A stretch of DNA of 43,580 nucleotides from a virus. The notes below the pieces were generated by a model. That model worked only from the letters and a program-made list of their open reading frames with translations. It was not told the origin of the DNA and ran no database searches. Below, in pieces: positions 1 to 43,580 of the stretch (its first letter is position 1; every line of letters starts with the position of its first letter). The stretch spans positions 1 to 43,580 of the IMG/VR virus record IMGVR_UViG_3300049893_000934. The stretch is one strand, 5' to 3'. A program made the position numbers and the translations under genes.

Positions 1-127
1 TACCCGTTAATACCTATTAATACCTGCAAGTTCAAATCCCGGATATGCGGGGAAGAAATTTCTCTGTTTTCTTTTTTTCGCATATACTATAGAGTCCCTG
101 TATGGCGAAAAACAGAACTGTCGTTCC
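1..127. repeat. 127-bp direct terminal repeat, left copy
   Basis: The first 127 bases are identical to the last 127 bases of the window (43454-43580). They cover the upstream region of the first gene and its first nine codons. A 127-base identical overlap is what a de Bruijn assembler run with k=127 leaves on a circular contig, so I read this as an assembly closure and not a biological terminal repeat. The non-redundant unit is 43453 bp. Confidence 0.95.
60..88 (+). promoter_or_regulatory. putative promoter of the packaging/structural operon
   Basis: A -10-like TATACT (83-88) lies 17 nt after a weak -35-like TTCTCT (60-65), behind a pyrimidine-rich run. The predicted start falls around 95-97, only about 5-7 nt before the ATG at 102, so the transcript would be nearly leaderless. 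The AGTCCCTG motif (93-100) covers the predicted transcription start. The -10 is good and the -35 is poor. Confidence 0.45.
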
Positions 128-581
128 TTCTGTAGAAGACATACGAGCAAGGATGCAGGCGCAAGCAGCAGGGCAAGTCCCTGATAGCATTGAAGTCATT
201 GCCCTGAAGAAGCAGGTGGAATTGCTACAAGGTCAGGTAGCAGTGATGAGTGATGCTAAGAAGTTAAACCCTGCGGAGTTACGCTTAGGCCTGGATAACA
301 TATTGAAGAAGTATGGTGTGGAGCCCGCAGAGGAAGTGGTGAAGTTGTTGATGCCGAATGAGAATGGAGAGTATCAATTGACACCCAAGGAGCGGACTGC
401 TTATTGGTTGGAACTGATGCAATACAGGATGCCCAAGTTGCGTGCAATGGAACACAGTGGGAAGGTAGACCAGGAGCTTACACTAGTAGTGATGAAGTTC
501 TCAACTGGTGAGGAAGTGATTAGAAAGCCGTTGAAATTTGAGAAGGATAACTCGATTGAGGTAGAAGTAACTAAATCATGA
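102..581 (+). CDS. putative terminase small subunit
   Basis: 159 aa. It sits directly upstream of a small zinc-finger-like gene and TerL, the usual place for the small terminase that recognises DNA and feeds it to TerL. The N-terminal third has a short helical/coiled stretch (about residues 30-50). The middle (about 60-120) contains helical segments of the pattern KYGVEPAEEVVKLL followed by LTPKERTAYWLELMQY and PKLRA, which resemble helix-rich small terminase proteins of other podoviruses. The start ATG follows the predicted promoter after only a few bases and has no Shine-Dalgarno sequence. Function is inferred mainly from position and general resemblance. No diagnostic motif is visible. Confidence 0.6.
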   Translation: MAKNRTVVPSVEDIRARMQAQAAGQVPDSIEVIALKKQVELLQGQVAVMSDAKKLNPAELRLGLDNILKKYGVEPAEEVVKLLMPNENGEYQLTPKERTAYWLELMQYRMPKLRAMEHSGKVDQELTLVVMKFSTGEEVIRKPLKFEKDNSIEVEVTKS

Positions 582-808
582 TCACGATATATTATCACTG
601 TAAGGCTTGCGGTTTGGTCAAAAGACCCGTTGAGGTCCCCGCAAGACCATCTGAGCAAGACCTAAAGGAATGGATGGAGATAGTAAAGCAAAGAGTGGCA
701 GATGACCACACGATGAAGTCTCTTACCTGTGAGTCAAGGCATTGCGATTTACTTATCCCGGTGCCACCGGCTGGTGGTGAAAAAACCTGGATTGGAATGC
801 AAGTATGA
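578..808 (+). CDS. small Cys-rich (zinc-finger-like) protein
   Basis: 76 aa, linked to both neighbours by ATGA overlaps (its ATG overlaps the previous stop, and its stop overlaps the TerL ATG), so it is certainly part of the packaging operon and translationally coupled. Two cysteine pairs, HCKACG near residues 7-12 and CESRHC near 50-55, could bind one zinc ion. I do not recognise a family. A nucleic-acid or terminase-binding accessory role would fit the context but is inference. Confidence 0.75.
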   Translation: MITIYYHCKACGLVKRPVEVPARPSEQDLKEWMEIVKQRVADDHTMKSLTCESRHCDLLIPVPPAGGEKTWIGMQV

Positions 809-2187
809 AGGTAACACTCCCCTATAACTTTAAGCCCCGCTCCTACCAGTCGTTGCTATGGAACTACATGGAGACGAAGATAGGGGAACCAGCGATACCT
901 GAGGGTGAATCTGGGAAGAGGGCAGTTGCAGTATGGCATCGTCGCGCTGGTAAGGATGTAATGGCGATTAACATTGTCGCGACAAAGATCTTTGAGCGCC
1001 CGGGGTTGTATTGGCACTTGCTACCTACCTACAAACAAGGGCGTGCGATTGTATGGAACGGCTTTACTAAGGAGGGGAGGAAGTTCATCGATCACTTTCC
1101 ACCTGAGATCGTGCAGTCGAAGAACAAGACGGAGATGAGTATCGACTTCATTAATGGGGCGAGATACCAGGTGATTGGAACGGATGACATTGATTCGCTA
1201 GTAGGCACAAACCCAGTAGGGTGTATCTTCTCTGAGTATAGCCTTCAGGACCCAGGTGCATGGGATTATTTGCGACCAATCTTGGCTGAGAATGGTGGAT
1301 GGGCATTGTTCATTTACACGATGCGTGGAAAGAACCATGGGTATAACATGTTGAGGATGGCGGAGGGGAACCCAAAGTGGTTTCACCAGGTGTTAGTGGC
1401 TGGAAGTAGTGGGACGAAGAGAGATGATGGGACGCCAGTAATTAGTGATGCACAGATTCAGGATGAGCGTGATGCAGGGATGCCGGAGGAAATGATCCAG
1501 CAAGAGTTCTTCTGCTCGGCAGATGCTCCTCTCGTGGGTGCATATTATGGTCCCCAGATGGCAAGGTTGGATAGCCTACATCGCATTGGGAAGGTTGATT
1601 GGGAGCCGAGATTGCCGGTGCATACAAGTTGGGATTTGGGCATGGATGATGAGACGGTAATTTGGTTCATGCAAGAATACGGGAACGAAGTGCGGGTGAT
1701 TGATCACATTAAGAAGAGCGGTGAGGGATTGAGTCACTATGTGCGATTGTTGCGTGGCCAGGTAGAGGGATATGAGCGGATGGCGGAGTATACCTATGGG
1801 AGGCATTATGCTCCTAATGATATTGAGGTAAGGGAATTAGGGACTGGAAAGTCACGTTGGGAGACCGCTAAGTCCCTGGGGCTCAAGTTTACTGTTGTTC
1901 ACAAGCACGAGGTTGAGGATCGGATTGAATCGACTAGGCAGATATTGCCATTGTGTTGGTTTGATGAGTCGAGGACAGACAGGGGCGTGCAGGCACTGAA
2001 GTCATATCGTAAGGAATGGGATGAGAAGAATAAGTCGTTTAGGTCAACGCCGCTACATGATTGGGCAAGTCATGACGCAGATGCCTTTGGTATGTATGCA
2101 ATTGGAAGGAAGAAGGTGATGATGGGTGAGAGGAAGGAACGACAGAAGACAACGATGGATGATCACCGCTATTTAGGCCGGTATTAA
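805..2187 (+). CDS. terL: terminase large subunit (packaging ATPase/nuclease)
   Basis: 460 aa, the usual length for TerL. The N-terminal ATPase has a Walker A variant WHRRAGKD (residues 44-51) and a Walker B-like stretch GCIFSEYSLQD. The C-terminal nuclease half begins near SWDLGMDDE with acidic residues expected for the RNase H-like metal site, and another Asp-rich segment (HDWASHDADAFG) lies close to the C-terminus. The enzyme translocates DNA into the prohead at the portal and cuts concatemers. It overlaps the upstream small gene by 4 bases. A promoter lies immediately downstream. The packaging type (headful, cos or short terminal repeat) cannot be read from the sequence alone. Confidence 0.95.
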   Translation: MKVTLPYNFKPRSYQSLLWNYMETKIGEPAIPEGESGKRAVAVWHRRAGKDVMAINIVATKIFERPGLYWHLLPTYKQGRAIVWNGFTKEGRKFIDHFPPEIVQSKNKTEMSIDFINGARYQVIGTDDIDSLVGTNPVGCIFSEYSLQDPGAWDYLRPILAENGGWALFIYTMRGKNHGYNMLRMAEGNPKWFHQVLVAGSSGTKRDDGTPVISDAQIQDERDAGMPEEMIQQEFFCSADAPLVGAYYGPQMARLDSLHRIGKVDWEPRLPVHTSWDLGMDDETVIWFMQEYGNEVRVIDHIKKSGEGLSHYVRLLRGQVEGYERMAEYTYGRHYAPNDIEVRELGTGKSRWETAKSLGLKFTVVHKHEVEDRIESTRQILPLCWFDESRTDRGVQALKSYRKEWDEKNKSFRSTPLHDWASHDADAFGMYAIGRKKVMMGERKERQKTTMDDHRYLGRY

Positions 2188-2195
2188 TTATCCAG

Positions 2196-2224
2196 TTTAC
2201 GGATAGTATAACTGGGCCTATAGT
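2196..2224 (+). promoter_or_regulatory. promoter TTTACG-17-TATAGT
   Basis: In the gap after TerL, TTTACG (2196-2201) and TATAGT (2219-2224) are separated by exactly 17 nt. The upstream 16 bases TAATTATCCAGTTTAC recur exactly before the capsid leader (5733-5748). Predicted +1 is about 2231, so the ATG at 2234 would begin an almost leaderless mRNA. Confidence 0.7.
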
Positions 2225-2233
2225 GATACTACT

Positions 2234-2473
2234 ATGGCTAAACGAAAAATTCCGGTGGATGTAGAAGAATTTCCGGCGGTTCCGATCGCCGTTGATACGG
2301 CAGGCGCGGACTCATCCACCGATGCGGACTCATCCACCGCGACGCCTGCCGTTGAGGAAGCGACGTCCGTGCCTGGCGACGCCCCTCCGTCTCCTGAGTC
2401 AAATGGAATTGGCCAGGAGACGTCCATTTCTGCAGAGGAAGAACGTTATGAAAACGGCTTCCCACGCCCGTAA
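2234..2473 (+). CDS. small acidic, low-complexity protein
   Basis: 79 aa, rich in Ala, Asp, Glu, Ser, Thr and Pro, so probably disordered. It begins 9 nt after the -10 box at 2219-2224, supporting this ATG. An internal tandem duplication (16 identical bases, period 18, at 2306-2321 and 2324-2339) encodes the repeated ADSST unit. The 3' end overlaps the next gene (2448) by 26 bases. No family recognised. A small acidic protein just before the portal could be a head-assembly accessory, but nothing in the sequence proves this. Confidence 0.65.
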   Translation: MAKRKIPVDVEEFPAVPIAVDTAGADSSTDADSSTATPAVEEATSVPGDAPPSPESNGIGQETSISAEEERYENGFPRP

Positions 2474-2912
2474 ATCGCCCTATGAGCTTGCAAAAGAAGT
2501 TTACAGGACTGAAGATTGCCCACGCACGTTGGATGAAGACATTGTGCATCATGTCGCTAACGGCTGGGTTCTTAGCCGTCCTGATATACTCCTGCTCGCT
2601 CGGCCAATTGACTCCCACGCTAGAAGGGAGTTTATTGTTGATCCTTCTCATGTGTTTCGTGGGTATTGTGATTGCTGGCATATCTACCTCCTTTGTGGCG
2701 ATCCTTCTGTGGCTTTCAAATTCGAGCCGATCCCACTTCCCTTCTACTCTTGGGAACGTGCCAACATACTGCAGTTTCACCCTCGAGAGGATGTAATACG
2801 TCATGAGAGCCTACTTACACCAGCAGATTGCAGGGGTCACGTGCTTCTTCAAGGGTGGCATGCCAAAACCCCCAACCCCTCCGCCGCCACCTGTCCCAGC
2901 CACCGCGGCTGA
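2448..2912 (+). CDS. conserved phage protein of unknown function upstream of portal
   Basis: 154 aa from the ATG at 2448. An upstream in-frame extension to 2292 would overlap the acidic protein much further and is unlikely. The segment with ARPID, WHIYLLCGD, PLPFYSWERANILQFHP resembles small conserved proteins found between terminase and portal genes in podoviruses. I recognise the pattern but know no function. The last ~17 codons overlap the next small gene in another frame, and the homologous core appears to end near the HPRED segment, so the C-terminal tail is less certain. There is no Shine-Dalgarno sequence. Confidence 0.7.
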   Translation: MKTASHARKSPYELAKEVYRTEDCPRTLDEDIVHHVANGWVLSRPDILLLARPIDSHARREFIVDPSHVFRGYCDCWHIYLLCGDPSVAFKFEPIPLPFYSWERANILQFHPREDVIRHESLLTPADCRGHVLLQGWHAKTPNPSAATCPSHRG

Positions 2913-3036
2913 TGCAGCGGCAAAGAATTATCAGGCGCAGCAGAGGAAGCGCGCTCTTGGGTTTAGTTCGACAATTTTGACTGGTGGAGTGGGTCCACCT
3001 GACGTAACAGCCGGTAAGACTCTTTTAGGCCAATGA
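2860..3036 (+). CDS. small proline-rich conserved phage protein
   Basis: 58 aa from the ATG at 2860. A start at 2803 would give 77 aa but lengthens the overlap with the previous gene. The N-terminus is a polyproline stretch (MPKPPTPPPPP). The C-terminal half carries STILTGGVG and GKTLLGQ, a pattern seen in short proteins next to the portal in many podoviruses. The stop overlaps the portal ATG (3033). Role unknown. A virion or head-assembly minor component is an inference from position. Confidence 0.7.
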   Translation: MPKPPTPPPPPVPATAADAAAKNYQAQQRKRALGFSSTILTGGVGPPDVTAGKTLLGQ

Positions 3037-4628
3037 CTGCCAACGACGTAATCAAGGAAACAGAATACCTCAAGTCAGAACGCTCAACTCGCGATTCTGT
3101 TTGGCAGGATATTCGTGAATTGGTTCGGCCGGCAACGCAGGACTTCAATCAGCAGACAAACCCGGGTGACGTAAGGACAACTAACGCTTATGACTCTACC
3201 GCGATCGACTCGTGCAAGGAACTAGCAGCTGGTCTCCACTCCTACCTCACATCGCCTTCGGAAAGGTGGTTTTCATTATGTGTAACTGGGTTCTCCCCAG
3301 ATCAGTATGATGAGGATGCACTTGCATGGCTTGAGGTTGTTTCGGATATCATCTATGGGCAGATGAACAGGCCATTGTCTGGGTTTCATACGTGTATGCA
3401 CGAATGCTTCCTTGACATTGCGGCTTTTGGAACGAGCACTCCATACCAGGAATACAAGGTGTCGAAGGGTGGTTTGATTTACAAGTCGTTTCCGATGGCA
3501 GACATTTACCTCAAGGAAGACAGTGATGGGATGGTAGACACTGTTGTCCGGAGGATTATGTGGGATAAACGACAGCTCATGCAGGAGTTTGAATCTCTCC
3601 CACCGAAGGTAAGCGAGAAAAAGGATCAGAACTTCAAGTTCGAGATTATTCATTGGGTGGGTCCACGTAAGAATCGGGTACCCGGCAATATGTCCAGTAA
3701 GAATAAGGCGTTTGGGTCTTACTGGGTTTGCGTGGATACGAAGGAGATGATTGAAGAGCGTGGGTATGACAGTTTGCCTTACCATCCTGGAAGGTGGGAG
3801 AAGCTTGCAGGCCAGGCTTATGGTGAAAGTCCTGCGTCTACCTGTTTGCCAGATATCCTGATGCTTAATGCCATGGAGCGCACGATCATTCGTGCCGGCC
3901 AGAAGCAAACCGACCCCCCTATCATCATGGATGACGAGGGATTCAGTTCTCCGATTAGCACAGCCCCGGGATCAATCATCTGGAAGGAACCTGGCACTGA
4001 GATGCCGGAAGCCATGCAATTTAAGGGGAATCTTCCATGGGCGGAAGAGAAAGCAGACCAGAAGCGTGAGCAAATCCGCAAATGCTTCCACGCTGATTGG
4101 TTGCGCATGGAGAAGGAAAACAAGGAGATGACTGCCTTCGAGGTGGCAGATCGCCGTAATGAGAAGTTGGGTCTTCTTAGTCCTAATCTAGGTCGCATCC
4201 ATGGGGAACAATTGGGACCACTTCTGAGTCGGAGTTATCAACTCCTTCATCAGCATAACCATTTTCCTCCCGCTCCGCCTAGCCTGCAAAAGAAGAGACT
4301 TAACGTAGTGTATGTGTCTCCTGCAGCAAGAGCGCAAATGGCCATTAAGGCCAATGAATCTGCCCGGTATGTGCAGGAAATGATTTCTGTCGGTGCAGTG
4401 AAACCTGAAGTTCTGGACTACATCGACTGGGATATGTTTGCTAAGAAACAGGCAGAATACCGTTCGATCACCCAGACTATCCTTCGTTCCTCTGAGGACG
4501 TTGAGGCAATTAGGAATGACCGTAAGCAGATGGAACAACTTGCTCAGATTTCTGCAGCTGCGGAGCCTGCAACTAAGGCATTGAAGAATGTTGCAGAAGC
4601 ACAATCTAAGGGGATGAATCTCGGATGA
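3033..4628 (+). CDS. portal (head-tail connector) protein, T7 gp8-like
   Basis: 531 aa, typical length. The N-terminal region (SERSTRDSVWQDIRELVRP, then Asn-Ala-Tyr-Asp-Ser-Thr and a GLHSYLTSP segment) is characteristic of the podovirus head-tail connector family (Pfam Head-tail_con, PF12236). Twelve copies form the ring at the unique vertex through which DNA enters and leaves, and to which TerL and the tail adaptor bind. The gene overlaps both neighbours by 4 bases, consistent with coupled translation. Confidence 0.93.
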   Translation: MTANDVIKETEYLKSERSTRDSVWQDIRELVRPATQDFNQQTNPGDVRTTNAYDSTAIDSCKELAAGLHSYLTSPSERWFSLCVTGFSPDQYDEDALAWLEVVSDIIYGQMNRPLSGFHTCMHECFLDIAAFGTSTPYQEYKVSKGGLIYKSFPMADIYLKEDSDGMVDTVVRRIMWDKRQLMQEFESLPPKVSEKKDQNFKFEIIHWVGPRKNRVPGNMSSKNKAFGSYWVCVDTKEMIEERGYDSLPYHPGRWEKLAGQAYGESPASTCLPDILMLNAMERTIIRAGQKQTDPPIIMDDEGFSSPISTAPGSIIWKEPGTEMPEAMQFKGNLPWAEEKADQKREQIRKCFHADWLRMEKENKEMTAFEVADRRNEKLGLLSPNLGRIHGEQLGPLLSRSYQLLHQHNHFPPAPPSLQKKRLNVVYVSPAARAQMAIKANESARYVQEMISVGAVKPEVLDYIDWDMFAKKQAEYRSITQTILRSSEDVEAIRNDRKQMEQLAQISAAAEPATKALKNVAEAQSKGMNLG

Positions 4629-4945
4629 GTGCACTCGATTCAAGACTAGACAAGTTCATGCGTGGGATATCCCACGCTTCTTCGTCTATACTTGGAAAGA
4701 CAACTGGCTTCTTTAAGACTCGGGAGCGGTATCGATTAGTGTTTTCTTCTCCTGAAGGTAGAGAGGTTTTGAGGCATATTATCAAGATGGGGCGAGTGCA
4801 TAAAAGCACTTACTCAAAGGCGGATAGAGATTTGACTTTAATACGTGAGGGAGAACGGCGGCTTGCCCTTACGATCCTGCGCATGTCATGCAAGGATTTT
4901 GATGAGCTGCAACAACTAATAGAGGAAACCCACGATGCCAGCTGA
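4625..4945 (+). CDS. Bbp19-like head-region protein
   Basis: 106 aa. The segment FSSPEGREVLRHIIKMGRVH followed by ...FREG-type residues (here IREGERRLALTILRM) matches what I know of the Bbp19 family of short phage proteins found between portal and scaffold in BPP-1-like podoviruses. Function in the family is not established. It overlaps the portal stop by 4 bases and the scaffold start by 11 bases. Confidence 0.75.
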   Translation: MSALDSRLDKFMRGISHASSSILGKTTGFFKTRERYRLVFSSPEGREVLRHIIKMGRVHKSTYSKADRDLTLIREGERRLALTILRMSCKDFDELQQLIEETHDAS

Positions 4946-5735
4946 ATGGTTACAACATGTTCCCGAAGACCTTCGTAATGAAGCGTCACTTGCACAAATT
5001 CAAGGTAAGGATTGGTCCGAAGCCGGTCCTGCTCTTGCTAAGAGTTACGTTAATGCTCAGAAGTTGATTGGGCAGAATCGTATTCCTGCCCCACAACAGA
5101 ATTGGGGTGAGAAGGAATGGGATGGTTTGTTTTCGCAACTTGGTCGTCCTGAGAAACCGGATGCTTACAAGTTTCCTGATGGCGTTCAACTCCCAAATGG
5201 CCTGAAGTTGGATGAGGAGAAGTTTGCCAAGGCTCGTGAGGTATTCCACAAGAGCGGTCTGTTACCGAAGCAGGCTGAAGCGGTGATGAAATACTACGCA
5301 GAGTCCCTGGCTTCCCAATCGCAGGCTGAAATGCAGCGGCAAGAAGCTGAACATGCTGCTGCAGTTAATAAACTGCGAACTGAACTTGGTGACAAGTATG
5401 ACGAAGGCGTGGATTTGGCCCGTAGCGTTGTTCGTCAATTCGGGTCTCCTGAGTTGATTGAATTCCTGAACACATCGAAATTGGGAGATCACCCTGAGAT
5501 GATTCGTGCCCTTATGAAGGTGGGCAAGGCAATGTCTGAAGATACTTCTCGTGGTAGTGGTAGTGGTCCTGGGTTTGTTTCTAACGCGACTGCGGCCAAA
5601 CAAGAGGTTTCTCGTTTGTCTGGCGATGCTGAGTTTCAGAAGATTCTTCAGGATCGTTCTCACCCCGGCCACAAGGACGCACTTGCTCGGTGGGAGCATA
5701 CCTTCAAGCTTGCTTACAGCGGCAAGTCTGAATAA
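4935..5735 (+). CDS. capsid assembly scaffold protein
   Basis: 266 aa, located directly before the major capsid gene. The N-terminus (residues 1-80) has the KSYVNAQKLIG and GRPEKPDAYKFP features common in phage scaffolds. The middle (about 110-160) is charged and helical (many Gln, Glu, Ala, Lys), as expected of a coiled-coil assembly chaperone. The C-terminus has DRSHPGHKDALARW, a motif seen in scaffold C-termini that contact the coat protein. The protein would fill the prohead and be released or cleaved at maturation. Confidence 0.85.
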   Translation: MPAEWLQHVPEDLRNEASLAQIQGKDWSEAGPALAKSYVNAQKLIGQNRIPAPQQNWGEKEWDGLFSQLGRPEKPDAYKFPDGVQLPNGLKLDEEKFAKAREVFHKSGLLPKQAEAVMKYYAESLASQSQAEMQRQEAEHAAAVNKLRTELGDKYDEGVDLARSVVRQFGSPELIEFLNTSKLGDHPEMIRALMKVGKAMSEDTSRGSGSGPGFVSNATAAKQEVSRLSGDAEFQKILQDRSHPGHKDALARWEHTFKLAYSGKSE

Positions 5736-5743
5736 TTATCCAG

Positions 5744-5771
5744 TTTACTTTCATTCAAGTCGTGTTAAGGT
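5744..5771 (+). promoter_or_regulatory. putative capsid-unit promoter
   Basis: TTTACT (5744-5749), preceded by the same 16 bases as at 2185-2200, with an extended -10-like TG-T-TAAGGT (-10 hexamer 5766-5771, spacer 16). The -10 is weaker than in the other promoters of the set. The shared upstream block and the position before a long leader support it. Together with the terminator at 7564-7597 it defines a separate capsid transcript. Confidence 0.55.
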
Positions 5772-5780
5772 GTAGATGTT

Positions 5781-5903
5781 GGACAACCTGATACGTCAGG
5801 TCTGACTGGAGCTGTGGGAAAGACACAGCACCCAAGTGAGTGGTCTCACTAGGAAGGGTCCGAAAGGGTAACCTGACCGCCGATAGTTCTGACACTATTT
5901 GCT
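5781..5903 (+). ncRNA. structured 5' leader RNA of the major capsid gene
   Basis: A 168-base gap contains no ORF but consecutive perfect hairpins: 5786-5801 (ACCTGA/TCAGGT, loop TACG), 5811-5829 (GCTGTG/CACAGC, 7-nt loop), 5835-5850 (AGTGAG/CTCACT, loop TGGT), a GAAA-capped short stem at 5859-5868, and 5883-5898 (ATAGT/ACTAT). GTCAGGT (5795-5801) can also pair perfectly with ACCTGAC (5871-5877), closing a multibranch junction and excluding the first hairpin. It ends next to the capsid ATG. I do not recognise a known riboswitch or ribozyme class. A cis-acting leader controlling capsid translation or mRNA stability is the best reading. Confidence 0.65.
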
Positions 5904-6824
5904 ATGAGTTTTCAGGTTGATACAGCATTGGTCCAGTCCTACAAGGCGAATGTCACCATCAAATTTCAGCAGCGCGTTTCGCGCTTGCGTCCTTACGTCC
6001 GCGTAGAGTCGCAGAACGCTGAGTTTGATTTTTACGATCGCATTGGGCCGACTGATGCTCAAGAAGTTCTGACTCGGCATGGGGATACTCCGCTCATCTC
6101 CACGCCACATGATCGCAGGCGCGTAGCGCTTCGCGATTTCGATTGGGCGGACATGATCGACAACAAGGACAAGTTGCGCATGCTCATTGATCCTACGTCC
6201 GCTTACACCCGCAACGCAGTTTCTGCGCTGTCTCGTAAGATTGACGACGTGATCATTGAGGCTGCGTTTGGAACGGCCTACACTGGTAAGACTGGAAGCA
6301 CTACTGTGGCTTTTGGTGCTGGTGTGACCGCTTCGTCCACAGTTGCGACGAACTACGTTGAAACCGGTACGGCCGCCAACTCCAACCTTACGGTTGCGAA
6401 GTTGCGTCGTGTGCGTTATCTCCTCGAGAAAGCGGAAGCGCTTGATGAAGAGGCAATGCTCGGTGGAGCGTATGACTTGTGTATCGCAGTTGATCCTTCC
6501 CAGAAACAAGCTCTCTTGCGTGACCCGCAAGTGACTAGCGCTGATTACAACAACGTTCGCGCTCTTGTTGATGGAAAGATTGACACCTACATGGGTTTCA
6601 AGTTCATCATGTTGAACCGGCTTCCGGTTGCTTCCAGCATTCGCTCATGCATTGCATGGGAGAAAGAAGGTTTGCTCCTGGCCGTTGCTGATGAAATCAA
6701 CGTTGATGTGGGTCCCCGGCGCGACAAGCGCAATTCGATCCAGGTCTACGTCAAGGGTTCCTTCAACAGCACCCGTATGTGGGAGGAAAAGGTCGTTAAG
6801 GTCAACTGCGACGAAACCGTTTAA
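5904..6824 (+). CDS. major capsid protein (Bbp17-like)
   Basis: 306 aa, after the scaffold gene. The pattern of a short N-arm with LVQSYKANVTIKFQQ, then RLRPYVRV, ISTPHDRRRVALRDFDWADM and DPTSAYTRNAVSALSRKIDD is that of the HK97-fold coat proteins of BPP-1-like podoviruses. It would form the icosahedral shell. It has its own leader RNA and probably its own promoter and downstream terminator, consistent with the high copy number needed. The reverse strand carries a long open frame here, which is a composition shadow. Confidence 0.9.
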   Translation: MSFQVDTALVQSYKANVTIKFQQRVSRLRPYVRVESQNAEFDFYDRIGPTDAQEVLTRHGDTPLISTPHDRRRVALRDFDWADMIDNKDKLRMLIDPTSAYTRNAVSALSRKIDDVIIEAAFGTAYTGKTGSTTVAFGAGVTASSTVATNYVETGTAANSNLTVAKLRRVRYLLEKAEALDEEAMLGGAYDLCIAVDPSQKQALLRDPQVTSADYNNVRALVDGKIDTYMGFKFIMLNRLPVASSIRSCIAWEKEGLLLAVADEINVDVGPRRDKRNSIQVYVKGSFNSTRMWEEKVVKVNCDETV

Positions 6825-6828
6825 GGTT

Positions 6829-7047
6829 ATGCCCGACTACATTGTTATCCTTCGTGAGTTACCTGCAGGTCAAGCAAGGCAGGCTGGGAGTGTCGGTGAT
6901 AATACGTTTGTGAGGAATCCGACCGTTAAATCGTTCCCCGACGAAATTTACCGATTCATGTGGAACTCAACAGCTGCCCAAAAGTTGACCATGATGCAGG
7001 ATCTTAATACCTCCATCACGAATAACGGTGGGGTTGCGGTCAACTAA
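6829..7047 (+). CDS. small conserved protein in the capsid unit
   Basis: 72 aa from the ATG at 6829, four bases after the capsid stop. Longer upstream in-frame starts lie inside the capsid gene and are rejected. The sequence shows an N-terminal beta-like MPDYIVILRELPAG and a charged middle, no membrane segment and no cysteines. It is not a family I can name. It is co-transcribed with capsid and the next protein and may be a minor head component. Confidence 0.65.
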   Translation: MPDYIVILRELPAGQARQAGSVGDNTFVRNPTVKSFPDEIYRFMWNSTAAQKLTMMQDLNTSITNNGGVAVN

Positions 7048-7055
7048 CTAACACT

Positions 7056-7532
7056 ATGGCAACGACAATTGACAATTACAGCACAGAGCTAGCTGCGGGG
7101 CGTCCCCCCAACTACGCTCCTCTCTCGCCCAACAAGTATGAAGGCCGCATGCGCATTTCGATGTTCACGCGTGTCTACACAACTGAGGCGGCCGGTGACG
7201 ACACTGCTTTGTGTGAGCTCCCCAAAGGCGCTCGCATCATCTCTGGTGTCGCTCAAGTTTCTGCAACGACTGGGTCTGCGACTCTGGCCTTCGGTCTTAT
7301 GGCCAAGGACGGGTCTGGATACCTCGATGCAGCTTTGTCCGTGGCTGACGACACCGCGATTCTGAAGGCAGCGGCTGCCATCACAACCACAGCTCAGGTA
7401 GCTCTTGCGGCGACTGTTGCTTTGAAATCTCTTTACGAGACTGAGAAGCAGCTTTACGTCACGGTTACCACTGCTGCGGCGGCGATGGCGGCTCAAACGC
7501 TGTCTGGCTGGATCCAATACGTGGTGGACTAA
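7056..7532 (+). CDS. probable capsid decoration/cement protein
   Basis: 158 aa, downstream of the coat gene and just before a terminator, the position of the cement protein in BPP-1-like phages. It is rich in Ala, Thr and Val with predicted beta structure (repeated VTVTTAAAA-like and GSATLAFGL segments), starts with the Met-Ala-Thr N-terminus common in abundant virion proteins, and has no enzymatic motif. A capsid-stabilising role is inferred from position and composition. I cannot confirm homology. Confidence 0.6.
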   Translation: MATTIDNYSTELAAGRPPNYAPLSPNKYEGRMRISMFTRVYTTEAAGDDTALCELPKGARIISGVAQVSATTGSATLAFGLMAKDGSGYLDAALSVADDTAILKAAAAITTTAQVALAATVALKSLYETEKQLYVTVTTAAAAMAAQTLSGWIQYVVD

Positions 7533-7563
7533 CCTCTTCGGAGTGGGTTGGTTGTAGTGGACT

Positions 7564-7597
7564 GGTGGTGGGTTCAGCGATGAGCCCACCACCTTTT
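7564..7597 (+). terminator. Rho-independent terminator after the capsid unit
   Basis: An 11-bp stem (7564-7574 with 7583-7593, core GGTGGTGGG/CCCACCACC, one G-T pair) with an 8-nt loop is followed by TTTT. It lies in the 70-bp gap between the decoration protein and the tail adaptor. It would end or attenuate the capsid transcript. The T-run is short, so read-through into the tail genes is likely. Confidence 0.7.
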
Positions 7598-7602
7598 GCG
7601 AT

Positions 7603-8427
7603 ATGACACAGAATCTTACATTGTTGTTCAACCAGGCTCTTCAACACCTTGGTGGTGGTCCTCCGTTGATGACTGACGCAGCAACTGACACGAGTAAGCC
7701 TGGTAAGTTGTTTCGTAATTCTGTGGATGTTTGTCGGCGAGCGGTTTTACGTCTGTTCCCTTGGAACTTTGCCATTGATCGTGCTTCACTTACACTGAAG
7801 ACAATTACTGGTTGTGCGGATAACGGATCGGGTCTTATTCGTGTAACTGCAGTTGCTCACGGTTTTATCACTGGCGACTACGTTACAATTGTTGGAGTTT
7901 CTGGCACTCAGGAGGCAGTTGGATCTTGGACGATTACCAAAATTACCAACGACACGTTTGATCTACAAGCAAGCACATTTACCAACACTTACGTGTCTGG
8001 CGGCCAAGTAGGTCTTGCACCTGCTTACGGCTACCAGTTCAAACTTCCTCTGCCAACTAACTGTGTTCGAATCATTAGTGCTGAGGATGATCCAATCTTC
8101 GAGATTGAGGGGCAATACATCGTTACTGATGAGCAAGGTCTGAAGATCAAGTATCTGAAGGATCAGTTTGACGGAGCGACTGACTATTCACTTGCAGATC
8201 CGCTTTTCTTTGAAGCGTTATCCTTGAACCTGGCCTGGTCTGCTTGTTATGCGATTACTGAATCCAACAAGTTGAAAATGGAGATTTGGGAACAGTTTGA
8301 GCGCGTTCTTGGTCGTGCCAAGTTTGTGGATTCTACAGAAGCTTCTCGCAAGGAGTTTTCAGCAGATGAGCGGGAACTGGCGAGATACTCTTCTGGCGGT
8401 GGAAGTTGGAGCCGTGCTAATCGATGA
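7603..8427 (+). CDS. tail adaptor (tubular protein A, T7 gp11-like) with inserted FCCH-like domain
   Basis: 274 aa. The N-terminus (LLFNQALQHLGG, RRAVLRLFPWNFA) and C-terminal helical part (LSLNLAWSACYAITESN, EQFERVLGRAK) match adaptor proteins that bind the portal and start the tail tube. Between them, about residues 66-135, lies a beta-rich insert (GLIRVTAVAHGF-TGD-V-I-GV...GSWTITKITNDTFDLQ) of the type annotated as FCCH-like, also found in the next gene. It overlaps the nozzle gene by 4 bases. Confidence 0.85.
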   Translation: MTQNLTLLFNQALQHLGGGPPLMTDAATDTSKPGKLFRNSVDVCRRAVLRLFPWNFAIDRASLTLKTITGCADNGSGLIRVTAVAHGFITGDYVTIVGVSGTQEAVGSWTITKITNDTFDLQASTFTNTYVSGGQVGLAPAYGYQFKLPLPTNCVRIISAEDDPIFEIEGQYIVTDEQGLKIKYLKDQFDGATDYSLADPLFFEALSLNLAWSACYAITESNKLKMEIWEQFERVLGRAKFVDSTEASRKEFSADERELARYSSGGGSWSRANR

Positions 8428-11400
8428 GTAAGGCACATACAATCCAAACGAATTTTACATCTGGGGAGTTGTCTCCTCAGATGTTTGGCCGCGTTGATGT
8501 AGCACGTTATCAGAATGGTGCTGCGATTATAGAGAACTTCTTTCCACGATCACAAGGAGGATTGGAACGCCGTGGTGGTTCTGCCCACGTAGCTGAATTA
8601 AAGAATTCTTCTAAGAAGTCACAATTTCGTAAGTTTGAATTCGCAGACACGCAGGCCTACGCTTTGGAGTTCGGGGATCAGACCTTGCGCATCCTTAAGA
8701 ACCGTGCATACATCCTGGATTCGGTGGCAAGTTCAGTAACTGCGATTGCTAGTAATGCTGGCAGCATAAAGGTTACATTTGTAAATTCGGGTGAGCAAGC
8801 AATTGCAGGGTCTGCTAATAACGGATTTGGATTAATCCGCATTGCTACTTCTGTAGTTCATCGATTAGTTACCGGTGATCAGGTGTTCATCTGGAACCCA
8901 CTGGAGCCTAATGCTTGGGGAACTTGGACAATTGAGTATGTGGACACTACTCATTTTGATCTTGTCGGATCTACTGCAACAGGTGCGTTCGGCGTTCAAG
9001 GTTCATTTACTCCTAAGAACATTGTTGGTAGCACAGCAAACAACGGTGCGGGATTGATTCGGGTCACTACACTTAACAAACACAATCTTCAAACTGGTGA
9101 TAAGGTATATCTTCCTGGGTTTACTCCAGGGCCAGATCCTAATAGTGCTGGCGAGTGGACAATTACAAGAATCTCAGATACTACTTTTGATTTGCAGGGT
9201 TCAGCATCAACGGGGACATTTAACAATGATGGAATATATGTCCCATTTCCCAAGGTAGGTGATACGGTTGAAATCGCAGGCAATACAGGCACAATGGCCT
9301 TGAACGGCACCTGGCGAATCAAGTCAGTTCAGAATCACGATGTTGTTACCCTTGCCAATAGCACTCACTCAGGAACTACTGGCGGAACGATCACAATTAA
9401 ACACCGCATTTTCGAGATTGCAACTCCATACTTAGAAGCTGACGTTCCAAACCTATATGTGGCTCAATCTGCTGATTTCATGTGGATTTGCCACCGCAGT
9501 TATTATCCTCGTCGGTTGATGCGTCGTGCGGATGATGTGTGGCAACTTGCTACTCCTTTCTTTAAGGATGGTCCGTATCTTCCTAAAAACTCGCTTGCTC
9601 CACAAGTAAATACGTTCTCAACAGAAGATGGCGACAAGTTCCTGGACGTCGTAATGGAATTGTCTAGTTACTCCCATACCATTAAACTTAAAAGCGATGG
9701 TGTATTTGCTGCTGGCGATGTTGGGACTTACGTTGAATTTCGGTTAGATGACCAGTGGCGGGTTGGTTTGATTACAGCTAGGGATGCATCTGATACGACA
9801 ATTGTTACAGTTACGGTGCTTGATAACATTCTGCAGCACATTGATGAGGCAGTTAAGTTTCGCGCCAAATACAAGTTCACCTTTCAAGGGGCAATTCAGG
9901 CATCTTACGCAGCCCGCAATGCTCTTGACCCGAAGATACGGAATAACCCAGACGCGTCGCCCGCAACTAAGATAACTGCACAATATACCGGGGTGTTTGG
10001 GCACAACGACATTGGCAAATATGTAAGATACCCAAATACTTCAACTTCCACAGTTTTTCACTGGCAGAGAATTAGTTCCGTTCCTTCAGTGGATAGTGGT
10101 GCTGTTGCGAATCTTGCTGGTGGCATTCTTGCCGAGTGTACGAACTTCAACACTCGGATGAACAACCCCTATTCAGAATCAAGAACTGCTACTTTGAAGT
10201 CCTATCGCCGAGGTGCTGCATTTCCAGCTTTTCGTTCTGATGATGTTGGTCGTTTGATCCGACTTGATTACTCAGGTCGTGTTACTTGGGGCAAAATTAC
10301 TGCATACACTGGCACTAACCAAGTAACAGTCGCTCTTTATGAGGACATTCCGCTTGATCCTCATAACGCGCTGAACATTGCAAACGGGGGTTGCACTAAT
10401 TCTTGGAGGATGGGAGCTTGGGCCGCTCGTGGATCAAATAGTGACGGTCCAGGCTACCCAGCTGTTTGTTGCTTCCACGAGCAACGTCTTTACTTCTTTA
10501 GGACAGACGCAGAACCCCATAACATTTGGGGATCTGTTCCAGCTGACTTCGAGAACATGGCGCCTACGGAACTAGATTCAACGGTAACTGATTCTAATTC
10601 CATCACACATACAATTGTCTCTGGTGAGGTAAGTCCAATCGAATGGGCTAGTTCTGGGCCTACGTTACTGCTTGGTGGATTTGGGCAGGAATGGCAAGCA
10701 AGAGCAGCATCTTCTATTCAAGAACCGATTACCCCAACCAACTTTGTAGTTACTCCACAAACTGCGTATGGCTCTCTTCCTACTGTTAGACCTCAGCGGA
10801 TTGGTTCTGCTACTTTGTTCGTAAATCGCGGAGGCACAAAAACTCGTGAGCTCATGTATAACTATGAGCTTGACGCATTTACAGCTAGGGATGTGTCAAT
10901 CTTGTCTGAACACATCCTGCGTGATGGATTGCAACCGCTGTATTCTGATTACCAGAAGGACCCAATTAGCCTTTACTGGCTAGTGATGAATTCTGGCACA
11001 ATGGCATCTCTTACTTACGAAAAGGACCAGGAGATTCTTGCATGGGCACGTCAGATAATTGGTGGTAGCGGGGTAGTAGAGTCCATGTGCATATTGCCAA
11101 CAACTTCTGGCAAGGCAGACGATATTTATTTGATCGTCAAACGGACCATAAATGGTGTCACTAGGCGCTACATTGAGGTCATCGGGGGTTTATTTACACC
11201 TAGTAGTTCATCAGATAAAAGCCCGATGTTCTTTGTAGATGCGGGTTCTACATTCTCTCTTTCTTCGAGAACAGTATTTGAGGGGTTGGATTACCTCGAA
11301 GGATCCACTGTTCAAGTTCTTGCAGATGGCATTGATCAGGGTGATATGACTGTGGCAAGTGGCAAGATTACACTCGCCTCTGCTGCAACAGTTGTTACTG

Positions 11401-11729
11401 TTGGGTTGAAGTATGAGTCGAAACTGAAGATTCTTCCAATTGAGGGTGGCGGCATTATTGGCACTTCACAAGTTAAGACGAAACGGACTAGCCGTGTTGG
11501 TATTCGCGTCCTGAACACCTTGCGGTTTAAGCATTCGTCTACTGACAGCGACTATCAGGAGAAGCAGTGCGATGAAAATACCGTTCCGCTTCTTTTCACT
11601 GGAGATGTGAAATTCCTCCTGGAGCAGGGCTACAATTTCGATGGGACCTTTTGGATTAAGCAAGATCGTCCAGAACCGCTAACAATCTTGTTGCTTGCGC
11701 CTGAACTCAAGGTGGAGGAACAGCAATGA
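8424..11729 (+). CDS. tail nozzle / tubular protein B-like stabilisation protein
   Basis: 1101 aa. The N-terminus (TNFTSGELSPQMFGRVDVARYQNGAAIIENFFPRSQGG, shown here only in part as key words TSGELSP and GGLERRGG) is typical of podovirus nozzle/stabilisation proteins downstream of the adaptor. Three FCCH-like beta domains follow at about 128-190, 200-265 and a degenerate one at 276-325. Middle and C-terminal parts are beta-rich, with PAVCCFHEQRLYF and LWGSVPADFENM-like features common in this family. It forms the distal tail tube. Confidence 0.85.
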   Translation: MSKAHTIQTNFTSGELSPQMFGRVDVARYQNGAAIIENFFPRSQGGLERRGGSAHVAELKNSSKKSQFRKFEFADTQAYALEFGDQTLRILKNRAYILDSVASSVTAIASNAGSIKVTFVNSGEQAIAGSANNGFGLIRIATSVVHRLVTGDQVFIWNPLEPNAWGTWTIEYVDTTHFDLVGSTATGAFGVQGSFTPKNIVGSTANNGAGLIRVTTLNKHNLQTGDKVYLPGFTPGPDPNSAGEWTITRISDTTFDLQGSASTGTFNNDGIYVPFPKVGDTVEIAGNTGTMALNGTWRIKSVQNHDVVTLANSTHSGTTGGTITIKHRIFEIATPYLEADVPNLYVAQSADFMWICHRSYYPRRLMRRADDVWQLATPFFKDGPYLPKNSLAPQVNTFSTEDGDKFLDVVMELSSYSHTIKLKSDGVFAAGDVGTYVEFRLDDQWRVGLITARDASDTTIVTVTVLDNILQHIDEAVKFRAKYKFTFQGAIQASYAARNALDPKIRNNPDASPATKITAQYTGVFGHNDIGKYVRYPNTSTSTVFHWQRISSVPSVDSGAVANLAGGILAECTNFNTRMNNPYSESRTATLKSYRRGAAFPAFRSDDVGRLIRLDYSGRVTWGKITAYTGTNQVTVALYEDIPLDPHNALNIANGGCTNSWRMGAWAARGSNSDGPGYPAVCCFHEQRLYFFRTDAEPHNIWGSVPADFENMAPTELDSTVTDSNSITHTIVSGEVSPIEWASSGPTLLLGGFGQEWQARAASSIQEPITPTNFVVTPQTAYGSLPTVRPQRIGSATLFVNRGGTKTRELMYNYELDAFTARDVSILSEHILRDGLQPLYSDYQKDPISLYWLVMNSGTMASLTYEKDQEILAWARQIIGGSGVVESMCILPTTSGKADDIYLIVKRTINGVTRRYIEVIGGLFTPSSSSDKSPMFFVDAGSTFSLSSRTVFEGLDYLEGSTVQVLADGIDQGDMTVASGKITLASAATVVTVGLKYESKLKILPIEGGGIIGTSQVKTKRTSRVGIRVLNTLRFKHSSTDSDYQEKQCDENTVPLLFTGDVKFLLEQGYNFDGTFWIKQDRPEPLTILLLAPELKVEEQQ

Positions 11730-12181
11730 TTATCAAGCGCATAACAGATATTAGGTCGCTTGATTGGGATGGACTCGAGTCCCTGGCTAACAAGTTCTTT
11801 AATGAAGCAAAGCTAACTGGAACCCTTAATTTTGCTCACACAAAGGCAGCGCTTACATTTGCTCATGATAACGGGGCACTTGGTTTGTGGGTTCTTGAGG
11901 ATGATGGAAAACTAGTAGGGGCAATTTGTGGTATGATTGCCCAGATGCCGTTTACTGGCATTCCTATCGCTATTGAAACATTTTGGTATGTAATACCCGA
12001 AGCACGTGGCGGATTAGGTGGTTTTCGCCTGTTTAACATCTTTTGTAATTGGGCAACAGATGTTGGGGTATCTGCAATTCACGTTGCTCACATGGAAGGC
12101 ATACATCCACAACGAATGGCAGACTATTACCTACAAAACGGGTTTAATCGGTTAGAGACGATTTACACCAAGAACGTATGA
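11726..12181 (+). CDS. GNAT-family acetyltransferase-like protein
   Basis: 151 aa. The core LWVLEDDGKLVGAICG, FWYVIPEARGGLGGFRLF and the C-terminal ADYYLQNGFNRLE follow the GNAT layout (beta4, acetyl-CoA pyrophosphate loop with R-G-x-G-G-like residues, and the closing Tyr-Gly/Asn-Gly-Phe motif). Such proteins are common between tail and internal virion genes of podoviruses. The substrate is unknown. This is one of very few genes here with a real Shine-Dalgarno (GGAGGA, 6 nt before ATG). It overlaps both neighbours by 4 bases. Confidence 0.75.
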   Translation: MIIKRITDIRSLDWDGLESLANKFFNEAKLTGTLNFAHTKAALTFAHDNGALGLWVLEDDGKLVGAICGMIAQMPFTGIPIAIETFWYVIPEARGGLGGFRLFNIFCNWATDVGVSAIHVAHMEGIHPQRMADYYLQNGFNRLETIYTKNV

Positions 12182-12678
12182 TTACGGCCATAGGATTAGC
12201 AATTGCGGGCATTGTAACATCAGTTGCAGCTACAGCTGCTGGTGTTTACTCTTCTGTTCAACAAGCAAATGCGCAAGAAGGTGCTGCTAAGTATAATGCA
12301 GCTGTTGAACGTAACAATGCACAAATTGCTACGCAGAACTCTCAGTTTGAAGCAGAACGTATCCGTAAGCGCAACGTTATCATGCGTGGTAAGCAACGGG
12401 TTGCATTTGCCAAATCCGGGGTTGACATATCTGGAACGGTTGATGACGTGATGTATGATTCGGAGATCGAAGGCAATTTGGATCTGCTTGCTACAAAATA
12501 TGCGGGAGCTATTGCGACACGTGACAGGCAGGCGCGAGCTGGTTTGTTTGCAGCACAGGGTGATCAGGCACGAACAACTGGTCTCATAAACGCAGGTTCA
12601 AGTATTCTTGCTGGTGCAGGTCAGTTTTCTTCTAACTATGGCAACTACTTGAAGATACGAGATAACCCAACACTTTGA
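12178..12678 (+). CDS. internal virion (ejection) protein, gp14-like
   Basis: 166 aa. It has a hydrophobic N-terminus (about residues 1-28, MITAIGLAIAGIVTSVAATA) followed by an Ala/Gln-rich helical region and a segment RGKQRVAFAKSGVDISGT that is characteristic of small ejection proteins in T7-like phages. It is expected to be packed in the head core and to insert in the host outer membrane during DNA ejection. It is followed after one base by the next ejection protein. Confidence 0.75.
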   Translation: MITAIGLAIAGIVTSVAATAAGVYSSVQQANAQEGAAKYNAAVERNNAQIATQNSQFEAERIRKRNVIMRGKQRVAFAKSGVDISGTVDDVMYDSEIEGNLDLLATKYAGAIATRDRQARAGLFAAQGDQARTTGLINAGSSILAGAGQFSSNYGNYLKIRDNPTL

Positions 12679-12679
12679 T

Positions 12680-15121
12680 ATGCCTCGCGTTCCTACAATT
12701 CTTGCGGATGCAAAACTAAATGCTCCTTACTTTAGCGGTGGAGCAAGTGAATCTCAATTTGCTCCGGATACCTCTAATGTTTCACGCTCACTTAACGTAG
12801 CGTCTGCTGGGTTAGAAAATCTTGCTGGTGCCGTTTCAGACCTTGAACGTCGCCGTAAGGCAGAAGATGAGGAACGTTGGCTTGGTGACGCATTACACGC
12901 TGAAAAAAGTCACCTTAACGAATGGCAAGCGTCAACTGAAAACAACTCCACTGAGGATTACGCACAAAAGTTTAAGGTGTATGCGGACTCTCGGATAAAG
13001 GAATATGAGGATAACGCTCCGTCAAAGCGGACTGGTGCCGCATTTCGTCGTGAGATGCAATCCTTTATCGAAGGTCGTCATCATTCAGCTCTTTTGACTT
13101 CTGAACGGACCAGGTTGGAAAATACTAAGGACAGTATCATAAGTCAAACATCGCTTGCCCTAGAGACATTTAGGAATTCCCTATTGGTGCCTAATGTTAA
13201 CTCTATGGATGAAGTCCTTGGGGCACACTTGGAGATTCGCAATAGGGTTGAAAAGATTTACGGAAACCTCGATCCGACCTTGCGTCGTAAGATGGGAGCA
13301 TTTGTGGATGCTGAGTTTGCAATGGGAATCGCTTCTCATGAACCCGCAATGGCAAAATCCATTGTTACTGACTCCACTGATCTTGAGGAGACTGCAAAGG
13401 CAATCTTGCTCAATAAGATCGAAGCAGCAGACAATATCGCAAAATCTGCTGGTCGTGATGAATTCAATAAGTCGCGTGAGGATGCGATTATTCAGGCTAG
13501 AGATGGTAAACGTAGCACGCCATTATCTCTTGCGGAATATCAGCGGTTTTACGATGATGATACTTCAAAGCGGTTGAAGGCGGATGATGATATGAAGTTT
13601 CGCATCTACGGTGATGTGAACAAGAAGTTTTCTGAACTTGCGCCAAAAGCTGCTCAACACCAGACCGCAGAGGTGAATGCACTTGGTGGCAAGATTAACA
13701 GTAAAGAAGACGACTTGAAGTATAATCTTCTTCGTGAAAAGTTGATTGCAGTTCAGCAACTTCAGGCACAAGACCCTGTTGCCTATTTGAGTCAATACAA
13801 CCCTGAAGTTACTGAGGCAATGAAGATTGCCGATAGCGCAACGGGTGAGGGGAAGGTTGCTGCGTTGACACGAAGAGCTGCGACAATCCTTAAATTCCAG
13901 GGTGTTGCACCCGAAGGTGCAAAGGATGCGGAGATGTATCTTGGTGCTCCGATACTTGCACGTAAACTCATGTCTGGGGCAGAGCTTCGTAAGAACCGTG
14001 ACTTTATTAACCAGGGGACTCCACAAGAAGCACTTAAGAAGATTGAGCAAGTTCTTGCCACCTATCCTGGCCACGACAATCAGGATATTGCCTTTAACGA
14101 CCTTGCTCGCGACCCCGGCGGCATTCGTCAAGAGTATCGTCTTGCATGGCAGAACAAAGATCAATGGTGGGTGCAAACGTTTCTTGCCTCACTTCAAGAT
14201 GAAAAGGCGATTCATAGTCTTACTGACGAGCGTAAAGGTGCTCTTGGAAAAGAACTCGATGGTGATCCAACTTGGATTGCATTTAAGAAGTCACAGATTG
14301 GTGTAAATCCTGCCAATGCTGATCAGATTGAGGGATTTCGCCAGGGCATCATGACTTACGCTAATTACTTCTCTAGTTCTCAGGGTATGGGAATGAAGGA
14401 TGCAGTGCGGCAATCAATTAAGCATCTGCTTGATTCTACTATGGGTCAAACCACGATGAACGGACGCCCGATGTTCATTGTAAGGGAGCAACCAGGTAAG
14501 CCCCCACGGACAGATGATGAAATTGCTGATGTAGGTCGTCGGCTTGCTGTTGCTTTGAAGGATGTTGATCCGCGGTCGTTAGATCAAAGCAAATTTCCTG
14601 TGTTTGCCGGGATTAATCCCAAAGAGGACAATATCGATCGGCTTCAGGCACTACGCGATCATATTACTCGTTCTGGATTCTTTCATCCTACCCAGGACGG
14701 GCAAGCAATGATTCTTTACACAACTGGTGATAGCGGCATTCCGTTTGAGGTGCGTGATAAGCAAGGTCGTGCACTTATGATTCGACTTGAAGACCTTCCT
14801 GTATTTAGGGATCCCTCATTGGTGTTTGAACTCGATCCAACAAAGTCGAAACTTATTACAAAGACCGTAGAAGATCCAAAAGGTCGCCCGCAGACTGCAA
14901 ACAAGACTTACCCACTCCAGGAATTCTCTCCTTCTGCTGGGATTCTCGACAAGACATTATGGTATTGGGGTGGAATCTACAATAAACAGACCCACTGGCC
15001 AACTAACAGTGGTTATTGGAACCGTAAGGCACAAGAATCTCAGCGCGTGGGTCCTTCCCTTGAAAATCCTCCAATACGTCTTCGTGACACTGGCCCGAAA
15101 CTGATTAAACCGCAATACTAA
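12680..15121 (+). CDS. internal virion (ejection) protein, gp15-like
   Basis: 813 aa, long helical protein rich in Ala, Lys, Glu and Gln with no membrane segment. It lies between the gp14-like and the giant ejection protein, matching the gp15 position. The N-terminal residues 1-60 form an extended region, then a long charged helix (DLERRRKAEDEERWLGDAL). No enzymatic motif seen. Its stop overlaps the next ATG (TAATG). Confidence 0.75.
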   Translation: MPRVPTILADAKLNAPYFSGGASESQFAPDTSNVSRSLNVASAGLENLAGAVSDLERRRKAEDEERWLGDALHAEKSHLNEWQASTENNSTEDYAQKFKVYADSRIKEYEDNAPSKRTGAAFRREMQSFIEGRHHSALLTSERTRLENTKDSIISQTSLALETFRNSLLVPNVNSMDEVLGAHLEIRNRVEKIYGNLDPTLRRKMGAFVDAEFAMGIASHEPAMAKSIVTDSTDLEETAKAILLNKIEAADNIAKSAGRDEFNKSREDAIIQARDGKRSTPLSLAEYQRFYDDDTSKRLKADDDMKFRIYGDVNKKFSELAPKAAQHQTAEVNALGGKINSKEDDLKYNLLREKLIAVQQLQAQDPVAYLSQYNPEVTEAMKIADSATGEGKVAALTRRAATILKFQGVAPEGAKDAEMYLGAPILARKLMSGAELRKNRDFINQGTPQEALKKIEQVLATYPGHDNQDIAFNDLARDPGGIRQEYRLAWQNKDQWWVQTFLASLQDEKAIHSLTDERKGALGKELDGDPTWIAFKKSQIGVNPANADQIEGFRQGIMTYANYFSSSQGMGMKDAVRQSIKHLLDSTMGQTTMNGRPMFIVREQPGKPPRTDDEIADVGRRLAVALKDVDPRSLDQSKFPVFAGINPKEDNIDRLQALRDHITRSGFFHPTQDGQAMILYTTGDSGIPFEVRDKQGRALMIRLEDLPVFRDPSLVFELDPTKSKLITKTVEDPKGRPQTANKTYPLQEFSPSAGILDKTLWYWGGIYNKQTHWPTNSGYWNRKAQESQRVGPSLENPPIRLRDTGPKLIKPQY

Positions 15122-18100
15122 TGCCATACGCACTTTCACCACCGGTTGGATACGATACTGGTAAAGTTTCTACAGACAACGTTCCGTTGTCTAAGTTCCT
15201 ATCTACTTCGTTCGATCAAGGCGTTCATGATTCGATGTTTAATTCGATCATGGAGATTACGGAGCAATCGATCACGTCTGGTGGTAGGTTGTTGCAAAAG
15301 GATGAAGCGAATAAGCTTTACGGTCTTCCTACTCTAAAATTCGACGGAGAGATTGATGAGAATTCTGCTCGTATCTTAAATGAGAGAAAAGCAGCAGAAC
15401 TCAAGCGTCAGTATTATCTTTCTGAGGGCAATCGTAAGGGACTGTTTTCAGCACGGGGTGCTGCAGGAATGGGTGCAGGCATGCTTGGATCGATGCTGAA
15501 CCCACTTGACTTCTCGATGAATTTTATGCCAGTTGTGGGCAGTGAGGCAGCTGCTTCTAAGATGGCGTTAGCTGGCGCAGGGGTTGTTCGTCAAGGACTT
15601 GCACGCGGGTTCATTACTGCAGAATCTCTTGGAGCACGGGCAATTTTAACAGAGGAAGGCCCCGCGATTGCTCATACATTCAAGTCAGGACTTGCTGATT
15701 CTTTGATACAAGGATTTGTGGGTAACGCGGTTGCTGAAATCCCACATGTTATCAATGAGATTCGCTCTAAGGGCAACTACACCGTTGATGAGTCCCTGGT
15801 AAACGTTATTACCGGAACTGCTCTCGGTGGTGCGATTCACATGGGTCTGACAGCTGCAGCAAGGACACTTGCTAAAGCACACCAAACTACTCATGAGGCA
15901 GCATTCAGGAAGGCAATGGATGATGTTCTTAGTGGGCGGGATCCACGAGTCCAGGAACTTGTAAGCATTGATGAAGCTGTAATTCGTGATAAGGTCAAGT
16001 TCGACGCCCAGGTTGCTCGTGAGCGGATTCTTCAGTCCATTCCCATGGACGAGATCAAGGCGGCGATTAAGGAGAAGTATGGAGAAGTTCCAATTTCCGT
16101 AGCGGTGAAACTTGCAGATGGAACTATTCTTCGTGGTAAACCTGGCCAGCTCCACGTAATGATTGATGGGGTGGCAGATGTCCCATTAGAGCAGTGGCTT
16201 AACGCAGATCTAGGTTTTATTACGAACAAGGGGCGGTTTATTAGCGGTTTTGACCCTGCCCTCGAAGCAATGACCGGTAAACAATTAGGACCAGGTCAAC
16301 GATTTACATCAGAAGAATTAACTTACATTGATCCAGACTTTTTAACCCCAGAAGAACTCCTTATATTCGATGACGCAAAAGCGAATATGGGCACTGACGC
16401 ACATGGGGTAAATGCAGTGCGTCAGTATCGTAGACAAAAAGCTGATGCTGCATTTTTCGAGCGTCCTGAGATTCAAGCAATGATTGCTAAGGAGCAAGAG
16501 GATCGAATCAACACGCTTCTTGAGCAAGAACGCCAGTCATGGGATGAAGAAGGTCGCTTTAAGAAGGAATATCGAGCAGAGATGGAGAAACAGATTGCTG
16601 AGGGTAAGACCATTACCCCAGAGCAAGCAAAACAGTGGGGATTCGAAGATAAGGAAAAATCGAACTCCACGATGAAGGAGCAAGAAACTGAACTTACACA
16701 GCAGATTAAGGAACTTGCTGATGAACTGGATGAGGAAATTTCTGATACCCCAGAATCAGAATCGAAACTTAAGATTGAAGATGCTCTAGAGAAACTCAAA
16801 GTTAAGATCAAACCTGGAGATACCCTCGAGGGTGTAACGGGCATGCCAGTGATCCTGTGGAACGGGGCAATTGATGCTGTGATCGCGGCTATTAAGGCAG
16901 GTCGCGCAATTAAGGAAGCGATTGAAGCTGGGGTGAAGTATCTTCGTGACCAAGAAAAGGAAACGATGTTCCATTCTGCTATCCAAGCAGAACTTGCCAA
17001 GGAGCAACCTTTCAATGTCAAGCCAGATCGCTTCACTCCACGGGTCATCATGTCACGGTTGAAGAATCTTCCAGCCCCAGAACAAGCAATGCTGAAGATG
17101 GCAGGTATCGATGAGTTCATGAAGCAGTATAAACCCACCGAGATGATCGATCGAGTGGCGTTCCAAAAGTTTGTCGATGCTGCAATCATTCAACCCGAGA
17201 TCAAGCCCATGCTGAATGTGGCGGAATATGAAAGTGGGCATAACCAAGTTCATACCCCTTATCAGCAAGCGCAGCATTACCTGGAAACTCAGGGCTACAT
17301 TTTTGATTCTACAGGAGCATACCGTAGACCACCGTATCTCGACCATTACGGATTAAGTGAGAAACCTACTGTAGATGAAATTGAAAAAGTGGTGCGTAGT
17401 GCCTGGAACGGGCGAGATATTCGAACACTTAGTAACGAAAAAGCGTATATTATCGGCAAAACCGATAAAATAACGCCCCGAAGTGAGGATCAACTTCGAG
17501 GAGAATATGTCTCCCAAAATGTCTCGGTCCCCATCGCCTTCGACAAGATGGTGAAGCCCAGGACCATATTCCTCGCGGCGGACCAGGATGTGCACGTGGG
17601 GAGCAGCCACTACGAGGGGGTGTTTTCAACAAAGTCTGTTGTTACTCCCACCATGGTTGAGGATGAATTTATTGGCCGTCCTGGCTTGTTTGTAAAAGAG
17701 AATGGAAACCTCTTCATGCAAGGGAAGAAGGGGACTGAGAAACAATTAGCCCAGCGCAATAAGGAGCAGTGGAATAATTTTTACGAACTACGCACAATAC
17801 GTAAAGGTGATAGGTGGAATACTCGCACTGAAATTCCTAATAAGAAGGACATGCTCGCCTGGATGGAGACCCACGTCGTCACGCTCCCTGACGGGCGTCG
17901 CGTGCTCCACGTGTTCGAGGCACAGAGCGATGTGAGGCAGAGCTTCAATGTCGAAGAATTAGGAAGTATAGATTCCGCACCAGGGGAAAGATTTGATGCC
18001 CACTACCTTGATGAGAAAGGACACGATGCCAATAAGTCCTTCGACACTGCTAAGGAGGCTCAGTCCTTCGTCGACCAGAAGCTCAAGGAATACCAAGAAC

Positions 18101-19542
18101 GCGTCCAGCCGCTCATCGACCACACTGACGAGATCCTGATGAAGGCGGCACTGAAGCTGGCCAAGAGGGAGGGCCTCGACGGCGTGGTCATCTCTGATCC
18201 ACGCACCGCGATGCTCACGCAGGGGCATCTGGGTCATGTTTCATATAAGGATGAGAAAACTGGTAACTTTTGGGATGCAGATGAGTTAGAGGCATATAAA
18301 GCCAATGGAATGGTTGATGAAAACCAGCAACTTGGAACTCCATTTTATACTCCACCCTCCCAAGCCGCGGGAATGGCGCAGGCGTATGGTGAGAAACTCC
18401 CGTCTATCCTTAAGAAAGCAACTAGTAAGGAGGGAGAGCAGGTAGACTTGGGTGGGAAGCATTACAACGCTAGCGGACTATCTGCTTGGGAAATAAATGA
18501 AGCTGGTTTAATTCCAGATGCCCATGCCCCAACGCCCCGGATGGAAGGATTCAACAAACTCTTCCCCGGCTCCGACTCTCCATCTGGCAAGTTCTTTCCT
18601 GTTCAACACCTACCAGACAAGCCATTCGGGACATTCACACCTAAGCAAACAGATCTAGTTACTCCCAAGCAAATCGAGCAGTTCAAGGAGATTGTTGGAA
18701 AGAAGCTGGGGCAAGAGAAGCCCAAGGAAGCTCCAACTTCCGCTACTCCTAAGGAAAAATCTACTGGCGATATGTCCCGCCGCTCGTTCATTGACATTAT
18801 CGGCAGAGTTGCGGGAGCCGCGGGAATTACTCCTACGTCTATGGCGATGGACTTGCTGAAGGGAGTGAATGTAGAGCCGGTGAAGGTAGTGGAGAAGACA
18901 TTATTGCCGAGTATGACTCTTAGTGACTTACAGGGTCTTATGCTTGCTAAGCAAGTAGAAGTAGAAAATGCCTTTACAGCACAGCATCCAGATTTATGGG
19001 ACGAGTTTCACGGTTGGGGTGACCCTTATTGGGAAAAAGATCCACGTATGCAAGGTTTGTTTGATAGCAAACTTAGTAAACTCCAATATTTCTTGAATAA
19101 GGAAGATGCGGGACTTTCACCTATAGTTCTTTCAGCATTTCCAGAAACCCCTGAACTTAAGAAAATTGCAAGTGAAATTAAGCATCCAGAACTAGAAGGT
19201 GTTGGTCTTGAGGATAGAATAAGCGACTTTATGTCGCGATTGGAATACGGTAGCTTAACTGAGGATGAAGGTAAAATTGCTTACGAAGCTCTTAAGAAGT
19301 TTCAAACTACACCGCTTTCAGAACTTGAGTCATCTGGCAAAATCTCCAAGGATATTGCTTCCAAAATCTCTTCTGCTATTACAGATGTTACCACACTTTA
19401 TCCCGATATCCTCGACAAGATGAAGCAACTCATGGAACCCGAAGCCGTGAAAATCGCCTCCAAAGAAATCGACACGGTTGCAAAGGGAACTTCCGCCGGA
19501 ATCGATGCAGCTGTAAACTGTCTGACTAACCTGAAACTCTAA
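15121..19542 (+). CDS. giant internal virion / polyvalent ejection protein with LPD-like domain
   Basis: 1473 aa, placed where T7 has gp16. Residues ~110-170 are Gly/Ala-rich and hydrophobic (membrane-active). Residues ~450-600 form charged coiled coil. Around 925-1120 is a segment with VFEAQSD, LMKAALKLAKREGLDGVVIS and AQAYGEKLPSILKK, matching the pattern (E-x-Q-S-D and later Y-x-x-x-L-P) of domains in large polyvalent phage/plasmid proteins that are delivered into the host. Residues ~1218-1240 show an internal twin-arginine-like motif (SRRSF). The remainder is helical. No lytic transglycosylase domain is visible at the N-terminus, unlike T7 gp16. Three GC-rich patches (about 17515-17640, 17840-17950, 18030-18240) break the base composition. 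Confidence 0.75.
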   Translation: MPYALSPPVGYDTGKVSTDNVPLSKFLSTSFDQGVHDSMFNSIMEITEQSITSGGRLLQKDEANKLYGLPTLKFDGEIDENSARILNERKAAELKRQYYLSEGNRKGLFSARGAAGMGAGMLGSMLNPLDFSMNFMPVVGSEAAASKMALAGAGVVRQGLARGFITAESLGARAILTEEGPAIAHTFKSGLADSLIQGFVGNAVAEIPHVINEIRSKGNYTVDESLVNVITGTALGGAIHMGLTAAARTLAKAHQTTHEAAFRKAMDDVLSGRDPRVQELVSIDEAVIRDKVKFDAQVARERILQSIPMDEIKAAIKEKYGEVPISVAVKLADGTILRGKPGQLHVMIDGVADVPLEQWLNADLGFITNKGRFISGFDPALEAMTGKQLGPGQRFTSEELTYIDPDFLTPEELLIFDDAKANMGTDAHGVNAVRQYRRQKADAAFFERPEIQAMIAKEQEDRINTLLEQERQSWDEEGRFKKEYRAEMEKQIAEGKTITPEQAKQWGFEDKEKSNSTMKEQETELTQQIKELADELDEEISDTPESESKLKIEDALEKLKVKIKPGDTLEGVTGMPVILWNGAIDAVIAAIKAGRAIKEAIEAGVKYLRDQEKETMFHSAIQAELAKEQPFNVKPDRFTPRVIMSRLKNLPAPEQAMLKMAGIDEFMKQYKPTEMIDRVAFQKFVDAAIIQPEIKPMLNVAEYESGHNQVHTPYQQAQHYLETQGYIFDSTGAYRRPPYLDHYGLSEKPTVDEIEKVVRSAWNGRDIRTLSNEKAYIIGKTDKITPRSEDQLRGEYVSQNVSVPIAFDKMVKPRTIFLAADQDVHVGSSHYEGVFSTKSVVTPTMVEDEFIGRPGLFVKENGNLFMQGKKGTEKQLAQRNKEQWNNFYELRTIRKGDRWNTRTEIPNKKDMLAWMETHVVTLPDGRRVLHVFEAQSDVRQSFNVEELGSIDSAPGERFDAHYLDEKGHDANKSFDTAKEAQSFVDQKLKEYQERVQPLIDHTDEILMKAALKLAKREGLDGVVISDPRTAMLTQGHLGHVSYKDEKTGNFWDADELEAYKANGMVDENQQLGTPFYTPPSQAAGMAQAYGEKLPSILKKATSKEGEQVDLGGKHYNASGLSAWEINEAGLIPDAHAPTPRMEGFNKLFPGSDSPSGKFFPVQHLPDKPFGTFTPKQTDLVTPKQIEQFKEIVGKKLGQEKPKEAPTSATPKEKSTGDMSRRSFIDIIGRVAGAAGITPTSMAMDLLKGVNVEPVKVVEKTLLPSMTLSDLQGLMLAKQVEVENAFTAQHPDLWDEFHGWGDPYWEKDPRMQGLFDSKLSKLQYFLNKEDAGLSPIVLSAFPETPELKKIASEIKHPELEGVGLEDRISDFMSRLEYGSLTEDEGKIAYEALKKFQTTPLSELESSGKISKDIASKISSAITDVTTLYPDILDKMKQLMEPEAVKIASKEIDTVAKGTSAGIDAAVNCLTNLKL

Positions 19543-22088
19543 TGCCACTAGACCCATGCAAAGGTAAAGTATCTGGTGCTTCTAAGGAAGCGCTCTCTGA
19601 GCAAGAAGCAGGACAACTCCTTGATCGGATGCGTCGCTATGCGGAGCAACGTGCTGAATCACGTTCGATGAATTACAATGATGCGCTCAGAGAGATCGCT
19701 GGCGAGATGAAACTCGATCAGGACACCTCAGCGCAAATCCTCAAGCGTAACATGCTCTTGGACATGCGTGCACGGCGGGAAGCAAAATCATTTGTCTCAC
19801 GCTTCCCCACCATTGGTGAAGGTCTTCTTGCATTACTTGAGGGATCTTCGAAACTCATCCAGGGTGCCCGTCGATCTATCGACTACCAGATGAAGGCGTT
19901 GCATGGTAAATACATCGGACGTCTTCTTTCAGAACTGGAGAAGGATGATCTGCTCAAGACCTTTCGAGATGGTAAGATCGCAAAGGAGATCTACATCGAG
20001 ACGGGAGAACTTCGTGACGGCGGCTCCCCAGGCCGCTCTGGATCCAAAGAGGCAGTAAAGATCGCGAAGATTCTCTCTGATCTAACAAACGAAATGGTAA
20101 GTCGCCAAAACATGGCAGGTGCTTACATTAACCGTCTTCCGTGGTATACTGTCAAGCAAACGCACGACATGGACCAGATACGCCGTGCGGGCGGCGCTGG
20201 TAACTCTGATGAAATCCGCAAACGCTCATTTCAGGAATGGAGCAACTTTGTCCTCCCATTGCTTGACCGTGAAAAGACCTTTCGTGGTGCAGATCCCCTC
20301 CTTTTCATGAGGAACGTCCATGAGTCCCTGTATACCGGTGTCCATGGACCTGACGCTACAGAAGCTGACGTGCATGTTCGCGGCTTACATGATGACATGT
20401 CTCGTAAGGCTTCTTCTTCTCGTGTCTTACACTTCAAAGACGCAGAATCCGCATTCAATTACAATGAAAGATTCGGGATCAGGGACTTGAAGGACCAAGT
20501 GTTTAGCGACATTTTCTATCGCTCACGTTCAATTGCAATGATGGAGAACCTCGGTCCTTCTGCAGGTCAGAATTGGGATAAGTTGGTAAGGGAACTTCAA
20601 GAAGAAGCTCGTATTGGCCCTAAGGCCGCAGAACATGCAGACTCACTTCATACCTGGAAGATTGATGCTGCATTCGATGTGGTCTCTGGTAGAGTGGATA
20701 TCCCGAAGAATTATACACTGTCGAAAGCAGCTAACATCCTTCGCTCGATCCAAGTGCTTTCCAAGATGGGTGGAACACTCATTAATGCGCTTTCTGATAA
20801 GGTGTTCATGAATCAGGAAGCTGCTTACCAGGGTATTGGCAGGATAGAACGATGGGGTGCACAACTTACTGGCATGTTCCCCCGCTCAGAGGATCAGAAG
20901 CAATTTCTTCGCCTTGCTGGCGTTGCGATGGAAGGAATCATTGGTAACACAATCTCTCGTTACACAGCTCATTCTAGCGTATCAGGGACTTTGCACAAGT
21001 TGCAGCAGAAGCTCTTTGATGTTAACTTCATGAACTGGTGGACCGACACCAACAAGGCCACTATGGCAGAACTCATGAGTGCGCATTTAGGGGAGCACTC
21101 AACTCTGACCCACGATGAATTACCAGATGAATTAAGAAATGTGTTATCATTGTATAATATCTCCCGATCTCAGTGGGATGCCATTAGATCCACTGCGTGG
21201 ATCCCAGAGGGGTCTGATGTCAAGAGAATTAGCCCAGATCAGGTGTCCAGAATTCCCGATCCAATCATTGACACTCTTTTGCAAGAACGTGAGCTTAAGC
21301 CCACAAACACTAATCGCCAAAGGGTGCGTAACGAACTCGAACTTTCACTTCGCACTTACTTCTCAGATCGTATAGACTACGCTATTCCAACACCAGGAGC
21401 CACTGAGAAACGCATCGCTACTCTTGGAACTCGTCCGGGAACTCCTGCAGGTGAGGCAGTTCGGATGGTCATGATGTTTAAGGCGTTTCCCACTACGATC
21501 CTGACCAAGATCATGGGTCGTGAGATATACGGTCGCGGATCTGAAACCTTCGGCCAATGGGCATTGAACGACCACAAGGGTAAGTTCAATACCATGCAAC
21601 TTGTCGCTATGACTATTGTTGCTGGTTACTTAAGTGGTGTAATACGGGATGCGACTAAAGGACGCACGCCCAAGCCCCTGACAACCCCCGAGGGAGGAAT
21701 CAATACTACAACGCTTACAGATGCTGCTGCCCGCGGTGGTGGTCTTGGTATTCTCGGGGATATGCTCTTTCATGATTACGACAGGGGATACAAATCTGCA
21801 TTAACTGCGCTTGCAGGTCCTATTGCCAGCCAGGTTGATCCTGCAGCATCGACAATGACAATGATGAAAAGGGGTGAGTGGGATAAGGCACTTGGGGAAT
21901 CAGGAAAATTAGCCCGCGACAACACCCCGTTCATCAATTTGTTTTACATACGTCCAATTTTGGATTATCTTGTTTTTTGGAATTTGCAGGAAATGACAGA
22001 TCCTGGGTCTCTCCGGAGAACGGAAGAAACTGTCATGGAAAAGAACCGCCAAGGTTATTTCCTGCGGCCTAGCGAAGCAGTTAAATAA
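19542..22088 (+). CDS. large internal virion/polyvalent helical protein
   Basis: 848 aa, mostly alpha-helical. The N-terminus is a small charged helical domain (EQEAGQLLDRMRRYAEQRAE). Around residues 180-220 is NMAGAYINRLPWYTVKQTHDM, a pattern seen in large phage proteins carried in the virion. The C-terminal third has a hydrophobic stretch near LVAMTIVAGYLSGVI. It overlaps the preceding stop by one base (TAATG). It is probably an ejected core protein. No catalytic motif recognised. Confidence 0.65.
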   Translation: MPLDPCKGKVSGASKEALSEQEAGQLLDRMRRYAEQRAESRSMNYNDALREIAGEMKLDQDTSAQILKRNMLLDMRARREAKSFVSRFPTIGEGLLALLEGSSKLIQGARRSIDYQMKALHGKYIGRLLSELEKDDLLKTFRDGKIAKEIYIETGELRDGGSPGRSGSKEAVKIAKILSDLTNEMVSRQNMAGAYINRLPWYTVKQTHDMDQIRRAGGAGNSDEIRKRSFQEWSNFVLPLLDREKTFRGADPLLFMRNVHESLYTGVHGPDATEADVHVRGLHDDMSRKASSSRVLHFKDAESAFNYNERFGIRDLKDQVFSDIFYRSRSIAMMENLGPSAGQNWDKLVRELQEEARIGPKAAEHADSLHTWKIDAAFDVVSGRVDIPKNYTLSKAANILRSIQVLSKMGGTLINALSDKVFMNQEAAYQGIGRIERWGAQLTGMFPRSEDQKQFLRLAGVAMEGIIGNTISRYTAHSSVSGTLHKLQQKLFDVNFMNWWTDTNKATMAELMSAHLGEHSTLTHDELPDELRNVLSLYNISRSQWDAIRSTAWIPEGSDVKRISPDQVSRIPDPIIDTLLQERELKPTNTNRQRVRNELELSLRTYFSDRIDYAIPTPGATEKRIATLGTRPGTPAGEAVRMVMMFKAFPTTILTKIMGREIYGRGSETFGQWALNDHKGKFNTMQLVAMTIVAGYLSGVIRDATKGRTPKPLTTPEGGINTTTLTDAAARGGGLGILGDMLFHDYDRGYKSALTALAGPIASQVDPAASTMTMMKRGEWDKALGESGKLARDNTPFINLFYIRPILDYLVFWNLQEMTDPGSLRRTEETVMEKNRQGYFLRPSEAVK

Positions 22089-22090
22089 CT

Positions 22091-22384
22091 ATGAGCGCAA
22101 ACATTAAAGTGCCACGTGAGCTGTTTGAGACAGTTTCCATGGGGCAGCGGGGTTTTGATTGGATCGACAACACCAGTGCAAGAACTGGCGATTGGATGGT
22201 ATTGATGCCACTCACCGATGTTGTTGTTAGTTCCCTTACTACCGATGACAATACCCCACACTACCTTAATGGGACCTTGCAAGGTAGTTTGAGTGGTAAG
22301 ACCCTTTCTAAGGGTATTCCGTTGTTTGGCAGGTTTACGGCAGTTACACTCACCAGCGGCACACTCGTTGCTTACCGCGTCTAA
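22091..22384 (+). CDS. small protein before tail-associated genes
   Basis: 97 aa, beta-rich C-terminal half (SSLTTDDNTPHYLNG...LTSGTLVAYRV) and no membrane segment. It starts two bases after the previous stop and ends on the ATG of the LamG-like gene. Similar short proteins precede fibre or receptor-binding genes in some podoviruses. The function is not recognised. Confidence 0.65.
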   Translation: MSANIKVPRELFETVSMGQRGFDWIDNTSARTGDWMVLMPLTDVVVSSLTTDDNTPHYLNGTLQGSLSGKTLSKGIPLFGRFTAVTLTSGTLVAYRV

Positions 22385-23118
22385 TGAGAGTAATGCGACA
22401 AGCACTTACCCTTCGTAACACCCCGTATCCAGATAGTGGGGGGATTCCGTTTTCTCCGCTGGATATTGCTAGTCTGCGAATGTGGATAAGTGCGGATGCT
22501 AGTTCAGGTGGTGATGGACTTCCGACAGAAGGAGTCCTTGATTTAACAAGCTACGCTAATAATGTTCAGCAGCTTACTGTAGCTAAGCAACCCATCTATT
22601 ACGCCAATCAAGTTAATGGCAAGCCCGCATGGTTTTTCGATGGTGTCGATGATTGGTGGCCGTTACAGAACCCAGCATACGGATTTTCTTCAAACGACAT
22701 TACTTGCTTCGTGGTGCTATCACCACTGTCATTAGCATACGCAATGGCGTTAACTTTGGATTTTCAGCTTAGCGAACTTCGACAAGATGGGGATGGGCTT
22801 AGATGCCAATGGCTAGGTCCGGATGGTGGTAGTGATGCAACTACTGCTGTTTACTCTAGCGGTTGGCAATTATGGATGTCGAAATCAAATTACTCCGGGG
22901 TAAACTCTATACAAACACGAATAAACGCAGGTGGTCTGTATACAACACTTGGTGTAGCAACACCAACTACGGTTGGTAACCTGTCTATTGGTGCACGAGT
23001 TGACGGGTCATACTCTTGGTCAGGCTACATTGCAGAAGTGCTAGTGTTCGATGAGGCACTTTCACTTGCGGATGAGATTACTGTTAGGAACTACTTAATG
23101 AGCAAATACAACCTATGA
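22384..23118 (+). CDS. LamG/concanavalin A-like virion protein (possible receptor-binding)
   Basis: 244 aa. After a ~25-residue N-terminus, the sequence shows the jelly-roll pattern of LamG-like domains: LRMWISADA, KPAWFFDGVDDWW, ITCFVVL, GNLSIGARVDGSYSWSGYIAEVLVFDEAL and the final NYLMSKYNL. Such domains bind carbohydrates and occur in phage tail fibres and head fibres. Given that no other fibre candidate is present, this is the best host-recognition candidate, but it is short for a fibre and has no visible attachment domain. Confidence 0.7.
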   Translation: MRVMRQALTLRNTPYPDSGGIPFSPLDIASLRMWISADASSGGDGLPTEGVLDLTSYANNVQQLTVAKQPIYYANQVNGKPAWFFDGVDDWWPLQNPAYGFSSNDITCFVVLSPLSLAYAMALTLDFQLSELRQDGDGLRCQWLGPDGGSDATTAVYSSGWQLWMSKSNYSGVNSIQTRINAGGLYTTLGVATPTTVGNLSIGARVDGSYSWSGYIAEVLVFDEALSLADEITVRNYLMSKYNL

Positions 23119-23432
23119 ACCGCATCTTTGTTGTAGTGCCAGCAAGTGATTCTGCAGCGGCTAACACAGCAATTAAGCAATCTGTGGATGTAAAAGGGGG
23201 CGATAAGACATTTACAGTTCCATTATCACCAAGTGGCAAAGCACCTGCGACACACTACTGCTGCTGCACCTTACTTACTCCGCAAAACTATACTAGCGTT
23301 AAATCGCTTATTTCAGCATACCCAAATGCCGAAGTAATTGATTGTCTGGAAAAGGATGCTAGTAACGGAAAAAGCCGTGTAATTGGCAAAGGATTGAAGT
23401 TTGTCGTTGCTGATCCCAACAAAAAGAAATGA
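23115..23432 (+). CDS. small hypothetical protein after LamG-like gene
   Basis: 105 aa, overlapping its neighbours by 4 bases each (ATGA). It contains a CCC triplet (HYCCCTLL) and a C-terminal lysine cluster. The region LISAYPNAEVIDC resembles an alpha/beta turn but no family is recognised. Possibly a fibre chaperone or a minor virion protein, by position only. Confidence 0.6.
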   Translation: MNRIFVVVPASDSAAANTAIKQSVDVKGGDKTFTVPLSPSGKAPATHYCCCTLLTPQNYTSVKSLISAYPNAEVIDCLEKDASNGKSRVIGKGLKFVVADPNKKK

Positions 23433-23851
23433 AAACACTAATCGCGGTTCTCTTGTCTTGGTGCTGGCTTGCTTCAGCGCAGCCGCAGGTTATTTCGATT
23501 TACGTTCAACCGCCGCTTGTTTGGTTGTGGGGAGATCAACTCCCAAACACAGTTGCCACATTCGAAGCTTCTTACAACCTGGAGTTTACAGTAAAGTATG
23601 ATGCAGCTTCCTATGGCTGTTACCCATTACGCCAGACTGTTGTTGCTTCTGCTCCCTTCGGTCTTCCAAGTTATTTTCGGATGCGTAACTCAGATTGCTC
23701 AAACTTTGCACCAGCACAAGAGCATCGATCTAAGTCCCCTGTTCTCTATTTCCATGAAGGCCAATGGTGGAACCTTTATGAGATTGTGCCGTTGTCGCCA
23801 ATTCAAACTGAAATCCGCCGTTATATTGCAGAGCCGTTTTTACAGCTATGA
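23429..23851 (+). CDS. secreted hypothetical protein with signal peptide
   Basis: 140 aa. The N-terminus MKTLIAVLLSWCWLASAQ is a clear Sec signal peptide with an Ala-Ser-Ala cleavage site. The mature part is Trp/Tyr/Pro-rich with three cysteines. It lies just before the membrane and lysis genes. It could act in the periplasm (lysis or superinfection exclusion). There is no recognised catalytic motif, so I do not call it an endolysin. Confidence 0.65.
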   Translation: MKTLIAVLLSWCWLASAQPQVISIYVQPPLVWLWGDQLPNTVATFEASYNLEFTVKYDAASYGCYPLRQTVVASAPFGLPSYFRMRNSDCSNFAPAQEHRSKSPVLYFHEGQWWNLYEIVPLSPIQTEIRRYIAEPFLQL

Positions 23852-24024
23852 CAGTTGCAAGAACTAACGCAATGGGGTCAATCCCCGCTTGGGCAACCAC
23901 CTTTCTAATTGGGTTGCTCTGTTGGCTGCTAAACCATTACGCAACCAACATTGAGCGTATCCAAGAACAACATAACACCCGCATCTCTAACCTTGAGTTG
24001 TGGCGTGCGAAAGCCGAAAAGTAA
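23848..24024 (+). CDS. small one-TM protein (holin-like or i-spanin-like)
   Basis: 58 aa, starting on an ATGA overlap with the previous stop. One hydrophobic helix (about residues 12-30, WATTFLIGLLCWLLNHYA) followed by a charged, helical tail (NIERIQEQHNTRISNLELW). This topology suits a small holin or the membrane part of a spanin pair. It directly precedes a lipoprotein gene. The codon pattern and tight packing support a real gene. Confidence 0.65.
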   Translation: MTVARTNAMGSIPAWATTFLIGLLCWLLNHYATNIERIQEQHNTRISNLELWRAKAEK

Positions 24025-24025
24025 C

Positions 24026-24652
24026 ATGAAACCATACTGCCTGCTTGCTTTATTACTCCTTGTTGGTTGCATTGGTGTTCCGAAGAATAAGGAACGGGGT
24101 GGATCTACTAAGAGTGCAGAAGAGCTTAATACGCGGATTGGCATGACTGTCGAAAAGGTAGTAGACGGGACTCCACCGCCCGCTCCTGTCGTTGTTCCGC
24201 CAGCAAATGTGAATGTTACCGGTGATGGGGACGTAACTATCAATCCGCAACCCATTGCGTTGGAAAAGCAAAGTCCTTACCACGTCGAAACCAAGCTTGG
24301 GCTAAACACATCTGCAGCAGCAACTACTTCGAAGGATGATTCTTGGTATTCACGGGTAAAGATTCCGCTATGGGTTGCAGTAATTGGAATGGGAATCGGT
24401 CTATGCATTTTGGGAGCAGCAGGGTTTGTCCTTCTTAACTTGCACAATAAGTTAAAACAAACATCTGTTGCTTACGCCGCCACTAGCAGTTTGGCTGATA
24501 ATGCAATGGCTCGCGTAGCCAGCATCGTTGATAGCCACGCAAGGGCTGCAACAGACCATGGAGTTGGCAGCTTAATGAATCAAGTAAAGGCAGAGATTGA
24601 AACTGCAAGGGGTAAGGTTGCAGCAGCTTCTCCACCCCGTAAAGTCAACTAA
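24026..24652 (+). CDS. lipoprotein with transmembrane helix, u-spanin-like
   Basis: 208 aa from the ATG at 24026, right after the upstream stop. The N-terminus is a lipoprotein signal with lipobox LVGC (Cys15). A Pro/Val-rich extended region follows (about 49-62), then a second membrane helix at about 113-139 and a ~70-residue helical, Ala-rich C-terminal tail. Lipidation plus a second membrane anchor is the topology of unimolecular spanins, which link outer and inner membranes and fuse them at lysis. The C-tail is longer than usual for that class. The last 8 bases overlap the convergent helicase gene. Confidence 0.65.
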   Translation: MKPYCLLALLLLVGCIGVPKNKERGGSTKSAEELNTRIGMTVEKVVDGTPPPAPVVVPPANVNVTGDGDVTINPQPIALEKQSPYHVETKLGLNTSAAATTSKDDSWYSRVKIPLWVAVIGMGIGLCILGAAGFVLLNLHNKLKQTSVAYAATSSLADNAMARVASIVDSHARAATDHGVGSLMNQVKAEIETARGKVAAASPPRKVN

Positions 24653-26120
24653 GGAGTTCTCTCAGTCTGTCGGTATCCAGGATCTCGGACGCAAGTTCTG
24701 TCTTGTCCTTGTGAGACTTCAAGATCCGTGCCTCAACTGTCCCCGGGCAACATAGGTCGATGTAGGTTACTTTTTGTGTTTGCCCAATTCGGTGATTCCT
24801 ATCTTGCGACTGTAATCGCTTCTCGAGATTCCACCCCGTTGAGTAGTAAATAGAGAGGTCTGCTTGAGTTAAGGTTAATCCCTTACCGCCGGTAGATTCG
24901 GTTCCAACAAACGCTCGACAATTAGGATCATCGGCAAACTTCTGCAGGTGGGTTGTTCTTAGGTCCTGTGTAGTTTTTCCGTAGTAATGAACAGCGTAGT
25001 AATCTGTATCTTTCCACAACTCTTCTAATGCTGCCATAACGAGTTCTACATCCACCTGGTAGTTACACCACACCAGGAACTTATTGCGGGCACGCTCCAC
25101 AATATCCTTAAAGGTATCTATGCGATTGTTAGGAATGAGATGTAGGTTTCCATCGTCATCCCTAGCGTGACCACAACAAATTTGATGTAGTTTCTCTACA
25201 GTTGTCATGGCGTTGGTGGATGTGAGCATCCCTTCATTCAACGTAATCAACGCCTCGTTTTTCAAGGTATCGTAAGCGTGCCGTTGCTCAGGTGACATTT
25301 CGACATGCTCCACCTCAAAGACCCTGTCAGGCAGATCCAAACACTCTTCTTTTAGAATGCGTGAACTCCAACCTCGCATCTTCTCTGTTAGGTGATCGAG
25401 ATTCTGGTAACCGGCAATTACCTTAAATCGTCTAGTCCCGAGAATCATCTCCCTCATCACAGCATATTGTGCTCGATAAGAAGTAAACGACCGATGCCCA
25501 AGTAATCCTGGTTCCAGAAAGTGTGCCATTGCGTAGAGATCCATAGGACCATTCGCAATTGGAGTTCCAGTAGCTATCCTTCTGTAATCTGCAAGCCGTC
25601 CAAGTATCTGTATGTTAATCGTTCTCTTTGCCGTTGGATTCTTGATACTAGTTGCTTCATCCACAATGATGAGGGTATAGTGTGCTTCGACAAAACGCCT
25701 AGCAGTGGCAAATGCTCTTTCGGTTGACAGGGACTCAACATTCATCGACACAATGTCGAGAGTATCATCCAAGGCGGTGCACAGGCGATCCAAGTTCCTG
25801 GCATCTTCTTTTTTGAGGTGAGCAGCCCAACGTGCAATGCGGGTATGCTCCATTAGTTCAGGAGGCAGGTGTTTAGGAAACTCTGCTAGTTCCCAGTTCA
25901 GATACGCTCCTTTATCCGAGATGATTAACACGCCGTCGATTTGCCTATTAAGGAACAACCATGCAATGGTATCGATCAACGGCTTTGTCTTGCCTGTTCC
26001 CATCTCCCAGAACAATGCGTAGTAAGGAAGGTCTCGGGTTTCTAGAAAACAGTCATTTTGGTGCTTGTAAGGCTCCATGACTTGTTTAAACGGGGGGAAT
26101 TTATCTATATTGACTATCAT
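24645..26120 (-). CDS. SNF2/superfamily 2 helicase-like ATPase
   Basis: 491 aa. Motifs in order: PYKHQ (Q-like motif), Walker A GTGKT (41-45), DEAT box in IIVDEATSIKN, GTPI (motif III region), and the C-terminal RecA lobe with ADLSIYYSTGWNLEKRLQS and QDRNHRIGQ (motif VI, SNF2 hallmark). These are double-stranded DNA translocases. In phages they occur with replication and recombination genes. The gene is the last in the early operon and overlaps the structural arm stop by 8 bases. Confidence 0.9.
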   Translation of the reverse strand: MIVNIDKFPPFKQVMEPYKHQNDCFLETRDLPYYALFWEMGTGKTKPLIDTIAWLFLNRQIDGVLIISDKGAYLNWELAEFPKHLPPELMEHTRIARWAAHLKKEDARNLDRLCTALDDTLDIVSMNVESLSTERAFATARRFVEAHYTLIIVDEATSIKNPTAKRTINIQILGRLADYRRIATGTPIANGPMDLYAMAHFLEPGLLGHRSFTSYRAQYAVMREMILGTRRFKVIAGYQNLDHLTEKMRGWSSRILKEECLDLPDRVFEVEHVEMSPEQRHAYDTLKNEALITLNEGMLTSTNAMTTVEKLHQICCGHARDDDGNLHLIPNNRIDTFKDIVERARNKFLVWCNYQVDVELVMAALEELWKDTDYYAVHYYGKTTQDLRTTHLQKFADDPNCRAFVGTESTGGKGLTLTQADLSIYYSTGWNLEKRLQSQDRNHRIGQTQKVTYIDLCCPGTVEARILKSHKDKTELASEILDTDRLRELLS

Positions 26121-26133
26121 AAAATATCATCCT

Positions 26134-26162
26134 GTTTTATCCATTGTTTACCTAGGATTCAA
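26134..26162 (-). promoter_or_regulatory. putative promoter TTGAAT-17-TAAAAC
   Basis: On the minus strand TTGAAT (26162-26157) and TAAAAC (26139-26134) are 17 nt apart and the -10 ends 13 nt before the ATG at 26120, so the mRNA would have a leader of about 7 nt. Two CCTAGG palindromes lie around the -35. It would give the helicase its own transcript. Confidence 0.5.
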
Positions 26163-26173
26163 CGCGTAATGCC

Positions 26174-26467
26174 CTAGGACTTATGAGGAGTGAACCGACC
26201 TAATGAGATAGCAGTCATGCAATCATCACAAAAGGTAATTACCTTTAGATTATCCTCACTTGGAACAAATTCTGGGTGCTTGGTGTAGTCGTGCGGTGCT
26301 ATTGCCATTTTGTGGCGAAACACCATCTTATCCTCGTTAAATACGTTTTCAACAGGTGGAGGGATTTTAGTAATTAGGGGTGGTATTTTCTGTTCTCGCA
26401 TCGCATTACCAGCAACCCAAGTAACCTTATTGCGAACACAAAGTTTGTTGTAGCAGAATTCTTTCAT
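26174..26467 (-). CDS. small Cys-containing hypothetical protein
   Basis: 97 aa, overlapping the UvrD-like gene by 4 bases. Cysteines occur as C-x5-C near the N-terminus (FCYNKLCVRNK) and CDDC near residue 80, which could form a zinc site. The middle is Pro-rich (KIPPLITKIPPP). No family recognised. Possibly a partner of the neighbouring helicase. Confidence 0.65.
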   Translation of the reverse strand: MKEFCYNKLCVRNKVTWVAGNAMREQKIPPLITKIPPPVENVFNEDKMVFRHKMAIAPHDYTKHPEFVPSEDNLKVITFCDDCMTAISLGRFTPHKS

Positions 26468-27978
26468 ATTTCGTAAAACATTGAGGTTTTAGGCTGAACC
26501 AATACCAACCTCTCCTTTGCACGAGTAACTGCTACATACCATACACGATGCTCTGCGTCTGGGTTATCGTGGAACTCCGTCCAAGTGCGTTGTGCCATGT
26601 CAGTAAGAAGCAGTACATTCTCTGCCTCACCGCCCTTAACACCATGAATCGTAGAGATCTTAATACGTGGCTCTTTAAGCATCTTCTCACCGGAGCGCAA
26701 AGCTGCAAGAAAATACTCACGTTCAATCTCAGGAATTCGGTCGAGCGCTTCATGCCAGATCTTATCTGTAAGAAGGCCAAATTCGTTCTTGAGTTCATCC
26801 AAGGTAACTTGCCGATTTTCCACTTCTCGTTCGAGTTTAGTCTTTCCACCGTGTGCCACGCCAACCTTCGACGTCATCATGTCGTAGACACGTAAAGCCC
26901 GTGTTACTGAAATAGCACTACCTTTCCGTAAGTCTTCCCACGCAACTATTGCTTCAACTGCAGCACCTTTAATCGGAGATCCAATTGTGGACTCAAATAG
27001 GAATCCAGCAGTTAGACAATGGTTGTTAAGTGCATTTAACAGGAAAACGTTTCTAGCAAGTAATAACCACGTTCCTTTCGACAAGTCAACTTGTGAAATG
27101 TCACTAATGTAGTCAACGCAGCCGGCACCAGATCTAGGATTCCACTTCTTCTCAACTCGATTACCAATACGAGAAGCAATGGTATTAGCTACACCTTGAA
27201 CAACCTTAGGAACACGGTAACTTTGCTCAAGAACAACTCGCTCACCAGGCAGGGTTGTAAACTTCTCCACGTCTGCTCCGGCCCACGTAAAAATTGCCTG
27301 ATCATCATCGCCTGCAATGAACACCCGCTCTGCACTCTCCGCTAAGCAAGTTACCATCTCCCATTGAATTGTGGATAGGTCTTGTGCCTCATCGACAATC
27401 AAGTGCTCCAGCCCTGTTTGTGGTCGTTCTGCACAGAACTTCGTAATCATGTCGATGAAGTCAATCTTGTCGTTAGCCTTTTTATAGGCCGAAATCGTTT
27501 TCGACAATTGATCCAGTTCATAGAACCGAATATCCTCATCTGGGAACTGCTCCCAATAGTCACGTAACGGCATTCTCCTTGATCGTGCCATCATATCCAT
27601 GAACAACAGGCGATCACCACGACTTGCACCCGCAATAGTGCCATCATCGTTTAGCCCCTTTGCTGATATGAAGATTCCAAGGTGATTAGCGATGGCGATA
27701 TAGTCCCTGATCCCCATTACTTCAGCTCGATTTACGTTAAGCTGTTGGAACGCTAGTGAGTGGAGAGTTCGGAAGAGAGGTAGATCCAAGGGGGTAAGTG
27801 CAAACTTCTCCATAGCTCGCGTCTTAGCTTCACTTGCTGCTTTCTTAGTGAAAGTAACGAAACAGATTTTCTTTGAATCGTATCCTTCACCAAGCAACCC
27901 ATCTACAATAGATAGGAGACTTGTGGTTTTACCAGTACCTGGTGGCCCGAATATGAGTGTAGTGTTATCAGTTTTCAT
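26464..27978 (-). CDS. UvrD/Rep-family superfamily 1 helicase
   Basis: 504 aa. Walker A GPPGTGKT (11-18), motif II LIVDEAQDLS, motif III GDDDQAIFTWAGA, motif IV-like LEQSYRVP, motif V ISTIHGVKGGEAENV and motif VI VAVTRAKERLVLV are all present and in order. This is a 3'-5' DNA helicase. In the absence of a DnaB or T7 gp4-type helicase it is a candidate for the replicative helicase. It overlaps the primase start by one base (TGATG-type junction). Confidence 0.93.
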   Translation of the reverse strand: MKTDNTTLIFGPPGTGKTTSLLSIVDGLLGEGYDSKKICFVTFTKKAASEAKTRAMEKFALTPLDLPLFRTLHSLAFQQLNVNRAEVMGIRDYIAIANHLGIFISAKGLNDDGTIAGASRGDRLLFMDMMARSRRMPLRDYWEQFPDEDIRFYELDQLSKTISAYKKANDKIDFIDMITKFCAERPQTGLEHLIVDEAQDLSTIQWEMVTCLAESAERVFIAGDDDQAIFTWAGADVEKFTTLPGERVVLEQSYRVPKVVQGVANTIASRIGNRVEKKWNPRSGAGCVDYISDISQVDLSKGTWLLLARNVFLLNALNNHCLTAGFLFESTIGSPIKGAAVEAIVAWEDLRKGSAISVTRALRVYDMMTSKVGVAHGGKTKLEREVENRQVTLDELKNEFGLLTDKIWHEALDRIPEIEREYFLAALRSGEKMLKEPRIKISTIHGVKGGEAENVLLLTDMAQRTWTEFHDNPDAEHRVWYVAVTRAKERLVLVQPKTSMFYEI

Positions 27979-29519
27979 CAGAACGGATTTGTGCGCTTTA
28001 TGGTTTCTGGGACTGTTGGTTCGGAGTGGTCAAAATGGAGTTGTTTTATCGGGACTGCGTAGCAGTTCACCCCGTTTAGCTTGATCTTAAAGAATTTCTT
28101 TTCGCAACCCCAATCCCGTAGGTGGGATGCAATACGGTTTAACTTCAATTCACGAAACTTCATACGTTCTAAGAACGCTACGAAATCTCGCATTCTAAAG
28201 TAAACGTAACCCATGTCCCTGTCAGTAAACGGCTTTCCTAACAGGATTTCATCTTGGCTTTTTGCTTGAACACGGGATGTGCAAAACTCGTTAAGGTAGC
28301 CACGTAGTAATCCTCGGGGTGTAGCTTCTTCTGGAATCTCGATGATTGTTACATCGGTCATCAGCTTCGAGATAACTTCTGACCAGACTTCCGCTTTAAC
28401 TAGAGGTGGGACAACATTGCAATCATCCATTACTCTTCGCTGGTAGCCATAAACCTTTTGCAATTCGTCTGTGGACAGGGCTACTCGTCCACCACCTTCT
28501 ACATCGACAAACCAGATTGGGGGTTCTGCATCAACTTTGCATAAGGTGCCGTATTTTGGCATTCCAACACCACTTACCCCAATACCATACTTGCAAGCAC
28601 GGCATTTATTTACGTTGCAGTGGTTTACAATTGGCTGCTGTTTACAGGTGTAAGTATACCCCTTTGCTTTGTTAAGCGATTTGATAACGCCTTGAACTTC
28701 AGATGGTGTCAACGGGGGATCCATGAACTTCTTGTTGTAATCATGGAGCAAGTTCTGCCAAGTATCTGGGTTAACTTTTTGGGCATAAACACCCATGTTA
28801 AACAACCCGTTGTTCCTCGTGCCCAATGGGAAACCCTTAGATGCCAGGTGATTAAGGCATGGAGGACCTTCTGGTAAAGCTGAAACTGAAAGATCGTCGC
28901 TAAACTTAGTAGCCGCTAATTGCTCAGGATCTATCATCCGAGCAAATGCGTATCTTGGAAACTTGTCTACTGGAATGGGTTTGTTCTCTTCATCGATGCC
29001 AAATCGTTGTGTCTTAGCAGCATCGAAATATGGCATATTTATCCACTGCCCAATATCTCCTCGTTCTGCAAGGATTGTATGCTGCTTTGGAAAAATCTCA
29101 CTACCACCGAACCCGAGCTTTGCTGCCATCTCCCTTAACTTCTGTTGCGCAACCTTGGCTGAAATCCAATCAGACAGGAACAAGTAAAGGTGCAATCCGC
29201 CTGACTTCGTTCTACAGGGAACTAGAGGAAACTTCTCCTCATGGATTTGTCTGACAACCGCCGCAATATCCAACTCGTAATCGTCAATATCGATTGCAGC
29301 AAACTTTACCTTGCTTTGATCCGTAATTGGAATAACCCCAAGTCCTTGTATTCCCTTGAGGTGATCATGCCAAAGTTCAATTGTTACGTTGCCAGCTAAC
29401 GAATAGGCTTCTCCTAATGCCTTTCCTCGTTCGTCAACTTCGCCTGTAAGCCTGTAGGTTCCGTAATTTTTATGCCAGCCTTCGAAAAGACGGGCAAACT
29501 CTTCTGCTTGTGGGTGCAT
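27978..29519 (-). CDS. archaeo-eukaryotic-type primase (TOTE-system primase family)
   Basis: 513 aa. The N-terminal domain (about 1-200) has the AEP catalytic D-x-D (AAIDIDDY, Asp77/Asp79) and SGGLHLYLF with His110, then a further conserved ILAERGDIGQWINMPYF segment. The middle has a PriCT-like region (NNGLFNMGVYAQKVNP) and a Cys/His cluster ending in CRACKYGIG. The family is related to the primase of TOTE conflict systems and is common in phages. It would make primers for the phage polymerase and may also be a primase-polymerase. Downstream are two helicase genes. Confidence 0.85.
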   Translation of the reverse strand: MHPQAEEFARLFEGWHKNYGTYRLTGEVDERGKALGEAYSLAGNVTIELWHDHLKGIQGLGVIPITDQSKVKFAAIDIDDYELDIAAVVRQIHEEKFPLVPCRTKSGGLHLYLFLSDWISAKVAQQKLREMAAKLGFGGSEIFPKQHTILAERGDIGQWINMPYFDAAKTQRFGIDEENKPIPVDKFPRYAFARMIDPEQLAATKFSDDLSVSALPEGPPCLNHLASKGFPLGTRNNGLFNMGVYAQKVNPDTWQNLLHDYNKKFMDPPLTPSEVQGVIKSLNKAKGYTYTCKQQPIVNHCNVNKCRACKYGIGVSGVGMPKYGTLCKVDAEPPIWFVDVEGGGRVALSTDELQKVYGYQRRVMDDCNVVPPLVKAEVWSEVISKLMTDVTIIEIPEEATPRGLLRGYLNEFCTSRVQAKSQDEILLGKPFTDRDMGYVYFRMRDFVAFLERMKFRELKLNRIASHLRDWGCEKKFFKIKLNGVNCYAVPIKQLHFDHSEPTVPETIKRTNPF

Positions 29520-29594
29520 GTGAGTAAGTTCTGCATAAAAGGAAGCTGTCTCTCCAGCCTGTCACTCCACTTAACGGCAGGTGTCGCCGCCACA

Positions 29595-30374
29595 TCACAT
29601 GGGCACGTCTTCGGTAGGAGTGCCAAGCTGCGGACGATTGCCAGAGACAATCTTCTTCGCAACCGAGGCTGCATCTGCGATCAAGTTCGCATCAACGACT
29701 CGACCCGCACCTTCGATATGCCAGCCAAACCAACTTCCATTAGCGTTGGATTCAGCAGCGGTAGTAATCGCATACTTGTGACTGAACATGGGAAGGGGGC
29801 GACCATCCTGCTTGATGGCCATCATCATGTTCAACCATTGACGCGCCTTCTTGAGCTGCGTAGAAACCATTGAGAGGATCGCAGGTTCCCAAGTTCCATT
29901 GAAGTAATACTTCAGGAAGAACACGCCGGTAGTAACAATCTGGTTGCCGTTAGGCAAGATGTCCTGATTGCGTTCATTGCGTGTGCACTCGTTGATGATT
30001 GCTGGGTTCGAATGCGAACGGATAAAGCCACCGCCACCCATTCCATCCCCACGCACCTTCCACTCGTTGTAGGTTTTCTCGTAAGCGCAGGGAACCACAA
30101 TCAGTGGTTCAGATCCGGGCGCATACAAGTGAGCACGAGTGACAGTGTTGAAGATACTACCTTCTTCCACACCCTCGATCTTCTTGGTTTCGTAGTCCTT
30201 GTGGGATTTCTTCAACTCGGGAGAACCACTCTGGACAATGGCCAGGAATGGTATTCCTAAGTCTTCGGTTGTTGTCTTTTCAAATCCAGTAGTCCCATAT
30301 TGAGACCAGTCGATCTGAGGTTGCGTATCTTCAGCAGGCGCTACGCGATTGCCTTTTGTTTGTTTTGTGCTCAT
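29595..30374 (-). CDS. conserved replication-region protein, possible ssDNA-binding
   Basis: 259 aa, in the replication operon between primase and a coiled-coil protein. It contains SGSPELKKSHKDYE, FNTVTRAHLY and AMFSHKYAITTAAES-like features (here PMFSHKYAITTAAE) followed by a GSWFGWHIEG stretch. I have seen this pattern in phage proteins annotated as unknown or as ssDNA-binding, but I cannot prove an OB fold. The end is short and mildly acidic (GTPTEDVPM). Role as single-strand binding/annealing protein is inferred from neighbours. Confidence 0.6.
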   Translation of the reverse strand: MSTKQTKGNRVAPAEDTQPQIDWSQYGTTGFEKTTTEDLGIPFLAIVQSGSPELKKSHKDYETKKIEGVEEGSIFNTVTRAHLYAPGSEPLIVVPCAYEKTYNEWKVRGDGMGGGGFIRSHSNPAIINECTRNERNQDILPNGNQIVTTGVFFLKYYFNGTWEPAILSMVSTQLKKARQWLNMMMAIKQDGRPLPMFSHKYAITTAAESNANGSWFGWHIEGAGRVVDANLIADAASVAKKIVSGNRPQLGTPTEDVPM

Positions 30375-30386
30375 ACGGTTGGTTGT

Positions 30387-30908
30387 TTACTTCACTTTGG
30401 TTTTGTTGCCCACGTAGACCCCAAAAAGATCACGTGGAATCGGTTCTCCGCTTTCGATCTGTTCCTTCACAAACGCTTTAAGGGTGGAGTGATGAACAGA
30501 CTGCGTCATTGAAAATTGTTCGTAACCAGCTTCTTGCAGTTTCTCCAAAACTCGTTTTGCTTCTTGATATTCTCCGCGAGAGAAAGCTGCCCCCACTTCA
30601 CATTTCACAATCCCAGAATGCCCATGTTCATCCAACCACTGGTAAGCTTGCTCTGTTTTCTCATCCGGAATCTTGGCTGAGTAGTAGGGGGTTACCGTGA
30701 TTTTGGTTCCGTCAGCAAGTTTGAGCTCAGTCAAACCACACCCAAGCAAGGTGTCTGGAATCAAGTTCTCAGAGATCTGCTTATGCTTTTCTTTGAGAGA
30801 AGACAGTTTCTTTTCTGCTTCTTCAATCTCTCGTTCAAGAGAGACTTGTTGAGTTGCTAGCGATGACAACTGTGTTAGCGTCATCTCAGGAGGTAGTGGA
30901 TCATTCAT
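30387..30908 (-). CDS. conserved coiled-coil phage protein
   Basis: 173 aa. The N-terminus (about 15-50) is a heptad-rich coiled coil (QVSLEREIEEAEKKLSSLKE). The C-terminus has SVHHSTLKAFVKEQIESG and DLFGVYVGNKTKVK, a pattern conserved in podovirus replication modules, function unknown to me. It starts 9 nt after the -10 box of the promoter at 30918-30946, supporting the ATG at 30908 and a near-leaderless transcript. The next gene follows after 12 nt. Confidence 0.7.
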   Translation of the reverse strand: MNDPLPPEMTLTQLSSLATQQVSLEREIEEAEKKLSSLKEKHKQISENLIPDTLLGCGLTELKLADGTKITVTPYYSAKIPDEKTEQAYQWLDEHGHSGIVKCEVGAAFSRGEYQEAKRVLEKLQEAGYEQFSMTQSVHHSTLKAFVKEQIESGEPIPRDLFGVYVGNKTKVK

Positions 30909-30917
30909 AGTGAAGTT

Positions 30918-30946
30918 ATTCTAGTGCTATGTCTTATGCAAGTAAA
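30918..30946 (-). promoter_or_regulatory. promoter TTTACT-17-TAGAAT
   Basis: Minus-strand TTTACT (30946-30941) and TAGAAT (30923-30918) with 17-nt spacer, preceded by ATCCAG as at 2191 and 5738. It lies at the 3' end of the VRR-NUC gene and drives the gene starting at 30908 with a predicted leader of two or three bases. Confidence 0.7.
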
Positions 30947-31302
30947 CTGGATTGGAAATCTTTTTTCTTTACCTGGATCAGCGGTAATTCATCGATTGCA
31001 AGATATTTACCTGATTGCACAATGGCGAATGGAAAGCGGTAAACTTCAACAATGTCAGCATCCAAGGCAACTACAAACACTTTACCTCCGCACAGAGTTC
31101 TTCTCATTCCCCAAGCGTATTGTTCTTTTTCAAGCTTTACCTGGCCATTTCTCACAATCTTCGTCTCTATCCACACATCACCCGTTTGCTTTGAGCAGTA
31201 GCTAATATCAGGGATTCCTGCCCCGATAGTATTTTCTATCCTGACCACATGACCAGGAAGCTTGGTTCGTAACCACGCTGAGAATGCCTGTTCTTCTTTC
31301 AT
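30934..31302 (-). CDS. VRR-NUC-type PD-(D/E)XK endonuclease
   Basis: 122 aa, usual size for stand-alone VRR-NUC nucleases. The motif set is E (E3/E4 in EEQAFSAWL), GIPDI (Asp in the metal site), then WIETK (E-x-K) and the LEKEQYAWG segment that follows it in this family. Phage members cut DNA structures such as branches or flaps. It lies next to the polymerase, overlapping it by 4 bases, suggesting a job in replication or host DNA breakdown. Confidence 0.8.
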   Translation of the reverse strand: MKEEQAFSAWLRTKLPGHVVRIENTIGAGIPDISYCSKQTGDVWIETKIVRNGQVKLEKEQYAWGMRRTLCGGKVFVVALDADIVEVYRFPFAIVQSGKYLAIDELPLIQVKKKDFQSSLLA

Positions 31303-33191
31303 TTCCAGTGTTCTCCGTAAGATAGATCCGCACGGATAGGAACTTCCATTTTAACGCAGTTTTCTGCCATTACCTGAATCTTTTTTGCCTCATCCTCTGA
31401 TTGGCAGCCGTAATTAAGTTCATCGTGAACTACCATGTAAGGAATCTTACCAGTCTCCTTATGGACAAGCAGCATCGCAGCTTTGGTCATGTCAGCCGCA
31501 GATCCTTGAATCAAGGAGTTCAGGGACTTGTGGGTATGTGCACGTTGTAAGCGCAGCCCCTTCCACTTCTCTTGAGCGTCTGCCAATTTGCGTGGCCGAG
31601 TATCCTTACCTTGTTCCTTAAGTTGAAATGAGTTAGCCGGTTCCCACCAGTTGAAGTGCCGCCGCCGCCCACAGATGGTTCTGATGTAACCCCGTGATTG
31701 GGCTAGTTGCGCACATCGATCAGAGATCTCCCTAACGAATGGGACAGAACGATCAAACTCAGCTAGTTTCGCTTTCGCGGCATCTTCCGAAATACCGAGT
31801 TTAACTGCGAGTTTCTTGGCACCCATTCCATAACAGCGACCAAGCGTAATGTCTTTCGATTCTCGTCTGGAGATGGATGCACTATCCGCAAGGAATTGGT
31901 AAATGTCCATTTTGGGGTTGTCGCGATAGGCCATCCTGGTAAGGTCTGCTCCGATGAACTTGCATAGATAGGCGAAATGAACGAGGAGGCGAGGTTCTTG
32001 CTGAGAGTAGTCAAGTTTACCCCATTTACCGTGACCTTCATGTGGTATAAATAGTCTCCTTACTAGGTGAGCATAATCGCTTCTAGATGGGACTTGTTGA
32101 GGGTTGGGGTTTGCCGCTGCCATCCTACCGGTTCGTGCGCCACCGTCATCCGCTTTGAGTTGCTTCCACTGTGGATGAATCTTCCCAGAGATCTGATTTC
32201 CGAATATCCACTCATCGACAAAAGTATCACGTAGACGATTAAGCTCTCTGAGCGCACTGACTTTCTTGAGAAGTGGGTGGTCGTGTTCATCAAGCCAATC
32301 ACCCTCGAATGAGGGATTCCCCTTAGGTGTGCGGGGATATAGTATCTTGAGTCGATCACAAATAGAAGCAAGCATAGTGCTACTCCAGGGATCAATACGA
32401 CACTGATGTTCTTTCCAGATTTCATACCGAATGTCTTCTTCCTTGCTCTTTAGCTCCCTGCTCAATTTGCTTGCCTCTTCAAGGTCCATCTGGATGCCTT
32501 GTTGCCGCATTAGCCATAGCAATCTGGTTAGCGGGAGTTCGATATTCAGGATCTCTTCAAGTCCCTGGGCTTCGATTTCCTTTTGTTGTGCCTGCCAGAT
32601 CTTGATCGGAGCAAGCGCATCGAACTCTGCGTAAGGTCCGACATACTTGGAATGCATTTGCCATAACCCGCTTTTCGGATGACAACCATATTCCGCGGCT
32701 GCAGACTTAAGTAAAGTTTCGTCTTTCGATGTAGACAAGTAACGTCGACATAAGCTGTCCAGGTTGTATGTTTCCTGCTCCTCATCAATCAACGCTTCTA
32801 CCACTTGAATGTCGATCAAGTCCCCTGGAAGCATTATGTCTTTCGTGGACAACCACTCCAACTCATACTGCAAGTTAGCACCTACGTAAGTGCGTGGTTT
32901 ATTCAATGTATCCTGTAGGAAGGACACGACATTATCTTCTGGGAGGTTTCCACCATCAGCATGACGGAAGGGAAAATACCAGGACTTGTCTAATGTAGAC
33001 AGAGAGACACCAACTACGTAACCATCGTTCCGTATCCCGCCAGGTCCTTTACTCTCAAGGTTCGGGTCTTTGGTTTCAAGATCGACTCCCAACACCTTTT
33101 CACCCGAAAGGTTCGGGAAGTCTGTAGGAGGTAGCCAGCTGGATTCTGGCATAAAGAGCCCCCGCATTGCCATTAGGGGTTTTGTCTTCAT
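31299..33191 (-). CDS. family A DNA polymerase with 3'-5' exonuclease
   Basis: 630 aa, typical for phage PolA without a 5' nuclease domain. The exonuclease begins with VLGVDLETKDPN (DxE). Polymerase motif A is DYSQQEPRLLVH, motif B RRESKDITLGRCYGMG, motif C VVHDELNY. At the position of E. coli Phe762 the residue is Leu (K-D-I-T-L-G). This gene is the replicative polymerase. It overlaps the thymidylate-synthase homologue by 4 bases and the nuclease by 4 bases. Confidence 0.95.
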   Translation of the reverse strand: MKTKPLMAMRGLFMPESSWLPPTDFPNLSGEKVLGVDLETKDPNLESKGPGGIRNDGYVVGVSLSTLDKSWYFPFRHADGGNLPEDNVVSFLQDTLNKPRTYVGANLQYELEWLSTKDIMLPGDLIDIQVVEALIDEEQETYNLDSLCRRYLSTSKDETLLKSAAAEYGCHPKSGLWQMHSKYVGPYAEFDALAPIKIWQAQQKEIEAQGLEEILNIELPLTRLLWLMRQQGIQMDLEEASKLSRELKSKEEDIRYEIWKEHQCRIDPWSSTMLASICDRLKILYPRTPKGNPSFEGDWLDEHDHPLLKKVSALRELNRLRDTFVDEWIFGNQISGKIHPQWKQLKADDGGARTGRMAAANPNPQQVPSRSDYAHLVRRLFIPHEGHGKWGKLDYSQQEPRLLVHFAYLCKFIGADLTRMAYRDNPKMDIYQFLADSASISRRESKDITLGRCYGMGAKKLAVKLGISEDAAKAKLAEFDRSVPFVREISDRCAQLAQSRGYIRTICGRRRHFNWWEPANSFQLKEQGKDTRPRKLADAQEKWKGLRLQRAHTHKSLNSLIQGSAADMTKAAMLLVHKETGKIPYMVVHDELNYGCQSEDEAKKIQVMAENCVKMEVPIRADLSYGEHWK

Positions 33192-33955
33192 GGTATGTCA
33201 AGGAAATTTCTAGGGTGATCCCTATTGAACTTTAGGTAATCCCTTAGTTCATCGGGGTGTTTTAGGTCATATAAACCCATGTCTTTATATTGCTCGATGA
33301 CTATGGGTGCCTCAAGAAACTCATGCACCTTCACAAGATCTGTTAAGTAGATATGCGATGAGGCGAAGTTAAGATGCAGCATTCCTGGAAGCAACCCACG
33401 CCCCAATCGCAACCTAACAAACTGCGTCATCATTGAGAATGAGAAGATGTCGTAAGGAAGCCCAAGCCAGGTATCCGAACTTCGCATGTTCACAACAGTG
33501 TGGATGTAATTCTCACGCACAAGGAACTGCATCGAGATTGTGCAAGGAATATCCTTACTGGCCATTGGATTGCGTTCCCAAAACGTCATTACTGCTTGAC
33601 GAGAACGCAAGTCCTTTTTCAGGACATGCACAACGTGATCGACTTGCTTTACGAACTTAGGCCCGTAAGCCCCTGACAATGTTTTTCCGTCATCAGAGTA
33701 TTCACGCATTCGAGCACACCATGGTTCGATGTCCTTTAACTTGTTGCTCCCCGTAATCATCCAGTAAGCCTCAGCAAACAGGAGAGCGTAACTGACCTTT
33801 CTGTGCACCAGCGTAATAGCTGGATACTCCATGTCGAGGGACAGGGACTTATGGAGCAATTCACGGGTTGTCTTGCCCCGGATGTTAACCTCAGTCCCAC
33901 CGTAGGTTACCCCATGCAGGTGATCTCGCCAAAGATGGCAGTTTGTTAGTTTCAT
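33188..33955 (-). CDS. thymidylate synthase superfamily, predicted dCMP hydroxymethylase
   Basis: 255 aa, similar in length to T4 gp42 (about 246) and ThyA (264). Catalytic residues align by spacing with E. coli ThyA: Glu62 (E58), Cys138 in IPCT (C146), Arg158 and Asp161 in MRSSDTWLGLP (R166, D169), His201 and Tyr203 (H207, Y209). The base-recognising Asn177 of ThyA is replaced by Asp169 (LPYDIFSF). Asp there is the signature of dCMP-specific enzymes such as T4 dCMP hydroxymethylase, and Asn-to-Asp mutants of thymidylate synthase switch to dCMP. It sits between a nucleotide kinase and the polymerase. A dCMP or hydroxymethyl-dCMP product is inferred. Methylation versus hydroxymethylation cannot be decided from sequence. 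Confidence 0.8.
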   Translation of the reverse strand: MKLTNCHLWRDHLHGVTYGGTEVNIRGKTTRELLHKSLSLDMEYPAITLVHRKVSYALLFAEAYWMITGSNKLKDIEPWCARMREYSDDGKTLSGAYGPKFVKQVDHVVHVLKKDLRSRQAVMTFWERNPMASKDIPCTISMQFLVRENYIHTVVNMRSSDTWLGLPYDIFSFSMMTQFVRLRLGRGLLPGMLHLNFASSHIYLTDLVKVHEFLEAPIVIEQYKDMGLYDLKHPDELRDYLKFNRDHPRNFLDIP

Positions 33956-34488
33956 ACTAGTGACGCTGCGAATTTAGAAAGTTCCGCTCCCTGTTCGTCC
34001 ATGTTATAGGTTACGATTTTGTTAGCAGGAGAACGACCAAGCGCTTCAAACAGCCTATCGTAACCTAGCACGATTTTATCGTAATCGAGTAGGGAATACT
34101 TCTGGTGGTCGTGTTCTTCCTTCACATGCCGTTCGCGTGAGCTTAGACACTTGGCATAGATGTAAGTTACATCAACATCCTTGAGTAGTTCTTGGAATGA
34201 TTGATGCCTGAAGTTTGCAAGCCTCTCGACAGGCCCAATTGCTTGGCCGTAGACAAGCTCAGACAACCAGCCACGATCAAGCACCACTCGGAGGTTAAGG
34301 TGTTCGGTTACCCAAACCATGTTTTTCAGCACGCTATAGTGGTAGTCGTGCATTGCTCCCGCCTGAACAAGGTTTTCAGTCTTGTCGAAGTGGAAGTAAA
34401 CAGCTGGGCGAAATTGCTGTGCTAGAAACTTTGCAAGACACGTCTTGCCAGTGTTATCTGCACCTTCGATGATAAAGATCTTACTCAT
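33952..34488 (-). CDS. deoxynucleoside monophosphate kinase (P-loop)
   Basis: 178 aa. P-loop GADNTGKT (residues 9-16), the LID/DRGWLSELVYGQ segment (DR-x-W motif typical of thymidylate kinase-like and deoxynucleoside kinase-like phage enzymes) and a later Arg-rich loop (LSSRERHVKEEHDHQKYS, key Arg). It overlaps the hydroxymethylase gene by 4 bases and the NTP pyrophosphatase by 8 bases. It would phosphorylate the modified nucleotide (or dTMP/dGMP/dCMP) toward the triphosphate, like T4 gp1. The precise substrate is not readable. Confidence 0.8.
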   Translation of the reverse strand: MSKIFIIEGADNTGKTCLAKFLAQQFRPAVYFHFDKTENLVQAGAMHDYHYSVLKNMVWVTEHLNLRVVLDRGWLSELVYGQAIGPVERLANFRHQSFQELLKDVDVTYIYAKCLSSRERHVKEEHDHQKYSLLDYDKIVLGYDRLFEALGRSPANKIVTYNMDEQGAELSKFAASLV

Positions 34489-35149
34489 TGCGGTGTTTCT
34501 TGAGAAGGGCTTCGATGGTGTCCTTAAGGGATTGTGATCGTTCTCCCTTATCTAGTCGTTCTAGTATCGGGGTAAACTCGTATCTGATTGCAGCCCCTAA
34601 TGAAGCATATACTGCATTAGGTTTGTCTCGAAGAACGAACTCTGCAAGGCAGATAGACACTGCGGATTTAAGGTTTTCCCACCTTGCAATAACTTCAGGA
34701 TCGTTTTCACCAACCAAGTCTGTGAGGTCAGGAGCTACCCAACCAGGTGGTTTTACAACATCGAAACCAGACCCGCGTTTAGAATCACTTCCGTCAGGAA
34801 GCGCTCTTTTTTTGCGCATATTGGCTGCATGAACACGCCTCCATGCTTCACGGAAATTCCAACCCCGAAGGTAGCATGTCCCAAGGCAGAAGTAAAACAG
34901 GTCAACGTAACCATCTAACTTGTCTGCGTCAGTAGGTGCATTGTGAATCTCGGTTACTTCTTCGAGTTCTTGGGTGTTGCGTAAGGTTGCTAACTCTGGT
35001 GGGAGCTCACGAGGAGGTCCATCGTAAGCTAGATCAAACTTTTCATGGAATTCGATAATGTCTTGAAACGGATCAAACGGTTGCACGTTTGCTGTTTCTT
35101 CAACATCAGCGTTACTAACTCCCGGTGGTAGGTTGCTTGGTTGTTTCAT
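34481..35149 (-). CDS. MazG-like/all-alpha NTP pyrophosphohydrolase
   Basis: 222 aa. The helical core has the EExxE...D-G-x-x-D pattern: ELEEVTEI, then DKLDGYVDLFYFCLGTC and a later EAWRRVHAANMRKKRA. C-terminal SKRGSGFDVVKPPGWVAPD is typical of phage members. These hydrolyse (d)NTP to (d)NMP and PPi. In this operon a dCTPase-like role supplying dCMP to the next gene is attractive (compare T4 gp56), but the family covers several substrates. A start at 35149 overlaps the previous gene by 35 bases. Confidence 0.75.
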   Translation of the reverse strand: MKQPSNLPPGVSNADVEETANVQPFDPFQDIIEFHEKFDLAYDGPPRELPPELATLRNTQELEEVTEIHNAPTDADKLDGYVDLFYFCLGTCYLRGWNFREAWRRVHAANMRKKRALPDGSDSKRGSGFDVVKPPGWVAPDLTDLVGENDPEVIARWENLKSAVSICLAEFVLRDKPNAVYASLGAAIRYEFTPILERLDKGERSQSLKDTIEALLKKHRNE

Positions 35150-35354
35150 TGTTTTCGAGTGTTATGGTTGTTGCTGCAAATACAATTTCTGCTGCTGTTC
35201 TTACGGACCAATCAAGTTTAGGGTTTCGTCGGCATTCATCTGCCCTGTGCTTTGTTTCTTCAAGTTCATGCTTAGGCCGTGTTGCCACCCAATCACGTGT
35301 TTCTTTGTAGAGATTTATGATCGCGAGTTGAGTAACTGTAATCTCAGGAGTCAT
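35115..35354 (-). CDS. small hypothetical protein
   Basis: 79 aa, helical and charged (TRPKHELEETKHRADECRRN), overlapping the methyltransferase gene by 11 bases and the pyrophosphatase gene by 35 bases in another frame. No cysteine pair or membrane segment. Tight packing in the nucleotide-modification set supports that it is real, but it could also be a spurious frame. Confidence 0.55.
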   Translation of the reverse strand: MTPEITVTQLAIINLYKETRDWVATRPKHELEETKHRADECRRNPKLDWSVRTAAEIVFAATTITLENNETTKQPTTGS

Positions 35355-36234
35355 GCTGCATCTCCTTCCACAGGTGAGAACTACCCCATGGTTCTTGGCA
35401 GGTAGATAGGGGCTTGAACTTGTGCACGTATCCGGGTGTTACCCCATCTGACTGCGGTTGCTTCCTCAACTCCCACAGGCAGTTGCGAGAAAAACCTGGG
35501 AACAATGGGGCGAAGACACAGGACAGGAAGTTGCTGTCATAGTATTCACGAAGCTTTTCGAATGTGTGTCGTAGTGACAGCACACCCTCGCTCTGGCTTG
35601 CCACACCAAGCAAATGATCATAATCCCTGATAGACGCGAATGTCCCATAAACCTTCTCGATAGCAAACCCCGCAGCTTCAAATACGGCACCCAGGGCTTC
35701 ATACGTCATTTCGTTGACGTGGTTGGCCGCGCAATCCACTCGATTCCAGCACGGAGTGCTGAAGAAGAAGACCGCATCCTCGGTGGTAAGTGCTTGCACC
35801 TTAGCCAGCATCGCAAGCATGTGTCTCGGTTCGACATGTTCGAGAACTTCAAAACACGTGACCCAATTAGCTTTCCCAGAATCAAGATCTTCCTCAGTAA
35901 GGCTACACAGATCTGTCCGCTCCCAGACTTTGATGGGGAATTTGCCAGAATCAAACACATTGAGGGTTTCGTCAGGGATTGGACCCACATCGATCCCATA
36001 ATATCGTTCAACAATGTATCTCGATGAGTAGAGCGTCTTAGCGAGAGGCATCTCACGCCCGCACCCAACATCAAGAATTCTTGCTGTATTGTAGTTTTTT
36101 CTTTCTCCAAGCCGCTTAATGACGTGGGACCATCGTAAACAGTGGGCGATGTAATCTCGATGAATAAATCCCCGTTCCTCTGCTCCATCGATACTGAGAT
36201 ACGTTGTGTCGACATTTTTTCCTCTTTCGTTCAT
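35344..36234 (-). CDS. SAM-dependent class I methyltransferase
   Basis: 296 aa. Motif I ILDVGCGREMP (SAM binding), an acidic residue after beta2 (YYGIDVG), and motif IV-like CFEVLEHVEP give a Rossmann methyltransferase of the small-molecule/sugar type. No DNA-methyltransferase NPPY or PC motif. C-terminal extension of ~90 residues has no clear family. In this position, just upstream of the pyrophosphatase-kinase-hydroxymethylase set, it could act on a nucleotide or on another substrate. This is open. Confidence 0.75.
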   Translation of the reverse strand: MNERGKNVDTTYLSIDGAEERGFIHRDYIAHCLRWSHVIKRLGERKNYNTARILDVGCGREMPLAKTLYSSRYIVERYYGIDVGPIPDETLNVFDSGKFPIKVWERTDLCSLTEEDLDSGKANWVTCFEVLEHVEPRHMLAMLAKVQALTTEDAVFFFSTPCWNRVDCAANHVNEMTYEALGAVFEAAGFAIEKVYGTFASIRDYDHLLGVASQSEGVLSLRHTFEKLREYYDSNFLSCVFAPLFPGFSRNCLWELRKQPQSDGVTPGYVHKFKPLSTCQEPWGSSHLWKEMQHDS

Positions 36235-36238
36235 GATG

Positions 36239-36493
36239 TTATTCTTCGAATTTGGTTTTGATGTGAGTATTACCCTTGATCTCTAAAGCGGCTTTGGTTT
36301 CTTGCAGCATGCCGGAGACTACCTTAATGGCAAGATTGTTTGGCAAGCTATTTGACTTCTGAAAGAAGCCCATAGCAACCCACACGCCTGAAAAGAAAGC
36401 TTTACGTAAAACCCTCAGTTGTTCGCCTTCCGGTTTAATGAGCGGATATTCGTGCTTGATGAACTCCTGAAATACTTGTTCGAGTGGCATCAT
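36239..36493 (-). CDS. small helical hypothetical protein
   Basis: 84 aa, helical throughout (FQEFIKHEYPLIKPEGEQ, LRVLRKAFFSGVWVAMGFF), with a moderately hydrophobic middle. It starts on a TGATG overlap with the upstream 41-aa basic gene and ends 4 bases before the methyltransferase ATG. No family recognised. Confidence 0.6.
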   Translation of the reverse strand: MMPLEQVFQEFIKHEYPLIKPEGEQLRVLRKAFFSGVWVAMGFFQKSNSLPNNLAIKVVSGMLQETKAALEIKGNTHIKTKFEE

Positions 36494-36615
36494 TGGAACA
36501 ACCCCCGTTTCTTTGAAGTGTGGTAAGCAAAGCTTTCCATCCAGGTTTCACGTTTTCTGACTGCTGCCTTGCGTTGCCTTCGCTGGGCAACAGACTTAAC
36601 TGCGTATTTCTTCAT
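36490..36615 (-). CDS. 41-aa basic peptide
   Basis: The frame from 36615 (ATG) to 36490 (TGA) encodes a highly basic peptide (VAQRRQRKAAVRKRE in the middle, 15 Lys/Arg in total). Its start overlaps the stop of the upstream 30-aa membrane peptide (ATGA) and its stop overlaps the next ATG (TGATG), the coupling seen at many junctions here. Possibly nucleic-acid binding. Too short for a family call. Confidence 0.6.
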   Translation of the reverse strand: MKKYAVKSVAQRRQRKAAVRKRETWMESFAYHTSKKRGLFQ

Positions 36616-36704
36616 AGGGCTTTTAGTAGTGCGGTTACTGCTAGTGCGATTGACAGGATTGCCATGATTAGCAACCCATCACCGTCAGTTCGTTTTTCTA
36701 GCAT
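36612..36704 (-). CDS. 30-aa leaderless membrane peptide
   Basis: ATG at 36704 to TGA at 36612. A charged N-terminus (MLEKRTDGDG) is followed by one hydrophobic helix (LLIMAILSIALAVTALL, about residues 11-27) and a short Lys-Ala-Leu end. The ATG lies only 6 nt after the -10 box of the promoter at 36711-36739, so transcription would begin at about the A of the ATG. Small early membrane peptides of phages often inhibit host functions, but this is only a suggestion. Confidence 0.6.
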   Translation of the reverse strand: MLEKRTDGDGLLIMAILSIALAVTALLKAL

Positions 36705-36710
36705 AAGTGG

Positions 36711-36739
36711 ATTTTAATGCAGGTTTAATTGTCTGTAAA
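36711..36739 (-). promoter_or_regulatory. promoter TTTACA-17-TAAAAT
   Basis: Minus-strand TTTACA (36739-36734), 17-nt spacer, TAAAAT (36716-36711). It lies in the 53-bp gap between ligase stop and the 30-aa peptide. The start would be at about 36704, giving a truly leaderless mRNA, and it would strengthen expression of the nucleotide-modification genes downstream. Confidence 0.75.
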
Positions 36740-36757
36740 CGTAGAAATTGTGCTATG

Positions 36758-37711
36758 TTAAAGAAGTGTAGCAACTCGCATTCCTCTCCACGCTTTGAAA
36801 ATGGGAGTCCTGGGCAGGTCCTTAGCACCGTGCGGTTGATGCTTGTAAGTGAGTATCCTGCCCTTAAGTTGGTCTCTTTCTATCCATAACTTGGCGCGAT
36901 CTGCAGCATTGAACCCGCTACCCACCTTGAACTCTTGCTCAGTCACAATGTCCCTGACAACCAGAGCACCGAGCACCCCGCTTGCTTCCATGCCGGCAGA
37001 ATGGGTGGATCGCTCCTGATAGCCCAATGCATTGATTTCGGGAGCATTGTGGTTCCGCATGAGTTCTTCATACCCGATAACCATTGCTTCACCATCTGAG
37101 AACCGCTTCATTTTCAGAAGCCAATGTTCTTTCATAGATGACCTCCCGAATTTATAGGGTGAATGAGGGGCACGGAGACACACACCCTCATGTCCCATAG
37201 CAATGCATCTTTCCTCGTAATCCTGTAGTTCCTTAGGATCTCGCACAACAGTGTGCTCTACGATGTGGCAAAACGTAGGAAGAGAAACTGCATGAATGGA
37301 TTCCAGGCGAAGCTCGTATTTCGTAAGAACACCGCGATGCCATCGCTCATCGATTAAGTTCTCCAGACGGTCAAAGATGTGGAACTGGAAATCTGGTTGT
37401 CCGTCAAATGACATGATGCCAGACGCTGACTTATGAAAGGCAGCACCTGCGATGATCAGTTCACCATCAAGTCCGGGTGGCAGGGACTTGGATATTGCCT
37501 GGCGTATGTGCCGATTAGGAATGTCTTTCAGTGAACGAGTAACCGGCCTGCAACTGTAGTTGTCTGATGGCAGGGTGAAACAACGGATCCCATCAATCTT
37601 GGGTGTTGCAATCAATGGATAGACAAGCTCTTCAATGTCGTCGACTGCAGCTGCCAACATTGGCTTGAATTTAGGGCTAACTGGAATAGGTGTCATAATG
37701 GTGGTTGGCAT
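36758..37711 (-). CDS. ATP-dependent DNA ligase
   Basis: 317 aa. Motif I TPKIDG (adenylated Lys38), motif III-like LDGELI, motif IV HEGVCLRAP followed by motif V LLKMK, and a C-terminal OB-like region (VGSGFNAADR). Seals nicks between Okazaki fragments and in repair. It has no N-terminal DNA-binding extension, as in other small phage ligases. Preceded by DUF932 gene with an 81-bp gap. Confidence 0.93.
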   Translation of the reverse strand: MPTTIMTPIPVSPKFKPMLAAAVDDIEELVYPLIATPKIDGIRCFTLPSDNYSCRPVTRSLKDIPNRHIRQAISKSLPPGLDGELIIAGAAFHKSASGIMSFDGQPDFQFHIFDRLENLIDERWHRGVLTKYELRLESIHAVSLPTFCHIVEHTVVRDPKELQDYEERCIAMGHEGVCLRAPHSPYKFGRSSMKEHWLLKMKRFSDGEAMVIGYEELMRNHNAPEINALGYQERSTHSAGMEASGVLGALVVRDIVTEQEFKVGSGFNAADRAKLWIERDQLKGRILTYKHQPHGAKDLPRTPIFKAWRGMRVATLL

Positions 37712-37792
37712 ACTGATGTCCCGGTATGCCAGCGGTTAGAGCAGCAGAACTCCGCTCCCTACGAGGTGGTCTCAGAAAGGAGTCCCACGGAC
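37712..37792. other. short gap with tRNA D-arm-like sequence
   Basis: 81 bases between the ligase start and the DUF932-family stop. On the plus strand it holds AGCGGTTAGAGCAGC, very like a tRNA D-arm, but I cannot fold an acceptor stem of 7 pairs, an anticodon stem or a T-arm with GTTC. ACTCC (37749-37753) pairs with GGAGT (37779-37783). I do not call a tRNA. It may be a decayed tRNA or an untranslated leader or terminator on the minus strand. Confidence 0.3.
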
Positions 37793-38563
37793 TTAATTCC
37801 TCTGCAGGAGCTCAGTTGCCAGCTCCCACAACTTGGTGTTGACTCGGGTCTGTTCAATCAATGAACTGATAGGCTTGCTGCTATGGCGGCCGTCAGTTGT
37901 TCCCCACATGATGTTCTCCTGGACTCTGTTCAAGGTAAGCCAGAGACTATCACCTTCATCCGCAGTGCGGCGTGCTTTAAGAACTGCCTCTGTGCCAACT
38001 GTAGGTGGTGCCTTACCATAACGAGATGCAAGGCACGCTGCCGCGAACTCAGTCTGCTCAGCAGGAGATAGTGTGCGCTTCTTCAGTTGTTCCACACTGC
38101 CGGCAATCTGAGGGTAGCTCTTCGCCACTGCATTGAATCCAGCAATCACATCCTGGACATTGATGTGCGTATCAAGATGCAGACGAGTCTCTGCAATCGC
38201 CATACCAGCTGGTAACATAAGGCCGTTCTTGCAAACCAACCTCCACACACCAGCACGAGCAGAAAGGCGGCGAGTACGGTTATGTGAGTTGAGTAAGATT
38301 GCTTCAAGGTGTCCATCGCCGATGGTAACCACCTCCCCGGGTGGAATCATCCGAAGCATGTGAAAGCCAGTGGGATCTGGTGACCCGTAACGACCCTTAG
38401 GTTGTGAAGAGAAGTGCGTGATTCGCCAACCTTCCTCCATCATGGGTTCCAGGACCTTATAGGTGGGTATGAATGAGTATCTGTCAGACACGCCCATTGC
38501 AGGAGCTTCAGCGAAGACTGCGGGGCACGACGTGCGGAGGGATTCGAGTGTGTATGTGTTCAT
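37793..38563 (-). CDS. DUF932-family phage protein
   Basis: 256 aa. The features SDRYSFIPTYKVLEPM, the GFHMLRM segment, and WRLVCKNGLML (W-R-L-x-C-x-N-G) are those of DUF932 proteins widely found in phages and plasmids. Function is unknown, with a possible role in DNA metabolism. It starts two bases before the stop of the upstream 61-aa gene and is in the early operon. Confidence 0.75.
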   Translation of the reverse strand: MNTYTLESLRTSCPAVFAEAPAMGVSDRYSFIPTYKVLEPMMEEGWRITHFSSQPKGRYGSPDPTGFHMLRMIPPGEVVTIGDGHLEAILLNSHNRTRRLSARAGVWRLVCKNGLMLPAGMAIAETRLHLDTHINVQDVIAGFNAVAKSYPQIAGSVEQLKKRTLSPAEQTEFAAACLASRYGKAPPTVGTEAVLKARRTADEGDSLWLTLNRVQENIMWGTTDGRHSSKPISSLIEQTRVNTKLWELATELLQRN

Positions 38564-38564
38564 G

Positions 38565-38750
38565 TTACTTAATGTGTTGACTGTTATAGGGGACTCGGCC
38601 GTTCCATACCCAATCTTTGATTGCGGCGTGGATAGAGTGATCGGGCACTTGTTTGTTGATGAACCTAACCTCTAGATCATCCCGAAATTCTACATGCCAG
38701 AGGTTGGGATTCTCGCCTTGCGAGATGTTTACGTTTCGTTGGTTTTCCAT
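38565..38750 (-). CDS. 61-aa small hypothetical protein
   Basis: ATG at 38750 chosen because the frame upstream begins only with a TTG, and because the -10 box of the promoter at 38761-38789 ends 10 bases before it. Encodes a polar, Asn/Trp-containing protein (NPNLWHVEFRDDLEVRF) with no recognisable domain. Expressed from a near-leaderless promoter right after a terminator. Confidence 0.65.
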   Translation of the reverse strand: MENQRNVNISQGENPNLWHVEFRDDLEVRFINKQVPDHSIHAAIKDWVWNGRVPYNSQHIK

Positions 38751-38760
38751 ATACAAGTAG

Positions 38761-38789
38761 AATTTAATCTATGTCTAATGAGATGTAAA
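38761..38789 (-). promoter_or_regulatory. promoter TTTACA-17-TAAATT
   Basis: Minus-strand TTTACA (38789-38784), 17 nt, TAAATT (38766-38761). Predicted start about 38754, leader of roughly 4 nt before the ATG at 38750. It lies immediately after the terminator at 38793-38824, so transcription re-starts here for the DNA metabolism genes. Confidence 0.78.
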
Positions 38790-38792
38790 CAG

Positions 38793-38824
38793 AAAAGGGA
38801 CACCCGGCGTTAACCGAGTGTCCC
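38793..38824 (-). terminator. Rho-independent terminator
   Basis: An 11-bp stem with one mismatch (38797-38807 with 38814-38824, core GGGACAC/GTGTCCC) and a 6-nt loop, with TTTT on the minus strand (38796-38793). It ends the transcript of the 130-aa Ala/Thr-rich gene. Confidence 0.8.
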
Positions 38825-38837
38825 TTCCTGTTTGACC

Positions 38838-39230
38838 TTAGGCCGCGGGGGTAGCTGCAGGAGCCGCAGACTGCATTTTCACGTGACCGGTCTCCACGAT
38901 GAGCTTCTGGTAATAGCTCACAATGCGACCGACAGGCTGGCGGGTGGTGAGGACGCCACCTTCAAGGTTCTTGCACAGGGCCTCGCGGGTGAGTCCGTCC
39001 TTACCCGCAGCGGCGATCGTGTTCACAATCACCTGCGCCTGGGGTGGGAGCTTCTTGGTGCCTTCCTTAACTTCGCCCAAGTGGATGAACTTGTCACCCT
39101 TTGCAGTGGCTTCGCGGGCTTCACGGGCCTTCGCCATCTGGGCGGCTTTGTCCACCGGCGCTGCAGTAGCGGGGGCGGGGTTGGTCTTCGGGGCGGCTTT
39201 GGTCGGTTTGTTGGTCGTGTCGTTTGCCAT
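38838..39230 (-). CDS. Ala/Lys-rich early protein (possible winged helix)
   Basis: 130 aa from the ATG at 39230. The N-terminal ~50 residues are a disordered Ala/Lys/Pro/Thr tail. The C-terminal part (QVIVNTIAAAGKDGLTREALCKNL...TRQPVGRIVSYYQKLIVE) has the pattern of a winged helix-turn-helix. It is flanked by a strong promoter and a terminator, so it is a one-gene transcript with a ~60-nt leader. A DNA-binding regulator or nucleoid-like protein is a reasonable inference. Confidence 0.65.
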   Translation of the reverse strand: MANDTTNKPTKAAPKTNPAPATAAPVDKAAQMAKAREAREATAKGDKFIHLGEVKEGTKKLPPQAQVIVNTIAAAGKDGLTREALCKNLEGGVLTTRQPVGRIVSYYQKLIVETGHVKMQSAAPAATPAA

Positions 39231-39294
39231 ATGTTTTACTTGTTGGTTGTTGCTGTTTTCCGTCAAGACCCGCATGGGTCTCATTAACGTGAGT
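39231..39294 (-). promoter_or_regulatory. leader with hairpin
   Basis: This untranslated leader of the 130-aa gene holds a 6-bp hairpin (39266-39281, AGACCC/GGGTCT with a 4-nt loop). It is the only minus-strand promoter with a long leader; the others are nearly leaderless. An operator or a translational control element is possible. Confidence 0.4.
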
Positions 39295-39323
39295 AACATA
39301 CACCAGTAATACATGTCTGTAAA
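39295..39323 (-). promoter_or_regulatory. promoter TTTACA-17-TATGTT
   Basis: Minus-strand TTTACA (39323-39318), 17 nt, TATGTT (39300-39295), preceded by CCAG as in other promoters of the set (CCAGTTTAC). It drives the 130-aa protein. Confidence 0.8.
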
Positions 39324-39489
39324 CTGGAGAAATCAGCATGGCTACGGGAAATTGCTATTCCTGTTCGGCGGCGGCGGCAGGTGCTTGGACCGCGTTCCGT
39401 CGTCGCTGGGCGTTCTGCGATTGGCCAAGCGGTGGCGGCGGCAGTGTATTCCAACAACCCGCTGAATCCGGGGTTGTGGGAAAAAAGAA
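39324..39489. other. GC-rich spot, possible small plus-strand ORF
   Basis: A 166-base gap between minus-strand genes. About 39350-39460 is strikingly GC-rich (runs of GGCGGC) compared with the rest. On the plus strand an ORF starts at 39338 after GGAGA and runs 55 codons to 39505 (MATGNCYSCSAAAAGAW..., Gly/Ala/Arg/Trp-rich, with NCYSC), but it runs into the terminator of the minus-strand genes. I have no homologue. It is also the site where the strand skew changes. Confidence 0.4.
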
Positions 39490-39518
39490 AGCCCCAAGAC
39501 CCTGAAGGCCTTGGGGCT
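39481..39518 (-). terminator. strong Rho-independent terminator
   Basis: A 9-bp perfect stem (39490-39498 with 39510-39518, AGCCCCAAG/CTTGGGGCT) followed on the minus strand by a T-rich tail (TTTCTTTTTT). It ends the upstream early transcript after the gene at 39524-39880. Confidence 0.85.
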
Positions 39519-39523
39519 GTGGA

Positions 39524-39880
39524 TTAGCTGATTAGTTTCTTGAGGAAGCTGAGTTCTTGTGCGTAGACTTTGTCGTCTGGATCTGCGTTATCGATGGCGT
39601 AATCAATGATGTCGCAGAGTGTTGTTCGTTCTTTGCTTTTCAACGTAACAATTTTCGGATCAAAGAACACGTTATCCATATTAGGGGCGGGATTACGAGG
39701 AGGAGGATTGTTGACGGGAGGCTTGATTGTCTGTGGCGTGATGATTCCAGATGGGAGTGGTTGGATGATGTGGTCTGCAATGTCGGCTTCGTGGGCGTCG
39801 TGGAAGAATTCGTGGAAGAATTGTAACGCTTCTTTGATTGCAGATTCATTGAGGTATGTGGTTATGATGAAAGATTTCAT
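39524..39880 (-). CDS. hypothetical early protein
   Basis: 118 aa. N-terminal half helical (AIKEALQFFHEFFHDAHEAD), then a Pro/Asn-rich linker (VNNPPPRNPAPN) and a C-terminal helical part. No domain recognised. First encountered gene before a terminator, overlapping the upstream 78-aa gene by 4 bases. Confidence 0.65.
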   Translation of the reverse strand: MKSFIITTYLNESAIKEALQFFHEFFHDAHEADIADHIIQPLPSGIITPQTIKPPVNNPPPRNPAPNMDNVFFDPKIVTLKSKERTTLCDIIDYAIDNADPDDKVYAQELSFLKKLIS

Positions 39881-40113
39881 TTTAGTGGATTTTCGATACG
39901 GACTAGTCCTTGGGTTAGGTCGGCAATAAGGCCGATGTCGTTAGGTCGGATTGTTTTGCGTCCTGTGAGTTGTTTCCAGATTGAGGTGGTTGCTTGGTTA
40001 ATGGTTTTTACGTCGTTGGGTGATGGTCTTGGGTTGGCGAAGTAGAGGAGGTTGCTCCCATAAATAGGGACTAGGACTGTTGGAAGTGTGATGATTGTGG
40101 GCATTGTTGGCAT
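39877..40113 (-). CDS. hypothetical early protein
   Basis: 78 aa, with 4-base overlap with the next gene downstream. Starts MPTMPTIITLPTVLVP (rich in Thr, Pro, Ile, as expected from the C-rich coding strand here). Internal region SIWKQLTGRKTIRPNDIG may be a small helix-turn-helix. No family. Confidence 0.55.
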   Translation of the reverse strand: MPTMPTIITLPTVLVPIYGSNLLYFANPRPSPNDVKTINQATTSIWKQLTGRKTIRPNDIGLIADLTQGLVRIENPLK

Positions 40114-40115
40114 AG

Positions 40116-40460
40116 TTATTTGGTGACGATTGTGGAGATGATGCCTTCTTTGACACCCATTGTTAGTGCCTGGGTGTGGAGGTTGTCGATGAGCTTGTCA
40201 TGTTGCTCTGCGGATAACCATGGCATATTTTCTTGTATGCCGAGAATTTCGATTGGTGGTCTGTCGCCTTGGGGTTTGAGTTCGATTACGATTTCGTTTT
40301 TGTCGATTTGTTCGATTGTGACTGGGAATGCGAGTTTGAGTTTCATTGTAGTGGTTTGTTTGGTTTTTAGGTAGCAGGATTTGCAAACAGTGGTTCCGTG
40401 CGGACCAGAGAAGATCTGATCCGCACGGAGTTGTTGCGAGCAATAGTCGCAATCAATCAT
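40116..40460 (-). CDS. early protein with N-terminal zinc ribbon
   Basis: 114 aa. Starts with IDCDYCSQQL and CKSCYL, a CxxC...CxxC zinc ribbon (residues 4-31). The remainder (MKLKLAFPVTIEQIDKNEIVIEL onward) could be a separate small protein starting at an internal Met near residue 39. Its start overlaps the stop of the 222-aa gene (40453) by 8 bases. No function assigned. Confidence 0.6.
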   Translation of the reverse strand: MIDCDYCSQQLRADQIFSGPHGTTVCKSCYLKTKQTTTMKLKLAFPVTIEQIDKNEIVIELKPQGDRPPIEILGIQENMPWLSAEQHDKLIDNLHTQALTMGVKEGIISTIVTK

Positions 40461-41121
40461 GAGCGATGAGTTTCGCTTGGATGAGCGTAGGACGGTAGTA
40501 TTGGAAGATACGCCAAGCGTCCTGTCGAGTTTTGAGTTCGGTGGCTCGTGCGTAGACTGAAGCCTTGAGTGCTTCTTCGGTGACCGTGGCTTCGTTGCCT
40601 AGAAGATCGGTGAAGATTTTGTAGCACATTTGAGCTTGTGGCGTTTTGATGAGGGTAGTTGCAGGATCGGCTGTGCCCTTGCGATAGCGGCGTCCTGCGA
40701 TGGAGGACTTGCGTTCCTTAGTGCCATCGGATTTGATGCCTTCGAGGTGTGGGGAACCTTCCTTGATTAGGTAAGCCCATACGGAAGTTGCAGTGATGGT
40801 TTCGTTTTGCTTCTTAGGCGGTTCACATTTGAAGAGTTGTTCGTGCCATGCAAGAACGTTTTTGTTGCCGCGTGAGAGGAAGTCGTCGAAGTTCTTGAAT
40901 TCGACGTCGATGGTAATGTCCGGAGGGATAACAGCGTCCTTGTTGGGGAAGCAGTGGATTTTGCCGACGGGATCGATGACGATTTTGCGTTCAGCCCCTT
41001 CTTTCTTGAGAGGTAGTGTGAGGAGTTGATAGGCTGCAGGGATTTCGATTGATTTGGTTTTGTTCTTATTGCTCATAGGTTTTGGTCGTTGTTGTTTGTA
41101 GTTGCGGTTAGGTGATGGCAT
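40453..41121 (-). CDS. hypothetical early protein
   Basis: 222 aa. The start at 41121 overlaps the upstream stop (TAATG), the junction used widely here. A shorter start at 41076 is possible. Mixed alpha/beta with a basic N-terminus and a C-terminal helical part (EEALKASVYARATELKTRQDAW). No recognised motif. Confidence 0.65.
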   Translation of the reverse strand: MPSPNRNYKQQRPKPMSNKNKTKSIEIPAAYQLLTLPLKKEGAERKIVIDPVGKIHCFPNKDAVIPPDITIDVEFKNFDDFLSRGNKNVLAWHEQLFKCEPPKKQNETITATSVWAYLIKEGSPHLEGIKSDGTKERKSSIAGRRYRKGTADPATTLIKTPQAQMCYKIFTDLLGNEATVTEEALKASVYARATELKTRQDAWRIFQYYRPTLIQAKLIAHD

Positions 41122-41405
41122 TAGGCGAAGAGTTCTTGTTCGGGATAGCGTTGCTTATACGCTTCGATGATTTGTTTGCCGATTTTGGATTGGTGGGAGT
41201 GGAGTTTGTAGTTGAACTTGTTGCAGTATTGGTATGCTTCGAGTTGGGATTGCTTGGTGAGTGAGCAGTATCCTTTTTCGTTGATGATATGGATAATGCC
41301 CATGTGGTCAGTTGCGAGGATTGCGTTAGTCTTGGTTGTTGCCATACGGTTGATTTGTAGTTGGATTGGTTGATCGGTGTTGAAGGTAATTGGTAGAGGT
41401 TTCAT
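41121..41405 (-). CDS. hypothetical early protein
   Basis: 94 aa from the ATG at 41405. Upstream in-frame ATGs overlap or precede the promoter at 41491-41519 and are not usable from it. The middle (TNAILATDHMGIIHIINEKGYCSL) suggests a small beta-sheet, with a helical C-terminus (KIGKQIIEAYKQRYPEQ). No family recognised. A shorter start at 41344 (MATTK) is an alternative. Confidence 0.55.
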   Translation of the reverse strand: MKPLPITFNTDQPIQLQINRMATTKTNAILATDHMGIIHIINEKGYCSLTKQSQLEAYQYCNKFNYKLHSHQSKIGKQIIEAYKQRYPEQELFA

Positions 41406-41490
41406 AATACGATGAGTTGAGATGCGTGGGATTGTTAACCACGTGATGGCTATCAGGGACTGAGGGATTACTGTGATCACGTCGTGTGTC

Positions 41491-41519
41491 ATAGTATTAT
41501 GTGTTGAAGTGGTTGTAAA
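41491..41519 (-). promoter_or_regulatory. promoter TTTACA-17-TACTAT
   Basis: Minus-strand TTTACA (41519-41514), 17 nt, TACTAT (41496-41491). Its position between the 153-aa and 94-aa genes marks a second early transcription unit. Downstream a GTGATCAC palindrome (about 41473-41480) could be an operator. Leader length to the ATG at 41405 is about 80 nt. Confidence 0.7.
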
Positions 41520-41523
41520 CGGA

Positions 41524-41985
41524 TTAATCAGCATCAGCGGCTGCTTGGAAGCGTTCACTGATGCGTTCGTCGACAATTTCTTCGATGGATTCTTTGTCGA
41601 GGAATTCGTCTGGGATTTCATCTACGTTGTCTTCAGTGGTGGATAGACGAGTGTCTAGTGCGTTGAAGTCGTCTTGTATGGCTTTGAGGCGCTTGTTGAT
41701 TTGGTCGAGTGCGGTGGGAAGGGTGATGATTGTGTTGATGATTGCTGCGATGGATTGTGCGTCGAGTGGCATAGGTGTTGGGATTGTTTGTTCTTCTTCA
41801 GTGTAGGACTTGCAGAGATCGAGGATTTTTTCTGCGAGTTGACCGTTACCGAATTGATGATCGATAAGGTCTGTGAGTGTGGATCCGGAGACGGAGTATG
41901 GGTTCTTGAGATTGGTGATGGACGATGTTTGGATTGTTTCGAGGATGTGGCTAGGGATTGTGAATTGGATGTAGATGTTAGGCAT
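41524..41985 (-). CDS. acidic coiled-coil early protein
   Basis: 153 aa. N-terminal half mixed. From about residue 75, helical and coiled (ALDQINKRLKAIQDDFNALDTRLS), then an acidic C-terminus (DEIPDEFLDKESIEEIVDERI). No family recognised. Confidence 0.6.
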   Translation of the reverse strand: MPNIYIQFTIPSHILETIQTSSITNLKNPYSVSGSTLTDLIDHQFGNGQLAEKILDLCKSYTEEEQTIPTPMPLDAQSIAAIINTIITLPTALDQINKRLKAIQDDFNALDTRLSTTEDNVDEIPDEFLDKESIEEIVDERISERFQAAADAD

Positions 41986-42015
41986 AGGAGTTATAGTTGA
42001 GTGTTAGTTGTGGAA

Positions 42016-42396
42016 TTAGTCGATGCGAGCGAAGCGGATGCCGAAGCGCGCGTGGATGTAGAGGGACCAACGAGAGTAGAATTCGTCTTTAGCTTCTTTG
42101 AGAGAGGTGGCGTAGACGAGGAATTTGTCGTCGTCAGGTGAGAGACGTGTCCATTGACCGGTGGTGGGAGAGATGTATTGTAGGTTGCGGTAGCCGAAGA
42201 CCCATTGAATGGGTTGGTATTTGAGGCGCTCGTCGTTGGGTAGGACGTTTTGTTCTTGGAAGCGTTCGCCGCGGAACTGAATGTGAGGGCGTGAGTTGAG
42301 GTAGGTTTTCTTTGTGGTTGTTGGAGTATTTGGTTGTGTGGTGGTGCTCATAGGAGTTGTGCTGTTGGATGTTTCGATATTGATTTGTGGATTCAT
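42016..42396 (-). CDS. first early protein, unknown
   Basis: 126 aa from 42396, or 111 aa from an internal Met at 42351. The N-terminal ~30 residues are Thr/Pro/Asn-rich (TTQPNTPTTTKK) and probably unstructured. The conserved-looking part has WVFGYRNLQYISPTTGQW and KEAKDEFYSRWSLYIH. It is the first gene after the divergent non-coding region and would be transcribed earliest. No function known to me. Confidence 0.6.
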   Translation of the reverse strand: MNPQINIETSNSTTPMSTTTQPNTPTTTKKTYLNSRPHIQFRGERFQEQNVLPNDERLKYQPIQWVFGYRNLQYISPTTGQWTRLSPDDDKFLVYATSLKEAKDEFYSRWSLYIHARFGIRFARID

Positions 42397-42419
42397 TTTG
42401 ATGGCGGACGACGGCCCGG

Positions 42420-42466
42420 TTTTCGCTCATCACAACCCGCTTGTAATATCTGGTGATGAGCGAAAA
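42420..42466. repeat. inverted repeat 1 (14-bp perfect arms)
   Basis: TTTTCGCTCATCAC (42420-42433) and its exact reverse complement (42453-42466) with a 19-base spacer. Just upstream of the first early gene, so it lies in its leader or promoter. A perfect 14-bp arm does not arise by chance here. Candidate operator, transcription terminator on either strand (T-rich ends) or origin element. Confidence 0.85.
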
Positions 42467-42475
42467 ATTATGCTA

Positions 42476-42522
42476 GAAACTGGCGTGACACAGCGGTTTA
42501 TACGCTGTGGCGCGACAGTTTC
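42476..42522. repeat. inverted repeat 2 (long interrupted hairpin)
   Basis: Arms GAAACTG/CAGTTTC and CACAGCG/CGCTGTG with a central internal section that can pair with two G-A mismatches, so about 18 pairs around a 7-nt loop. Contains a TATAAA on the minus strand. It starts 10 bases after inverted repeat 1. Confidence 0.8.
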
Positions 42523-42524
42523 AG

Positions 42525-42560
42525 TAATGGGCACCGCATAAATACCGTTGTTGCCCATTA
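42525..42560. repeat. inverted repeat 3 (9-bp perfect arms)
   Basis: TAATGGGCA (42525-42533) and TGCCCATTA (42552-42560) with an 18-base spacer, directly beside the second repeat. Together the three repeats form a 140-bp cluster of stem-loops. Confidence 0.75.
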
Positions 42561-42659
42561 TGATAGCAGAATAGGGACGGCGGACGGTGAATCCACAAAT
42601 CAATGAGAAACAGACAAGAGCACACGGATATGAGTGAGGTGTGGCTGAAGTGGGTCATT

Positions 42660-43477
42660 GGTATTGATATGTATTAACGGGTATTAGTGATTGTGGGTGT
42701 TGTATGTTGTTACGAGGTAATATGATGTGGGGAACTAGGTCATTGGTATTAGGAGTATTAGATTGATTAGGATGTGTTGAGGATAAGGAGGTTTATGCGT
42801 GTTGCATATCGATGCGCTAGCTTTGGACTGTGGATCGTGGAGTTAGGAATGTGGTTGTGGACCGGTCCAATGCGTTCATTTGTAAAATCGAGCACACGAA
42901 CCGTGTGCGTTGTGTCACGACCCGCTTAATCGTGGGCGGTGGCCTACAAGTGCATGGTGCATGCGTAAGGCAGCATGGAGACAAAGCACATTTCGTAAGA
43001 AATGTGACCCGGTCAATTGTTTTTATGAGGGCACCTGGGGGGCCCGAATCAACTTTCATCATCAGAGGATGCTGACCCACGAATCTACTCGGAGCACCCG
43101 GCGAACCTTACGGACAGGTATACAGAGGAAACGCCCTGTCCTCATGTTCTTGTTATATTAAGCAAAAACTGACAATCGTAATTATCGTATAGTATTAGGA
43201 CGGTATTGGCAAGCTAATACCATCTAAGTAGTTGATAATCAATTACTTTCGTGATTATAGCTTATTGGTATTAGAGGTATTGACATTTTTATAAAAATTC
43301 ACTTTTTCTATCGGCATTCTATCGGTATCCGCCCAAAGGAAACTCAAATCAATGAAGTAAAATTTTTTGAAGTGTTAATACCATCAATACTACAAAAAAT
43401 AATTGATATAAGTCATTGATTATCATATATTTACACAGTATTAATCATGTCAATACCCGTTAATACCTATTAATACC
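42660..43477. repeat. GGTATTA/TAATACC iterons in the divergent non-coding region
   Basis: A 7-8 base unit GGTATTAG (or its complement, with GGTATTG and GTATTAG variants) recurs: 42660-42666, 42671-42677, 42680-42687, 42745-42752, 42755-42761, about 43192, 43202-43208, 43214-43221, 43267-43274, 43276-43282, 43376-43382, 43451-43457, 43460-43467 and 43470-43477. The last two lie within the assembly-duplicated end and repeat at 7-14 and 17-24. Between them the DNA is AT-rich (about 43160-43450). Together this resembles an iteron-type replication origin or a repressor operator array. Confidence 0.65.
42790..43145. ncRNA. possible structured non-coding RNA between iteron clusters
   Basis: About 350 bases with no convincing protein frame but a dense series of dyads: TGGACCGGTCCA (42858-42869, perfect palindrome), GCACACG/CGTGTGC with a 3-nt loop (42892-42908), CACATTTC/GAAATGTG with a GTAA tetraloop (42987-43006) and GGACAGG/CCTGTCC (43112-43141). 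GC content is higher than in the AT-rich flanks. A 43-codon ORF from the ATG at 42795 follows AAGGAGG and is an alternative reading. I do not recognise an Rfam family. Confidence 0.4.
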
Positions 43478-43580
43478 TGCAAGTTCAAATCCCGGATATG
43501 CGGGGAAGAAATTTCTCTGTTTTCTTTTTTTCGCATATACTATAGAGTCCCTGTATGGCGAAAAACAGAACTGTCGTTCC
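43454..43580. repeat. 127-bp direct terminal repeat, right copy
   Basis: Identical to positions 1-127, including the iterons, the putative promoter and the first codons of the terminase-small-subunit gene. It closes the circular contig and is probably not a second physical copy. Confidence 0.95.

Follow-up and report, generated by a model that had tools for sequence, protein, structure and literature searches.

An operon in a 43,580-nucleotide stretch of viral DNA (IMG/VR record IMGVR_UViG_3300049893_000934; hereafter the window) very probably replaces the cytosine of the phage's DNA by means of a dCMP hydroxymethylase. This reading draws on the genes, their order, active-site residues, clade and gene linkage described here, together with restriction-resistant DNA in a cultured relative. 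The pathway is widespread, and it has a tightly linked methyltransferase without an assigned role. A phage whose DNA is fully cytosine-modified is protected against restriction and against many CRISPR systems, and some standard tools of epigenomics are enzymes that came from such phages. If the methyltransferase O-methylates 5-hydroxymethylcytosine (5hmC), the result would be a phage DNA base without a known natural precedent, and the enzyme, being specific for 5hmC, would make a useful reagent; we know of no organism with 5-methoxymethylcytosine as a DNA base.

A thymidylate synthase homologue predicted to hydroxymethylate dCMP

The predicted dCMP 5-hydroxymethylase gene (33188..33955, minus strand) is an intact ORF of 255 aa whose product belongs to the thymidylate synthase (TS) superfamily (PF00303, 80.9 bits; cut-off 24.3). 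Aligned to E. coli ThyA, the protein retains the catalytic Cys, folate Glu, phosphate Arg and conserved His and Tyr of the TS fold (Glu62 = E58, Cys138 = C146, Arg158 = R166, Asp161 = D169, His201 = H207, Tyr203 = Y209) and carries Asp169 at the position of ThyA N177, exactly the set of residues that an earlier note on this DNA had listed. Asp at this position fixes cytosine specificity (PMC5175136, PMC6400193). The catalytic residues and Asp169 were invariant in the synthases of eight diverse phages (alignment A1), and Asp was present in 69/69 synthases from further IMG/VR loci that had been found through the methyltransferase gene and not selected on Asp; this conservation excludes chance.

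Asp135, three residues before Cys138, corresponds to T4 Asp145 and was kept in 92/92 relatives of the window synthase, and an Asp (or Glu) three before the catalytic Cys is a water-activating hydroxymethylase signature (PMC6400193). Thr139 is likewise the T4 residue, where ThyA has His and dUMP hydroxymethylases have Asn, and Arg119 with Ser159 forms the deoxyribose-type pair, deoxyribose preference being read from Arg and Ser rather than the Lys and Ala seen in MilA (PMC5175136). The signature is present only in part, since Gly95 replaces T4 Ser94 where a Ser or Thr is expected two before the catalytic Tyr. MilA has Gly and SPO1 gp29 has Ala there, so this criterion is not universal among hydroxymethylases; given Gly95, we describe the protein as one that would work like a dCMP hydroxymethylase (EC 2.1.2.8).

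By sequence and by fold, the closest solved protein was MilA, a cytidylate hydroxymethylase (predicted fold, pLDDT 91, against 5jp9 at E 3.8e-19), and the protein scored far under the cut-off of the NCBIfam ThyA models. In the synthase tree the window fell within a phage clade of 27 rows (support 98/96), with ThyA apart (100/100), dUMP hydroxymethylases apart (91/95) and the T4 gp42 group separate (97/91), which placed it outside the true dTMP synthases and led us to reject membership of the gp42 clade. Because of that separation, the assignment of enzyme function rests on residues and context, and the parallel with T4 drawn in the earlier note is only partly right: the logic of dCTPase, hydroxymethylase and kinase stands, and kinship with gp42 does not. 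A DNA-level search found no near relatives of the window.

The same note had proposed replacement of cytosine by hydroxymethyl- or methylcytosine. The cytosine pathway holds, and of the two products hydroxymethyl is favoured. A dCMP methyltransferase of the XP12 kind, yielding 5-methyl-dCMP and 5-methylcytosine in the phage DNA, has precedent in that Asn-to-Asp ThyA variants yield 5-methyl-dCMP (PMC8670742) and that XP12 replaces cytosine with 5-methylcytosine, its dCMP methylase being counted in the TS family (PMC5175136). We nevertheless consider it very unlikely here, as judged by T4-based criteria: the water-activating Asp135 sits where ThyA has Leu, the Trp80 and C-terminal tail that shelter hydride transfer in ThyA are missing, and in other phages the synthase family pairs with 5hmC-kind carbamoyltransferases, which need a hydroxyl. 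A primer search of IMG/VR for the XP12 dCMP methylase found nothing.

Restriction-resistant DNA in a cultured relative

Among cultured relatives that share the cluster, Stenotrophomonas phage AXL3 is the closest; its DNA resists 35/37 restriction enzymes, in a panel that cannot separate 5hmC from a capped form, and is cut only at the A/T-only sites AATT and TTAA (PMC7504290). Like the window, AXL3 and Pseudoxanthomonas phage PW916 carry a cluster of methyltransferase (gp31 in AXL3), NTP pyrophosphatase, kinase and synthase, to which both add a deaminase, and their synthases (38-39% identical to the window's) have Asp at the cytosine position. AXL3 is a siphovirus with a dCMP deaminase, whereas the window is a podovirus without one. 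With this cultured phage, the identity of the base can be tested.

The digestion pattern also bears on a dUMP hydroxymethylase, which would produce hydroxymethyluracil or a hypermodified thymine, perhaps via the dCMP deaminase that adjoins the module in relatives; the PW916 gene is annotated as a deoxyuridylate hydroxymethyltransferase, and the SDDG motif is common to SPO1. This identity was rejected and is highly improbable, as both base-reading positions are Asn in the sampled dUMP-type enzymes but Thr and Asp in the window family, the two groups sit on separate tree branches, only sites containing G or C resist cleavage in AXL3, and no deaminase was found in the window, although most relatives have one. 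An ordinary dTMP synthase that merely boosts dTTP alongside nucleotide-supply genes is scarcely credible and was likewise rejected, although the annotation reads thymidylate synthase in AXL3 and in Pelagibacter phages, with a thymidylate kinase also annotated in AXL3, because Asp at 177 shifts preference away from dUMP (PMC8670742), Asp169, Thr139 and Asp135 stand where ThyA has Asn177, His147 and Leu143, the tail is absent, the tree excludes the window from ThyA, and AXL3 has a separate ThyX. Residues, the MilA match, the tree and the restriction resistance of AXL3 thus support the dCMP hydroxymethylase that had been read from the sequence at the outset.

Operon neighbours and conservation of the module

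The kinase, pyrophosphatase and family A polymerase named as neighbours in that first reading were borne out by profile matches. The P-loop nucleotide kinase (33952..34488, minus strand), a predicted hm-dCMP kinase, matched phrog_761 thymidylate kinase (E 2.3e-14), gave chance matches only when compared with the PDB by sequence, and was present in 48/57 homologous modules. The all-alpha NTP pyrophosphatase (34481..35149, minus strand), a predicted dCTPase, matched PF01503 (31.9 bits, E 1.7e-7) and phrog_671 and was present in 47/57 modules, being fused to the kinase in L041, L045, L058, L071 and L092. The family A DNA polymerase (31299..33191, minus strand; PF00476, 185 bits) is the next gene in most homologous modules. 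Beyond it, as a further member of the operon, lies a small protein without a match in Pfam (30934..31302, minus strand), a probable nuclease from its position, which is that of a gene labelled VRR-NUC in MW202510. A small ORF of 79 aa, also without a Pfam match, lies between the pyrophosphatase and the methyltransferase (35115..35354, minus strand). An ATP-dependent DNA ligase (36758..37711, minus strand; PF01068 and PF14743) is syntenic in MW202510, and both of its domains are associated with cytosine-modified phage contigs in MetaGPA (PMC8670742). Adjacent operon genes overlap by 4-8 bases, as under translational coupling. The module order MT-NTPP-KIN-TS-DCD-PolA was conserved at 24/57 TS-first loci and 30/57 MT-first loci, and hundreds of IMG/VR stretches matched the synthase patterns. 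That the window lacks the dCMP deaminase (DCD) of most relatives is a point against the cytosine pathway.

The window had earlier been called T7-like, and its virion module fits that description, with a T7-type connector (PF12236, 373 bits), tail tubular proteins and internal virion proteins. Its replication genes do not (AEP/PriCT primase, UvrD and SNF2 helicases). A T7-like podovirus (Autographiviridae) would have a single-subunit RNA polymerase as well as the connector; PF00940, the T7-type RNA polymerase profile, had no match in the window, and control genomes gave none either.

In the pathway that we propose, the pyrophosphatase would convert dCTP to dCMP, and the synthase homologue, drawing on methylene-tetrahydrofolate, would attach a C1 unit at C5 of dCMP, with water quenching the intermediate to give 5-hydroxymethyl-dCMP. 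The kinase, together with host enzymes, would raise this product to the triphosphate, which the phage polymerase would incorporate into DNA, and the modified DNA would then resist restriction enzymes that need plain cytosine. The adjoining methyltransferase may, as the likeliest of its candidate roles, complete the base by placing a methyl group on the new hydroxyl, by analogy with the 5hmC carbamoyltransferase and glucosyltransferases that add other groups in other phages.

A linked methyltransferase with a HEN1-like metal site

The earlier note had omitted one member of the gene set, a SAM-dependent methyltransferase (35344..36234, minus strand) that matches PF13489 (54.6 bits) and the Hen1/UbiG profiles, the latter weakly overall (E about 1e-5 to 1e-7). 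Aligned with Hen1 3jwi, it carries the HEN1-like metal ligands E129, E132, H133 and H172 (ExxEH...H; ligands taken from PMC10781085), and all four were invariant in 145/145 methyltransferase sequences. The metal site alone does not name the substrate, and a PDB fold search returned general class I folds, including base methyltransferases, that did not name it either. A synthase homologue was present at 56/57 IMG/VR loci found through the methyltransferase, methyltransferase and carbamoyltransferase co-occurred at 0/37 loci, and in four contigs (L209-L212) a carbamoyltransferase takes the methyltransferase's place in the same operon (NTPP-KIN-TS-DCD). One member of this phage carbamoyltransferase family has proven 5hmC activity. 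At loci without the methyltransferase, the genes beside the module included a carbamoyltransferase (L037), C5-cytosine methylases (L031, L034) and a NUDIX protein (L042), with weak PLP-enzyme matches at L021 and L086.

We tentatively suggest that the methyltransferase acts on the hydroxymethyl group, O-methylating 5hmC to 5-methoxymethylcytosine. A methyl group elsewhere on the same base, for example at N4 of hydroxymethylcytosine, would fit the linkage equally, and base methyltransferases are among the fold neighbours; this is somewhat unlikely, as the nearest relatives, HEN1 and UbiG, are O-methyltransferases and motif IV of the window protein is ExxEH. In exocyclic-amine DNA methyltransferases, motif IV is [DNS]PP[YFW]. 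Hen1 being among the nearest solved relatives, and the HEN1 metal ligands being present, the protein might instead be a HEN1-like 2'-O-methylase of RNA 3' ends that serves RNA repair and plays no part in the DNA base. This we think unlikely, given that the methyltransferase occurred without the dCMP hydroxymethylase module at just 1/57 loci, that it and the carbamoyltransferase are mutually exclusive, and that the window genes scanned included no RNA-repair partner. Should O-methylation hold, the phage may carry 5-methoxymethylcytosine in place of cytosine, the hydroxymethyl group being capped, on the nucleotide or on DNA, by a metal-dependent methyltransferase of HEN1-like type; the methoxymethyl cap would then be an alternative to carbamoyl and glucosyl caps, found in many unrelated phages. 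We hold this extension a shade more loosely than the O-methylation itself. A literature search found no report linking any methyltransferase with phage hydroxymethylcytosine.

Comparison with known systems

The window operon has its pathway logic in common with T4 gp56 dCTPase, gp42 hydroxymethylase and gp1 kinase, and its synthase resembles gp42 in the residues equivalent to Asp179, Asp145, Cys148 and Thr149 and in lacking the ThyA tail. It differs from T4 in clade, in the Gly replacing Ser94, in having no glucosyltransferase, and in an operon that includes a family A polymerase and a methyltransferase. The CMP 5-hydroxymethylase of mildiomycin biosynthesis, MilA, agrees with the window synthase in the Asp that reads cytosine, in the Asp that precedes Cys by three residues and in a Gly at the Ser94 position, and differs at the ribose-reading pair. 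SPO1 gp29, a dUMP hydroxymethylase of TS type, has the FSDDG motif and the Asp three before Cys in common with the window synthase; it reads the base with Asn and Asn and branches separately.

The methyltransferase has the EVxEH, STP and (N/D)HxxE motifs of HEN1, bacterial Hen1 and the UbiG O-methyltransferases, in the order seen in Hen1. It belongs to a phage-specific family with signatures of its own, HRDYxAH in the N-terminal part and SRNxLW in the C-terminal part, and we regard it as a relative of HEN1 in its active site, not as a HEN1. In MetaGPA, Asp177 and residue 147 mark the synthases of cytosine-modified phage contigs, along with PF01503 and DNA ligase (PMC8670742), and the window has the same co-occurring Asp177, changed residue 147, PF01503 and ligase. 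Where MetaGPA contigs have a 5hmC carbamoyltransferase, the window has a HEN1-like methyltransferase instead, an enzyme class that the main text of that paper does not name (PMC8670742).

Genome and operon layout

An exact 127-base direct repeat was found at both ends of the window (1-127 and 43454-43580), and the window is therefore probably a complete, circularly assembled genome, though the record is classed as linear. Virion genes occupy the + strand (1 to about 24 kb), with a GNAT acetyltransferase (PF00583; 11726-12181, + strand) among them, and replication genes lie on the - strand. The "T7-like" label of the earlier note suits only the connector and tail genes; the replication genes (AEP/PriCT primase, UvrD, SNF2) are of another kind.

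A tight - strand operon, with overlaps of 4-8 bases at most gene junctions, encodes in order of transcription a class I SAM-dependent methyltransferase (METHYLTRANSFERASE; 35344-36234; PF13489, 54.6 bits), a small ORF (35115-35354), an NTP pyrophosphatase (34481-35149), a P-loop kinase (33952-34488), the thymidylate synthase (TS) homologue (33188-33955; PF00303, 80.9 bits; ORF intact), a family A DNA polymerase (31299-33191) and a small protein (30934-31302).

The TS homologue resembles dCMP hydroxymethylases

We aligned the TS homologue to E. coli ThyA, T4 gp42, SPO1 gp29 and MilA. Glu62, Tyr97, Arg119, Cys138, Arg158, Ser159, Asp161, His201 and Tyr203 are kept, and ThyA Asn177, the position that decides between cytosine and uracil (PMC5175136, PMC6400193, PMC8670742), is replaced by Asp169. 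At ThyA Leu143 the window protein has Asp135, the counterpart of T4 Asp145. In T4 this residue activates the water molecule from which the hydroxymethyl group is formed, and the D145N variant is dead (PMC6400193). Arg119 and Ser159 form the deoxyribose pair, whereas MilA, a ribonucleotide enzyme, has Lys and Ala there. The catalytic Cys is followed by Thr, as in T4 (His in ThyA, Asn in the SPO1 kind); ThyA Trp80 and the C-terminal tail are missing. Unlike T4, with its signature residue Ser94, the window protein has Gly, as does MilA.

Asp135 was kept in 92/92 viral relatives in one alignment. The 100% Asp169 among pattern-found relatives is partly built in, because one search pattern contains this residue (31 sequences match only the other pattern); in a clean test independent of that pattern, Asp169 was present in all 69 TS homologues of loci found via the methyltransferase.

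In a maximum-likelihood tree built from 52 proteins, ThyA branched apart (100/100), dUMP hydroxymethylases of SPO1, Yuavirus and ViI-like phages formed their own branch (91/95), and a third branch (97/91) held T4 gp42; the deep branching order is unsure because several end branches are long. The window protein grouped with MW202510, MW202621, AXL3, PW916 and Pelagibacter phages in a 27-row phage clade (98/96). Its AlphaFold model (pLDDT 91.2) matched MilA best (E 3.8e-19), above every ThyA structure, and MilA was also the top match by sequence. The residues, coordinates and neighbours named in the earlier note proved correct (intact ORF, PF00303, ThyA alignment), and its dCMP reading is supported by Asp169, the tree and the MilA match; of its two proposed bases, hydroxymethyl- is favoured over methylcytosine.

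Cellular TS homologues with Asp177 and Thr after the Cys also occur outside the phage module, mainly in Bacillota and Pseudomonadota genomes (loci L095-L115). In MW202510, the window's nearest annotated relative, a gene deposited as a G:T/U mismatch-specific DNA glycosylase adjoins the primase (L004 16211-16699).

Relatives with probably modified DNA

In the cultured Stenotrophomonas phage AXL3, genes for a methyltransferase, a pyrophosphatase, a kinase, a TS and a dCMP deaminase form a homologous cluster. Its DNA resists 35/37 restriction enzymes and is cut only by TasI and Tru1I, whose sites are both A/T-only (PMC7504290). The authors read its gp28 as a dTMP synthase (PMC7504290), but Asp at position 177 argues against this, and AXL3 also encodes ThyX (PMC7504290), so gp28 is not needed for dTMP. 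In MetaGPA, TS homologues on phage contigs with modified cytosine are marked by Asp177 and by residue 147, and PF01503, dCMP deaminase and two DNA ligase domains (PF01068, PF14743) are likewise associated with cytosine modification (PMC8670742); all these features except dCMP deaminase are in the window.

The annotated thymidylate synthase of Pelagibacter (SAR11) phages HTVC200P and HTVC119P (L006, L009) is an Asp-type enzyme with a kinase-like neighbour, and neither phage has the methyltransferase or the deaminase; these two marine phages may carry DNA with plain 5hmC.

A HEN1-like methyltransferase is linked to the module

The methyltransferase was found in just four phages of 50,697 phage records, each with an Asp-type TS. 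In IMG/VR, searching from the TS recovered the methyltransferase in 44/57 loci with enough flanking sequence, and searching from the methyltransferase recovered the TS in 56/57, the single exception being a 13.9 kb fragment; by comparison, any TS match occurs in about 2.9% of phage records (1,464/50,697). In the commonest arrangement the methyltransferase is followed by pyrophosphatase, kinase, TS, deaminase and polymerase. Several loci (L041, L045, L058, L071, L092) have the pyrophosphatase and the kinase fused in one reading frame, which supports both acting in one pathway.

Profile search matched the methyltransferase to UbiG and Hen1, its nearest families, both of which methylate oxygen. 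Glu129, Glu132, His133, Ser159, Pro161, Asn171, His172 and Glu175 are invariant in 145 sequences, and aligned Hen1 has EVIEH, STP and DHxxE at matching positions; the HEN1 metal ligands are Glu796, Glu799, His800 and His860 (PMC10781085). The model (pLDDT 84) has a general class I fold, for which fold search named no substrate.

A carbamoyltransferase takes the same place

In locus L037, which has no methyltransferase, a carbamoyltransferase lies immediately upstream of the pyrophosphatase, kinase and TS genes; one likewise adjoins the module in L209 (the same contig as L037), L210, L211 and L212. Scanning from the L037 protein gave 40 loci, 37 with a TS having Asp135 and Asp169, and none of these 37 has the methyltransferase. 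Across 144 methyltransferase and 37 carbamoyltransferase loci combined, no locus had both genes (p = 7.6e-25, which shows only that the pattern is not noise, since the set includes duplicate contigs and related, non-independent phages).

A phage carbamoyltransferase beside a TS gene was shown experimentally to act on the 5hmC hydroxyl (PMC8670742), so a metal-dependent O-methyltransferase occupying that position most likely does too. We tentatively suggest, from this analogy, that the methyltransferase may target the hydroxyl of 5hmC and yield 5-methoxymethylcytosine; the target could also be a different atom of the base or an RNA end. The earlier note saw no glucosyltransferase, and none was found among the window genes scanned; the methyltransferase, however, is a probable tailoring enzyme.

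Other genes adjoin modules without the methyltransferase: a C5-cytosine DNA methylase (PF00145; L031 2-1069, L034 1715-2785) and weak matches to PLP-dependent enzymes (PF00291; L086 7804-8796, L021 11959-12876), the latter a possible third kind of tailoring enzyme. In Actinomycetota (L111, L116, L117, L118; Paractinoplanes, Virgisporangium and other Micromonosporaceae), a carbamoyltransferase directly follows an Asp-type TS homologue, which could represent a cellular pathway of pyrimidine hydroxymethylation followed by carbamoylation, as in a nucleoside antibiotic cluster.

Comparison with known systems

Replacement of cytosine through a TS-type hydroxymethylase is already known from T4. 5-Methoxymethylcytosine, if this is indeed the base, would to our knowledge be a new natural DNA base; prior reports are possible, most subscription journals and bioRxiv lying outside our search. 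The Asp177 TS group in cytosine-modified phages is known from MetaGPA (PMC8670742). Judged by the literature searched, what is new is a conserved module that includes a HEN1-like methyltransferase, and the position of that enzyme as an alternative to carbamoylation.
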